Shown here: one piece after another, positions 1 through 51,025 of the stretch
Numbering within the stretch: position 1 is the first letter of the stretch
Layout of the letters: the number at the start of each line of letters is the position of its first letter
DNA from: Burkholderiales bacterium
GTDB lineage: Bacteria > Pseudomonadota > Gammaproteobacteria > Burkholderiales > Casimicrobiaceae
DNA: 51,025 bases
NCBI GenBank assembly: GCA_025352105.1
Contig: JANXUB010000035.1
Coordinates: 1 to 51,025 of the forward strand
Direction of reading: 5' to 3'
Made by a program: the position numbers and the translations under genes
Notes under the pieces: generated by a model
Database searches by the model: none
The model's input: the letters and a program-made list of their open reading frames with translations, nothing else
What the model was told of the DNA's origin: nothing

Positions 1-201
1 GATCACGACGTTGGCGCCGTCGATCTTGATCGTCTTCAGATCCGCCAGCCCGCCGAGGTCGACGAGCCGTTCGCTCGACGACAGGCGCAGTTTCATCGCC
101 TGGATCAGGCTCTGGCCGCCGGCCAGATAACGCGCGTCGCCGCTGAGTGCGGCCTTGGCATCGGCGACGCTGGTGGGGCGTTGGTAGTCGAAGGTGTACA
201 T
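1..201 (-). CDS. coxM: CoxM-type FAD-binding subunit of molybdenum hydroxylase (partial, N-terminal 67 residues)
   Basis: This is the N-terminal 67 codons of the FAD-binding (medium) subunit of a xanthine dehydrogenase-family molybdenum hydroxylase; the rest lies outside the window. The protein begins MYTFDYQRPTSVADAKAAL and contains ARYLAGGQSLIQAMKLRL, the FAD pyrophosphate-binding signature of this family (AGGQSL). The ATG is preceded by AGGAG with good spacing. It lies 29 bp after the large-subunit gene on the same strand, so the operon order is S-L-M, the order usually seen with form II CoxL enzymes. In the complex this subunit would pass electrons from the 2Fe-2S clusters to FAD and then to an acceptor. 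Family assignment is firm; the substrate is unknown. Confidence 0.9.
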   Translation of the reverse strand, partial: MYTFDYQRPTSVADAKAALSGDARYLAGGQSLIQAMKLRLSSSERLVDLGGLADLKTIKIDGANVVI

Positions 202-230
202 GCTTGTTTTCTCCTGCGAATCGGTGAAGT

Positions 231-2579
231 TCAGACGACGTTGTTGGCAGCGCGCCAGACGCGCTCCACGGTCGCCGGCATCGCCACGTCTTTCACACCC
301 AGCGCGTCGGTCAACGCGTTGATGTAGGCGGGCGGCGAGCCGATCGCACCGGCCTCACCGCAGCCCTTCACGCCCAGCGGGTTGTGCGTGCAGGGCGTGA
401 CCACGTTGCTGATCTTGATGTTCGGGATGTCGCTGGCGCGCGGCATCGCGTAGTCCATGTACGAGCCGGTCAGCAGCTGGCCTGACTGCGGGTCGTAGGA
501 GCAGCCTTCCATCATCGCCTGGCCCAGGCCCTGTGCGATGCCACCCTGCACCTGGCCTTCGACGATCATCGGGTTGACGATGTTGCCGAAATCGTCGACC
601 GCCACGAACTGCTCGATCGCGACCTTGCCGGTTTCCGGGTCGACCTCGACCTCGCAGATGTAGGTGCCGGACGGGTAGGTGAAGTTGGTCGGGTCGTAGA
701 ACGCGTTTTCGTTCAGGCCCGGTTCCAGCTTGTCGAGCGGGTAGTTGTGCGGCACGTAGGCGGTGAGCGAGACCGCGCCGAAGGGCACCGACTTGTCGGT
801 GCCGGCGACCTTGAACACGCCATTCTCGAACTCGATGTCGGTGTCGGCGGCTTCGAGCAGGTGGGCGGCGATCTTCTTGCCCTTGGCGATGATCTTGTCG
901 ACCGCCTTGACGATCGCCGTGCCACCGACGCTCAAAGACCGGCTGCCATACGTGCCCATGCCGAACGGCACACGCCCGGTGTCGCCGTGCACGATCTCGA
1001 CGTTCTCGACCGGGATGCCGAGCTTGGCCGCCACCACCTGCGCGAACGTGGTCTCGTGGCCCTGGCCGTGGCTGTGCGAGCCGGTGAAGACCGTGACGGT
1101 GCCGGTCGGGTGCACGCGCACTTCGCCGGCCTCGAACAGACCGGCTCGCGCGCCGAGGGCCCCGGCGATGTTCGATGGCGCCAAGCCGCAGGCTTCGATG
1201 TAGCAGGAATATCCCAGGCCGCGCTTCTTGCCCTTGGCGGCCGACGCGGCCTTGCGCGCCGGGTAACCCGCCACGTCGGCCATCTGCATCGCCTTGTCGA
1301 GGTGGGCCGCGTAGTTGCCGGTGTCGTAGGTCAGGCCCACGGGCGTGGCATACGGGAACTCGGTGATGAAGTTCTGGCGCCGAATGGCGGCCGGGTCCAT
1401 CTTCATGTCACGCGCCGCCTGCTCGACGATGCGCTCGACCACGTAAGTGGCTTCAGGCCGGCCCGCGCCGCGGTAGGCGTCGACCGGCGCGGTGTTGGTG
1501 AACACCGCTTTCACTTCGGCGTAGACCGCCGGGGTTTTGTACTGGCCGGCCAGCAGCGTCGCGTACAGGATCGTCGGCACGCTCGAAGCGAACGTGGACA
1601 GATACGCGCCCATGTTGGCGATGGTCTTCACGCGCAGCGCCAGGAACATGCCCTTCGCGTCCATCGCGAGCTCGACCTTGGTGACGTGGTCGCGGCCGTG
1701 GGCGTCGGTCAGGAAGGCTTCGCTGCGATCAGCCGTCCACTTGATCGGCCGGCCGACGTGTTTGCTGGCCCAGACCAGCGCGGTCTCTTCGGCGTACAAA
1801 AAGATCTTCGAACCGAAGCCGCCGCCGACGTCGGGCGCGATCACGCGCACTTTCGACTCCGGCAGGCCGAGCACGAAGGCGCACATCAGCAGGCGCTCGA
1901 CGTGCGGGTTCTGGTTGGCCACGTAGAGCGTGTAGCTCTGGTCGTGTTTGGTGTAGCTCGCGTTGGCAGCGCGCGGCTCCATCGCGTTCGGAGCGAGGCG
2001 CTGGTTAATGAGCTCCAGCGTGCTGATGTGATGCGCCTTTTCAAACGCGGCTTTCACACCGGCCTCATCGCCATGACCCCATGTGTAGCAAACATTGTTC
2101 GGTGCCTGATCATGCACCGCCGTTTTGCTGGCAGCTGCGGTGCCGGTGCTCACAACCGCAGGCAGGATGCCGTAGTCGACGTCCATCACGTCAGCCGCTG
2201 CGTGCGCCTGCTCCGGCGTCTCGGCAATGACGACGGCGACGTGATCACCCACGTAGCGCGCTTTACCGATACACAAAATCGGATGCGGTGGTTCGATGGC
2301 AGGTGTGCCGTCCTTGCTGGTGATGCCCCAGCCGCAGGGCAACCCGCCGATCTTTGATTCCTCAATATCTTTCCCGGTGAAGATCGCAACTACGCCGGGC
2401 ATCGCCGCCGCCGCTGTCGAGTCGATCCCGTTGATCGTAGCGTGCGCATGCGGTGAGCGCACGAAGGCCGCGTAGGTTTGTCGCGGCAAAATAATGTCGT
2501 CGGTGTATTGGCCGTTACCGGTCAAAAAACGGTGGTCTTCCTTGCGCGTGACGCGTGCGCCGATGCCGTCAGTTTTCAT
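231..2579 (-). CDS. coxL: Molybdopterin-binding large subunit, form II CoxL-like hydroxylase
   Basis: A 782-residue catalytic subunit of a molybdenum hydroxylase, normal length for the family. The N-terminal a/b hammerhead domain starts with [21 protein letters not shown]. The two molybdopterin-binding halves follow, with GGGFGSK and the active-site loop AYRGAGR at about residues 368-374. The conserved catalytic Glu lies in GVKGCGEAG (about Glu742). True carbon monoxide dehydrogenases (form I) have AYxCSFR with the Cu-binding cysteine. AYRGAGR marks form II, so this is better read as an aldehyde or heterocycle oxidoreductase than as a CO dehydrogenase. It is transcribed with coxS (10 bp gap) and coxM behind a sigma54-type promoter. 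A periplasmic alcohol dehydrogenase nearby makes an aldehyde substrate plausible (inference). Confidence 0.93.
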
Positions 2580-2589
2580 CGTTAACTCC

Positions 2590-3060
2590 TTAGCTCATTG
2601 CAGCCAGGCCAGCTTTCACTGACGTGACAATGTTCTGATAACCGGTGCAGCGGCAAATATTGCCGTCGAGACAAGCGCGAATTTCCTCATCGCTTGGGTT
2701 CATTACTTTACCCTTAAGCTCGCATGCGCTCATCACCATGCCCGGTGTGCAAAAGCCGCATTGCAGGCCATGATGCTCCTTGAACGCAGCCTGCATCGGG
2801 TGCATGTCGCCATTGGCGGCTGCGAGCCCTTCAATGGTCATCACATCCGCGCCATGGGCCTGCGCAACGAGCATGTTGCACGACTTGACCGCGCGACCGT
2901 TGACGTGCACGGTGCAAGCGCCGCACTGCGACGTGTTGCAGCCCACATGCGTGCCGGTCAGGCGCAAATGTTCGCGAATGAATTCGACCAGCGTGGTCGA
3001 AACGGGAACTGCGGCCGAAACTGACTTACCGTTCACCTTCATGGTGATGTTCATGGACAT
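2590..3060 (-). CDS. coxS: 2Fe-2S small subunit of molybdenum hydroxylase
   Basis: A 156-residue iron-sulfur subunit. The plant-type N-terminal cluster ligands are C41, C46, C49 and C61 ([11 protein letters not shown]...C). The second, helical cluster is bound by C101, C104, C136 and C138 (CGFC...CRC). It carries electrons from the Mo centre to FAD. The open frame continues upstream, but the start is set at the ATG beginning [11 protein letters not shown] because AAGGAGGAG lies about 8 nt upstream and the upstream residues are not family-like. It is the first gene of the S-L-M operon. A -24/-12 promoter about 53 bp upstream and a 19-bp palindrome further up suggest control by the divergent sigma54 activator. 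Confidence 0.94.
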
Positions 3061-3112
3061 GATGCACTCCTCCTTTTGAAATACCGTTATCAAACTTCCA
3101 ACGAAGATTATC

Positions 3113-3128
3113 CGCAAAGTTCGTACCA
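3113..3128 (-). promoter_or_regulatory. Sigma54 (-24/-12) promoter of the coxSLM operon
   Basis: Read on the minus strand the site is TGGTACGAACTTTGCG. It matches the sigma54 consensus TGGCACG-N4-TTGCA at nearly every key base, with exactly 10 nt between the GG and GC dinucleotides. Transcription would begin near 3102, leaving a leader of about 42 nt before coxS. The divergent gene encodes a sigma54-dependent activator, which strengthens the call. Confidence 0.8.
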
Positions 3129-3255
3129 ACACAATTCGCGCTGACCGCGCGCAGCCACCGCACGGCCCGCAGCCGCTTTAACCGCCCTACACCCCACTCG
3201 TGCTGCAAATTTACTGCATCTGCCGTGTCGCAAATGAACGCGCTACCGGTAGCAA

Positions 3256-3274
3256 GTGTTGCAAATTGCAACAC
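3256..3274. promoter_or_regulatory. Palindromic activator site (candidate UAS) upstream of coxS
   Basis: GTGTTGCAAATTGCAACAC is a perfect palindrome with 9-bp arms around one central base. It is centred about 140 bp upstream of the -24/-12 promoter, a typical distance for an enhancer-binding-protein site. Two related half-sites lie between it and the promoter: GTGTCGCAA at 3225-3233 and GTGCTGCAA at 3200-3208. The likely binder is the AcoR-like protein encoded divergently (inference). Confidence 0.65.
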
Positions 3275-3363
3275 ACGATTTAGGTCTTCTATAAGATAGA
3301 CTGCGACAAAGCTGGGGTGCCTCGGAGGAGGATTGCAACCAGTCGTCAGCCTGTCGTTGTGAA

Positions 3364-3389
3364 CGGTAGGTGCCGTACGGTAAGTACCG
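3364..3389. promoter_or_regulatory. Imperfect 26-bp palindrome around CCGTACGG
   Basis: The segment from CGGTAGGTG to AAGTACCG is symmetric at 10 of 13 positions per arm around the core CCGTACGG. It lies between the coxS activator sites and the regulator gene. It could be an operator for autoregulation or a chance feature; no binder can be named. Confidence 0.3.
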
Positions 3390-3405
3390 CGAAGCAGGAG
3401 GACTC

Positions 3406-3546
3406 ATGTTCGCGCCACACGCTCCCCAGAGTACGCATCCCGCCTCGTCGGCGCTAGTGTCTCGACACGCAAATTTTGGAACAAGAAAAGTGCCGAATTT
3501 GCGTGTCAGGCTAGGCGCAAAGCACAACAATAGCGAGCTATTGTGA
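3406..3546 (+). CDS. Possible 46-residue leader or small protein upstream of the sigma54 activator
   Basis: A small open frame begins MFAPHAPQSTHPASSALV and ends ...NNSELL at a TGA. Its ATG has one of the best Shine-Dalgarno sequences in the region (AGGAGG, 4 nt before the ATG). It ends 40 bp before the preferred start of the regulator gene. The peptide has no recognisable domain, and a 12-bp-arm inverted repeat (3464-3507) falls inside it. It may be a translated leader that affects regulator expression, or a spurious frame. I do not recognise a homologue. Confidence 0.35.
   Translation: MFAPHAPQSTHPASSALVSRHANFGTRKVPNLRVRLGAKHNNSELL
3464..3507. repeat. Inverted repeat with 12-bp perfect arms
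   Basis: GACACGCAAATT at 3464-3475 is repeated inverted as AATTTGCGTGTC at 3496-3507, with 20 bp between. In RNA this would form a 12-bp stem with a 20-nt loop ahead of the regulator gene. As DNA it could be a pair of operator half-sites; the CGCAAATT part resembles the GCAAATT of the coxS palindrome. Confidence 0.6.
3527..3544. promoter_or_regulatory. Small palindrome just upstream of the activator gene
   Basis: ACAATAGC-GA-GCTATTGT has 8-bp perfect arms around 2 bp. It ends 42 bp before the preferred start codon of the sigma54 activator. It is a candidate autoregulatory operator or leader hairpin; function is inferred from position only. Confidence 0.4.
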
Positions 3547-3586
3547 GCATTTGCAACGACGCATGGCGCGCAAAGGCGGTACTTTG

Positions 3587-5653
3587 ATGTTTCAAAATTT
3601 ACGGGGCGAGACACTAGGCACGTTTGCTGCTGATGCGCAGGCAATGTTGATTGAAACTTCATGGAATCGCAGCAAGCGATTTGGCCTGCAGCCACGCACG
3701 TCGCAGGACTTTCACACGCTACCGACCACCGATTTGCGGCTGCTTCGTGAGCAGCATCGGTCACTCATGCAGCATGCGACGCCGGTGATGACGACGCTGC
3801 ATCAGCAGATCATCGATGCCGAAAGCGTCGTCGTGCTGACCGACGCCCAAGGCGTTGTTTTGCACACCATTGGCGAACCCGCTTTTGCCGAAAAAGCAGC
3901 GAAGGTGGCCATGCGTCCCGGCGTGAGTTGGGGAGAAGCGCAAAAGGGCACCAACGCCATCGGCACCGCGATTTACGAGCGGCAGCCGGTGGTTGTTCAC
4001 GCCGATCAACATTTTCTGGAAGCCAATCACGGCCTCACCTGCTCGGCATCGCCGATCTTCGCGCCCGCAGGTGATTTGCTCGGCGTGCTCGACGTAACGG
4101 GCGACTATCGCGGCTTTCATAAACACACGATCAGCCTCGTGCGCATGAGCGCCCAGTTGATCGAGAACACGTATTTCCGGCGCACCTACGCGGGCCAGCT
4201 CATCGTGGCCTTTCACGCCCGGCCCGAGTTCATCGGCACCCTGATGGAAGGCCTGATCGCCTTTGCGCCAGATGGTCGCGTGCATGCGGCTAACCGCAGC
4301 GCCTGCCTGCAACTTGAGCTGTCGCTCGCCTCAGCGCGCACCCATACAGCGTTATCGCTGCTTCGCAGAAGTGCGAGCGAGTTGCACGAACTTGCGGCTC
4401 ATGCGGCGAACGAACCGCTGCAATGCGTGCTGCCCAGCGGCGTGCGAATTCATGCAGTGCCAAGCTCGTCCAGCGCCCGCTATTTTGCCTCCGGCGCAGT
4501 GGCCAGCGAAAGCGATTTCACTGCCCGCAAGTCTCAGCCACAACCGACAGTCGATACCAGTGAAGCGACCGCAAGCACCGCACGCAGCAGCGCCAAGTCG
4601 CAGGCGTCCGCCACCATATTGCCGCAAGCCAATCTCGACGATCTCGACTCGGGTGACGCGCAGATCGCTAACGTCATCGCGCGGTTGCGCCGCGTCGCGC
4701 ATACCGATGTCAGCATCCTGATCGAGGCAGAAACCGGTGCTGGCAAAGAATGGTTCTCGATGGCGATTCATCGTGCTTCCGAACGACGGAACGGCCCGTT
4801 CGTCGCCGTCAACTGTGCGGCGATTCCGGAAGGCTTGATCGAGTCGGAGCTGTTCGGCTACGAAGAAGGCGCGTTCACCGGTGCCCGGCGCAAGGGCCAT
4901 ATCGGCAAGCTGCGTGAGGCGAGCGGCGGCACGCTATTCCTCGATGAAATCGGCGACATGCCATTGCCGATGCAGGCTCGCTTGCTGCGCGTGTTGCAGG
5001 AGCGCGTGGTCACGCCGCTGGGCAGCACGAAATCGATTGCCGTCGATGTGCGGCTGGTCTGCGCGACGCACAAGCGCCTGCGCGAGCTGCTCAAGGCGCA
5101 CACCTTCCGTGACGATTTGTATTACCGCTTGAACGGGCTCACCGTTCGCCTGCCGCCTCTGCGTGAACGCAGCGACGTGCGCGAAATCGTGACACGGCTG
5201 ATGTTGTCGATGAATAGTCAGGGTGGCCCACGCTGGCAGCTCGCGCCTGACGTCTGGGCGCTCATGCTTCGGCATCCATGGCCGGGCAATCTGCGCCAAT
5301 TGTCCAACGTGCTCGCCACAGCGATGGCGATTGCCGCACCCAGCGCAACCATCGAGCGCGAACATTTGCCTGATGATTTTCTTGATGACATCATCGAGCG
5401 CGACGGTACGGATGCCCTTGGCGGACTTACTTCGTTAGTAACGCCGGTCGTAAACCGCACACCAATATCGCTCGACGATATGACCGTCAACGCCATGCAA
5501 CTCGCGCTTGAACGTCATCACGGCAACGTGTCCGCCACGGCTCGTGAACTGGGCGTCAGCCGCAACACGCTATATCGCAAGCTGCCGAAGTCTCAGCTTC
5601 GCGCGTCGTCTTCATCACCGTCCTCGTCTCGACCGGAAAGTTCGTCCCCGTAA
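3587..5653 (+). CDS. Sigma54-dependent transcriptional activator, AcoR-like
   Basis: An enhancer-binding protein of about 688 residues. An N-terminal GAF-type sensor region (about 60-200) has the AcoR-like segment GTNAIGTAIYERQPVVVHADQ. The AAA+ sigma54-interaction domain follows: Walker A TGAGKE (about 383-388), the sigma54-contacting GAFTGA loop (428-433) and Walker B TLFLDEIGD (449-457). A Fis-type helix-turn-helix, ATARELGVSRNTLYRKL, lies at about 650-666, followed by a Ser-rich tail. The start chosen is the ATG of MFQNLRGE, preceded by AAGGCGG; an ATG at 3563 and a TTG at 3551 are alternatives. It is divergent from coxSLM and 93 bp upstream of the quinohemoprotein dehydrogenase gene. AcoR family members respond to small metabolites such as acetoin or alcohol-derived compounds. 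Here the effector is unknown, but the neighbours suggest an alcohol or aldehyde. Confidence 0.9.
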   Translation: MFQNLRGETLGTFAADAQAMLIETSWNRSKRFGLQPRTSQDFHTLPTTDLRLLREQHRSLMQHATPVMTTLHQQIIDAESVVVLTDAQGVVLHTIGEPAFAEKAAKVAMRPGVSWGEAQKGTNAIGTAIYERQPVVVHADQHFLEANHGLTCSASPIFAPAGDLLGVLDVTGDYRGFHKHTISLVRMSAQLIENTYFRRTYAGQLIVAFHARPEFIGTLMEGLIAFAPDGRVHAANRSACLQLELSLASARTHTALSLLRRSASELHELAAHAANEPLQCVLPSGVRIHAVPSSSSARYFASGAVASESDFTARKSQPQPTVDTSEATASTARSSAKSQASATILPQANLDDLDSGDAQIANVIARLRRVAHTDVSILIEAETGAGKEWFSMAIHRASERRNGPFVAVNCAAIPEGLIESELFGYEEGAFTGARRKGHIGKLREASGGTLFLDEIGDMPLPMQARLLRVLQERVVTPLGSTKSIAVDVRLVCATHKRLRELLKAHTFRDDLYYRLNGLTVRLPPLRERSDVREIVTRLMLSMNSQGGPRWQLAPDVWALMLRHPWPGNLRQLSNVLATAMAIAAPSATIEREHLPDDFLDDIIERDGTDALGGLTSLVTPVVNRTPISLDDMTVNAMQLALERHHGNVSATARELGVSRNTLYRKLPKSQLRASSSSPSSSRPESSSP

Positions 5654-5675
5654 AAGAGCGCCACTCTCAGGCGTC

Positions 5676-5691
5676 GCTGACCCACGTCAGC
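5676..5691 (+). terminator. Short hairpin between activator and quinohemoprotein genes
   Basis: GCTGAC-CCAC-GTCAGC forms a 6-bp stem with a 4-nt loop shortly after the activator stop codon. No T-tract follows, so it is at best a weak terminator or attenuator. No convincing -24/-12 element was seen in this 93-bp gap. Confidence 0.3.
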
Positions 5692-5746
5692 ACTCAGGCT
5701 TCAGGCTTCATTCGTCATCAATAGAAGTACGTCAAAAGGAGTGGTT

Positions 5747-7882
5747 ATGCAAAGGAGTTCACTAACGAGGTTGCTTGCCTCAGTCGTCAGCGCAGCGTTG
5801 CTGGGCGGCGGACTGGCGGCAGCTAATGCGCAGAGCAAAGGAAGCGCGGCGCACATCAAGTCCGCCACACAAAAAGTCGATGGCAAATTCATCAGCGACA
5901 ACGCGAAGGCAACCAACGACTGGCCGAGCTACGGCCTCGACTACGCGGAAACGCGATTCAGCAAACTCAAGCAAGTTAACGACAGCAACGTGAAGCAGCT
6001 TGGTCTCGCGTGGAGCTACAACCTGGAGTCGACGCGCGGCGTAGAAGCCACCCCGCTTGTCGTGGACGGCATCATGTACGTTACTGCGTCGTGGAGCGTG
6101 GTGCATGCAGTCGATGTGCGTACCGGCAAACGCATCTGGAGCTTCGACCCACAGGTGTCGAAAGAGGCGGGCTACAAGGGCTGCTGCGACGTGGTCAATC
6201 GCGGCGTCGCGCTGTATCAAGGCAAGGTGTTTGTCGCCGCTTACGACGGTCGCCTGATCGCGCTGGACGCTGCGACAGGCGCGAAGGTGTGGGAAAAAGA
6301 CACCATCGTCAACAAAAAAATGTCGTACACGATCACCGGCGCACCGCGCGTGTTCAAGGGCAAAGTGATCATCGGCAATGGTGGTGCGGAGTTCGGCGTG
6401 CGCGGCTATGTGACCGCCTATGATGCCAACAACGGCGACCAGAAGTGGCGCTGGTTTGTAGTGCCGGGTGATCCGTCAAAACCATTTGAAGACGAGTCAA
6501 TGGCGAAGGCCGCAAAGACTTGGGATCCTGCTGGCAAGTATTGGGAGGCGGGCGGCGGCGGCACGGCGTGGGACACGCTGACCTTCGATCCCGCGCTCAA
6601 CCTGATGTACATCGGCACCGGCAATGGCTCGCCATGGTCGCACCTGAAGCGCAGCCCGGCCGGTGGCGACAACCTGTATCTCGCCTCCATCGTCGCGCTC
6701 AATCCCGACACTGGCAAATACGTTTGGCACTATCAGGAAACGCCGGGCGACAACTGGGACTTCACGTCGACTCAGCCCATGATCCTGGCCGACCTTAAGA
6801 TCGACAACAAGCCACGCAAGGTGATTCTGCATGCGCCGAAAAACGGCTTTTTCTATGTACTGGATCGCACCAATGGCAAATTCATTTCTGCCAAAAATTT
6901 CGTCGACGTGAATTGGGCAACGGGTTACGACAAAGACGGCAAAGCCATCATGAATCCCGCCGCCCGCGCCACGGACAAACCGTTCGAAGTCATCCCGACT
7001 GCGTTCGGCGCACGCAACTGGCACCCGATGTCGTTCAACCCGCAGACCGGCCTTGTCTACATGCCGGTGCAGGGCGTGCCGCTCACGCTGATGGATGACA
7101 AGGCATGGTCGATGAACTCGAACACGCCAGGTCAACCGATGTCCGGCCTCGGCTGGAACACGGCCAAATTCGCCAACGCCGAACCGCCAAAAGCCGCGCC
7201 GTTCGGTCGCCTCGTGGCATGGGATCCGGTCACACAGAAGGAAGTCTGGAAGCAGGAACAAGTCGGCCCGTGGAACGGCGGTACGCTCACCACCGCAGGC
7301 AATCTCGTGTTTCAGGGCACGGCGGACGGCCGCTTCGTAGCGTACAACGCGAAGAGCGGCGAGAAGCTGTGGGAGGTCGCCACTGGCACTGGCGTCGTCG
7401 CCGCGCCCGCAACGTACACCGTCGATGGCAAGCAATATGTGTCCGTCGCCGTCGGTTGGGGCGGCGTTTACGGCAAAGCGCAACGCCACACGGATCGTCA
7501 GGGGCCGGGCACGGTCTACACCTTCGTGCTCGATGGCAAGGCCGAAGCTCCGAAGTTTGTTGAATACCGTATGCAGGCACTGGTTGAAGGCGTGAAGTAC
7601 AAGCCGGAAGACGTGCAGGCGGGAACCATGCTGTACGTGAGCAACTGCGTGTTCTGCCACGGCGTCCCCGGCGTAGATCGCGGCGGAAACATCCCGAACC
7701 TCGCCTACATCGGCGCGCCGTACATCGAGAACCTGCAAAACTTCGTGTTCAAAAGCTCCGCCAACGAGCGCGGCATGCCCGACTTCACCGGCAAGCTGAC
7801 GCCGGAGGACGTGGAGAAGATCAAGGCGTTCATTCAGGGAACGGCGGACGCGATAAGGCCCAAGAAAGTGGCGATGCAGTAA
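5747..7882 (+). CDS. Quinohemoprotein (PQQ and heme c) alcohol dehydrogenase, secreted
   Basis: A 711-residue type II quinohemoprotein alcohol dehydrogenase that oxidises alcohols to aldehydes in the periplasm. A Sec signal peptide ends near AANA-QSKG. The eight-bladed PQQ propeller includes the vicinal disulfide Cys146-Cys147 (GCCDVV) and the catalytic Asp338 in GDNWDFTSTQP. Two residues after that Asp is Thr, not the extra Asp of lanthanide-dependent XoxF/PedH enzymes, so calcium is expected. A C-terminal cytochrome c domain has CVFCH at 634-638 and a probable Met ligand in ERGMPDF. Electrons would pass from PQQ to the internal heme and on to a soluble carrier. The ATG at 5747 is used because AAGGAG lies 5 nt upstream. 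The adjacent sigma54 activator and form II molybdenum hydroxylase suggest a two-step alcohol-to-acid route (inference). Confidence 0.95.
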   Translation: MQRSSLTRLLASVVSAALLGGGLAAANAQSKGSAAHIKSATQKVDGKFISDNAKATNDWPSYGLDYAETRFSKLKQVNDSNVKQLGLAWSYNLESTRGVEATPLVVDGIMYVTASWSVVHAVDVRTGKRIWSFDPQVSKEAGYKGCCDVVNRGVALYQGKVFVAAYDGRLIALDAATGAKVWEKDTIVNKKMSYTITGAPRVFKGKVIIGNGGAEFGVRGYVTAYDANNGDQKWRWFVVPGDPSKPFEDESMAKAAKTWDPAGKYWEAGGGGTAWDTLTFDPALNLMYIGTGNGSPWSHLKRSPAGGDNLYLASIVALNPDTGKYVWHYQETPGDNWDFTSTQPMILADLKIDNKPRKVILHAPKNGFFYVLDRTNGKFISAKNFVDVNWATGYDKDGKAIMNPAARATDKPFEVIPTAFGARNWHPMSFNPQTGLVYMPVQGVPLTLMDDKAWSMNSNTPGQPMSGLGWNTAKFANAEPPKAAPFGRLVAWDPVTQKEVWKQEQVGPWNGGTLTTAGNLVFQGTADGRFVAYNAKSGEKLWEVATGTGVVAAPATYTVDGKQYVSVAVGWGGVYGKAQRHTDRQGPGTVYTFVLDGKAEAPKFVEYRMQALVEGVKYKPEDVQAGTMLYVSNCVFCHGVPGVDRGGNIPNLAYIGAPYIENLQNFVFKSSANERGMPDFTGKLTPEDVEKIKAFIQGTADAIRPKKVAMQ

Positions 7883-7959
7883 CCCGCGTTGTGCGGCGGA
7901 TCGCTCGATCCGTCGCTGGTGGTAAGTTCGTTCTGTTGGTGATGACCAGCGCAAACCAT

Positions 7960-7985
7960 GACGGATTGCTCACCAGCAATCCGTC
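7960..7985 (+). terminator. Strong hairpin after the quinohemoprotein gene
   Basis: GACGGATTGCT and AGCAATCCGTC form a perfect 11-bp stem with loop CACC, 77 bp after the stop codon. No long T-run follows (TCTGATCAATTC). It separates two convergent genes and is probably a bidirectional transcription barrier. Confidence 0.6.
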
Positions 7986-8001
7986 TCTGATCAATTCAAT
8001 C

Positions 8002-8017
8002 CCCCGCTACGGCGGGG
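8002..8017 (-). terminator. GC-rich hairpin after the pirin gene
   Basis: CCCCGC-TACG-GCGGGG forms a 6-bp GC stem. Read on the minus strand it is followed by the AT-rich ATTGAATTGATC, so it would best terminate the minus-strand pirin transcript. Confidence 0.45.
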
Positions 8018-8085
8018 TAATTGCTCGATAGCGCAAGCACCGCATGCAGAATCCGCGACACTGTACCCATCGTCGCGAACGTAAG

Positions 8086-8973
8086 TCAGGCCACAGAAGC
8101 CCGCAACGAATCCGGCAGCGGAATACGCTCCGTTTCACAGGGCACTTTGTCGAAGCGATCCGCGTCCCAATCCCCCGCCGCTTTGGAAATCAGCTCGCGT
8201 CGAGTGGCAACAAAGTTCCACGCCATATGGCGATGACCGTCAATCGCGTCGCCACCGATCAGCACGAAATGCGCGTCGGAACTGGCGCGCACCACGTTGT
8301 CGCCACTCGCATCGAGCACCGCCATCGTGTTCAGGGCCACCGCCGCGCCATCCACGGTCAGCTCACCGCACAACAGATAAATCGCCTGTTCCTGCGCCAT
8401 GCGCGGCACGGTCAGCGTCTCGTGCGCGAGCATCTGCACGTCCACGTAGACCGTCGGCGTCAACAGCGGCACCGGCGAGGTCAAACCGAACGCGGTGCCC
8501 ATCAATACACGAATCTTCGTCGAGCCCACACGATCCTGCGGAATCTCACGCGCCGGCGTGTGCGAGAACGACGGCGCGGTTTCCTCGTGAGCCGCAGGCA
8601 GGGCCATCCACAGTTGTAAGCCGTGGCTGCGATAGGTGCGCGCTTTCAGATCATCCGGCATGCGCTCGGAATGCACAATGCCGCGCCCCGCCGTCATCAA
8701 ATTCACCGCGCCCGGCTCAATGCGCTGCACCTCGCCCAGACTGTCGCGATGCATCATCGCGCCCTCAAACAGATACGTCACCGTCGCCAAGCCAATGTGC
8801 GGATGCGGCCGCACATCATGGTTCGCACCGGGCTCAACCTCCACCGGCCCGAAGTGATCGAAGAACAGAAACGGGCCAACGCCTTGCGTCTGCGCGGAAG
8901 GCAGCAGACGAAGGACGTTGAAGCCTGGGGAGAGTTCTTTGGTGTGGGGGGTTAGGGTTTGGGTTATGGGCAT
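8086..8973 (-). CDS. Pirin family cupin protein
   Basis: A 295-residue pirin (bicupin), the usual length. The metal-binding N-terminal cupin has the family motif PHPHIGLATVTYLFEG with later MHRDSLG and HSERMP, giving the three His and one Glu that normally bind iron. The second cupin covers about residues 170-290. Bacterial pirins are cytosolic; some have quercetinase activity and others act as redox-dependent regulators, so the role here is open. The ATG at 8973 overlaps the TGA of the upstream small gene (TGATG), indicating translational coupling; a GTG one codon earlier is possible. Confidence 0.9.
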   Translation of the reverse strand: MPITQTLTPHTKELSPGFNVLRLLPSAQTQGVGPFLFFDHFGPVEVEPGANHDVRPHPHIGLATVTYLFEGAMMHRDSLGEVQRIEPGAVNLMTAGRGIVHSERMPDDLKARTYRSHGLQLWMALPAAHEETAPSFSHTPAREIPQDRVGSTKIRVLMGTAFGLTSPVPLLTPTVYVDVQMLAHETLTVPRMAQEQAIYLLCGELTVDGAAVALNTMAVLDASGDNVVRASSDAHFVLIGGDAIDGHRHMAWNFVATRRELISKAAGDWDADRFDKVPCETERIPLPDSLRASVA

Positions 8974-9206
8974 CACTTGGCACGGACTGTTAGATCAATT
9001 GCCCGATCCAAGTCAGCCGCTAGCTCCTTCAATTCCATATTCATTTCCTCCAATTGGGTACTTGTCGAAAACTCCGCTTGTTGTATTGCCAACCATTCGC
9101 GTGCCTCGTCGGGGCAAATCTCTGCCATAAGCCAAGAAATTGCCATACGCAGCGCTGCGATTTGATCTTGCAGCATTTGAAATGGAATTTTTTCTCCTTC
9201 AGTCAT
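8973..9206 (-). CDS. Small hypothetical helical protein coupled to pirin
   Basis: A 77-residue frame beginning MTEGEKIPFQMLQDQIAALR. It looks almost entirely helical, with a C-terminal heptad-like, acidic stretch (LEEMNMELKELAADLDRA) suggesting a coiled coil. AGAGGTG precedes the ATG. Its stop overlaps the pirin start, so the two are probably translated together. The open frame extends 43 codons further upstream, but that part looks non-coding. I do not recognise the family. Confidence 0.6.
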   Translation of the reverse strand: MTEGEKIPFQMLQDQIAALRMAISWLMAEICPDEAREWLAIQQAEFSTSTQLEEMNMELKELAADLDRAIDLTVRAK

Positions 9207-9404
9207 CAATGCACCTCTTCGACGTTCGAGTGACAAACAAATATGCCGCAGAAACGCAATCACGGCATATTCTGTAACGCTTCGTAGCCCTGTGGGTGGG
9301 TCGCAATAACCCGAGTCTACGAGTGTCCAATTCATCGGTAGTCTAATTTGTCGCTAGGTCAAAGTACGATCTGTATTGCAGCCCACGCCCGCCAAACTCC
9401 CTCC

Positions 9405-10046
9405 ATGCTCACCCTAGACCAAACCCTCCTCTACCTCCCCGCCGTGGCGATCATCATTGCTATTCCGGGGCCGGACATGTTGTTGTCGCTTTCGCGTGGG
9501 CTGACACAGGGGCGCGGCGCGGGCTTTGCGCATGCGTTTGGCGTAGGACTGGGCGTCATGGCGCATTCGCTGCTGGCGGCGCTGGGCGTGAGCGCACTGC
9601 TGACGGCCAGCGAAACGGCGTTCTGGGTGATGAAGCTGGCCGGTGGGGCGTACCTGATTTATCTTGGCGTGCAGCAGTGGCGCAGCTCTACTGACACCAC
9701 GCTGATCAATGCGCCCGGACCCACAAAAGCTCCGCTCACCACAATTTTCTGGCGCGGCATGCTGAGCAATCTGCTGAACCCAAAAGTGGCGCTGTTCGTG
9801 CTCGCCTTCGTGCCGCAGTTTGTGCAGGCTGGCCCCGAGGCGTCGAGCCCGCTGGTGCAGATGCTCCTGCTCGGCGCAATCTACTCGATGCTGACGGTGA
9901 TCGCATACGGCGCACTGGGCGCAGCGGCAGGTGGCGTGAGCCGCCGGCTGGCGGCGCATCCGGCCTACATGCGCGGCGTCAATCGCGGCAGCGCGGGCTT
10001 GTTCGTGGCGTCCGGCGCAGCGGTTTTATTGCTGGATCGGCGCTAA
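9405..10046 (+). CDS. LysE/RhtB family amino acid or metabolite exporter
   Basis: A 213-residue inner-membrane protein with about six hydrophobic segments, normal size for the family. The N-terminal signature AIPGPDMLLSLSRGLTQGRGAG is the conserved RhtB/LysE motif around GPD. Family members export amino acids, homoserine lactones or related small molecules. The start is the ATG of MLTLDQTLLYLP; an upstream ATG in the same frame at 9348 would add 19 atypical residues. The last codons and TAA lie inside the left end of repeat copy A, which shares about 20 of 24 bases with the 3' end of the ABC permease gene at 49516. Confidence 0.88.
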   Translation: MLTLDQTLLYLPAVAIIIAIPGPDMLLSLSRGLTQGRGAGFAHAFGVGLGVMAHSLLAALGVSALLTASETAFWVMKLAGGAYLIYLGVQQWRSSTDTTLINAPGPTKAPLTTIFWRGMLSNLLNPKVALFVLAFVPQFVQAGPEASSPLVQMLLLGAIYSMLTVIAYGALGAAAGGVSRRLAAHPAYMRGVNRGSAGLFVASGAAVLLLDRR

Positions 10047-10163
10047 CAGCTTTTCGTTTAATTCCAGGATTAACGAGGGCTAATCGCCGTTTTATCAGTT
10101 TGTCGACTATTTCCTTATTTTGCGTTTAGCCCAGACAAAATAAGGCATTCAGCAAAAAGCTGT
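10041..10163 (+). repeat. Structured intergenic element, copy A
   Basis: This copy starts at the lysE stop codon. Pairing segments: outer ACAGCTTTT (10046-10054) with AAAAGCTGT (10155-10163); hairpin TTAAT-TCCAGG-ATTAA (10058-10073); inner GGGCTAA (10077-10083) with TTAGCCC (10126-10132). TCGACT sits at 10103 and TTCA at 10148. The same motifs occur at nearly the same distances in copies at 24830, 32318 and 49511. The next 215 bp up to the cupin gene (10164-10378) show no gene and no clear promoter. The element may be transcribed as the lysE 3' end or the cupin leader. I cannot assign it to a known RNA or repeat family. Confidence 0.75.
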
Positions 10164-10378
10164 ATGGCGGTCACTGGACAAATCAACCATTTCTTGCGCT
10201 GCGGCAACGCGGTTCTCCGACAAGCTCAGGGCGACCACGCCGCACTCGTCAGGCCCGCCGCATTATTTAGCGCGGACAACTCTCTTTCAACTCATGCCTG
10301 TTGGATAGGACGACAATCACGCGCAGCGGCCGCGCACCTGAAAATGCGTTGGCCGCATCAAAAAATCAAGGAGTTGAC

Positions 10379-10780
10379 ATGACCTCATTCAAACGCAAGA
10401 CACTAATCATCGCCGCGGTAGGCAGCACGCTCGCTGCGGGCATTTTGTTCGCGCAAAACCCCGGCCTGACGCGCACGATTGTAGGCAAGGCCGACGTCTC
10501 GGTGCCGGGCCGTGAGGCCGTGATCGCCCGCGTCGAAGTCGCGGCAGGTGCAAAGGCCGGACGCCACACTCATCCCGGCGACGAAATCAGCTACGTGCTT
10601 GAAGGCGAAGCAACGCTCTTGATCGACGGCCAGCCGCCGCGCGTGGTCAAGGCAGGCGAGTCGTTCGTGGTGCCCGCTGGGATAGTGCACGATGCGCACA
10701 ACAACGGCACCACGCCAACCAAACTGGTGGGCGTGTACGTTGTTGAAAAAGGTAAGCCGCTCGCTTCGCCTGCGCCGTAA
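10379..10780 (+). CDS. Secreted cupin-domain protein
   Basis: A 133-residue protein with an N-terminal signal or anchor segment (FKRKTLIIAAVGSTLAAGILFAQ) followed by one cupin barrel. The metal-binding motifs are GRHTHPGDEISYVLEGEA and PAGIVHDAHN, giving His and Glu ligands. The start is the ATG with AAGGAG 6 nt upstream; the frame before it is not protein-like. The role is unknown; such cupins are often small periplasmic isomerases or oxygen-dependent enzymes. It is convergent with the TonB receptor gene. Confidence 0.85.
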   Translation: MTSFKRKTLIIAAVGSTLAAGILFAQNPGLTRTIVGKADVSVPGREAVIARVEVAAGAKAGRHTHPGDEISYVLEGEATLLIDGQPPRVVKAGESFVVPAGIVHDAHNNGTTPTKLVGVYVVEKGKPLASPAP

Positions 10781-10985
10781 TTTCGCGGGATCGCCGTGGC
10801 CCGGAGGCTCTGGCCATCTGAGTTCGGCAGTGCTCGCCCGCTGGCGGGATCGTTAAGCGCGATGGATTTAGCGAGCAATTGCAGCGGCTGGTTTTAGTCC
10901 GGCTACAGGCAATTGTCCTCATGCAATAGCGGGTAAGTGCGGTCGTTGGCTTCATCCACACAGATCTCACGAGCGACCACATTAC

Positions 10986-13175
10986 CTACCACCCCAAACT
11001 CAAACTAACTCCCGCTAACCAGGTCCGTCCCGCCGCCGGTTCAAAGTATCTGCGATTCGCTTCATTCACGATCACGGCGCCTGCGTAGGTTTTGCCGCTC
11101 AAATTGTCGCCACGCAGGAAAGCGCGTAAGCTCGCTTTGCCCCATTGCTGCTGCACACCGATGCGCGCGCCGACGAGCGTGACTGCGTTGACCGATTCGT
11201 CGCCGATGTCGTTGGCGATGATGCGGCCCTGATGCTTCACTTCAGCCGCGACGTAGACGCCGCTTGCGTGCGTCCATTTCAGTTCGGTCCATGCGGCGCG
11301 GTTCGGCACGCCGGGCAGGCGATTGCCTGCGGCGACGAGCACGGACGGCACAGTGCATGGCGGCGCGCCGCAGGTTTTGAAGCCGTCGCGATAGCGTGCA
11401 TCCAGCGTGTTGGCGGCGAGCTCCCATTGCAGGCCTGCAACCCATTCGTCGAGCTGCGCGCGGGTGGAGAGCTCGATGCCGCGCCGGTGCGTGCGGCCCG
11501 CGTTGGCGAATGCGGAGCGACCGCCGCTGTTGGAGATGACGACGATTTCGTCCTTCGTTTTGGTGTCGAACAGCGCGAGCTCGGCGCTGACGCCATCGCG
11601 TCGCCATTTCGCGCCGATCTCGACGCTGTCGCTGCGCGCGGGCAATAGGGATAGATTGAGCCCGGTGGCAGGCACGCTGCCGGGCGGTCGATAGGCAAGC
11701 TCGTTCAACGTGGGTGTTTCGATGCCGCGTCCTGCGCTGGCGTAAAGCGACAGCGCCGGCATCACGCGCCAGTTCACGCCAACGGATGGCAGCAAGGCGC
11801 TGTAGCGAACGCTGCCGCTGTCGTCGCCATTGCCGGCAACGATGTATTTGTCGGCGCTCACGAGTTTGACGCTGCTCGCGCGAATGCCCGCGTGAATGCT
11901 GGCCTCGGGTAACCACGGCAGCATGCGCCATTCGCCCTGCATGTAGCCGTCGGTCGAGTTGAGCTTGTTTTTCTCGTCGCGTCGTAATGCGCCGAGCACT
12001 CCGAGGGCGGTGCCGACGAAATTCTGATAGCCGCGACGGTTTTCGTTCAACACATCAGACGTAACGCCCAGTGCGACATTGCCCCACGCGCCCGACTGCA
12101 CAAAGCGCGCGTCGACACCGTAGTAGTTGCGATCAAAATCAATCACACCGCCGGGGTAGGTTGCCGGGGCTTGCGTAGCGACGGGGATCGCCTGAAACTG
12201 GCGCACGGCGCGCTCGCCCGTGTAGGCAACGAACTCAAGCGCTTGTGTCGCGTTCAACGTGTGACGAACGCGCGCGCCGCCCTGCGTTTGCTCAAGATCT
12301 TTTCGGGTGTTGAATTGCAACGCCAGCGGATTGACTTGCCGCGCGTTGGCGTTGAACTCGGAACGCGTTAAGCCCAGCGGGTCCTGCGCGCCGGGCAGAT
12401 TGACGTGATTGCCGATTACCGTCACGGTGGTTGCTTCGCTCACCTTAACGTCGAGCTTTGCGTTTGCGCCGAAACGCGTTGCAGCGCTCTGGGGCCTTGG
12501 GCCGTCGGTGTCAAAGCGATCCACTTGCGCGACGTAACCGACGGCACCTTCCCGCCCGTTCGCTTTGATGCCGACACGCAGCGTGTCGTTCGAGCCCGCC
12601 GCGACCGTGGTGGTAACGGTGGTCGGCGAAACGCCGGATTCGGTGAACACTTGAATCACACCACCTGCCGCGTTGCCGTACAACGCCGAAAACGGCCCGC
12701 GCAACATCTCAATGCGATCCGCGCTTCCGAGCGAAAAGTGCGACACCTGCCCCTGACCGTCCGGCTGACTGGCCGGAATGCCGTCGGTGTAGAGCTTGAT
12801 GCCGCGCACGCCAAAGCTCGAACGTGCGCCAAATCCACGCACCGAGAGTTGCACATCCTGCGCATAGTTGTTGCGATTTTGAGCATTCACGCCCGGCACG
12901 CGTTGCAGCGATTCCGACAAATTCACCTGCAATTGCGCTTCGCTGATTCCGTCTGCCTCGACAACGCTGATCGCCATCGGCAGATTCATGGGATCGGAGG
13001 CGATGCGAGTGGCCGTGATGACCACGGGGGCAACGGTCACGGGCGCTCGTGTGGATGCGGGGTCGGGTGCGAGGTTGGGTGCGGAGGTCTGCGCGTGCAA
13101 AGCTCTGACTTCGACCATCGACACGAGCACGAGCGTCAGAATGCGCAGCAGAAATCGGGCGGCGACAATGCGCAC
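10986..13175 (-). CDS. pqqU: TonB-dependent outer-membrane receptor, YncD/PqqU-like
   Basis: An outer-membrane receptor of about 729 residues. A signal peptide ends near ALHAQ. A plug domain contains LSESLQRVPGVNAQNRNNYAQ, SVRGFGARSSFGVRG and MLRGPFSALYGNAAGGV, and a 22-strand barrel follows. These plug segments, and barrel segments such as GNGDDSG, GRGIETPTLNELAYR and VIVNEANRRYFEPAAGR, closely resemble E. coli YncD, shown to be the PQQ receptor and renamed PqqU. A PQQ-dependent dehydrogenase lies 3 kb away, so PQQ uptake is a reasonable role (inference). The GTG start is preferred because AGAGGAG lies 6 nt upstream; an ATG eight codons earlier is the alternative. Confidence 0.85.
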   Translation of the reverse strand: MRIVAARFLLRILTLVLVSMVEVRALHAQTSAPNLAPDPASTRAPVTVAPVVITATRIASDPMNLPMAISVVEADGISEAQLQVNLSESLQRVPGVNAQNRNNYAQDVQLSVRGFGARSSFGVRGIKLYTDGIPASQPDGQGQVSHFSLGSADRIEMLRGPFSALYGNAAGGVIQVFTESGVSPTTVTTTVAAGSNDTLRVGIKANGREGAVGYVAQVDRFDTDGPRPQSAATRFGANAKLDVKVSEATTVTVIGNHVNLPGAQDPLGLTRSEFNANARQVNPLALQFNTRKDLEQTQGGARVRHTLNATQALEFVAYTGERAVRQFQAIPVATQAPATYPGGVIDFDRNYYGVDARFVQSGAWGNVALGVTSDVLNENRRGYQNFVGTALGVLGALRRDEKNKLNSTDGYMQGEWRMLPWLPEASIHAGIRASSVKLVSADKYIVAGNGDDSGSVRYSALLPSVGVNWRVMPALSLYASAGRGIETPTLNELAYRPPGSVPATGLNLSLLPARSDSVEIGAKWRRDGVSAELALFDTKTKDEIVVISNSGGRSAFANAGRTHRRGIELSTRAQLDEWVAGLQWELAANTLDARYRDGFKTCGAPPCTVPSVLVAAGNRLPGVPNRAAWTELKWTHASGVYVAAEVKHQGRIIANDIGDESVNAVTLVGARIGVQQQWGKASLRAFLRGDNLSGKTYAGAVIVNEANRRYFEPAAGRTWLAGVSLSLGW

Positions 13176-13335
13176 TACGGGCTCTCCTCTTTTTTTCATA
13201 TTCTCGCGCGTTCGGTTGCGTCAGCGGCGGGCACGTTCAGTGCACAGTCTCGTCGCTCAAGGCGTAATATTCGCGCCGACATGGTTGCCCAACGGCACCA
13301 CCTCTCAACGATACCGCAGTAACCGCGCCAAACCT

Positions 13336-14343
13336 ATGGATAACCTTGATCTCGACGTATTGAAAACCGCTCTGGCCTGGACCGAGTCGGGTCGGCGTGC
13401 CACGCTTGGCACCGTCGTGCGCACCTGGGGAAGCGCGCCGCGACCCATCGGCGCGATGATGGCGATTCGCGATGACGGTCAGGTCATCGGCTCGGTCTCC
13501 GGTGGCTGCATCGAAGATGACCTGATCGCCAAGGTGAAGGACGGCAAGCTCGCGGCGAAACTACCAGAAAGCGTGCGTTACGGCGTATCGGCCGATCAAG
13601 CGCAGCAGTTCGGGTTGCCCTGCGGTGGCACCGTGCAAATGGTGCTGGAGCCGATCACGCCCCTGTCCGATATTCGCGGCCTGCTCGCCGATCTCGAAGG
13701 GCACAAAATCGTCAAACGCACACTCGACATGACGACTGCGGTGACGCATCGCAATGCGGCGTTGGGCGCGGATGTTCTGAGCTTCGACGACAAGACGCTG
13801 ACCACGATACACGGCCCGAAATATCGATTGCTGATCATCGGTGCGGGGCAGCTTTCGAAGTATCTGGCGACGATGGCGATCCCGCTGGACTATCAGGTCA
13901 CCGTATGCGATCCGCGTGACGAGTATCAGGAGCAATGGCACGATTTGCCACAAGTCACCATGACCAAAGAGATGCCCGACGACACGGTGATCGCAATGAA
14001 TCTGGATCGCAATAGCGCGGTCGTTGCACTCACGCACGATCCGAAGCTCGACGATCTGGCGCTGATGGAAGCGCTGAAATCCCCGGCGTTTTATGTCGGC
14101 GCTTTGGGCTCGAAAGGCAACAACGACAAACGGCGCGCGCGTTTGCTTGAGTTCGATGTGACGCCGGAGGAAGTGAAGCATTTGCGCGGGCCGGTCGGGC
14201 TTGATATTGGCGCGAAGACGCCGAGCGAAATTGCGGTTTCCATACTCGCTGAGATGACTGCGCTCAAGCGCGGCGTGACGATGACCCGAAGCAAGTCGGA
14301 CGTTGCCGCCCGTGAGGTCTCCAGCGCGGGTTGCAGCGTCTAA
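13336..14343 (+). CDS. XdhC/CoxI family molybdoenzyme maturation protein
   Basis: A 335-residue XdhC-family protein. The N-terminal XdhC/CoxI domain has VRTWGSAPRPIGAMMAI and GSVSGGCIEDDLI. The C-terminal Rossmann-like domain has LLIIGAGQLSKYLATMA and ends in GLDIGAKTPSEIAVSILAE. Such proteins bind molybdenum cofactor and deliver it, in sulfurated form, to xanthine dehydrogenase-family enzymes. Two such enzymes are in this window. The start is the ATG of MDNLDLDVLKTALAW; the frame runs much further upstream, antisense to the receptor gene, without family similarity. It diverges from the TonB receptor gene with a 160-bp gap. Confidence 0.9.
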   Translation: MDNLDLDVLKTALAWTESGRRATLGTVVRTWGSAPRPIGAMMAIRDDGQVIGSVSGGCIEDDLIAKVKDGKLAAKLPESVRYGVSADQAQQFGLPCGGTVQMVLEPITPLSDIRGLLADLEGHKIVKRTLDMTTAVTHRNAALGADVLSFDDKTLTTIHGPKYRLLIIGAGQLSKYLATMAIPLDYQVTVCDPRDEYQEQWHDLPQVTMTKEMPDDTVIAMNLDRNSAVVALTHDPKLDDLALMEALKSPAFYVGALGSKGNNDKRRARLLEFDVTPEEVKHLRGPVGLDIGAKTPSEIAVSILAEMTALKRGVTMTRSKSDVAAREVSSAGCSV

Positions 14344-14380
14344 ACTATCGCTGCCCGATATCAATCTCAGTGTGCGTTAA

Positions 14381-15199
14381 ATGGCTCTCAAAATCTCCGA
14401 AATTCTCAAGGCACAAGCTGGCAAAAAATTCATTTTGTCGAAACGCGATCCGGATAATCGAAAAGGCTTGCCTGACGATAAGGCGGCGCGCAATGCGCTG
14501 ACGGCAAAGCTGGGCGAAAAGCTCAACGCGCTGCAGGATCGGTTTGCCGCTGAGAAAAAGACGAAGCTGCTACTGGTGCTTCAAGGCATGGATACGTCCG
14601 GCAAGGATGGAACGGTCAAAGCCGTTTTCGATTCGGTCAACCCGCTGGGAATACGCGTCGCGCCATTCAAAGCCCCCACGGAGCGCGAGCTCGCGCATGA
14701 CTACCTGTGGCGTGTGCATGCTGAGGTGCCGCAGAACGGCGAAATCGTGATCTTCAACCGCAGTCACTATGAGGATGTGCTGATCACGCGCGTTCATGGC
14801 TGGATCGACGCTGACGAAGTCTCTCGGCGGCTGGCGCACATCAACGATTTTGAGCGCATGCTCGTTGAAACTGGTACGGTGATCATCAAGTGCATGCTGC
14901 ACATCAGCAAGGACGAACAGGCAAAGCGTCTGGAAGAGCGACGGACCAACCCAGCCAAGCAATACAAATTCAATGTCGGCGACATCGAAGAGCGCAAATA
15001 CTGGGACCAGTACATGGCGGCCTACGAAGTAGCAATCCGTGCCACGAGCACCGAACACGCGCCGTGGTACGTCATTCCCGCAAATTCGAATTCAACGCGT
15101 AACGCCTACGTCGCACAGCTGCTCGCCGACGCGCTAGAAGCAATCAACCCGAAGTACCCGAAGCCTGCACAGGATCTCTCGAAGATCGTTGTGACGTAG
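14381..15199 (+). CDS. Polyphosphate kinase 2 family protein (polyphosphate:nucleotide phosphotransferase)
   Basis: A 272-residue single-domain PPK2. Walker A is GMDTSGKDG (69-77), and the Walker B region is IFNRSHYEDV (124-133), followed by a lid with RLEERRTNP. The family transfers phosphate between polyphosphate and AMP, ADP or GDP. Length and the SHYEDVL signature fit class III enzymes that make ADP/ATP from AMP/ADP, but the class call is tentative. It follows XdhC by 37 bp on the same strand and may share its transcript. A GC-rich hairpin follows the stop codon. Confidence 0.92.
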   Translation: MALKISEILKAQAGKKFILSKRDPDNRKGLPDDKAARNALTAKLGEKLNALQDRFAAEKKTKLLLVLQGMDTSGKDGTVKAVFDSVNPLGIRVAPFKAPTERELAHDYLWRVHAEVPQNGEIVIFNRSHYEDVLITRVHGWIDADEVSRRLAHINDFERMLVETGTVIIKCMLHISKDEQAKRLEERRTNPAKQYKFNVGDIEERKYWDQYMAAYEVAIRATSTEHAPWYVIPANSNSTRNAYVAQLLADALEAINPKYPKPAQDLSKIVVT

Positions 15200-15200
15200 C

Positions 15201-15227
15201 GGACGGTCGCGCTGCGGCGCACCGTCC
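15201..15227 (+). terminator. GC-rich hairpin directly after the PPK2 gene
   Basis: GGACGGT (15201-15207) and ACCGTCC (15221-15227) can pair around a GC-rich 13-nt segment. No T-run follows. It is a likely stability or termination element between PPK2 and the glutathione reductase gene. Confidence 0.45.
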
Positions 15228-15270
15228 TCGTCGCAGCACGAGATTAGACTTCATGGCAAATGGAGTCGTT

Positions 15271-16635
15271 ATGTCTGAATTTGATTTTGATTTGTTCGTG
15301 ATTGGCGGTGGCAGCGGCGGCGTCCGTGCCGCGCGCATGGCCGCGCAGCGGGGCGTACGCGTCGCCCTTGCCGAGGCGGGCGCGCTGGGCGGCACCTGCG
15401 TCAATGTGGGCTGCATCCCGAAGAAGCTCTACAGCTACGCGGCGCATTTCGCGGAAGCGTTCGAAGAATCGCACGGCTTTGGCTGGCACGGAGATGCGCC
15501 GCAGTTCGACTGGAACGTGCTCAAAGCCAATCGTGCGAAAGAGATAACGCGGCTCAACGGTATCTACCAGAATTTGTTGGTGAATTCTGGCGTTACAGTC
15601 ATGGCGGGTTGGGCGAGTCTGGTTGATGCTCACACGGTTCAAATTACCCATCCCGGACGATCAGAACGCGTCACCGCAAAACACATCCTCATTGCCACTG
15701 GTGGCAAGCCAAGCGTGCCGATTTTTCCTGGGCACGAGCTCGTAGTCACCTCTGACGACATGTTCGATCTTGACCCGTTTCCAAAGCGTTTGTTGGTGGT
15801 CGGTGGTGGCTACATCGCCTGCGAATTCGCGTCGATTTTTAATGGTCTCGGCGCGGAGATCACTCAGCTTTATCGCGGCGAGCAGGTGCTGCGGGGCTTC
15901 GACGATGATGTGCGAAATTTCGTTGTGTCAGAGATGAAAAAAACTGGCGTTGATTTGCGCTTGAACGCGGATGTGAAGCACATTGCGAGGATCAGTGACG
16001 GGCTTGCCGTGACGCTGATGGACGGCACTGAAATCGTGGTGGACACGGTTCTCTACGCCACCGGTCGTGTACCAAAAGTCGCGGGCATGGGTGTTGAAGC
16101 GTTGGGCCTCGTGCAGGACAAACAAGGCGCCATCAAGGTCGACGACGACTACCGGACGAGCGTGCCTTCTATCTACGCCGTGGGCGACGTGACTGCGCGC
16201 ATCCAGCTCACGCCGGTCGCGCTTGGCGAAGCGATGAAGCTGGTCGATCATCTGTTCGGCGATAACCAGCGGGGCATGAGCTATGAGTTCATCCCGACCG
16301 CCGTGTTCACGCACCCGAACATCGGCACCGTCGGCTACAGCGAAGCTGATGCGCGAAAGAAATTCGGCGAAGTCGCCGTATACAAGTCGGACTTCAAACC
16401 CCTGAAGCACACACTGAGCGGCAGCGCGGAACGCGTATTCATGAAACTCATCGTCGACACGGCAACCGACCGCGTCGTGGGACTGCACATGGTCGGCTCC
16501 GACGCGGGCGAAATTGTGCAGGGCTTTGCCGTGGCGATGAAGGCCGGGGCGACGAAAGCCGTGTTCGACAGCACAATCGGCATTCATCCAACTGCGGCAG
16601 AAGAGTTTGTGACGATGCGGACGGCGGCGAGCTAA
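15271..16635 (+). CDS. gor: Glutathione-disulfide reductase
   Basis: A 454-residue flavoprotein that reduces oxidised glutathione with NADPH in the cytoplasm. The FAD-binding GGGSGG is at 12-17 and the redox disulfide CVNVGC at 43-48. The second Rossmann fold has VVGGGYIACEFASIFNGLG, followed by LYRGEQVLRGFDDDV, where the arginines fit NADPH preference. The C-terminal active-site segment is GIHPTAAEEFVTM. The start is the ATG of MSEFDFDLFVIGGG, with TGGAG 5 nt upstream; an in-frame ATG at 15253 is less likely. It is convergent with gltX, with only 13 bp between stop codons. Confidence 0.95.
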   Translation: MSEFDFDLFVIGGGSGGVRAARMAAQRGVRVALAEAGALGGTCVNVGCIPKKLYSYAAHFAEAFEESHGFGWHGDAPQFDWNVLKANRAKEITRLNGIYQNLLVNSGVTVMAGWASLVDAHTVQITHPGRSERVTAKHILIATGGKPSVPIFPGHELVVTSDDMFDLDPFPKRLLVVGGGYIACEFASIFNGLGAEITQLYRGEQVLRGFDDDVRNFVVSEMKKTGVDLRLNADVKHIARISDGLAVTLMDGTEIVVDTVLYATGRVPKVAGMGVEALGLVQDKQGAIKVDDDYRTSVPSIYAVGDVTARIQLTPVALGEAMKLVDHLFGDNQRGMSYEFIPTAVFTHPNIGTVGYSEADARKKFGEVAVYKSDFKPLKHTLSGSAERVFMKLIVDTATDRVVGLHMVGSDAGEIVQGFAVAMKAGATKAVFDSTIGIHPTAAEEFVTMRTAAS

Positions 16636-16648
16636 TTCGCCTGGAGCG

Positions 16649-18211
16649 TCAAACAACAATTCGCGCAAGCGAAGCTTCACGTCCGAGCGTGAGCAAGAGC
16701 GCGTCAACTGCGGGTGCGTGCGCGCTCCCCGTGAGCATGATTCGCAGCGGCATCATGACTTGTGGCGTCTTGACAGTGAATTTTGTTTGCGCTTCTTTCA
16801 GTAACCCAGCGATGGCTAGCTTGCTCCATTCCACGGTACTTAACTGCTGGCGCACCCAATCAATGGCGGGCTTGTTGGCATCGGTTAAATGCTGCTCCAG
16901 AAGTGCCAGAGTTTGCGCGCCCTGCTCTATGGTCGCGAGCTCTTGCCGCGCTGCCAATTCGGCCGCCGCAACATGTTCTTGCTGTTGATTGAGCAACGTG
17001 CCAACGGATGCTGTGACCGCCGCAAGCTGCATCATCACGCGCATCGGGCTGGTAATAGGTGCGATATAGCAATAACGCGCCATTTCTGCCATTTTCTTGA
17101 GTGTTGGCGCGCGCTCGCGAAGCAACTCGGCAACCGCCAGCACAGACGGTCCTGTGGCCAATTCGTAGCCCTCGGCGACGAGAAACGGTTGCAGCCGCTT
17201 CGCCAGCTCGTCGACCGGAAGACGTTTGATGTGCTCGCCGTTTAGCCACTCAAACTTTTCTGCATCAAATCGCGCAGGAGACGGCGTCAATGATTCCAGA
17301 TTGAACCACTCCACCAGCTGCTGTGGCGAAAAAATCTCGTCGTTGCCGTGCGACCAGCCCAAGCGGGCTAGCCCATTGACAATCGTTTCGGGCAGATAAC
17401 CATTCGCGGCGTATTCGTTCAAGCCCGTTGCACCGTGCCGTTTAGAGAGCTTTTCTCCATCGCTGCCGAGCACCGTTGGCGTATGCCCAAACACGGGCGG
17501 CTCTTTGCCAAGCGCGCGAAAAACATTGATCTGGCGCGGCGTGTTCATCACATGACCGTCACCGCGAATCACATGCGTGATCGCCATGTCAACGTCGTCA
17601 ACCACCACGCAGAAGTTGTACGTCGGCACACCCACCTCGCCCACGGGCGCGGGCCGCGCGATCACCAAATCGTCCAGCTCACCGTTGGCGATTTCGATGC
17701 GCCCTTTCACCGCGTCGTCCCATGCGACGACGCCCTCGTCCGGGTTACGGAAACGGATCACCGGTAACGCGCCTTCGGGAATTTTCAGCCCGAGCTTCGC
17801 AACGTTCTCAGGGCGCCAGCGACCATCGTAGCGGGGCTTGTCGCCGTTCGCCTTCTGCGTTTCGCGCAATGCATCGAGCTCATCGACGCTCATGTAGCAG
17901 TGATACGCGCGACCATCGGCCAGCATTTCGGCGACCACTTCGCGGTAGCGCGGCATGCGCTGCATTTGATAGAACGGGCCTTCGTCAACGTCCATGCCGA
18001 GCCAGGCCATGTCGCGGAGGATGCCATCAGCACTTGATTCCGATGAGCGCTCAAGGTCAGTGTCCTCGATGCGCAGGATGAACTGTCCCTTGTGGTGCCG
18101 GGCAAACGCCCATGCGAAAAGCGCGGTGCGGATATTGCCGAGATGCAGGGTACCCGTGGGGGACGGCGCGAAGCGCGTGCGGACGTTGGTGAGTGTTTGA
18201 GTCGATGTCAT
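16649..18211 (-). CDS. gltX: Glutamyl-tRNA synthetase
   Basis: A 520-residue class I aminoacyl-tRNA synthetase charging tRNA-Glu. It begins VRTRFAPSPTGTLHLGNIRTA, where HLGN is the HIGH motif, followed by ILRIEDTDLERSS. The KMSKS equivalent is GEKLSKRHGATG. The anticodon-binding C-terminal half is present and the length is slightly above the usual 470-500, mainly in the C-terminal region. It lies downstream of livF on the same strand, 99 bp after it. Confidence 0.95.
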   Translation of the reverse strand: MTSTQTLTNVRTRFAPSPTGTLHLGNIRTALFAWAFARHHKGQFILRIEDTDLERSSESSADGILRDMAWLGMDVDEGPFYQMQRMPRYREVVAEMLADGRAYHCYMSVDELDALRETQKANGDKPRYDGRWRPENVAKLGLKIPEGALPVIRFRNPDEGVVAWDDAVKGRIEIANGELDDLVIARPAPVGEVGVPTYNFCVVVDDVDMAITHVIRGDGHVMNTPRQINVFRALGKEPPVFGHTPTVLGSDGEKLSKRHGATGLNEYAANGYLPETIVNGLARLGWSHGNDEIFSPQQLVEWFNLESLTPSPARFDAEKFEWLNGEHIKRLPVDELAKRLQPFLVAEGYELATGPSVLAVAELLRERAPTLKKMAEMARYCYIAPITSPMRVMMQLAAVTASVGTLLNQQQEHVAAAELAARQELATIEQGAQTLALLEQHLTDANKPAIDWVRQQLSTVEWSKLAIAGLLKEAQTKFTVKTPQVMMPLRIMLTGSAHAPAVDALLLTLGREASLARIVV

Positions 18212-18310
18212 GTGCCGATTTTATTCGGCTGGCGGTCAGCGACAACGAAGTTCAGGTGGCAGGCCGCGTTCACGAGCGAACGCATGGGCCGGAAGTGCTC
18301 GCCCGACGTC

Positions 18311-19021
18311 CTACACGGCGCAATATTTTTGCTGAATTTCTTCGTCTGCCAGCAATTCGGCCGCTCGGCCTTCGTGAACAATCCGCCCCTGATCGAGAAT
18401 GTACGCGCGATCAGAAATTGACAGAGCGCGCTCGACGTTCTGCTCAACAAGCAAGATCGTTGTCCCCTGATTTTTCATACGCAGAAAAAGCTCGAACATC
18501 TCATCAACAAGGACGGGCATGACACCCTCTGACGGCTCGTCGAGCAAAATCATCTTCGGTTTTGCCATCATTGCTCGGGCGATGGCGAGCATTTGTTGCT
18601 CACCGCCCGAAAGCGACGTTGCCTCCTGATTCAAACGCTCTTTCAGTCGTGGAAACGTCTGCGCAATTTCCTCGATCATCTCGTTGGTTTTCGCTCGCTC
18701 GGCGCTCGCGATCAGGCCCAGTTGAAGGTTCTCCCGTACGGTCAAGCCCGCGACGATGCGCCGATCTTCGGGCACGTACGCCAGGCCCGAATGAAAACGA
18801 ATGTGAGCGGGCTTGCCGAGCATCTCGTTCTGGGAAAAGATCACGCTGCCCGTGCACTTTGCAAGTAACCCCATGATCGTGCGCAGCGTGGCAGTTTTAC
18901 CGGCACCATTGCGGCCCATAAGTGTCACGACTTCTCCGGAATCGACGTGAAACGTCAAGTCCTGAACGACGTGACTGCGGTCGTACCACGCATTGAGTTT
19001 TTCGACTTTGAGCATACTCAT
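18311..19021 (-). CDS. livF: Branched-chain amino acid type ABC transporter ATPase, LivF-like
   Basis: A 236-residue ABC ATPase. Walker A is GRNGAGKT, the signature is LSGGEQQM and Walker B is MILLDEPSEG with the LivF-like continuation GVMPVLVDEMFE. It pairs with the LivG-like ATPase encoded 4 bp upstream. The start is the ATG just after the livG stop (MSMLKVEKL); six bases downstream a second ATG is possible. It is the last gene of the H-M-G-F transporter set. Confidence 0.93.
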   Translation of the reverse strand: MSMLKVEKLNAWYDRSHVVQDLTFHVDSGEVVTLMGRNGAGKTATLRTIMGLLAKCTGSVIFSQNEMLGKPAHIRFHSGLAYVPEDRRIVAGLTVRENLQLGLIASAERAKTNEMIEEIAQTFPRLKERLNQEATSLSGGEQQMLAIARAMMAKPKMILLDEPSEGVMPVLVDEMFELFLRMKNQGTTILLVEQNVERALSISDRAYILDQGRIVHEGRAAELLADEEIQQKYCAV

Positions 19022-19025
19022 GACG

Positions 19026-19769
19026 CTAGCCCTGCCCAAGATAGACGCGACGAACCTCTGAATTGGAGCGGATGTCGTCTGGCGAGCCGTCCACGAGCAG
19101 CTCACCGTGATGCAACACAATCAAACGGTCGCACAAACCCATTACGAGCTTCATTTTGTGCTCGACAAGAATTACGGTTCGCTCGGTGGATAACGTACGG
19201 ATCAGCGCCATCATCGTGCCGGTTTCTTCGGGAGACATGCCCGCCGTGGGTTCATCCATCAGCAATAGTTTCGGATCGCTCGCCAGCGCCATTGCGATCT
19301 CCAGAGAGCGTTGCTGCCCGTGCGCGAGCTCACCGGCGAGGCGCTTGCCAAGCGCGCCCAGACCGACGCGCTGCAACAGCACATCAGCACGTTCGCTCAC
19401 GGCAGTCAGACTTGCTCGTGACCGCAAAAAATCAAAACGGGACGTGCGCATCTGCGCGGCAACGCGAACATTTTCATGCGCGCTCAATTGCTTGAACACG
19501 TTGGTGATCTGAAAACTTTTGGCAATCCCGATACGCGCAAACTCGTGCTGCGCGATACCGGTGATGTCACGTCCGGCAAAACGAATTTTTCCCTGGCTGG
19601 GTGCGATTGCGCCCGTGAGCAGATTGAAAAACGTGCTCTTGCCGGCCCCATTCGGCCCGATGATGGCCGTAAGCTGCCCGACTTGAAACGTGCAGCTAAC
19701 GTTGTTCAGGGCAACGAAATTTCCAAAGCGCCGACTCAAGCCTACGGCTTCGAGAATGGGTGCGGTCAT
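19026..19769 (-). CDS. livG: Branched-chain amino acid type ABC transporter ATPase, LivG-like
   Basis: A 247-residue ABC ATPase with Walker A GPNGAGKS, signature [16 protein letters not shown] and Walker [16 protein letters not shown], the LivG form. The start ([16 protein letters not shown]) overlaps the livM stop as ATGA, showing translational coupling. The longer open frame upstream is just livM read in another frame. Confidence 0.93.
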
Positions 19770-20761
19770 TTCGTCTCCACTGAGCTCGCGCGACGCTGCC
19801 ACTGCTGGACAAGCGTTCCCCAAATGCCCTTCGGGAAGAACAGCACGAAGATCATGAAGACGACACCCACAATTGCCATCCAGTGCGTCGTGAACGAGGT
19901 CGCAACGTCTTCCAGATACAAAAACACAGCGGCCCCTACAAACGGGCCAAAAAATGTCCCCATGCCGCCGAGCAGACACATCATCACGGCCTGTCCGGAG
20001 AGCAAATAATGCAGCGAATCAATCGGCACGATCGACAAATGAAGTGCCCGCAACGCGCCCGCCAATCCGCAGATGACAGCGGAGAGCGTGAAGATCAAAA
20101 GCTTTGCGCGCGCGACGTTGTAGCCACATGCAGCGGTTCGATTTTCGTTCTCGCGAATCGACTCAATGACCGCCCCAAAGGGTGACGCCAGAATGCGCGA
20201 CACGAGCCACAGCGCAAGCGCTACAAACACATAGAGCACATAGTATTTCGTCAGAGGATTCACGAAATCGCGCGTCAATCCGAACACATTGATCTGTTCA
20301 ACCGTCACCCCGCGCAGCCCGTTTTCGCCACCGGTCCAGCGTTCGGCTTTGTAGAACGCGTAGTAGACGATTTGTCCCAGTGCCAACGTCACCATCGAGA
20401 AATAAATTCCACGCGTACGAATAGCCAGAAATCCGATCAACAGTCCAGCAACGCCCGACGCTAGCGTGCCCGCCACAATCGCCAGCCACCAGGGCAAACC
20501 AAAGTGCACGATGGTGATCCCAGTCAAATAGCTGCCGACGCCAAAAAAAGCTGCGTGCCCAAACGAGAGCAAGCCCGTGTAGCCAAACAGCAAATTGAAT
20601 CCCACCGCATACAACCCAAAAATCAGGATGTTGAGCGCCAGCGCCTCATACGGCATGATGAGCGGAAAAAGCAGCAGAAAAACGAGCACAGAAGCAACGC
20701 GGTGCTTCGCAATCATTGCAATCGCCGAAGAAAGTGGGTTAGCTTGATTGGTCACATTCAA
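19766..20761 (-). CDS. livM: Branched-chain amino acid type ABC permease, LivM-like
   Basis: A 331-residue inner-membrane permease with about nine hydrophobic segments. It carries the LivM family stretches GLYAVGFNLLFGYTGLLSFGHAAFFGVG and IRENENRTAACGYNVARAKL, the latter being the ATPase-contacting EAA-like loop. It overlaps livH and livG by 4 bp each. HAAT-family transporters move amino acids, amides or aromatic acids; the neighbouring monooxygenase suggests an aromatic or heterocyclic substrate here (inference). Confidence 0.93.
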   Translation of the reverse strand: MNVTNQANPLSSAIAMIAKHRVASVLVFLLLFPLIMPYEALALNILIFGLYAVGFNLLFGYTGLLSFGHAAFFGVGSYLTGITIVHFGLPWWLAIVAGTLASGVAGLLIGFLAIRTRGIYFSMVTLALGQIVYYAFYKAERWTGGENGLRGVTVEQINVFGLTRDFVNPLTKYYVLYVFVALALWLVSRILASPFGAVIESIRENENRTAACGYNVARAKLLIFTLSAVICGLAGALRALHLSIVPIDSLHYLLSGQAVMMCLLGGMGTFFGPFVGAAVFLYLEDVATSFTTHWMAIVGVVFMIFVLFFPKGIWGTLVQQWQRRASSVETK

Positions 20762-21642
20762 CCCATCAAGCCAGCTTTGCCGAACAACCCTTGCGGACGT
20801 ACTAGAAGTACCACCGCCATCAAAACAAAGATGGAAAGCTCAGCGTATTCCGGCGCAAACAGCGAGGTCATGGAGAACACCACGCCCACCAATAGTCCGG
20901 CAACCACCGCGCCGACCAGTGAGCCCATGCCGCCGACAACGGTTACAACAAATGACTCCGCTAGCACCGGAATGCCCATCTCGGGATTGACCGCCCGGGT
21001 GGGAGCAGCGAGCAAGCCGGAAAGCCCGGCTATTGCCGTTCCGAGCCCGAACACGAGGAGCCAAATGCGGGAGATATCGATTCCCAGAACGCGCACAATT
21101 TCGTTATCCCGCGATCCGGCGCGAATAATTAAACCGTAGCGCGTCTTTTCGATAAAAAGCCATAGCGCGATCACGATCACAGCGGTTGCTGCAATCAGGA
21201 ACAAACGATACAGCGGGAACATGCCAAAGCCAACGTTCACCACGCCGCGCAGCTCAGTGGGCGTCGATGTCGGCATGCCGTCGATGCCAAAGATAACCCG
21301 CATGGCCTCAACCAGCACGTAGCTCAAACCGAAGGTGAGCAGCAGCGGATAGTCGATTCCCCGACCATACAACGGGCGCACCAGAAAGCGCTCGCTTAGT
21401 AGCCCGATCGCGCCAACGGCGATTGGGGTCAACACAAGGCTGAACCAGAAACTACCGGTGAGGGTGAGGAAGTAAACCCCTAAAAAAGCACCCACCATGA
21501 AAAACGCGCCGTGCGCGAAATTCACCACCGTGAGCATGCCAAAAATGAGTGACAAACCAATCGCCAGAAGCGCGTAAACCGCGCCCAATGCGAGCCCCGT
21601 CAGCAGTTGCAGCATGAGCAACTGCGGTGTGATTTCAACCAT
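20758..21642 (-). CDS. livH: Branched-chain amino acid type ABC permease, LivH-like
   Basis: A 294-residue inner-membrane permease. It has the LivH hallmarks ALLAIGLSLIFGMLTVVNFAHGAFFMVGA and SRDNEIVRVLGIDISRIWLLVFGLG. It forms the heteromeric channel with LivM and is translationally coupled to it (ATGA overlap). It follows the binding-protein gene by 28 bp. Confidence 0.93.
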   Translation of the reverse strand: MVEITPQLLMLQLLTGLALGAVYALLAIGLSLIFGMLTVVNFAHGAFFMVGAFLGVYFLTLTGSFWFSLVLTPIAVGAIGLLSERFLVRPLYGRGIDYPLLLTFGLSYVLVEAMRVIFGIDGMPTSTPTELRGVVNVGFGMFPLYRLFLIAATAVIVIALWLFIEKTRYGLIIRAGSRDNEIVRVLGIDISRIWLLVFGLGTAIAGLSGLLAAPTRAVNPEMGIPVLAESFVVTVVGGMGSLVGAVVAGLLVGVVFSMTSLFAPEYAELSIFVLMAVVLLVRPQGLFGKAGLMG

Positions 21643-21670
21643 CGAATATTTGCCGTGAAACGTGAGCGAG

Positions 21671-22930
21671 TTAACTCAGCACCTTGTGTCCAAGCTCGTC
21701 ACACGTGCGCAGATTTTTTTCGTCTGGCGCTTCGATGGAGAGCACGTTAAACACGTCGTATTTGTCTTTCATCGCTTTCGACTTTGACTCAACAACGATG
21801 ACCGATTGCACCGACTGATGGTCACACAGGCGGTAGTTCTGGACGCCTTTGTAGAAGTCATAGCGCATCTTGCGCATGACGTTCGCCACAGCGGTTGCGT
21901 TCGTCGAGCGCGCCTCGGTGATCGCCTGCAATACGCTTCTAATTCCGGCGTATCCGAGTGCACCGTAATCGGAAGGCACCGCCCCCGCGTATGCTTTTCT
22001 AAACTTGTCGTTGAAAGCCTTTGCTGTCGGGATGCGATCTTCCAGCCCCCAGTAGTAGGACGTGCCGCCGATGATGCCCTCAAAGGCCTCAGCGCCACCG
22101 GCCTGCCGCGAGGTGTAGAGCAACACCGGTGTGATCACTTTCATGTTTTGCTTGAGGCCGAAGTCGGTGACCTGCTTGGCGGCATTCACAAGATCACGAC
22201 CGAAATTGCAAAGCACCAAAACGTCCGGCTTCAGCGCCTGAATGCGCGGCAAGAAAGACGAGAAGTCAGAGGTTCCAAGCGGATGCCGAATGTCAGCCAG
22301 CGTCTGCATGCCGAACGCCTGCCCCGCGCGCTGGAAGCCGCGTACCATCTCGTGCCCGTAGGCGTAGTCAGCGGTGAGATAGACCACTTTTTTGCCGAAT
22401 TTGGGGAACGCATATCGCGCGACGGCACCGGCCGTGATGTGCGGCGTCAGCGCTTCATGGAAGGTGTAGAAGCTCCAGTCCTTTGCCTCGTTAATCGCGT
22501 CGGACTGGCTGATGGAATTGAACAGCACTTTGCGCGCTTTGCACACTGCATTGATCGAGAGCTGCGTGGCGGCCGAGAGTGAGCCGACGATCAAATCGAC
22601 CTTGTCCTTTTCGATCAATTCAAGCGTGCGTGTGGCCGCCTCGCCGGGATTTAGTTTGTCATCACGAACGAGAAGCTCGCATTTGCGCCCGTTAAAGCCA
22701 CCACCCGCATTAAATTCTTTCACCGCGAGTTCGGCAGCGCGCACCTGATCCTGCGCTTCGGAGGAAAACGCGCCGGTCAGCGGCGTGGGAAACCCAATCT
22801 TGATCGGCCCCGTTTGCGCGAACGCCATGCGCGATACGAACTGCGCTCCCGCGATGGTCAATCCCGCAGCGCCCCCGGCCAGTATGCGACGACGAAGATT
22901 GACGGGTTTGCCAGTGGACGAATCAGACAT
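21671..22930 (-). CDS. Periplasmic substrate-binding protein of the Liv-type transporter
   Basis: A 419-residue type I periplasmic binding protein (HAAT family). The N-terminus NLRRRILAGGAAGLTIAG ending near AFAQ looks like a twin-arginine or long Sec signal. The mature protein starts IKIGFPTPLTGAFSSEAQDQVRAAELAVKEFNAGGG, the classic LivK-type opening. It is the first transporter gene, upstream of livHMGF, and lies 78 bp after the FAD monooxygenase gene on the same strand. The ligand is unknown; the context suggests an aromatic or N-heterocyclic compound. Confidence 0.9.
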   Translation of the reverse strand: MSDSSTGKPVNLRRRILAGGAAGLTIAGAQFVSRMAFAQTGPIKIGFPTPLTGAFSSEAQDQVRAAELAVKEFNAGGGFNGRKCELLVRDDKLNPGEAATRTLELIEKDKVDLIVGSLSAATQLSINAVCKARKVLFNSISQSDAINEAKDWSFYTFHEALTPHITAGAVARYAFPKFGKKVVYLTADYAYGHEMVRGFQRAGQAFGMQTLADIRHPLGTSDFSSFLPRIQALKPDVLVLCNFGRDLVNAAKQVTDFGLKQNMKVITPVLLYTSRQAGGAEAFEGIIGGTSYYWGLEDRIPTAKAFNDKFRKAYAGAVPSDYGALGYAGIRSVLQAITEARSTNATAVANVMRKMRYDFYKGVQNYRLCDHQSVQSVIVVESKSKAMKDKYDVFNVLSIEAPDEKNLRTCDELGHKVLS

Positions 22931-23008
22931 GGGGTCTCCTTACGAATTGACACTTAAAAATTTCGCGTTACTACGACGCGTGGTCGGTGTACCTGAATCG
23001 ATGCTAGT

Positions 23009-24235
23009 TTAGCCACCCTGCGCGGCAAGCACATTTGCGTTGGTGCTGTCTTCCGGAACAATCGCCGTATCACGCAAAACCTGATTGACGTCTCTTTCCG
23101 CGCGCCCGGCGTTGGTCGAGCCGTACGTTTGCAAATAGCGTCCCAGAACGCGACCGCGATTGACGACTGCGTTTCCGGGCACCAGTCGCAGCGCTTCGTA
23201 GCGGAGGAGCGCGTCCGGAGAAGCGCCCGCTGCATTGATGCAATCCACCAATGCCATTGCATCAATCGCCGCTTTGGTCACGCCCATGCCGACGTGTGGC
23301 CGCGCGACAAAACTCGCGTCACCCATCAGCGCTACGCGGCCAAACGCGATGGCAGTGGAGGCCATGTCAAATATCGGCTGCAGAAACGGTTGCGCGGTCT
23401 CTTCAATAATTTCAGCAAACTGCGGCGCGAGCAATTCGTTCGCAGCGTTACGCATGGCACGAACGTGTCGTTCATCGATTTTGTGTGGTGGAATGCCTTG
23501 CGGGTAGTGCACGCCATCGGCATCGGTGAGCAGCGCTGCGAGTGCGGCCTCGCTGTGCGCGGGGCGATACCAGACGAAGTTGTAGCGTCGCTCGCCGCGC
23601 GAGGATTGATCGTTAGCGCCGGTCACCGGGTAGCCAATGATCTGTTCACCATCGGGCAAACCGAAGCCGAAATGATCGAACACGGTTGACAGCGTCAAGG
23701 CGGACAGCGCGGATTCGTCGCACACGCCGCGCCATGCAACGTAGCCCGCGTAGACGGGCGTGGCCTCGGGTGCGAACTGTCGCCGAACCGTGGAGCGGAG
23801 GCCATCGGAGGCGATGACCAGACTCGCTTCAAACGTTTGTTCTGCCGCGTGCACAACGGCACCTGAGGCCGTTTGATCAACCCGCTCCAAGCCCATCCCT
23901 GTGAGGTATCGCTCGGCCGGCAGCGCCGCTTTCAGAATCGCATACAAACGACTCCATGAGGTCAGCACTTGCGGCAAACTCAAACATGCAATCACGTCGC
24001 CGCGAACATCCAGCGCGACCCGATCTTGTACGGCGATACCCAGATCAGCCGATATCGATACGCCCGCTTGGTGCAGCGCTTCGAGCAGCGCGGGATGCGT
24101 CACGATACCCGCGCCACGCCCATCCAGCGGGGCAGAAGCGCGCTCCAGTACGATGACATCATGCCCTGCGCGATGCAAAAGATTGGCTACCAGCAGCCCG
24201 CCGAGCGAACCGCCGACGACGACAATGCGGGGCAC
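23009..24235 (-). CDS. FAD-dependent aromatic monooxygenase, 2,6-dihydroxypyridine hydroxylase-like
   Basis: A 408-residue class A flavoprotein monooxygenase. The N-terminal FAD fold is VVVGGSLGGLLVANLLHRAGHDVIVLERA; the central DG motif is ASDGLRSTVRR and the GD motif is VALMGDASFVARPHVGMGVTKA. Segments YAGYVAWRGV, NFVWYRP and ARPHVGMGVTKA match what I recall of 2,6-dihydroxypyridine 3-hydroxylase from nicotine degraders more than other family members. It would hydroxylate an activated aromatic or pyridine ring with NADH and O2. It lies between the VOC gene (39 bp upstream) and the transporter genes, so all may be one operon. Exact substrate is uncertain. Confidence 0.82.
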   Translation of the reverse strand: MPRIVVVGGSLGGLLVANLLHRAGHDVIVLERASAPLDGRGAGIVTHPALLEALHQAGVSISADLGIAVQDRVALDVRGDVIACLSLPQVLTSWSRLYAILKAALPAERYLTGMGLERVDQTASGAVVHAAEQTFEASLVIASDGLRSTVRRQFAPEATPVYAGYVAWRGVCDESALSALTLSTVFDHFGFGLPDGEQIIGYPVTGANDQSSRGERRYNFVWYRPAHSEAALAALLTDADGVHYPQGIPPHKIDERHVRAMRNAANELLAPQFAEIIEETAQPFLQPIFDMASTAIAFGRVALMGDASFVARPHVGMGVTKAAIDAMALVDCINAAGASPDALLRYEALRLVPGNAVVNRGRVLGRYLQTYGSTNAGRAERDVNQVLRDTAIVPEDSTNANVLAAQGG

Positions 24236-24274
24236 GCTATACCGCGCTCATCGCTTGCCGCATCGGAAGCAAGA

Positions 24275-24727
24275 TCACGCGGGAAACGTCAGCCCCACGG
24301 CCTCAGCTGCAGGGTAATTGAGCTCAATCACCACGCCGCTAGGGTCATCCAGAAACATTTGATGCAAGCCAATCGACGGTACGGTGCGATGCCGCGCGGT
24401 TGCGCCAAGCGCGGTGACACGATCCATCATCGCGGCCAAACCTTCCGAGAAAAACGCGATGTGATCGACCGCGCCGCTGCCCTGCAACTTGGCCACATCG
24501 ATGTCTCCTAGATAAGCCTTCAACCCTTCAGGATTGTCAGGGTCGATACCAATCAGGTGAACGACGGCGTTGGCGACATCGGCATGATCGCCACCGTACA
24601 TCCATATCCCAGGGAATGGAAAATTCGGACGAGGCCCTACGGTGAGTCCCAGCATGTCCGAATAAAAGCGGCTGCTCGCGGCCAAATCGGTGGTGCGGAT
24701 CGAGAAGTGATTCAGGGAGAGTTTCAT
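24275..24727 (-). CDS. VOC (glyoxalase/dioxygenase) superfamily protein
   Basis: A 150-residue vicinal-oxygen-chelate protein with two babbab modules. Possible metal ligands are His8 (SLNHFSIRT), VDHIAF and the C-terminal DDPSGVVIELNY Glu. The family covers glyoxalases, ring-cleaving dioxygenases, epimerases and resistance proteins. The start is the ATG of MKLSLNHFSIRT; the frame upstream of it is not family-like. It is probably the first gene of the monooxygenase and transporter operon, so a catabolic role is likely. Confidence 0.85.
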   Translation of the reverse strand: MKLSLNHFSIRTTDLAASSRFYSDMLGLTVGPRPNFPFPGIWMYGGDHADVANAVVHLIGIDPDNPEGLKAYLGDIDVAKLQGSGAVDHIAFFSEGLAAMMDRVTALGATARHRTVPSIGLHQMFLDDPSGVVIELNYPAAEAVGLTFPA

Positions 24728-24829
24728 GCCAATTCCGGATACTGCGGGTGCATCGTTTACGTGTCGGTTAAGCAACGATGATAGCCGTACTTTGTGCGGA
24801 TGAAGGTCGTTTTCGCATTGATCTAAAAC

Positions 24830-24954
24830 GCTACAGCTTTATCCTGTAACCTATATTTTACTTGGGCTAAGTCGTTAAAAGTAGTTGTCTCGACTTTAGG
24901 TTAATTGTTGTTTCAGCCCCAATGCAATCGACGTTTCACGCCAAAGCTGTTAGC
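24830..24954 (+). repeat. Structured intergenic element, copy C
   Basis: Outer pair GCTACAGCTTT (24830-24840) with AAAGCTGTTAGC (24943-24954); hairpin GTAA/TTAC (24846-24861); inner GGGCT (24864-24868) with AGCCC (24915-24919). TCGACT begins at 24890 and TTCA at 24935. Spacing matches the copies at 10041, 32318 and 49511. This copy has the longest outer stem. It fills most of the 328-bp gap between the divergent VOC and coxG genes; no clear -35/-10 pair was identified in the rest. Confidence 0.72.
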
Positions 24955-25055
24955 TTCCGAGATGGCTCGACATGTCATCACCGCCGCATCGCGATAATGG
25001 ACTCAACGTGATAAACATCGTGCTGGAACAAGCAGGAAATTGAAATGGAATTGAC

Positions 25056-25679
25056 GTGGAACTAGCCGGAGAAAAACTCATCGCGGCAACGCCGTCAGAA
25101 GTGTGGCGCGCGCTGAATGACCCAGCAATACTTGCCAATTGCATTCCCTCTTGCGAAAGCGTCGAGCGTTTGTCTGAGTCGGAAACACACGCTCGCGTGC
25201 TGCTGCGAATTGGCCCGGTTCGGACGCTGTTTGTCGGCAAAATTTTGATGAGCGACATTCGGCCCGATGAAGGTTGCACGATGGTTTTTGAAGGCTCCGG
25301 CGGCAACGCGGGATTCGCCAACGGACGCTCCACGGTGCAGCTCGCGCGTGACGGCGAGGCAACCCGATTGTCGTACACCGCGTCAGCCTCCGTCGGCGGA
25401 AAACTTGGACAGGTCGGTGGTCGAATGATTGATGCGTTTGCCAAGAAAATGGCGGACGAATTTTTTGGTAATTTGCAGACAGCGTTGGCGGGCGGCACAC
25501 CCGCACCGGGTGACGACGTAGCGCCCACTACTGTTGCGGTAGCTGCCTCGACCATAGGCCGCTCAACTGCCCTGCCAAGCGATGGCAATCCGCAAAGCGA
25601 AGGCACGCGAGTGCTCTGGTTTGCCTTGGGCGTAGGGGCCACTGCCTTTGGCTTCTGGCTCGCGCATTTGCTGCGCTAA
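25056..25679 (+). CDS. coxG: CoxG family protein (SRPBCC fold, membrane-anchored)
   Basis: A 207-residue CoxG-type protein. The START-like SRPBCC domain (1-145) opens MELAGEKLIAATPSEVWRALNDPAILANCIPSC, matching the usual CoxG N-terminus. A Pro/Ala/Thr-rich linker follows, then a C-terminal membrane helix (VLWFALGVGATAFGFWLAHLL). CoxG proteins help maturation or membrane attachment of CoxMSL-type enzymes. The start is a GTG. An ATG at 25045 in another frame opens a six-codon frame that overlaps this start, which could affect initiation. It heads the second molybdenum hydroxylase operon. Confidence 0.9.
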   Translation: MELAGEKLIAATPSEVWRALNDPAILANCIPSCESVERLSESETHARVLLRIGPVRTLFVGKILMSDIRPDEGCTMVFEGSGGNAGFANGRSTVQLARDGEATRLSYTASASVGGKLGQVGGRMIDAFAKKMADEFFGNLQTALAGGTPAPGDDVAPTTVAVAASTIGRSTALPSDGNPQSEGTRVLWFALGVGATAFGFWLAHLLR

Positions 25680-25696
25680 TCGGGGAGATTTCAACG

Positions 25697-26563
25697 ATGA
25701 AGGCCCCCGCATTTGACTATGTGAAACCGCGCTTGCTTGCGGACGTATTTCCGCTGCTGCAAACGTATGGCGACGAAGCGCGATTATTGGCGGGCGGACA
25801 AACATTGTTGGCCACGCTCAACATGCGCTTGTCGGAACCGAGCGTTTTGATTGACTTGTCTGCCATTGCCGAACTGCGAGGCATCACACTTGTGGGCTCC
25901 ATGTTGCGTATCGGCGCGATGGTGACGCACAGCGAAATCGAAGTGTCGGCGCTAGTTGCCCAGCATGCGCCTCTGTTGCCGTTGGCCGCGCCGCACATCG
26001 CGCATCGGGCTATCCGCAATCTTGGCACCCTGGGCGGGTCAATTGCTTACGCCGATCCCGCTGCGGAGTGGCCTACCTGCTTGCTGGCGCTTGATGGCGT
26101 GGTGATTGCGAAGAGCGCGACTGGCGAGCGGCGCATTCGCTCAGATGATTTTATTGTTGATCTCTACACCACCGCCCTGCTCCCCGGCGAAATCATCATC
26201 GCCTGCGAATTTCCTGCCGCGTCTGCCGGGCACTGGTGCGACTTTGATGAGTTGTCGCGACGACATGGCGACTATGCGATTGTCGGACTGGCGGGGGCGG
26301 GTCAACGCTCTGAAAATACGTTGACCGACTTGCGATTGGTATTTCTAGGGTTGGGCGCAACGCCGCTTCGCGCTTCGCGAGCGGAAGCCATCATCGATGG
26401 ACAACCGCTAACTAACGGGCTGATCGATCAAGCTGTGAGCGCGCTTAAAGCCGAGTTCTCGGCCGTCGGCGATCTCACCAGCGACGCCGCGACCAAAATG
26501 CATTTGTCGGGCGTGTTGCTCAAGCGGATGTTGATGAAACAAATGCGGTTGAAAAGCGCGTGA
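25697..26563 (+). CDS. coxM: FAD-binding medium subunit of second molybdenum hydroxylase
   Basis: A 288-residue CoxM-type flavoprotein. FAD-binding motifs are ARLLAGGQTLLATLNMRL and IRNLGTLGGSIAYADPAAEWP; the C-terminal CO dehydrogenase flavoprotein domain follows. GGGGAGATTT lies upstream of its ATG. It starts 17 bp after coxG and its TGA overlaps the coxS start (TGATG). Gene order here is M-S-L, unlike the S-L-M order of the first operon, so the two enzymes are not a recent duplication. Confidence 0.92.
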   Translation: MKAPAFDYVKPRLLADVFPLLQTYGDEARLLAGGQTLLATLNMRLSEPSVLIDLSAIAELRGITLVGSMLRIGAMVTHSEIEVSALVAQHAPLLPLAAPHIAHRAIRNLGTLGGSIAYADPAAEWPTCLLALDGVVIAKSATGERRIRSDDFIVDLYTTALLPGEIIIACEFPAASAGHWCDFDELSRRHGDYAIVGLAGAGQRSENTLTDLRLVFLGLGATPLRASRAEAIIDGQPLTNGLIDQAVSALKAEFSAVGDLTSDAATKMHLSGVLLKRMLMKQMRLKSA

Positions 26564-27066
26564 TGAGCAGTATGGAAAATTTTTCTCCCACCCACCTTAT
26601 CAACGTCACCGTCAACGGTCACGTCGAGCAACGCTCGGTGCAGCCGCGACAGCATTTGATTGATTTTTTGCGCGATGATTTAGGACTCAAAGGCTCGCAT
26701 GTTGGTTGCGAGCACGGCGTATGTGGCGCGTGTACGGTGAAGCTTGATGGCCAAATTGTGCGTGGCTGTCTGGTGCTCGCTGTGCAGGCAGATCGCAAGC
26801 GGGTGGAAACGATTGAAGGGCTCACGCAAAGCGGTGCCGCGCGGGCACTGCAAGCCGCGTTCGTGCGGCGCAATGCGCTGCAATGCGGCTTTTGCACGCC
26901 CGGCATGCTGGCTGCGGCGCTGGAACTGGTAGAGACGAAACCGAACGCAACGCGCACTGAAGTGCGCGAATGGATCTCGGGCAACTATTGCCGCTGCACT
27001 GGCTATCAGGCGATTGTTGACGCGATTTGTGATGTGCTGGCGGAGAACGCGGAGGCCGCGAAATGA
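26563..27066 (+). CDS. coxS: 2Fe-2S small subunit of second molybdenum hydroxylase
   Basis: A 167-residue iron-sulfur subunit. First cluster ligands are C49, C54, C57 and C69 (GCEHGVCGACT...C); second cluster C108, C111, C143 and C145 (CGFC...CRC). It is coupled to coxM (TGATG) and to coxL (ATGA). A GTG one codon earlier or an ATG at 26572 are alternative starts. Confidence 0.93.
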   Translation: MSSMENFSPTHLINVTVNGHVEQRSVQPRQHLIDFLRDDLGLKGSHVGCEHGVCGACTVKLDGQIVRGCLVLAVQADRKRVETIEGLTQSGAARALQAAFVRRNALQCGFCTPGMLAAALELVETKPNATRTEVREWISGNYCRCTGYQAIVDAICDVLAENAEAAK

Positions 27067-29435
27067 AGCCTTTGCCCCCCGCAACCGAGCACTCACGCTA
27101 CATCGGACAAAGCGTGGCCCGTCCCAACGCGCTTCGACTCGCCGAGGGGCGCGGCACGTACGTGGACGACATCGAGTTGCCGCGCATGGTGCATGTCGTG
27201 TACTGGCGAAGCCCGGTTGCGCATGCGCGTATCTTGAAAATTGATGCCTCATTCGCACGCATGATGCCGGGTGTCGTTACCGTTGTTGATGGCGCAGAGA
27301 TGGCCAAAATCTGCAAGCCTTGGGTCGCAACATTGACTCACCTTGCGGGAATGAAATCCGCGCCGCAATATCCGCTCGCGATAGATCGCGCCTGCTGGCA
27401 GGGCGAGCCGGTCGTTGCAATTGTGGCGAACACCCGGGTTGAGGCTGAAGATGCGCTGCAATATCTGGTGGTTGAATGGGAAGCGCTGCCCGCATTGATC
27501 GAAACCGAGACGGCGCTTGATCCGGACAGCCCGGTGATTCACGGTGATCTTGGCGACAATTTGTGCTTCACACGTAGCCTCGACACCGCCGGTGTCGACG
27601 AAGCATTCGCAAATGCGGATGCGGTTGCCGAGGTGACGTTTCAGTTCGGTCGACACACCGGTGTCACGCTTGAGCCGCGCTGCCAGATATCGGACTACAA
27701 CCCAAGCGACAAGCGGCTTACCGTGCATCATTCGCAGCAAGCGCCGCACATGATGCAGGATTTGTACTCGCGTCAACTGGGCATCCCCGAGTCGCATATT
27801 CGGGTCATTTGCAAGGACGTTGGCGGCTCATTTGGCATCAAGGTTCACGCGTATCCGGATGACTTTGCGACAGTCGCCTTGTCGGTCATGCTTGAGCGGC
27901 CCGTGAAATTTGTTGCAGATCGGCTGGAGTCATTCACCTCCGATATTCACGCGCGGCAACACCGCGTGACCGGGCGAATCGCGGCCAATAAAACGGGCGA
28001 AATTTTGGCGTTCGAGATTGATGATTTGACGGGGATTGGGCCCTATTCGATGTTTCCGCGCACCAGCGCTATCGAGGGCAATCAGGTGGTCAATCTGGTC
28101 GGCGGGCCATATCGTCATCAGCAGTATCGCGCGAAATTGAACGTCGTGTTTCAGAACAAAACGCCCACCTGTCAGTACCGTGGCGTCGGACATCCGATTG
28201 CCTGCGCGGTGACGGAAGGCCTCGTCGATGCAGTGGCGCAGAAACTCGGAATGGATCCGCTCGCCATTCGCCAGCAGAACGTGATTCGCGACGACGCGTA
28301 TCCGATGACCGCGACCTCAGGCATCAAACTCGAAGGTTTGTCGCATCAACAGTGCCTCGACAAAATCGCGCTGATGATGGATTACCCCGCGCTGCGTGCC
28401 GAACAAGCCGAGCTGCGGAAGCGCGGCATTTATCGTGGCATCGGCATTGCCGCGTTGATTGAACTCACCAACCCGAGCGCGGCGTTCTATGGCGTGGGCG
28501 GCGCGCGAATTTCAGCGCAGGACGGCGCGACGATTCGGCTGGAGCCGACCGGAGCGATCACCGTGATGGTTGGCGTTGGCGAACAGGGTCAAGGCACCGA
28601 AGGCATCTTCGCGCAAATCGCCGCAGACGCGGTCGGCGTATCGATGACATCGGTGCGCGTGGTGACGGGCGACACTGATGTCACGCCGTACGGCGGCGGC
28701 ACCTGGGCCTCACGCGGCGCTGGCATTGGCGGCGAGGCCGTGTTGCAGGCGGGCCTGGCGCTGCAAAAAAATATCGTCGATGTTGCCAGCGTGATCTTGA
28801 AACGCCACGCCTCGGAGCTCGCGTTGGTCAACGACGCAATCATCGAAATCGCAACCTCGCACTCGCTCATGCCGCTCGCCGAATTGGGCCGCATTGCCTA
28901 CTTCCGTCCCGATTCCTTACCCGCGGGATTTACGGCGGAGCTGATGGTGACACGTCACTACGCGCAGCGCGACTATCCGTTTATTTTCACCAACGGTGTG
29001 CAGGCGAGTCTTGTTGAAGTTGATGTGGATACCGGATTCGTCAAGCTGCTGAAACACTGGGTGGTTGAGGACTGCGGTCGCGTGATTAACCCGATGCTTG
29101 TTGATGAGCAAATGCGTGGCGCTGTGGTGCAAGGCATTGGCGGTGCGCTGTTTGAAGAGTGTCTTTACGACGACGCAGGCTTGCTGCAAAACGGCAACAT
29201 GGCGGACTATCTGGCGCCGATGGCAGCCGAGATGCCGGACATCGAAGTCGCGCACGTTGAGACACCCACCAAGACGTCCCAGCTTGGTGCCAAAGGCGCC
29301 GGAGAAGCGGGTACGGCGGGCGCACCCGCTGCCATCATGAACGCGATCAATGATGCGCTTTATCCGTTCAACGCGACCGTATATTCACAGCCGATTACGC
29401 CGCAAAAAATACTGCGGGCGCTGGGCAAGGTCTAG
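27063..29435 (+). CDS. coxL: Molybdopterin-binding large subunit with unusual active-site loop
   Basis: A 790-residue catalytic subunit. The hammerhead domain starts SVARPNALRLAEGRGTYVDDIELPRMVHV; Mo-cofactor segments include KDVGGSFGIKVHAYPDD and GTWASRGAGIGGEA; the catalytic Glu is Glu748 in AKGAGEAGTAG. The loop that reads AYxCSFR in CO dehydrogenases and AYRGAGR in form II enzymes reads QYRGVGH at 371-377. It therefore lacks the Cu-binding Cys and differs from form II at three positions. It should hydroxylate an organic ring or aldehyde rather than CO. Neighbouring genes (ring monooxygenase, HAAT transporter, binding protein) suggest an N-heteroaromatic substrate (inference). Confidence 0.92.
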   Translation: MKPLPPATEHSRYIGQSVARPNALRLAEGRGTYVDDIELPRMVHVVYWRSPVAHARILKIDASFARMMPGVVTVVDGAEMAKICKPWVATLTHLAGMKSAPQYPLAIDRACWQGEPVVAIVANTRVEAEDALQYLVVEWEALPALIETETALDPDSPVIHGDLGDNLCFTRSLDTAGVDEAFANADAVAEVTFQFGRHTGVTLEPRCQISDYNPSDKRLTVHHSQQAPHMMQDLYSRQLGIPESHIRVICKDVGGSFGIKVHAYPDDFATVALSVMLERPVKFVADRLESFTSDIHARQHRVTGRIAANKTGEILAFEIDDLTGIGPYSMFPRTSAIEGNQVVNLVGGPYRHQQYRAKLNVVFQNKTPTCQYRGVGHPIACAVTEGLVDAVAQKLGMDPLAIRQQNVIRDDAYPMTATSGIKLEGLSHQQCLDKIALMMDYPALRAEQAELRKRGIYRGIGIAALIELTNPSAAFYGVGGARISAQDGATIRLEPTGAITVMVGVGEQGQGTEGIFAQIAADAVGVSMTSVRVVTGDTDVTPYGGGTWASRGAGIGGEAVLQAGLALQKNIVDVASVILKRHASELALVNDAIIEIATSHSLMPLAELGRIAYFRPDSLPAGFTAELMVTRHYAQRDYPFIFTNGVQASLVEVDVDTGFVKLLKHWVVEDCGRVINPMLVDEQMRGAVVQGIGGALFEECLYDDAGLLQNGNMADYLAPMAAEMPDIEVAHVETPTKTSQLGAKGAGEAGTAGAPAAIMNAINDALYPFNATVYSQPITPQKILRALGKV

Positions 29436-29480
29436 CGCTGCGTTAGTCGTAAGGCCGCTAAGCCAGCGTTTCGATTGCGA

Positions 29481-30644
29481 TCAATGCATGACGCCGTTCT
29501 TGCCGATCACCGTTAAGTCGACGTAGCGACTGCCTTCATGCGCGCGGGGGCTGTAGCGCACGGTGAAGCCCTTCATTTCGTACGGGTTCATCGTCTCCAA
29601 CGCCTTGACCAGCGATTCCGGGTTCGGTGAAGCCGAGCCGGTTCGGCGCAATCCCTCCACCAGTACGGCGGCTTCAAGGTAGCCCTCCAGACTGTAGAAC
29701 GAAGGTTCGCCACGCTTCAGCGCCTCAAGATCGCGCCGGTAATCTCGAACAATCAGCATTGACGCGCCGCTCGGTATGGGGACGACTTGCGTGACGCCGA
29801 GTCCCTTTGCCGCGCCTTCAGTCTGCTTCATGACCAGCGTCGTGTCCACCGGTGAAAATGCGTAACTTGAAACACCGCGTAACTGCGTCGACAGTTCACG
29901 AACCACCGGAATCGCCGCGTTCGACAACATTGCGAGAAAGATCGCCTGCGGTTGCGACTGCTTGATCGTCGCGAGGACGGTCGCCGCGTTGTCACCCGTT
30001 GCGGTGACTTTATTCTCGGTAAAGGTCGTGATGCCCGCGGCCGTGAGCTCGGCGACAAAAATATCGCGCGTCGCCTGTCCAAACGGGATGTCCTGCTGCA
30101 CGATTGCGACTTTCGTCAGCCCAATCACTTTTAAATGCGACACGATAAGCCGCGCCTCATCGGCATAACTCCCGCGAACCGGAAACACATAGCGCAGGTA
30201 GCCCGCACGCACCGCAGCGGTACCCGAGGTGACGCCAACAGCGGGGATTTTCAGCTCCGCCACAACAGGCAACGCGGCAGCGACTGTTGGCACGCCAAAC
30301 AGCCCGAGGAACGCAACCGGTCGCTGCTCGTCGGCGAGCTGCTTTAAGTTCGCGACCGTCTTCGCCGGCACGTAGCCGTCGTCCATGGTGACCACGCGAA
30401 TCTGTTGACCATTAACGCCGCCTTCGCGGTTGACACGGGCGATGAGCGCATCGGCACCGTCCTGCTTGGCGGTTCCGTACGAGGTCTGCGCCCCAGACAG
30501 CGGAAGGCTGCGACCCACGATGATTTCGCTGAATGCGGGGACTGCCAGGCTCAGACCCAGCATCGCCACGATGGGTGACAACGCCGCCAATATCTTGACA
30601 CGGTGAGACGAGGGGCGCGACAACCGACGTTGGGCTGATTTCAT
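29481..30644 (-). CDS. Stand-alone LivK-like periplasmic binding protein
   Basis: A 387-residue type I periplasmic binding protein. A Sec signal (VKILAALSPIVAMLGLSLAVPAFS) is followed by EIIVGRSLPLSGAQTSYGTAKQDGADALIARVNREGGVNGQ, typical of the family. There are no permease or ATPase genes beside it on its strand. It converges with the second coxL gene (45-bp gap). It may feed the LivHMGF transporter 7 kb away or serve as a sensor or co-receptor. Confidence 0.88.
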   Translation of the reverse strand: MKSAQRRLSRPSSHRVKILAALSPIVAMLGLSLAVPAFSEIIVGRSLPLSGAQTSYGTAKQDGADALIARVNREGGVNGQQIRVVTMDDGYVPAKTVANLKQLADEQRPVAFLGLFGVPTVAAALPVVAELKIPAVGVTSGTAAVRAGYLRYVFPVRGSYADEARLIVSHLKVIGLTKVAIVQQDIPFGQATRDIFVAELTAAGITTFTENKVTATGDNAATVLATIKQSQPQAIFLAMLSNAAIPVVRELSTQLRGVSSYAFSPVDTTLVMKQTEGAAKGLGVTQVVPIPSGASMLIVRDYRRDLEALKRGEPSFYSLEGYLEAAVLVEGLRRTGSASPNPESLVKALETMNPYEMKGFTVRYSPRAHEGSRYVDLTVIGKNGVMH

Positions 30645-30795
30645 AGATTACGAAGTGCAAAAAATATGGGTTAGATTTTTTGTGGCGCCGACACGCTGAC
30701 ACGCAAACGCGGTTGGACGACGCAACATTAATGACAACAGCATTGTCACACGACCACAACCTATAAATACAAGTGTGTGATGCGGGCAAACCCCT

Positions 30796-30820
30796 AGTCA
30801 TATAGATGATCTATATGACT
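30796..30820. promoter_or_regulatory. 25-bp perfect palindrome upstream of the sugar transporter operon
   Basis: AGTCATATAGAT and ATCTATATGACT are perfect 12-bp inverted arms around a single G. The site lies 77 bp before the binding-protein start codon, between two divergent genes. The length and symmetry are those of a dimeric repressor operator. A TTGTCA (30743) and a TATAAA (30762) lie just upstream, but their 13-bp spacing is too short for a standard promoter. No regulator gene for the operon is nearby. A GGCGA-AAAA-TCGCC hairpin follows at 30839-30852. Confidence 0.65.
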
Positions 30821-30897
30821 TAGAATTGCGGCCACGCAGGCGAAAAATCGCCACCAAGCTACATTTGCGCTTCAAGGTTTTAAGGAGGACTTTAGTT

Positions 30898-32187
30898 GTG
30901 AAAAATCTGCACGTACGAACTTCATCGTTAGCGGCATCGGTAGCCGCCGCCGCGTTTTTATTTCCTGCAATTTCGGTACAAGCATCTGATCTTCGCGTTC
31001 AGTGCTATTCCGATGGCAACGAATGCGAAGTAACCGCCGACATCGCGAAACGATTTGAAGCCGCAAACCCCGGCACCAAAATCATCATCGACAAAGTGCC
31101 TTACAAGGCCGTGGTCGAGACTTTGCCAGTGCAACTGGCCGCAGGCGAAGGTCCGGACATTGCCCGCGTCACCGATCTGGGTGGCTTGAACAAGTACTAC
31201 CTTGACCTGACACCACATCTGAGCGCTGCACGTCAGAAAGCGTGGCAAGACAATTTTGCGTCCACACTTTCATGGTTCCGCGCTGGCCCTGCTGACAAGG
31301 GCATTTACGGCCTAATGTCGCAACTCACCGTCACCGGCATGTACGTCAACAAGACGCTGTTCGAGCAGGCGAAAGTGCCGATGCCAGGCGCGACCGCGAC
31401 GTGGGACGACTGGATGGCCGCTGGCAAAAAAGTCGCCGACGCAACGAAGACACCTTTTGTGATGGCGATGGATCGCACCGGACATCGCTTTGCGCCGCTG
31501 GCCGTCGCCTACGGATCCAAATATTTTGACGCGAGCGGCAACCCGATCATTGACGATGGCTATAAGCTCGCAGCGAAAAAATTCGTGGACTGGAACAAGG
31601 CCGGTCTGGTGCCCAAGGAAGTGTGGGGCGGCCTTGGCGGCTCCGCGTATCGCGACGCGTTTGAAGAGTTCGCCAACGGTCGCATCGTGATGTACTACTC
31701 CGGCTCGTGGCAAGTGATGCGCATGGACAAAAACGTAACCAAGTCGTTTGACTGGGCGGCGGTGCCCGCGCCGTGCGGGCCAGCCGGTTGCACGGCCATG
31801 CCGGGCGGCGCAGCGTACGTAGGCCTGAAGCGCACCAAGGCTCCCGCCGAGGTCGCGAAATTCCTCGATTTCTTGTCGATGGACGCGAACTATTCGGAAA
31901 TGATGTCGAAAACCGACAACATTCCAGCGAGTTTGTCGGTAGCCAAAGCGGGCGTGACGTACAACGTGTCGCCACTGGCCAAAGCCGCGCTGAATTCGTT
32001 TGTCGCGGACGTTCCGAAAATCCTCAAGCCAAACTTTGACTTGCAGGGCTATCGCCTGAATCGTGCGGTGTTCCAGCCAACGGCAGCCCGCTTGGGGCAA
32101 GCCATCGCGGGAGAAATGTCACTGGACGATGCGCTCAAACGTGTGGCGTCAGACTTGGACGAACAGGTCAAGGCGGCGGCGAAGTAA
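30898..32187 (+). CDS. Carbohydrate ABC transporter substrate-binding protein
   Basis: A 429-residue family 1 extracellular solute-binding protein. A signal peptide ends near SVQA-SDLRV. The mature protein opens with CYSDGNEC, a likely disulfide, followed by ADIAKRFEAANPGTKIIIDKVPY. It contains FEEFANGRIVMYYSGSWQV, a typical sugar-binding-protein segment. The start is GTG at 30898 with AAGGAGG 9 nt upstream; the frame runs further upstream without sense. It is the first gene of an operon with two permeases, an ATPase and a GH31 glycosidase, so the ligand is probably an alpha-linked oligosaccharide. A REP double hairpin follows its stop codon. Confidence 0.92.
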   Translation: MKNLHVRTSSLAASVAAAAFLFPAISVQASDLRVQCYSDGNECEVTADIAKRFEAANPGTKIIIDKVPYKAVVETLPVQLAAGEGPDIARVTDLGGLNKYYLDLTPHLSAARQKAWQDNFASTLSWFRAGPADKGIYGLMSQLTVTGMYVNKTLFEQAKVPMPGATATWDDWMAAGKKVADATKTPFVMAMDRTGHRFAPLAVAYGSKYFDASGNPIIDDGYKLAAKKFVDWNKAGLVPKEVWGGLGGSAYRDAFEEFANGRIVMYYSGSWQVMRMDKNVTKSFDWAAVPAPCGPAGCTAMPGGAAYVGLKRTKAPAEVAKFLDFLSMDANYSEMMSKTDNIPASLSVAKAGVTYNVSPLAKAALNSFVADVPKILKPNFDLQGYRLNRAVFQPTAARLGQAIAGEMSLDDALKRVASDLDEQVKAAAK

Positions 32188-32201
32188 GGCTGCTGCCGCG
32201 A

Positions 32202-32291
32202 GTAGGGTGGGCACCCCGTGCCCACCAAACCGCTGCGATTCGATAACGGTTGTTATGTGACCGCTAGGTGGGCACAGGGTGCCCACCCTAC
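32202..32291. repeat. REP-type double hairpin (inverted pair)
   Basis: Two 25-bp inverted arms (32202-32226 and 32267-32291) match at 24 of 25 positions, 40 bp apart. Each arm is itself a hairpin, GGTGGGCAC-CCC-GTGCCCACC and GGTGGGCAC-AGG-GTGCCCACC, flanked outward by GTAGG. This is the layout of a BIME made of two REPs; GTAGGGTGGGCAC-type units are common dispersed repeats in proteobacteria. It lies 14 bp after the binding-protein stop codon and ahead of the permease genes. Confidence 0.85.
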
Positions 32292-32317
32292 CGCATTTTT
32301 TAGGCAGTAAGTTCCAG

Positions 32318-32437
32318 CACAGCTTTTTCACAAAGCCCTCAGTCACTTGAGGCGTAGCGGCCAATAAATGCAATAGTCGACCTCAGGCGTTTATGTCGTA
32401 TACGCCCCGATAAAACGCCATGTTCAGTGAAAAGTTG
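32318..32437 (+). repeat. Structured intergenic element, copy D
   Basis: Outer pair CAGCTTTTTCAC (32320-32331) with GTGAAAAGTTG (32427-32437), including a G-U pair; hairpin CCTCA-GTCACT-TGAGG (32337-32352); inner GGCGTA (32351-32356) with TACGCC (32401-32406). TCGACC begins at 32377 and TTCA at 32423. Spacing is the same as in the copies at 10041, 24830 and 49511. Its 3' arm abuts the GAAAGGG ribosome-binding site of the first permease gene, so folding could affect that gene's translation. Confidence 0.75.
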
Positions 32438-32451
32438 AAAGGGTAAAAATC

Positions 32452-33369
32452 ATGAAAACCAGCGCCAGCACGCCGTGGTTCTTTCTGGCCCCGAACGTGA
32501 TCGTGATCGTGTTGTTCACGTTCATCCCGATTGCAATCAACTTTTATTACGCGTTCACCGGCGGCGTGAATCTGTATCCGACCCAGCGCCCCGGCGTCGG
32601 TGTCGAAAACTTCTCAACGCTACTCGAATGCGGCTCGTACTTCGATCCGTCGTCTTGCCGCAAAGACGTGTTCTGGCAATCGATCTGGAACACCGCCAAG
32701 TACGCGATCTTTCAGGTCTCGTTGATGGTGCTCTTCGCGCTGATCACAGCGGTCGTACTTAACCGAAAAATCATGGGGCGCGGCTTTTGGCGTGGCGTGT
32801 TTTTCTACCCTGTTCTGCTCTCACCCGTCGTTGTCGCTCTCATCTGGAAATGGATATTGCAGCGCGACGGTTTGCTCAACGCGGCGATGGTTGCGGTGGA
32901 TGCACATCCCGTGCTCTGGCTCGCGGAACCGGGCTGGGCGTTCTTCTGGGTAACGTTTGTTTCGATCTGGGCGCACATGGGTTTCTACACACTCATTCTG
33001 CTCGCCGGTTTGCAGGCGATTCCGGCTGATCTGTACGAAGCGGCGCAGCTCGACAAAGCCTCGCCGTGGCGCTCGCTGACGAAGATTACGCTGCCGCTGT
33101 TGATGCCCAATTTGCTGGTCGTCGTTGTGCTCGCGATGATCAAAGCGGTGCAAATATTTGACGAAGTTTTCGTGCTCACAGGCGGCGGCCCAGGCTCGGC
33201 GACCACCTTCGTCGTGCAGTTCATCTATCAAACCGGCTTTGTCGAACCAGTTCGGCTGTACGGCATCGCCGCAGCAGGTTCGCTCATGCTGGCCCTCGCA
33301 CTGGTCGCGCTAACGCTCTTGCAATTGAAGTTGTCGAATGCCGAAAAGGCCGGGGAGCGCGTGAAATGA
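32452..33369 (+). CDS. Carbohydrate ABC permease, MalF/UgpA-like
   Basis: A 305-residue inner-membrane permease of the CUT1 type with about six membrane segments. The EAA loop is DLYEAAQLDKASPWRSLTKITLPLLMPN. GAAAGGG lies 8 nt before the ATG. It ends overlapping the second permease gene by 4 bp. The 264-bp gap before it holds a REP pair and structured element D. Confidence 0.93.
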   Translation: MKTSASTPWFFLAPNVIVIVLFTFIPIAINFYYAFTGGVNLYPTQRPGVGVENFSTLLECGSYFDPSSCRKDVFWQSIWNTAKYAIFQVSLMVLFALITAVVLNRKIMGRGFWRGVFFYPVLLSPVVVALIWKWILQRDGLLNAAMVAVDAHPVLWLAEPGWAFFWVTFVSIWAHMGFYTLILLAGLQAIPADLYEAAQLDKASPWRSLTKITLPLLMPNLLVVVVLAMIKAVQIFDEVFVLTGGGPGSATTFVVQFIYQTGFVEPVRLYGIAAAGSLMLALALVALTLLQLKLSNAEKAGERVK

Positions 33370-34415
33370 AAACACTCAATTTCCTCACGCGTACGCGCAA
33401 CGGCCGGAGCCTGGACTGGACCGACTGGCTGTCTTATGCCTACCTCGTGATGGGCCTGTTTTTGATGTTCGGGCCGGTGTTGTGGCTCGTGATGTCGTCG
33501 TTCAAAACTGAATCTGCACTCAACGAATTTCCGCCGTCGTTTTTGCCATATGGTCAAAAGTCCATCGCGGTGCCTGGCGAAGAAAAGATGAAGCCCGTGT
33601 ATCGCGTCAAGATGCCCGACGGGACAACGAAAGAGCTCGCCGAACTGCGCCGCATCGGCCTCACGGCCACATTGATCGACCCAGCACGACCAGACGATTT
33701 GATCCGCGTTAACGTGAAGGATCGTGAGCCTGTGCGGGAGTTCAAACTCGCCACCGAGAACTACACCGACCTCGGCGGACAGATCAAATTTGGTACTTAC
33801 CTCTGGAACTCGGTGTTTATCACCGTGATCGCGACGATCCTCACGCTGCTGTTCAACTCCATGGCGGCGTTTGCACTGTCGAAGTACAAATTTAGCGGAC
33901 GCTCCGCTGTGTTCCTGTTGATCCTCGGCACGTTGATGGTGCCACCGGCGATTGTGCTCGTACCGAACTTTTTGGTGATCTCGGAGCTGGGGCTGCTCAA
34001 CAGTTTGTGGGGCGTCATCTGGCCCGCGATTGCCACGCCAACGGGTGTGTTCCTGCTGCGCCAATACATGCTCACCATCCCGGACGAATTGCTGGAAGCT
34101 GCACGCATGGACAACGCGAGCGAATGGCAAATCTACTGGCGCATCGTGCTGCCGCTCGCCGCACCCGCGCTCGCAGTGCTCGCGATTTTCTCGGTGATGT
34201 GGCGCTGGAATGATTTCCTCTGGCCGCTCATCGTGCTTTCGAAGAACGAAAAATTTACGCTGCAACTCGCACTCAATGCCTTCCAGGGTGACCTTGTCAC
34301 GCAATGGAATTATTTGCTTGCGATGACGGTGATCACGCTATTGCCGATCACTATCGTGTTCGCTTTTCTGCAGAAATACATCACTCAGGGCATAGCGTCC
34401 GCAGGGGTCAAATAA
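33366..34415 (+). CDS. Carbohydrate ABC permease, MalG-like, with long periplasmic loop
   Basis: A 349-residue CUT1 permease. The EAA loop is ELLEAARMDNASEWQIYWRIVLPLAAPA. The loop between membrane segments 1 (about 22-46) and 2 (about 142-168) is about 95 residues, much longer than in MalG-type proteins of about 280 residues. It contains a charged, beta-like stretch (VYRVKMPDGTTKELAELRR). The loop may contact the binding protein. The gene overlaps its neighbours on both sides, including TAATG with the ATPase gene. Confidence 0.92.
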   Translation: MKTLNFLTRTRNGRSLDWTDWLSYAYLVMGLFLMFGPVLWLVMSSFKTESALNEFPPSFLPYGQKSIAVPGEEKMKPVYRVKMPDGTTKELAELRRIGLTATLIDPARPDDLIRVNVKDREPVREFKLATENYTDLGGQIKFGTYLWNSVFITVIATILTLLFNSMAAFALSKYKFSGRSAVFLLILGTLMVPPAIVLVPNFLVISELGLLNSLWGVIWPAIATPTGVFLLRQYMLTIPDELLEAARMDNASEWQIYWRIVLPLAAPALAVLAIFSVMWRWNDFLWPLIVLSKNEKFTLQLALNAFQGDLVTQWNYLLAMTVITLLPITIVFAFLQKYITQGIASAGVK

Positions 34416-35509
34416 TGGCATCGCTTCAACTCAAAAAAGTCATCAAGGATTTCGGCCCGACGCGCGTCATTCGCAGCGTTGATCTGGACGTGCATGATGG
34501 CGAATTCGTTGTATTTGTTGGCCCGTCGGGCTGCGGAAAATCCACACTTCTGCGGATGATTTGTGGACTGGAAGACATCAGCTCGGGCGAACTCACGATT
34601 GACGGCGTACGCGCCAACGACACCCGCGCCGCCGATCGCGGCCTGTCGATGGTGTTTCAGTCGTACGCGCTTTATCCGCATATGAGCGTGTATCAAAACA
34701 TGGCGTTCGGACTGGAGAACACTGGCATTGCGAAAGATGTCGTTCGAACCAAGGTGGACGCGGCCGCAAAGTTGCTGCGCCTCGATCCGCTGTTAGAAAG
34801 GAAGCCCACGCAGCTGTCGGGCGGTCAGCGCCAGCGTGTTGCCATCGGTCGCTCCATTGTTCGCGAGCCGAAGATTTTCTTATTCGATGAGCCCTTGTCA
34901 AATCTCGATGCCGAATTGCGTGTGTCGATGCGAGGCGAAATTACGGGCCTTCACCGCCGACTCGGCGCAACGATGATTTACGTGACGCACGATCAGGTTG
35001 AGGCCATGACGATGGCTGACAAAATCGTCGTGCTGCGTGCAGGCAGTATTGAACAGGTCGGCTCGCCACTGGAGCTCTACAACAGTCCCAACAACAAATT
35101 TGTTGCGGGCTTCATTGGCTCACCACAGATGAATTTTGCTCCGGTGACGGCGGGACACGGCGACAATATCGTCACCGAATACGGCGAAACATTTGAATTG
35201 AAAACGGCAACCAAGCCTGCCTCCGGAACTGCGCTCACGCTGGGTGTGCGCCCCGAACACCTGACGCTCGAAAAGCGCGAAGGCTCGCTCGCGCTGCCCA
35301 TCACGATCACCGGTGTCGAGCAGCTGGGTGGCCACTCGCTTTTGTACGGAACGTTGTCCGGAGCGAACGCCAGTGCGGATGGCCCACGCATCACCGCACA
35401 AGTGGCCGGTCAGGTCACAACGAAGATCGGCGAAACCGCAACCGTCTATGCGCCACCGGAAGCATGCCGCCTGTTTGAAGCGAGCGGCGAAGAACGAGCG
35501 GTTCGCTGA
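34415..35509 (+). CDS. Carbohydrate ABC transporter ATPase, UgpC/MsmX-like
   Basis: A 364-residue ABC ATPase with Walker A GPSGCGKST, signature LSGGQRQRVAIGRSIV, Walker B IFLFDEPLSNLDAELR and switch His in YVTHDQVEAMTMAD. The C-terminal TOBE-type domain (about 240-364) is typical of MalK/UgpC proteins. The start overlaps the permease stop (TAATG), and the stop overlaps the GH31 start (TGATG). Confidence 0.94.
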   Translation: MASLQLKKVIKDFGPTRVIRSVDLDVHDGEFVVFVGPSGCGKSTLLRMICGLEDISSGELTIDGVRANDTRAADRGLSMVFQSYALYPHMSVYQNMAFGLENTGIAKDVVRTKVDAAAKLLRLDPLLERKPTQLSGGQRQRVAIGRSIVREPKIFLFDEPLSNLDAELRVSMRGEITGLHRRLGATMIYVTHDQVEAMTMADKIVVLRAGSIEQVGSPLELYNSPNNKFVAGFIGSPQMNFAPVTAGHGDNIVTEYGETFELKTATKPASGTALTLGVRPEHLTLEKREGSLALPITITGVEQLGGHSLLYGTLSGANASADGPRITAQVAGQVTTKIGETATVYAPPEACRLFEASGEERAVR

Positions 35510-37887
35510 TGACGCTGCTACGTCGAGCGGAGGTTCGCGCGAGCCAGAACGGCGTTGAAGTCGGATTCGACGGTGGCTGGCACTGCCGGATCAGCATCGT
35601 CGCTGACGGCGTGGGACGCGTTTTCTTCAGCCCTCCCGAAGGTTTGCGCGAAGAGCGCACGTGGGCCATTTGTAGTGCTGGTCCGAAACCCGCGTCTGAT
35701 ATCCACGGGGTGGATCGTGCCTCGTTATTTGCGACTTCGCTTGGCATCGTTTCGCACGATGGCAAGATCGTCACCTTATCTGGCGAAACGCTTCGCGCGA
35801 AGGTAACGCTTGAACCGTTTGGCATTGTCTGGGAGCAGCGCAACGAAAGTGGCGATTGGCTCGTCTGCTGCAAGGATCGTCCCACCTACGCCTACTCCAC
35901 CGAAAAGCGCAGCGGCCAGGTCAGTCACTGGCAATCCCGTGACGAGCATGACCAATACTTCGGGCTCGGCGACAAAACTGGCCCGCTGAACAAGTCCGGG
36001 CGTCGACTGCGCACGCGACAGTTGGACGCCCTTGGCTACAACGGCGAAACCAGCGACCCACTCTACAAACACTGGCCGTTTTTCCTCGGACGCCGCGCGG
36101 ACACTGGGTCGACTTACGGCATTTACTACGACACGCTCGCCGAATGCACCTTCGATTTCGGACAGGAATTCGACAACTATCACGAGTTTTACCGCGCAAC
36201 AGAAATTGCCGACGGCGATCTCGATTACTACGTGTTCGCCGGGCCGGATGTCTCTGCGGCGCTCGCGCGATTCATGCAATTGATCGGTGGCACGGCATTT
36301 CCGCCGCGCTGGAGTTTGGGTTATGCCAACACGGCGATGGCGCTTGCGGATTTTCCGGATGCGCAGCAAAAGATTCGCGAATTCCTCGCGCTCGCCGAGC
36401 GCGACAAGTTTCCGCTGTCGAGCTTTCATTTCGGTTCGGGCTACACAAGTCGCCGCAAGCAGCGCTACGTGTTCACATGGAACACCGACAAATTCCCGGA
36501 TGCGCGCGGGCTGTTGCAATCATTCAAGGCAGCCGACGTTCGCACGATGGCGAACCTTAAGCCGTGCCTCTTGAATGATCACCCCGCCTATGCCGCGATC
36601 GAAGCCAGCGGCGGCTTTGTTCGCGACACCGAAACCGGCAAGCCCTGCCTCGATCAATTTTGGGATGGCTGGGGCGCGCATCTGGATTTCACGCGTGACT
36701 CTGATCGTCAATGGTGGCAAACCAATCTGCGAAAACAGATTCTCGATGTGGGTATCGACACCGCATGGAACGACAATAACGAATACGAAATCTGGAGCGA
36801 AACCGGTGCCTCCAACGGCAACGGAAACGCAATTCCAATCCACCGTTCGCGCGCGCTGCATGCGCTGCTCATGACTCAGGCAACCGCCACTGCGCAGGCC
36901 GCCGCCAAACCCGACGAACGTGTTTACACCGTCACGCGCGCAGGCCCGCCGGGCCTGCAGCGCTACGCTCAGACGTGGAGCGGCGACAACACGACAAGCT
37001 GGCACACGATGCGCTGGAACCAGCGTATGGCGCTCACCATGAGCCTGTCGGGAATGTTCAACGTAGGCCACGACATTGGTGGCTTCGCAGGCCCGGTACC
37101 CAACGCTGAAATGCTCATCCGGTGGACGCAGGCCTGTGCCCTGGTGCCACGCATGATCATGAACTCGTGGAAAGCCGACGCGAGCGTCAACACGCCTTGG
37201 CTGCATGCGGACGCAACCGCGCCGATTCGTCAAAGCATCGGCTTGCGTCTGCATTTGATGCCGTACCTATACACACTCATGTGGCAGGCGACCACAAAAC
37301 ATACGCCAGTGTTGCGTCCCACGTTCTTTCACTTCGGTGACGATACAACGGCGTGGCAGGACAATGACGAAATGATGGTCGGTGGAGATCTGATGGTTGC
37401 ACCGGTGTTCGAAGCCGACGCGCGGAAGCGAACGCTGCATCTACCGCGCGGCGCGCATGCTGAAGGTTGGTACGATTTCTGGTCGGGCCAGTATTTTGCA
37501 GGTGGACGAACTGTCACTGTGGACGCGCCACTTGATCGCCTGCCGTTGTTCGTGCGTGCCGGTGCACTGTTGCCGACCACAGACACGACGAGCGATCTGC
37601 AAAAAACTGAAGAGCCTTCACGTGCGCTTCGCTACTACCCAGTGCCCTCTTCCGCGAAGACTGCGACGACCACCGCATTGTTTGAAGACAACGGCTTGCA
37701 GATTACCGATGCCGACGATCAACGCGTGATTCACACGTTCAACGCGATGTCAGACCGCGATTCGCTTCATATTGAAGCGTCGCGACAGGGTACGTGGACT
37801 CTACCGTACCAAAACATTCGTGTGATTCTGCCGCCGAACGAAACGCGACCGCTGCGGCTCACATCGACGGGCGTGCCGCTCGCGTAA
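35509..37887 (+). CDS. Glycoside hydrolase family 31 (alpha-glycosidase)
   Basis: A 792-residue GH31 enzyme with no signal peptide, so cytoplasmic. After an N-terminal beta-sandwich, the catalytic barrel contains AWNDNNEYEIW with nucleophile Asp422 and TWSGDNTTSW with acid/base Asp493. The C-terminal sheet domains follow (GDLMVAPVF, LPLFVRAGALLP). GH31 enzymes release glucose or xylose from alpha-linked oligosaccharides or sulfoquinovosides. Translational coupling to the transporter ATPase gene (TGATG) indicates it degrades the imported sugar. The exact glycosidic specificity cannot be read from the sequence. Confidence 0.93.
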   Translation: MTLLRRAEVRASQNGVEVGFDGGWHCRISIVADGVGRVFFSPPEGLREERTWAICSAGPKPASDIHGVDRASLFATSLGIVSHDGKIVTLSGETLRAKVTLEPFGIVWEQRNESGDWLVCCKDRPTYAYSTEKRSGQVSHWQSRDEHDQYFGLGDKTGPLNKSGRRLRTRQLDALGYNGETSDPLYKHWPFFLGRRADTGSTYGIYYDTLAECTFDFGQEFDNYHEFYRATEIADGDLDYYVFAGPDVSAALARFMQLIGGTAFPPRWSLGYANTAMALADFPDAQQKIREFLALAERDKFPLSSFHFGSGYTSRRKQRYVFTWNTDKFPDARGLLQSFKAADVRTMANLKPCLLNDHPAYAAIEASGGFVRDTETGKPCLDQFWDGWGAHLDFTRDSDRQWWQTNLRKQILDVGIDTAWNDNNEYEIWSETGASNGNGNAIPIHRSRALHALLMTQATATAQAAAKPDERVYTVTRAGPPGLQRYAQTWSGDNTTSWHTMRWNQRMALTMSLSGMFNVGHDIGGFAGPVPNAEMLIRWTQACALVPRMIMNSWKADASVNTPWLHADATAPIRQSIGLRLHLMPYLYTLMWQATTKHTPVLRPTFFHFGDDTTAWQDNDEMMVGGDLMVAPVFEADARKRTLHLPRGAHAEGWYDFWSGQYFAGGRTVTVDAPLDRLPLFVRAGALLPTTDTTSDLQKTEEPSRALRYYPVPSSAKTATTTALFEDNGLQITDADDQRVIHTFNAMSDRDSLHIEASRQGTWTLPYQNIRVILPPNETRPLRLTSTGVPLA

Positions 37888-37894
37888 TGACGCG

Positions 37895-38860
37895 ATGACG
37901 CAATGGTCGTGGCTCGGTGATGATGCTGCGACAGCGCAACGTCGAGCTGATCTATGGCGATTGCTTGGCCCGCGTCCAGCCCTTGCCGCCACCCCTAGCG
38001 GCGCGCTGATTTCGGCGCAAACGATTGCGAATGCTCGCGTGGAAACCTGGAGGTTGGCGCTCAACAGCGAAGAGCCCGTTCCCGCGATTCTGGTGCGCCC
38101 GTTGAACGTGCCGCCGCGCGGCCTCGTGCTCTATTGTCACGCGCACGGCAACCGTTTTGAGTGCGGCAAGAACGAGCTACTGTTGGGTCGCCCAGCGATA
38201 CAAAATCCACCGTATGGTGAAACGCTGGCAGCACTGGGTTTCGCCGCCATCGCCATCGATCATTGGTGCTTTGGCGAACGCAATGTCGGCGGCGTAAAGT
38301 CTGAGCGCGCAATGGTCAAGCGCCTGTTGTGGGAAGGTAAAACATTGTGGGGTTACCGCGTTCACGACACCTTGTCCTCGCTTGACTGGGCGCGCTCGCA
38401 GCCCGGTCTCGCGCACCTACCGGTCACCGCGCTGGGCCTGTCAATGGGCAGCACGATGGCCGTCTGGGCGGCGGCGCTCGATCCGTCCATTGCTGCCTGC
38501 GTCGATCTCTGCTGCCTCGCTGAGTACGATGCACTTGTCGAGAGCGGCGGATTCGATCAGCATGGCGAATACTTCTTCATATCGGGTCTGCGAAACGAAT
38601 TCACTGCCGCTGAAATCAGCGCGTTGATCGCGCCGAGACCCCATTCATCACTGATCGGTCGGGACGACCCGCTTACCCCGCCTGCTGGCGTGCAATCCGT
38701 CAATCGCGCGCTCACGGCCATTTACGATTCGCTCGGGAAACCAGCCAATTGGCAGCAACAAGTGTTCGAATGCGGGCATCAGGAAACACCTGAAATGCGA
38801 GCTGCGGTGGTGCGGTTTCTTGACACAACAGGCGTCGCGATAAATCACGAGCGGCGTTGA
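37895..38860 (+). CDS. Alpha/beta hydrolase (dienelactone hydrolase/acetyl esterase-like)
   Basis: A 321-residue cytoplasmic alpha/beta hydrolase starting 7 bp after the GH31 gene. Nucleophile Ser183 is in GLSMGS, the acid is Asp257 or Asp258 in GRDDPLTPP and the base is His295 in ECGHQE. VLYCHAHGNRFECGK contributes the oxyanion region. The likely role is removal of acyl groups from the imported sugar, judging by the operon; the family also hydrolyses other esters. Confidence 0.85.
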   Translation: MTQWSWLGDDAATAQRRADLWRLLGPRPALAATPSGALISAQTIANARVETWRLALNSEEPVPAILVRPLNVPPRGLVLYCHAHGNRFECGKNELLLGRPAIQNPPYGETLAALGFAAIAIDHWCFGERNVGGVKSERAMVKRLLWEGKTLWGYRVHDTLSSLDWARSQPGLAHLPVTALGLSMGSTMAVWAAALDPSIAACVDLCCLAEYDALVESGGFDQHGEYFFISGLRNEFTAAEISALIAPRPHSSLIGRDDPLTPPAGVQSVNRALTAIYDSLGKPANWQQQVFECGHQETPEMRAAVVRFLDTTGVAINHERR

Positions 38861-38864
38861 AATC

Positions 38865-38889
38865 GCGTCCCGCCAAAAAGCGGAGACGC
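38865..38889. terminator. Hairpin between convergent hydrolase and clpB genes
   Basis: GCGTC-CCGC pairs with GCGG-A-GACGC around the loop CAAAAA, a 9-bp stem with one bulge. It lies in the 77-bp gap between convergent stop codons and is probably a shared terminator, although long T-runs are absent. Confidence 0.5.
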
Positions 38890-38937
38890 AACCTCGTTAA
38901 AAAGCATCCACTTCCACTCCTTTAGGCAACGTCTTGA

Positions 38938-41532
38938 TTACGTCGCAAACACAATTTCACCGCCCTGTGCATCCACCTCAATTGTCGATCCGGGCGGGAA
39001 CTTGCCTGCGAGCAACTCCTTCGACAGCGGGTTCTCCACTGACTGCTGGATTGCGCGCTTGAGCGGACGTGCGCCATAGACCGGGTCGAAGCCCGCCTCG
39101 CACAGCACGTCAAGCGCGGACTCGGACACTTCGATCTTCAGATCAAGTTTGGCAAGACGTTCTTCGAGACGCTGCAACTGAATGCGCGCAATGCCTTTAA
39201 TGTTGTCTTTGCCAAGCGCATGGAACACCACGATCTCATCAATGCGGTTGATGAACTCGGGGCGGAAGTGATCTTTCACCTCAGCCATCACCGCGATCTT
39301 CACGAGCTCTGGCGGCGAATCAATCATCGCCTGAATCTTCGCGCCACCGAGGTTACTGGTCATGATCATCACAGTGTTTTTGAAGTCCACAGTGCGGCCC
39401 TGCCCGTCGGTCATACGGCCATCGTCGAGCGCCTGCAACAGCACGTTAAACACATCGGGATGCGCCTTTTCGACCTCGTCAAAAAGGATCACACAATAGG
39501 GCTTGCGACGCACCTGCTCGGTGAGCTGACCGCCTTCGTCGAAGCCCACATATCCAGGCGGAGCGCCGATCAGACGAGCCACCGAATGCTTCTCCATGTA
39601 CTCGCTCATGTCGATGCGGATGAGCGCGGTTTCACTGTCGAACAGGAACTGTGCGAGCGCCTTTGTGAGCTCCGTTTTGCCGACACCTGTTGGCCCGAGG
39701 AACAGGAACGAGCCGTACGGCTTGTTCGGATCGGCGAGGCCCGCGCGCGAGCGGCGGATCGCGTCGGCGACGAGCGAAACCGCTTCGTCCTGGCCGATGA
39801 CGCGCTTGTGCAGCGCATCTTCAATGTGCAATAGTTTGTCGCGTTCGCCGGTCATCATTTTGCTTACGGGAATGCCGGTGGCGCGCGAGACGACTTCGGC
39901 GATTTCCTCTGCGCCGACCTGCGTGCGCAGGAGCTTTCCCTTGGTGGGTTTGCCAACGCTATCTGCGTCTACTTTTGTTGATTCGGACGCTTTCAGCTTC
40001 GCTTCCAGCTCTGGCAACTTGCCATACTGAATCTCAGACATCCGCGCAAAGTCACCGCGACGGCGGGCTTCGTCCATCTCAAGTTTCAGTTTTTCGATTT
40101 GCTCCTTGACGCCTTGCGAGCCCTGCACTGCGGCCTTTTCGCCACGCAGAATTTCGTCGAAATCCGCGTATTCCCGCTCAAGCTTCAGGATTTCTTCATC
40201 GATCAGGCCGAGGCGCTTTTTCGACGCATCGTCCTTCTCCTTTTTCACGGCTTCGCGCTCAATCTTCAATTGAATGATGCGACGATCCAGCTTGTCCATG
40301 ACCTCGGGCTTGGAGTCGATTTCCATCTTGATTCGGCTCGCCGCCTCATCAATCAAGTCGATGGCTTTGTCCGGCAAAAAACGATCCGTGATGTAGCGAT
40401 GCGACAGCTCAGCCGCCGCGATGATCGCTGCATCGGTGATGTCAACACCGTGATGGACTTCGTACTTTTCCTTGAGGCCGCGCAAGATGGCGACAGTGGA
40501 TTCCACCGATGGCTCGCCGACAAGCACCTTCTGGAAGCGACGTTCCAGCGCGGCGTCCTTCTCCACGTATTTGCGATATTCATCGAGCGTGGTTGCGCCG
40601 ACACAATGCAATTCACCGCGAGCGAGCGCGGGTTTGAGCATGTTGCCAGCGTCCATCGCGCCTTCGGCCTTACCCGCGCCCACCATGGTGTGCAACTCGT
40701 CGATAAAGACGATGGTCTGGCCTTCGTCTTTGGCGAGGTCGTTCAACACAGCCTTCAAGCGCTCTTCAAATTCGCCGCGATATTTCGCGCCCGCGAGCAG
40801 CGCTGCGAAGTCGAGCGACAGCACGCGCTTGTTCTTCAGGCCATCGGGCACCTCGCCGTTGACAATGCGTTGCGCGAGGCCTTCAACGATGGCTGTTTTG
40901 CCCACACCTGGCTCGCCGATTAGCACAGGGTTGTTCTTGGTGCGACGTTGCAGCACCTGGATCACACGTCGAATCTCGTCGTCGCGACCGATCACCGGAT
41001 CGAGCTTGCCCATACGCGCACGCTCGGTCAGATCGACGCAGTATTTTTTCAGCGCTTTACGTTGGCCTTCGGCCTCCTGCGAGTCCACGCCCGCGCCGCC
41101 ACGCACCGCTTCCACCGAAGCGTGTAGCGTCTTTGCGTTCGCACCAGCGTCCTTAAAGATTCGTCCGGTTTCGCTCTTGTCGCTGGCGAGCACCAGCAGA
41201 AAAAGCTCCGACGCAATGAACTGATCGTTGCGCTTCATCGCCTCTTTGTCGGTCAGATTCAGCAAGCCATTCAGGTCGCGGCCGACTGTGACGTTGCCAT
41301 CGCCGCCCTGCTGCCGTGGTAGTCGCTCAATGCTGGCTTTCAGGTCTTTTTCGAGTTTGCCAACGTTGACGCCGGCACGTTGCAACAGCGGTTTGGCGCC
41401 ACCGTCTTCCTGTTCAAGGAGCGCCATGAGCAAGTGTTGTGGCTCGATCTGGGTCGCATCCAATCCGACCGCGATAGACTGCGCATCGGCAAAGGCCTGC
41501 TGAAATTTGGTAGTAAGTTTGTCGAAACGCAT
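38938..41532 (-). CDS. clpB: ATP-dependent disaggregase ClpB
   Basis: A full-length 864-residue Hsp100 chaperone that, with DnaK, rescues aggregated protein. It has the N-terminal Clp repeat domain ([21 protein letters not shown]), first AAA+ module ([21 protein letters not shown]), the ClpB-specific middle coiled coil (about 400-530), second AAA+ module ([25 protein letters not shown]) and the C-terminal cap. The coiled coil and the lack of a ClpP-loop tripeptide separate it from ClpA/ClpC. A sigma32-like promoter lies just upstream. Confidence 0.97.
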
Positions 41533-41564
41533 GGGGCGTCCCTCGTAGAAGTTGTTTGATCTCT

Positions 41565-41592
41565 ATGTAGGGCTTTCGCGCGTGAATTCAAC
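41565..41592 (-). promoter_or_regulatory. Heat-shock (sigma32-like) promoter of clpB
   Basis: On the minus strand GTTGAAT (-35, 41592-41586) and CCCTACAT (-10, 41572-41565) are 13 bp apart, close to the sigma32 consensus CTTGAAA-N13-CCCATNT. The predicted start site is about 25 nt before the clpB ATG. It fits the known heat control of clpB. Confidence 0.65.
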
Positions 41593-41618
41593 TGATCCGC
41601 GTCAAGTGGGGAGCAAAT

Positions 41619-44198
41619 GTGCGCTGGTTAAAACGAATTTTTCTGGGTGTTATCGGCCTTCTGATGATGGTCGCTGGCGTGGCCGCCGTTTATGTGTGGC
41701 GCAGCGTACCGACGGACAACGCCCATTACGTCATCAAGGCCCCGCTCGGCGAGACTACGATCACGCTGGACGCGGAAGGAATACCGACGATTGAGGCGAA
41801 ATCCGAACGCGATTTGTCGTTTGCAGTCGGCTTCATGCATGCGCGAGATCGGCTGTGGCAACTGGAAATGAATCGACGCATCGGACGCGGTGAACTCGCC
41901 GAAATCCTTGGCCCCAAAGCGCTGGAGACGGACAAATTCTTGCGCACACTGGGTGTACATCGCGCGGCGAAAGCGCAGCTGGATGGCTTTCCATCCGAGG
42001 CGAAAGCGCTTCTGCAAGCCTATGCCGATGGCGTGAACTCTTATGTCCGCGACGCGATGACTGCACGGCCTCCGGAGTTCGTCATTCTGGGTGCTCAGCC
42101 GGGGCTATGGGAGCCCGTGGACACCGTGGCGTGGGGCATCATCATGGCTTACGACCTGGGTGGTAATTGGGGCAACGAGCTGCTGCGTTTACAGATGGCC
42201 GCGCGGATGCCGGTTTCAAGGATTGACGAGCTATTGCCGCCGCAACCGGGGGACAAGTTGCCCGTGCACGGGGACTATGCGGCGTTGTACAAGGGGTTGG
42301 GAGTTTTGCCGGAGAAACTTGCCGTTACACCCTCTCCCGTAGCACGGGAGAGGGTGGGCGTGATGGCTGTCGCGACGGAGAGCCCATCAGCAGAAGATGA
42401 ACCCATTTCCACCGCCCTCACCCCGGAGCCCACTGGCGACAAGCGTGTCTTGCTCTCCCGCTCTGCCGGAGAGGGAACAAAGCCAAAGCCGGTCGATGAT
42501 CTGATGTTCCTCTCGGCCGGCATCGAAGGCATCGGCTCCAACAATTGGGTCGTCAATGGTGCCAATACCGCAAGCGGCAAACCGCTTCTCGCGAACGACC
42601 CCCATTTGTCGCTCGCCGCTCCGGCGATCTGGTACTACACAAAGCAAAAAGCACCGGGAATCGAGGTGACGGGTGCGACTTTGCCGGGTGGCCCGTCTGT
42701 GATTCTTGGGCGCACCAAGGGCGTGGCCTGGGGCTTCACCAACACGGGGCCGGACGTTCAGGATTTGTATCTCGAAGAGATCAATGACAAGGGCGAAGCA
42801 CGCACACCTGAAGGTTGGGCGAAGCTCGCGACACGCAGCGAAACGTTCAAAGTCAAAGGCGAAGCCGACGTACAAATCACCGTGCGTGAATCGCGTCACG
42901 GCCCCATCATTTCCGACGTTCACGCACCCACCGCCAATGCGATCAACACCAAAAAATTTGCGATGGCGATGCGCTGGACGGCACTCGATGCGGACAACCA
43001 GACCGTGCTTGTCGCCGCACGCATGAACAAAGCGCAAACCACGACCGAGCTTAAAGAAGCGCTACGCGGCTATGTCGCACCGCAGCAGAACGTGGTGATG
43101 GCAGACACGCTGGGCAACACCGCTTTCATAGCGCCGGGTCGCGTGCCGATGCGTGAGCCCGACAACGACATCAACGGCCTCGCGCCATCTCCCGGCTGGG
43201 ACGCGAAATACGATTGGGCAGGTTTCTTGACGTTTGAGCAGATGCCACAACAGACGGTCGCCACCTATCTCGCGACCGCCAACCAACGCATTCATGGCGA
43301 TGACTATCCGCACTTTATCAGCGGTGAATGGGCGCATAAGGGTCGCAAAAATCGCATCGAGGAATTGCTCGAGGCGACGCCGAAGCATGACTCGCAGACC
43401 TTGCGTACGATTCAGCACGACGTGAAGCACACACACGACACCCCGCTGACGCAGTGGCTACCGAAACTGACCTCAAAACATCCACTCGCCGCTGATGCAC
43501 GCCGTGCGCTGACCGCATTCGCGAATGATGGAATCGTCGGCCCACAGAGCGATCCAGCCGTCGCCGCCCTCGTCCATTGGGCCTGGAATCGCGAAGTCGC
43601 CCGACGAATGCTCGCGGACGAAGTCGGTACCGAGCTATTTGAGGCGCTGTTCGGACGTCGCGATTTCCGTGCTGCGGTGAACGGTGTGCTGGCGCGAAAT
43701 GATGCTTGGTGGTGCGACGACAAAACCACGGTTAAAACCGAAACCTGCGACGAAATCGTCAATGCAGCCTTCGACGCCGCGCTCGATGATCTGGCAAAGC
43801 GCTACGGCAGCGATTTGACATCATGGCGCTGGGACACCGCCCATTTCGCTCGCAGCGAACACCGCCCGTTCTCCAACGTTCCCGTCCTGTCAAAACTGTT
43901 CGAAATCCGGACCCCCACGGCTGGCGACACCTACACCGTCATGGTCGGCAAAGTTCGCCTGCGAGAACCCAACCCCTTCGCCAACGAATTCGCAGCCAGC
44001 CTGCGCGCCGTTTATGACTTGTCCGTGGCCGATGCCAACGCAGCGACCATCATTTACTCCACCGGTCAGTCGGGCAACCCATTTTCGGCACATTACGGCG
44101 ATCTGGTGACGCGGTGGAGCTCGGGTGGCGCGACGGCTTACGTCGATCTTGCGAAATCGAGGTCGAACGGCACAATCCGACTAATCGGTCAACCTTAG
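41619..44198 (+). CDS. Penicillin acylase family Ntn-hydrolase
   Basis: An 859-residue precursor of the penicillin G acylase/acyl-homoserine-lactone acylase family. An N-terminal membrane or signal segment (RIFLGVIGLLMMVAGVAAVYVW) precedes the alpha chain. The beta chain should start at Ser307 in GIGSNNWVVNGANTASGKPLLANDPHL, the autocatalytic cleavage site and nucleophile. Cleavage normally also excises a spacer just before that Ser. Here that region (about 240-290) is made from an inserted REP element. The start is GTG with GGGGAG 5 nt upstream. It diverges from clpB. Substrates of the family include acyl-homoserine lactones and beta-lactams; none can be chosen. Confidence 0.93.
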   Translation: MRWLKRIFLGVIGLLMMVAGVAAVYVWRSVPTDNAHYVIKAPLGETTITLDAEGIPTIEAKSERDLSFAVGFMHARDRLWQLEMNRRIGRGELAEILGPKALETDKFLRTLGVHRAAKAQLDGFPSEAKALLQAYADGVNSYVRDAMTARPPEFVILGAQPGLWEPVDTVAWGIIMAYDLGGNWGNELLRLQMAARMPVSRIDELLPPQPGDKLPVHGDYAALYKGLGVLPEKLAVTPSPVARERVGVMAVATESPSAEDEPISTALTPEPTGDKRVLLSRSAGEGTKPKPVDDLMFLSAGIEGIGSNNWVVNGANTASGKPLLANDPHLSLAAPAIWYYTKQKAPGIEVTGATLPGGPSVILGRTKGVAWGFTNTGPDVQDLYLEEINDKGEARTPEGWAKLATRSETFKVKGEADVQITVRESRHGPIISDVHAPTANAINTKKFAMAMRWTALDADNQTVLVAARMNKAQTTTELKEALRGYVAPQQNVVMADTLGNTAFIAPGRVPMREPDNDINGLAPSPGWDAKYDWAGFLTFEQMPQQTVATYLATANQRIHGDDYPHFISGEWAHKGRKNRIEELLEATPKHDSQTLRTIQHDVKHTHDTPLTQWLPKLTSKHPLAADARRALTAFANDGIVGPQSDPAVAALVHWAWNREVARRMLADEVGTELFEALFGRRDFRAAVNGVLARNDAWWCDDKTTVKTETCDEIVNAAFDAALDDLAKRYGSDLTSWRWDTAHFARSEHRPFSNVPVLSKLFEIRTPTAGDTYTVMVGKVRLREPNPFANEFAASLRAVYDLSVADANAATIIYSTGQSGNPFSAHYGDLVTRWSSGGATAYVDLAKSRSNGTIRLIGQP
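42329..42475. repeat. REP/BIME-like repeat inside the penicillin acylase gene
   Basis: ACCCTCTCCCGT-AGC-ACGGGAGAGGGT (42329-42355) is a 12-bp-stem hairpin. A second unit with CCCTCACCCC and CTCTCC...GGAGAG follows to 42475. CCCTCTCCC/GGGAGAGGG units are a common dispersed repeat type in proteobacteria. The insert is in frame and encodes low-complexity, Pro/Arg/Ser-rich sequence. It maps to the spacer between the alpha and beta chains. Confidence 0.8.
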
Positions 44199-44389
44199 CT
44201 CAGGAGCGGCGATCCAGCTACTCAACAGCACGCTGGTTGGCGAACGCCAGACAATTCGTCCGCAAAGAAGTCGGCTGGCACATCGCGTGCAAGCAGGGGC
44301 TCACGAGGTGGTAAATATTGCGGATGGATAAGCCTTGGCGGGGTTGTTTCAAAGGGACGGCCCGATGGTTTATCGATTGAAGGTTCACG

Positions 44390-45181
44390 ATGCTTGATGA
44401 AAATGCGATCTACAACAAAACCGATGCGGGTTTAGCCGAAGTTCAGACTCGTACGCTGGGCCTGCGTACGGAATTGCGCAGATTACTCATTTTTGTTGAC
44501 GGTAAATCCCCGCTAACTCGTCTGGCGATGTTTGTGCGCGGCGCAGAAATCGAGTCGCTCATTCTCGAACTGGAAACGCAAGGCCTCATCACATCCCCAG
44601 CGCGCAGCGGTTACCGCAAGACCGAGGCCGGTGTGGCCGAGGCGCAGAACCGTTCGCTCGGGTTGCGACCCGCCTCGCGGCACTTGCAAATTCCGCTGGA
44701 CGGAAAGACGCCACCGTCGCAGGTCTCCGGTCTCGTGCCTGGCCTGGACGCGAGTGCGCTGGTTGCCGATCTTGAAGTATTGGGTTTGGTGGTTGCCCCG
44801 ATCGTGGCCGACGCAGCCGTGCAGCAAAGCGCTCACAGCCCCGCGCTCGTGCGACCCGAGAGCAACAGCCCGGCTGCCATTGCAAATGCCGCAGCCACCC
44901 TCTCTGTTTTGCCTCCCGATGTCGCGAGCAGGCCGCCCGTGACGCGCTCGCACCTGTTCGCCGTGCGCAGTGCCGCTGTGCGCGAATTGCAGCGTCTCTT
45001 GGGCGTGACGAAGCACGAACTATTGGACAAACTTCAGCAGCCGGAAGATTCACTGGCGCTGCGTGCGGCGATTTCGGAGGTTCACCAATCGCTTGATGAG
45101 CAGTTCGGAGTGGATACCGGACAGCATTTTCTGGACGCAGTGCGCGGCGCAGCCAGCGCAAGCAACAGCGAAAGCGCCTAA
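44390..45181 (+). CDS. Uncharacterised protein with duplicated N-terminal domain
   Basis: A 263-residue protein. Residues 5-68 (AIYNKTDAGLAEVQTRTLGL...LLIFVDGKS...ETQGLI) are repeated at 74-135 (GYRKTEAGVAEAQNRSLGL...IPLDGKT...EVLGLVV). The pattern of a KT..G..E start, a central hydrophobic-DG segment and a final L..LGL resembles small winged-helix domains seen in uncharacterised proteobacterial proteins. A linker rich in Ala and Pro leads to a helical C-terminal domain (about 186-255). The downstream gene encodes a paralogue with a single copy of the N-terminal domain. Function is unknown. Confidence 0.75.
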   Translation: MLDENAIYNKTDAGLAEVQTRTLGLRTELRRLLIFVDGKSPLTRLAMFVRGAEIESLILELETQGLITSPARSGYRKTEAGVAEAQNRSLGLRPASRHLQIPLDGKTPPSQVSGLVPGLDASALVADLEVLGLVVAPIVADAAVQQSAHSPALVRPESNSPAAIANAAATLSVLPPDVASRPPVTRSHLFAVRSAAVRELQRLLGVTKHELLDKLQQPEDSLALRAAISEVHQSLDEQFGVDTGQHFLDAVRGAASASNSESA

Positions 45182-45195
45182 GGACTAACGTGCGT

Positions 45196-45257
45196 TAAAT
45201 TCTGCTTGCGGATTTGGAAGTCACCCGGTCCCGTAAATGGTTTCGTAGCAGAATTTA
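45196..45257. repeat. Inverted repeat between the two paralogous genes
   Basis: TAAATTCTGCT (45196-45206) and AGCAGAATTTA (45247-45257) are perfect 11-bp inverted arms 40 bp apart. A smaller hairpin, CACCTG-AGTCA-CAGGTG, follows at 45291-45307. Together they could form the 3' end of the first transcript or regulate the second gene. Confidence 0.5.
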
Positions 45258-45341
45258 GACAAAAATACTGTAGTAAAACTTTATGAAAATCACCTGAGTC
45301 ACAGGTGGCTGTCCGTATTGATCGGCGGATTTGGAGCGATG

Positions 45342-45911
45342 ATGTTGAATGCGAACGCGATATTTCGAAAAACCGAAGCGGGGGTTGCCGAGGTTCAGGC
45401 GCGCGCGCTGGGTCTGCGCGCAGAATTGCGCCGTCTGCTGATCCTGATTGACGGCACCTCGACGCTGACCCGGCTGGCGACTTTCGTGCGCGGCTCCGAA
45501 ATCGATTTTTTGATTGCTGAACTTGAGATACAGGGTCTGATCGCTCCGGCGACTGTCGGGCAAGCGATGGCGATCACGCCCGCTGCGGCTACAACGCGGC
45601 CCGCTGCCGCGCAAACCGCGACGGCTTCGCCGATAGCTGCGCCCGCAGCGCCTAGCGATACCGACGGCGTCCTTGAACCGACAGCCGCGCAGGTTCTGGC
45701 CGTACGACGCACGGCGGTGCGCACTTTACACGATATTCTTGGCCCAGAAGCTGACGCACTCGCCTTGAAGATTGATCAGTGCAAAAGCGCTCAGGAACTG
45801 CGGGTGACCATTACCGAGGTGCGACAAAATCTTGATCGCCAGATGGGGGTTGCCGTCGGCCAACGCTTTCTTGATGCCGTACGCGGTGCAGCGGCAGAAG
45901 GCGTTCGCTAG
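45342..45911 (+). CDS. Uncharacterised protein, paralogue of the upstream gene
   Basis: A 189-residue protein. Its N-terminus MLNANAIFRKTEAGVAEVQ aligns with MLDENAIYNKTDAGLAEVQ of the upstream protein, which fixes the start at this ATG (GGAG 5 nt before it). One N-terminal domain (5-66), an Ala/Pro/Thr linker and the same helical C-terminal domain (LAVRRTAVRTLHDILGPEADALALKID...GQRFLDAVRGAA) are present. It looks like a tandem duplicate that has one domain less, or the ancestor of the version with the extra domain. Function is unknown. Confidence 0.75.
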   Translation: MLNANAIFRKTEAGVAEVQARALGLRAELRRLLILIDGTSTLTRLATFVRGSEIDFLIAELEIQGLIAPATVGQAMAITPAAATTRPAAAQTATASPIAAPAAPSDTDGVLEPTAAQVLAVRRTAVRTLHDILGPEADALALKIDQCKSAQELRVTITEVRQNLDRQMGVAVGQRFLDAVRGAAAEGVR

Positions 45912-46032
45912 GCTGATCGCGCCTCCGGCGCATCGAACGCGTTTTGCGCACTTTTTGGCTTTTCGCGCTGACTTCACGGCAGTTCGTCGCATCGCATGAA
46001 ACTCTCCGCAACCGCGCTGCTACGCTTGCGGC

Positions 46033-47559
46033 ATGAAACAACAAGCGAACATTTTTCGATGGCAACCTGTTGCTGCTGCGAGCGCCAGGTCGTATCTGTT
46101 ACTGACGGCGACGATGCTGACGGTGGCGGCGAACCTGGTGGGTTGCAATGCGCACAAGCCGAATGCACAGAGCGCCGCGATCAATTTTTCCGATTGCCGA
46201 CTAAAGCGCATTGACTCGGTGGCGCGCTGTGCGATGGTGGCCGTGCCAGAGGACCACAGCGACAAATCTGGCGCGGGTAAGTTGATCAACATTCACGTTG
46301 CCGTGCTCCCTGCCTTAGCCCGTAACCCCGAAGGCAATCCCGTTTATTTCTTTGCGGGCGGGCCGGGTCAAGCAGCCAGTGATATTGGCGGGCTGGTGAG
46401 CGCGTTAGGCGATCTGCGCAAGAGTCGCGACATCGTGCTGGTTGATCAACGTGGTACGGGTAAGAGCAAAACACTTACCTGTGACTCAACTGCCGCCGAC
46501 CCGAACGCCGATCCGCTGAAGGAGGCGTTTAGCAACTCCGACGCATCGGTGCTGCGCGATTGGGCCAAGTGCGTCGCGACACTCAAAGGCAACGCCGCTA
46601 CGCATCGCACTGACGACTATATCGATGATCTGGAGTGGGTACGCAAGGCGCTCGGCCACGACAAGATCAACGTATGGGGCGGCAGCTATGGCTCGCGCGT
46701 AGCGCTGCGGTACATGAAGCGCTATCCGTTAAGCATTCGTGCGGCGGTGCTCGACGGAGTGGCTCCAACCAGCCTTCATCTGCCCGACGACGCGCTCGCT
46801 ACCTCCGAGGCGGAGCTGCGATCAACGCTGGCCGCCTGTGCGGAAAGCGCGGGTTGCGCCAAGGCGTACCCCAATATTTTGGCGACTTTCGACACCCTGC
46901 TTGCCGAGCTTCGCACGACGCCGCGCACAGTCAATTTCGCGCATCCCGCCAGTGGCAAACTGATCACTGGCATCGTCTCTGATCGCTCGCTGGTGTCGCT
47001 CGTCTGGCCGTTGTTGTACATGCCGGAGGGCTCCCGCATGGTTCCCAGTCTGATTGCTCAGGCCGCGCAGGGAAATTTCGCGCCGCTTGCCGCGACGATG
47101 ACCGCATCATCCATCGGCGAGGGCGACATCTCCATTGCACAACGCTTTGCTGTTATGTGCGCCGAAGACATGCTGGGTCGGACGCCTGCGCCCAACCCGC
47201 GATTTCAGGCGCTGAACGATCTGTTTTACGGCTTCTGCAAAGGCTTTCCGAGCGGCAAAGTTGCACCCGAGTTTTTCGAGGCAACGACGAGCGATATACC
47301 AACGCTCTTGCTCTCCGGCACGCAGGATCCGGTGACGCCGCCTGCGCAAGGCTCGCTCGCCGCCAAGACTTTGTCCAACAGCAAACACATCGTAGTTGCG
47401 GGTGTTGGCCACATCACATCACCGCAACCGTGCGTGCGACGAATCATCACGAAATTTGTCGAAGCAGGCAATATTGCCGCCGCCAGCGACGCCTGCGAAG
47501 CGGACCTGAAACTGCCACGTCCGCTGTTCTACACGTCCCCGCTGGAGGCCAAGCCATGA
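46033..47559 (+). CDS. Lipoprotein alpha/beta hydrolase, proline iminopeptidase/TAP-like
   Basis: A 508-residue exported hydrolase. A signal with lipobox NLVGC (Cys38) suggests a lipid-anchored protein. The alpha/beta hydrolase core has YFFAGGPGQAA, VLVDQRGTGKS, nucleophile Ser218 in GGSYGS, acid Asp in SGTQDPVTPP and His in GVGHITSP. The C-terminal part matches TAP-like domains of peptidases that remove N-terminal residues. Its stop overlaps the ABC ATPase start (ATGA), so it is co-expressed with an ABC exporter. Confidence 0.88.
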   Translation: MKQQANIFRWQPVAAASARSYLLLTATMLTVAANLVGCNAHKPNAQSAAINFSDCRLKRIDSVARCAMVAVPEDHSDKSGAGKLINIHVAVLPALARNPEGNPVYFFAGGPGQAASDIGGLVSALGDLRKSRDIVLVDQRGTGKSKTLTCDSTAADPNADPLKEAFSNSDASVLRDWAKCVATLKGNAATHRTDDYIDDLEWVRKALGHDKINVWGGSYGSRVALRYMKRYPLSIRAAVLDGVAPTSLHLPDDALATSEAELRSTLAACAESAGCAKAYPNILATFDTLLAELRTTPRTVNFAHPASGKLITGIVSDRSLVSLVWPLLYMPEGSRMVPSLIAQAAQGNFAPLAATMTASSIGEGDISIAQRFAVMCAEDMLGRTPAPNPRFQALNDLFYGFCKGFPSGKVAPEFFEATTSDIPTLLLSGTQDPVTPPAQGSLAAKTLSNSKHIVVAGVGHITSPQPCVRRIITKFVEAGNIAAASDACEADLKLPRPLFYTSPLEAKP

Positions 47560-48335
47560 TTGAAATCGAAGGCCTCTGCAAGCGCTTCACGGTTCGCGAG
47601 CGCACCTCGGCGTTTGCGTTGAAAGCAAGCACACGAATCGTGACCGCAGTGGACAACGTAAGTTTTAACGCGAAGGACGGTGAAGTCACGGGCCTGCTCG
47701 GTCCAAACGGTGCTGGAAAGACAACAACGCTGCGTATGCTCTCAACGCTCTTGTCGCCCGATGCGGGCAGCGCGCGAATTGACGGCGCAGACCTCGTCAG
47801 CGAGCGCGCGAAAGTGCGTCAACGGCTGGGCGTTCTGGGCGACGCAAAAGGCTTGTACTGGCGGCTCACGGCGCGTGAAAACATCAACTACTTCGGTCGC
47901 TTGCAAGGCTTGTCGTTGCCGGACTCAGAGCGGCGCACCCGCGTTCTCATTGACGAACTCGGGCTGCACGATCTCGCAGATCGTCCGACCCAGGGGTATT
48001 CGCAGGGCGAGCGTATGAAAGTCGCCATTGCGCGGGCACTCGTTCACAACCCGCAAACGGTATTGCTCGATGAACCTACCAACGGCCTCGACATCATGTC
48101 CACACGCAGCATGCGCGAGCTGATTCGCGGGCTCAAAGCCCAGGGCAAATGCGTGCTTTTTTCAAGTCACATCATGCAAGAAGTCGCCGCCCTGTGCGAC
48201 CGCATTGTGATTATCAATAAAGGGCGCGCCGTGTTCTCGGGCACACCGCAAGAAGTGCTCGCAACGACCGGGCTCGACAGCCTTGAAGATGCGTTTGTGA
48301 AGCTCATCGGCAGCGAAGAAGGGTTGTTCGCATGA
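47556..48335 (+). CDS. natA: ABC exporter ATPase, NatA-like
   Basis: A 259-residue ABC ATPase with Walker A GPNGAGKTT, signature YSQGERMKVAIARALVHNP, Walker B TVLLDEPTNGLDIMS and switch His in SSHIMQE. The motif order and NGLD form fit NatA/CcmA-like exporters. The gene is coupled by 4-bp overlaps to the hydrolase before it and the permease after it. The frame runs upstream inside the hydrolase gene; the ATG of MIEIEGLCKRFTV is the real start. Confidence 0.9.
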   Translation: MIEIEGLCKRFTVRERTSAFALKASTRIVTAVDNVSFNAKDGEVTGLLGPNGAGKTTTLRMLSTLLSPDAGSARIDGADLVSERAKVRQRLGVLGDAKGLYWRLTARENINYFGRLQGLSLPDSERRTRVLIDELGLHDLADRPTQGYSQGERMKVAIARALVHNPQTVLLDEPTNGLDIMSTRSMRELIRGLKAQGKCVLFSSHIMQEVAALCDRIVIINKGRAVFSGTPQEVLATTGLDSLEDAFVKLIGSEEGLFA

Positions 48336-49516
48336 GCGCATTCTCGCTGACCCGTTTATCAATCGTCGCCCGCAAGGAAATCGTTGATCTGCTGCGAGAT
48401 CGCAAGAGCATTTTTCTGGCACTGTTCGGTGTTGCGATTTCCGGGCCACTGGTCGTCTGTCTTCTGTACTTCGTCGCGCAGTCGATTCAGGGCCGTATCG
48501 AAAAGATCACCGCGCCCATCGTAAACGCGCAATTTGCGCCGGATTTGGTGCGCTACCTTGAACGTCGCGGCATCAAAGTGGAAGCCGATCCGCCAGACTA
48601 TGAAGCGCGCGTAAAAAATGGCGAGCTTGATGTCGCACTGGTGGTCGAGCCAAACTTTGCCGAAGCGCTCGCCAGCGGCCGTCAAGCGACGATCACGCTG
48701 GTCACGTTGTCGAGCCGCGAGCGCTCTGCGCCAATTGCCGGACGACTCACTGGCGAGGTGCGCGGCTATGCCACGATGATCGGGAACGAACGCATGATTT
48801 TGCGGGGCATCGCCCCGGCGGTCGCGCGACCGGTTCAATTGGAAGAACTTGATCTGTCAAGCGTCGAACAGCGCAGCGCACGTTTCCTGCAAATGATGAG
48901 CTTCTACGCACTGTTTGCCGGGCTCATGGGCGCAATCGCGGCGGCGCTGGATGTGACCGCTGGGGAGCGCGAACGGCAGACAATGGAGCCTCTGCTTACA
49001 ACGCCAGTCGCAGTCGCGGAGCTTGCGCTCGGAAAGTGGCTGGCAGTGGCCTTAGTCAACCTGCTGGCAGTCACAGCGTCGATGCTCGGCTTTTTAATCG
49101 CGTTGAAATTGGTGCCGCTTGGAAAACTTGGGCTGCCGTTTAATTTCGGAGCGCGCGAGTTCACCGGTTTCATGGCCGTCTTGATTCCGTTTGCGTTCAT
49201 GGTGCCCGGCGTCTTGCTCGCTTTTGGCGCAGCGGGCAAGACGGCGAAAGAAGCGCAGAGCTCACTCACACTGGCCGTGTCGCTCGTTGGCCTGCTGCCG
49301 CTCATCAGCTGGTTGCGGCAGACCAAAGCCCCGTGGTGGGATGTGTGGGTGCCGGTGAACGGGCAGTTTGCCGTGCTCTCGAAGGTGCTGCGTGCCGAGG
49401 CGATTCTGCCGCTCGAGTGGGCCGCGATGTGGGCCGTGCCTGCGCTGATTTGCCTCGTGGCGCTCATCGCTTTCGCGCGGCGGCTGGGTGATGAGAAAAT
49501 GCTGGCAGGGCGCTAA
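48332..49516 (+). CDS. natB: ABC exporter permease, NatB-like
   Basis: A 394-residue ABC-2 type permease. One N-terminal membrane helix (FLALFGVAISGPLVVCLLYFV) is followed by an extracytoplasmic domain of about 150 residues and then about five C-terminal helices, the NatB/YhaP layout. It contains AGERERQTMEPLLTTPV, the conserved ABC-2 loop. With NatA it would export sodium or an unknown small molecule. Its last codons and stop lie in the left end of repeat copy B. Confidence 0.9.
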   Translation: MSAFSLTRLSIVARKEIVDLLRDRKSIFLALFGVAISGPLVVCLLYFVAQSIQGRIEKITAPIVNAQFAPDLVRYLERRGIKVEADPPDYEARVKNGELDVALVVEPNFAEALASGRQATITLVTLSSRERSAPIAGRLTGEVRGYATMIGNERMILRGIAPAVARPVQLEELDLSSVEQRSARFLQMMSFYALFAGLMGAIAAALDVTAGERERQTMEPLLTTPVAVAELALGKWLAVALVNLLAVTASMLGFLIALKLVPLGKLGLPFNFGAREFTGFMAVLIPFAFMVPGVLLAFGAAGKTAKEAQSSLTLAVSLVGLLPLISWLRQTKAPWWDVWVPVNGQFAVLSKVLRAEAILPLEWAAMWAVPALICLVALIAFARRLGDEKMLAGR

Positions 49517-49630
49517 CAGCTTTTTAGGTTAAACGACCTTTAAACGAGGGCTGATAGCAATTTTTGCCCGAAGTCGACTTATAATTTTTTCGCCTCCAGC
49601 CCCAACGTGTTGGTTCTTTCGCCATAAAGC
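49511..49630 (+). repeat. Structured intergenic element, copy B
   Basis: Outer pair GCTTT (in ACAGCTTTTT, 49516-49525) with AAAGC (49626-49630); hairpin AGGT-TAAACG-ACCT (49526-49539); inner GGGCTG (49548-49553) with CAGCCC (49597-49602). TCGACT begins at 49574 and TTC at 49618. Distances match the copies at 10041, 24830 and 32318 within 1-2 nt. It lies between convergent natB and lrp genes, so here it can only be a 3'-end or independent element, not a leader of a coding gene on its strand. Confidence 0.75.
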
Positions 49631-49638
49631 GGATGACC

Positions 49639-50100
49639 TCATGCCGACGTCACCGGCAACGCGGTCGTGTACTTGATTTGCTCCATGGCGAACGACGAGC
49701 TGACATCAAAAAGCTCGGTTGAGCGGATGAGCTTCTTGTACACGAGGTCATAGCCTGCAATATCGGGCACGACGACGCGCAGCAGGTAATCGATGTCGCC
49801 GCTCATGCGGTAGAACTCGACGACTTCCGGGATCGCGCTGACGGCGGCGGCAAATTGCTCCAGCCATTTCACGTTGTGCTGCCGCGTTTTGATCGAAACG
49901 AACACGGTGACGCCGACGTTTAATTTTTGCGGATCGCAGAGCGCGACGCGGCGCGTGATGTAGCCCTCGGCTTCCAGCCGCTGCACGCGGCGCCAGCACG
50001 GCGTTTGCGTCAGATTGACCTGCTCGGCCAGCGCCGCAAGCGCGAGCGTGGCATCGACCTGCAGGAGCTCCAAAATCTTCTTATCTACCTTGTCGAGCAA
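49639..50100 (-). CDS. Lrp/AsnC family transcriptional regulator
   Basis: A 153-residue regulator with an N-terminal helix-turn-helix (LDKVDKKILELLQVDATLALAALAEQVNLTQTPCWRRVQRLEAEGYI) and a C-terminal RAM ligand-binding domain (MSGDIDYLLRVVVPDIAGYDLVYKKLI). Proteins of this kind form octamers and usually control amino-acid metabolism or transport genes nearby. The target is not evident. The leader is AT-rich, with AAGGAGAG upstream of the ATG. Confidence 0.93.
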   Translation of the reverse strand: MLDKVDKKILELLQVDATLALAALAEQVNLTQTPCWRRVQRLEAEGYITRRVALCDPQKLNVGVTVFVSIKTRQHNVKWLEQFAAAVSAIPEVVEFYRMSGDIDYLLRVVVPDIAGYDLVYKKLIRSTELFDVSSSFAMEQIKYTTALPVTSA

Positions 50101-50240
50101 AAATCTCTCCTTAATTTACGATTTTGTAGATTTTAATGCTCGCGCAGCGGAGCGAACAAGGCAAACTTGCAAACGCGTCGCGCGCTGCAAACCCTATGAT
50201 TTTGTTATCCAATCAGCGCCCGTTCAGAGCCCATTTAGCC

Positions 50241-50477
50241 ATGCAAAACCGCTCACTTCTCACCGCCGTCAACCGCGCTTTTGCCGAGCATCCGGCGTCA
50301 GTCGGCGAGTCGTACGGCGAACATTTTGTGGTGGCGGGCAGCTTCGGGTGGGCGCTGTTCAAAGCAAGCCTTGCCTGCTTTGTTCACGCGGTGTTGCCGT
50401 TTGCGTTCGAGAAAACGGGTAGCAGAGCCATCACCGAATTGCACACGCGCATGGTGATGAAACGTAACCAGCATTGA
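50241..50477 (+). CDS. Small conserved membrane-associated protein (DUF6356-like)
   Basis: A 78-residue protein reading AFAEHPASVGESYGEHFVVAG, then one hydrophobic segment (WALFKASLACFVHAVLPFAF) and FEKTGSRAITELHTRM. The HPxSVGESYxEH and PFxFExTGS patterns are those of a small uncharacterised family I recall as DUF6356. It probably has one membrane helix. The start is the ATG of MQNRSLLTAVNRAF; the frame upstream is not conserved-looking. It is divergent from lrp. Confidence 0.75.
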   Translation: MQNRSLLTAVNRAFAEHPASVGESYGEHFVVAGSFGWALFKASLACFVHAVLPFAFEKTGSRAITELHTRMVMKRNQH

Positions 50478-50530
50478 TGCCAGAGGCGCGGCAAAAGCCG
50501 CTGTGCCGCGCCAACAGGTAGCACGGGCGG

Positions 50531-50554
50531 TCGCGGCAGAGCCGCTCCTACAGG
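50531..50554. repeat. REP element of the GTAGGAGCGGC type
   Basis: Read on the minus strand this is CCTGTAGGAGCGGC-TCT-GCCGCGA, with stem GCGGC/GCCGC. It matches the well-known GTAGGAGCGGCTTTAGCCGCGA repeat of Pseudomonas and Xanthomonas genomes. It lies 5 bp beyond the stop codon of dctA, a common REP position, and may stabilise or end that transcript. Confidence 0.8.
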
Positions 50555-50559
50555 TCTTG

Positions 50560-51025
50560 CTAGGCTTTCGCGATGTGACTGGTCACCGCGTCAATTACTT
50601 CTTCCGGATGATCGGCCGTTGCCTCGGTCGGCCCTTCGTTGAGCCGCTTCTGCATTACGCCCACATCCAGATCACCGACCCAGCGCGCAACCACTAAAGT
50701 CGCCACGCCATTGCCAATCAGATTTGTCAGCGCACGCGCCTCGGACATGAAGCGATCAATGCCCAGAATCAGCGCGAGCCCCGCGACGGGTACGCCGCCG
50801 ACGGCGGACAGGGTTGCCGCGAGCACGATGAAGCCGCTGCCGGTCACGCCCGCCGCGCCTTTGGAGGTCAAAAGCAGCACCGCGAGCAGGGTCAGCTGCT
50901 GCGTCAAGGTCATCGGCGTGTTGGTCGCCTGCGCGATGAACACGGCCGCCATCGTGAGATAGATCGAAGTGCCGTCAAGATTGAACGAATAGCCGGTCGG
51001 AATCACGAGACCGACGGTGGATTTT
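50560..51025 (-). CDS. dctA: C4-dicarboxylate symporter DctA (partial, C-terminal part)
   Basis: The last 155 or so residues of a dicarboxylate:cation symporter; the N-terminal part lies beyond the window. It contains [26 protein letters not shown], the unwound helix-7 motif binding substrate and cation, and the Ser/Gly-rich [48 protein letters not shown] is typical of DctA rather than GltP. It imports succinate, fumarate or malate across the inner membrane. The C-terminus ends [16 protein letters not shown]. Confidence 0.9.

Follow-up and report, generated by a model that had tools for sequence, protein, structure and literature searches.

Results

A two-fold symmetric site present in four copies

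The window, a stretch of 51,025 nucleotides and one of the 231 contigs that make up a 4,498,972-bp genome, carries four copies of a DNA site of 117–120 bp with two-fold symmetry. We consider it reasonably probable that these copies, together with an estimated several hundred others in the genome, serve to dock an architectural protein that recognizes a specific sequence, wraps DNA and has a changing specificity (the putative reader).

We used a sequence-only model without base pairs (R1), built from 38 genome-wide copies and their reverse complements, to search the window. Run unfiltered and with E allowed up to 5, the model matched four places and no fifth, and all four copies described in a first-pass annotation of this DNA are present where it had placed them. 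The training set included sites A and C and left out B and D, and R1 recovers B and D although it was untrained on them. The matches run from 10045 to 10164 (site A, 70.8 bits), 24832 to 24951 (site C, 67.6 bits), 49515 to 49630 (site B, 51.7 bits, E 3.9e-15) and 32319 to 32436 (site D, 34.2 bits, E 1.2e-9). The near-fixed spacing of landmarks reported in the annotation is also borne out, as 27 of the 38 copies with exact ends are 118 bp long and the others 117–120 bp.

Each site reads ACAGCTTT, an inner box (GGGGCTA in the window genome), an A/T patch and a central AAAGTCGACTTT, followed by the mirror image, the whole being two half-sites placed head to head. The half-site logo, made from the 27 copies whose length is exactly 118 bp, has ACAGCTTT at positions 1–8 (invariant there through selection of the logo set), T at 13, A at 16–17, C at 21 and T at 25, and further in GGGCTA at 32–37, A or T at 45–48 and 55–56, and the centre GTCGAC at 57–62; some positions, for example 43, have near-zero information. 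Because R1 and the matrices used below learned from copies whose ends match ACAGCTTT exactly, the conservation of this box is overstated.

Site A (10046–10163, 118 bp, dyad-symmetric and assigned no strand) is placed by R1, a PWM scan and the ORF list, and it overlaps the TAA stop (10044–10046) of ORF 9348–10046 by one base, the final A of the stop being the first base of the site. On the plus strand, the left end box ACAGCTTT lies at 10046–10053 (logo positions 1–8) and the left inner-box core GGGCT at 10077–10081 (positions 32–36). The central dyad GTCGAC, again without strand, occupies 10102–10107 (positions 57–62), and the right half, on the minus strand, has its inner-box core at 10128–10132 (AGCCC on the plus strand, the mirror of positions 32–36) and its end box at 10156–10163 (AAAGCTGT on the plus strand, the mirror of positions 1–8). 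ORF 9348–10046 is one of two LysE-type exporter genes, 72% alike, the other lying near 38664 on contig C120 of the same genome, and a site stands directly downstream of each.

Site C (24833–24950, 118 bp, no strand) is placed by R1, the PWM scan, the ORFs and its ortholog in genome G015, and at its right end it meets the TAA of minus-strand ORF 24950–25642. Opposite-strand ORFs compete in 24950–25679 (24950–25642 on the minus strand, 25056–25679 on the plus strand), and the gene beside site C is unsure. The minus-strand ORF is 75% identical to G015 in protein and 80% in DNA, and since the protein identity is the lower of the two it may be non-coding. Site D (32319–32438, no strand; R1 and PWM scan) lies upstream of ORF 32452–33369 and, at 34 bits, is a decayed copy. 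Site B (49516–49633, no strand) is placed by R1 and by its sequence, the PWM scan giving 49517–49633; its left end box starts on the final A of the stop codon TAA that closes ORF 48332–49516, and its inner box is displaced by one base.

One consensus read twice

The first-pass annotation held that paired segments of the element co-vary and took this to suggest selection on structure. The left and right arms of the same copy are identical at a fraction of 0.462, equal to the 0.457 found between left and right arms of different copies (27 copies); the within-copy and cross-copy values in four other genomes are 0.463/0.455 (n = 20), 0.506/0.511 (n = 25), 0.425/0.435 (n = 13) and 0.424/0.463 (n = 15), and no arm–arm covariation was found in these sets of 13 to 27 copies. 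Among ~1000 pairs internal to a half-site, none exceeds the chance maximum (largest z 3.39 vs 3.7; sets of 27–60). Halves of type T1, the window's type, have a weak excess on one antidiagonal (i + j = 55), only a quarter of whose cells pair. With no covariation of arms and no clear local pair, selection on base pairing is not supported. The stems looked compensatory because both arms fit one half-site consensus: the inner and outer stems GGGCTA/TAGCCC and AGCTTT/AAAGCT are that consensus itself, the supposedly co-varying first hairpins are pairs found in single copies, and GGCGTA/TACGCC is a pairing peculiar to the decayed copy D. The site is symmetric because a single consensus occurs in it twice, as in a site for a two-fold symmetric protein.

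The comparison with Rfam 15 that the annotation proposed gave 0 matches for the window at gathering score and 0 for a 401-bp segment surrounding site A at a threshold of E 1. What survives of the new element described there is that it is repeated, has fixed spacing, is under selection, has many more copies and matches nothing in Rfam; its base pairing and its continued mobility as a MITE are not supported. The inner box is itself palindromic in type T2, and by eye it looks palindromic, with different letters, in genomes G006 and G010; a palindromic inner box suits a symmetric dimer site no less well than a hairpin. In T1, a palindrome test found no clear dyad within the half-site.

A structured RNA at transcript 3' ends, be it a terminator, an RNase site or a processed RNA, would fit the six ORF stops that end exactly at a site's first base (exact-end set) and the numerous sites close to 3' ends. 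Divergent gaps also hold sites, however (6 of the 25 intergenic sites of the unbiased pieces described below), structure prediction folds the four copies differently, and neither covariation nor an Rfam match was seen, so that this reading has next to no chance of being correct.

Copy number, distribution and placement

The further copies that the annotation called for exist. The exact-end pattern occurs at 38 places in the window genome and the same pattern backwards at 0, which excludes chance. Of 1163 first-look candidates in the window genome, R1 scored 150, and every one of these has E ≤1.5e-15, which gives at least ~75 places (both strands). A scan with matrices, for which the reversed-sequence control gave 6 hits in 255, found 27 sites in 308,025 bp made up of the window and pieces of three other contigs not chosen for sites. 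These numbers imply ~390–400 sites per genome, one per ~11 kb.

Within the genus, 16 of 17 genomes match R1 at E 0.001 or better, among them G008 with 16 matches (probably 8 places) and G009 with 17 weak ones, whereas G016 has 0 matches at that threshold. A genome of the same genus with none and another with few indicate that the system can be lost. G016 and G008, of 2.5–2.6 Mb and sisters on a gyrA tree, combine few or no sites with the lack of a Y1 transposase match, and the loss of sites and of Y1 may both belong to genome reduction. None of 43 genomes sampled from six other genera of the family matches, under stricter filters and in a search that another consensus would escape. The exact-end pattern was also found in database stretches: at least 90, of at least 105 among the matches listed, come from eight Burkholderiales, Betaproteobacteria or Pseudomonadota MAGs, and 15 from other organisms were set aside, 12 of which were inspected by eye and lack the inner motif. 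A phage-borne element was rejected, as the pattern occurs in 0 stretches of viral contigs. A link to the origin or terminus was likewise rejected, since the best ~75 sites of the one-contig genome G004 spread along its whole length, at 5–11 per 0.5 Mb (counted by eye, the origin not located).

In the unbiased 308 kb of the window genome, 25 of the 27 sites fall in called gaps between genes; the figures for G006 and G001 are 15 of 27 and 12 of 16, from a crude gene caller and with genuine gene overlap possible. Sites inside a called ORF number 2 of 38 in the window genome's exact-end set and 3 of 24, 2 of 25, 2 of 13 and 2 of 18 in other such sets. Sites of the window genome are spaced more evenly than random intergenic placement would have them (CV 0.59 vs 0.86, P 0.013, with the half-sites in pieces L226 and L231 left out). 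Neither G006 (P 0.13) nor G001 (P 0.057) is significant alone, and the three genomes pooled give P 0.007. Gaps that hold a site in the unbiased pieces are tandem in 16 cases, divergent in 6 and convergent in 3, against 60, 28 and 23 in the background; with no marked preference, a link to gene orientation was discarded.

Old sites retained in place and under selection

Among the 74 distinct sites of the window genome no pair is more than 66% alike, and nearest-neighbor identity has a median of 0.61 and a maximum of 0.66. The low likeness of copies and the retention of orthologous places speak against a MITE that is still moving, an option that the annotation had offered. The place orthologous to site C in G015 holds a site, as do those orthologous to site D in G015 (62 bits), G004 (43 bits) and G011 (36 bits) and to site A in G005 and G003. 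In G004 and G011 (L182 and L181), the left half of site A stands alone beside the orthologous gene. Half-sites also occur in L226 and L231 of the window genome.

Across 150 ordered comparisons of orthologous gaps anchored at both ends, both genomes have a site in 40, neither in 106 and one of the two in 4 (2 + 2). Every pair enters this set twice, once per direction; a few sites, D among them, contribute to more than one pair; and a large share of the loci had been retrieved because a site lay somewhere on them. Restricting the comparison to unbiased query pieces gives 3 with both, 0 with one and 16 with neither (P 0.001), two of the 3 being site D compared with two genomes. Anchored sites of the window genome are present in G015 in 7 of 8 cases and in G012 in 0 of 1. 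Sites do come and go; at one apparent empty site (L029 of the window genome against L165 of G012) the alignment is ambiguous.

Seven orthologous pairs between the window genome and G015 are identical at 185 of 210 high-information positions (88%) and at 158 of 392 low-information positions (40%); in non-orthologous pairs the values are 87% and 33%. At 4-fold sites in eight ORFs near C and D, identity to G015 is 931 of 1702 (55%), a count that includes ORF 24950–25642, whose frame is doubtful and without which the fraction is ~0.54. The motif is kept by selection, and the remaining bases of the site have drifted near saturation.

An old MITE could have spread in the genus ancestor, perhaps with TA target duplications, its copies later becoming protein sites. 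Such an origin would fit the terminal inverted repeats, TAA as the commonest triplet over site ends (29 of 148) and the occurrence of the element in one genus only among the sampled genomes, but TA flanks both sides of just 5 of the 74 sites and near-identical copies are absent from the same set. We hold it to be unlikely; being a statement about origin, it can be true together with protein docking sites.

Site types switch with positions unchanged

Two matrices, trained on the same genomes that they sort, assign each site to a type by the better score. The T1 inner box is GGGGCTA and the T2 box CGACCG..CGGTCGTT, while another species has GCCC.ATTTaATTGGGC. Most sampled genomes hold a single type: T1 in the window genome (91 of 91 sites, 74 of them distinct), G015 (45 of 45), G004 (12 of 12) and G003 (3 of 3), and T2 in G012 (28 of 28), G007 (35 of 35) and G002 (19 of 19). 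Mixtures were seen in G011 (7 T1 and 3 T2) and G005 (9 T1 and 1 T2). Further variants, with boxes like GCCC.ATTTaATTGGGCGA and GCCAtaTAAAATAaGGC, occur in G001 (16 sites), G006 (27) and G010 (8), where the reversed control gave 0; the end box is weaker in G001 and G006.

In all four anchored cases, the G002 counterpart of a T1 site of the window genome, at the orthologous position, is of type T2. On the gyrA DNA tree, G007 and G002 are sisters placed next to the window genome and G015 (joining fork 91/92), and G012 groups with G004 and G011. The well-supported branches of this tree, which is of one gene and omits G005, G013 and G014 (gyrA split over contigs), call for at least two changes of T2, counted with only G012 and G007 labeled T2, and at least three of T1. 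Judged from this tree and the types of the sites, whole-genome site sets have switched type together more than once, their positions unchanged. Copying of one site over the others fails to explain such a switch because the sites remain unlike each other; a change in the putative reader can explain it.

The inner boxes also bear on a REP/BIME or REPIN reading, in which two inverted REP-like palindromes were spread by a RAYT transposase and are now fossil. Inverted imperfect palindromes are clear in T2, where each site has two inverted palindromic inner boxes, are seen by eye in G006 and G010 and are unclear in T1; copies number hundreds, and copy number and placement fit in the window genome. 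Y1 transposase matches are present in 15 of the 17 genomes, the exceptions G016 and G008 being those with no or few sites, a link that is confounded because both are also among the smallest genomes. RAYT genes are described as always flanked by two REPs (in the part of PMC2817692 drawn on here) and REPINs as showing compensatory changes (likewise PMC3116915), but 4 of 26 Y1 loci (of 44 matches) have a site or part of one within ~1.5 kb (L262, L263, L296 and L305), which is about the chance expectation at one site per 11 kb, in a check made with the T1 model, which scores other types low. Compensatory changes were not seen in the sites and copies are at most 66% alike, and we regard this reading as quite improbable. 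At L262 (contig C194 of the window genome, ~1263–1350), an IS200-like Y1 element abuts a left half-site, as if inserted into a site.

Helix-phased A/T suggests wrapping

A/T phasing at 9–11.5 bp has a mean z of 3.09 in T1 (113 sites), 3.69 in T2 (80 sites) and 2.01 in G006 and G010 together (30 sites, including 22 of the 27 from G006 after removal of weaker ones), against 0.42, 0.12 and 0.23 in control DNA a few hundred bp away; the phasing follows in part from the fixed motif letters. The averaged A/T profile has its peak at a period of 9.5 bp, at low resolution. At positions 45–48 and 55–56, the site calls for A or T and hardly distinguishes the two, which points to reading by shape. Phasing of ~10 bp over a site of this length suggests that the DNA would be wrapped on a protein, as for the E. 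coli gyrase motif.

The wrapping protein might then be DNA gyrase, the first rival of a specific protein or else its partner, with the sites serving as strong, sequence-improved gyrase sites like E. coli BIME-2, spaced so that they set supercoil domains. As described in the part of the Topo-Seq report drawn on here (PMC6379681), the E. coli gyrase motif is symmetric and spans 130 bp, with a center of 36 bp and flanks whose G/C content has a phase of 10.75 bp; it is called degenerate and probably shape-read, and gyrase cuts are enriched at BIME-2 elements. The length, symmetry and phasing of our sites resemble this motif as so described, with two-fold symmetry and A/T phased at 10–11 bp over 118 bp (cf. 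about 130), and gyrA is present in 17 of 17 genomes. Unlike in the degenerate E. coli motif, however, an 8-bp end box lies 52–59 bp from the center; the inner box varies among lineages; and gyrase is present in G016 as well, leaving the absence of sites there unexplained. Because the boxes are strong and base-specific, we prefer a specific architectural protein, and gyrase as the reader seems rather unlikely.

Discussion

The gyrase, REP/RAYT and old-MITE readings are all weaker than that of a specific architectural protein. As we picture it, a putative two-fold symmetric protein or complex would wrap or strongly bend ~118 bp per site, making base-specific contacts at the end boxes, the inner boxes and the center, with bendable A/T patches between contacts, roughly every ten bases. 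Some 400 such sites, one per ~11 kb and mostly between genes, would be passed down at fixed places and maintained by selection; a shift in the reader's specificity would bring a change of inner box to a genome's sites without moving them. We infer a single reader protein that wraps DNA and has a role in chromosome architecture (supercoil or loop boundaries), not in gene control. It is possible, if on balance doubtful, that the whole forms a genus-specific chromosome-organizing system with ~400 wrapping sites as domain boundaries, a putative reader respecified several times and sites rewritten in place.

It has long been asked whether the boundaries of bacterial supercoil domains are fixed by sequence. 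For E. coli, a figure of 400–500 supercoiled domains is given (in the part of PMC3820752 drawn on here), and our estimated site number is of the same order, so far a coincidence of numbers only. Several hundred sites relettered together in place amount to a natural experiment for finding the reader: its gene would be expected to branch in line with the site types instead of the species phylogeny, and it may be missing from G016 and G008. If true, the chromosome-organizing system would offer a bacterial example of a DNA-binding protein co-evolving with its sites across the genome. No paper describing the element was found among titles and abstract openings in the open literature.

Several known systems resemble these sites in part. 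Integron attC sites have a similar length and symmetric arms and lie close to stop codons; in contrast to them, the sites described here have arms without covariation and occur once per 11 kb among ordinary genes, with no cassette array in the window. The ERIC/IRU repeat, described as a 127-bp MITE with an orientation-dependent effect on transcripts (PMC2229807, in part), is likewise of similar length, intergenic and bounded by inverted terminal repeats, and differs, as far as that description goes, in that the present sites are a symmetric motif without recent copies. BIME, REP and REPIN sequences with their RAYT genes are similar in that palindromic units lie outside genes as inverted pairs, in hundreds of copies and with lineage-specific sequence (PMC2817692 and PMC3116915, in the same parts), whereas our copies are at most 66% alike in the window genome, have arms without covariation, are not regularly near Y1 genes and keep their orthologous places. 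Like the E. coli gyrase motif as described in PMC6379681, finally, the sites are two-fold symmetric, about 120–130 bp long, phased with the helix in A/T versus G/C and found genome-wide; unlike it, the sites have strong base-specific end and inner boxes, kept places and an inner box that varies by lineage.
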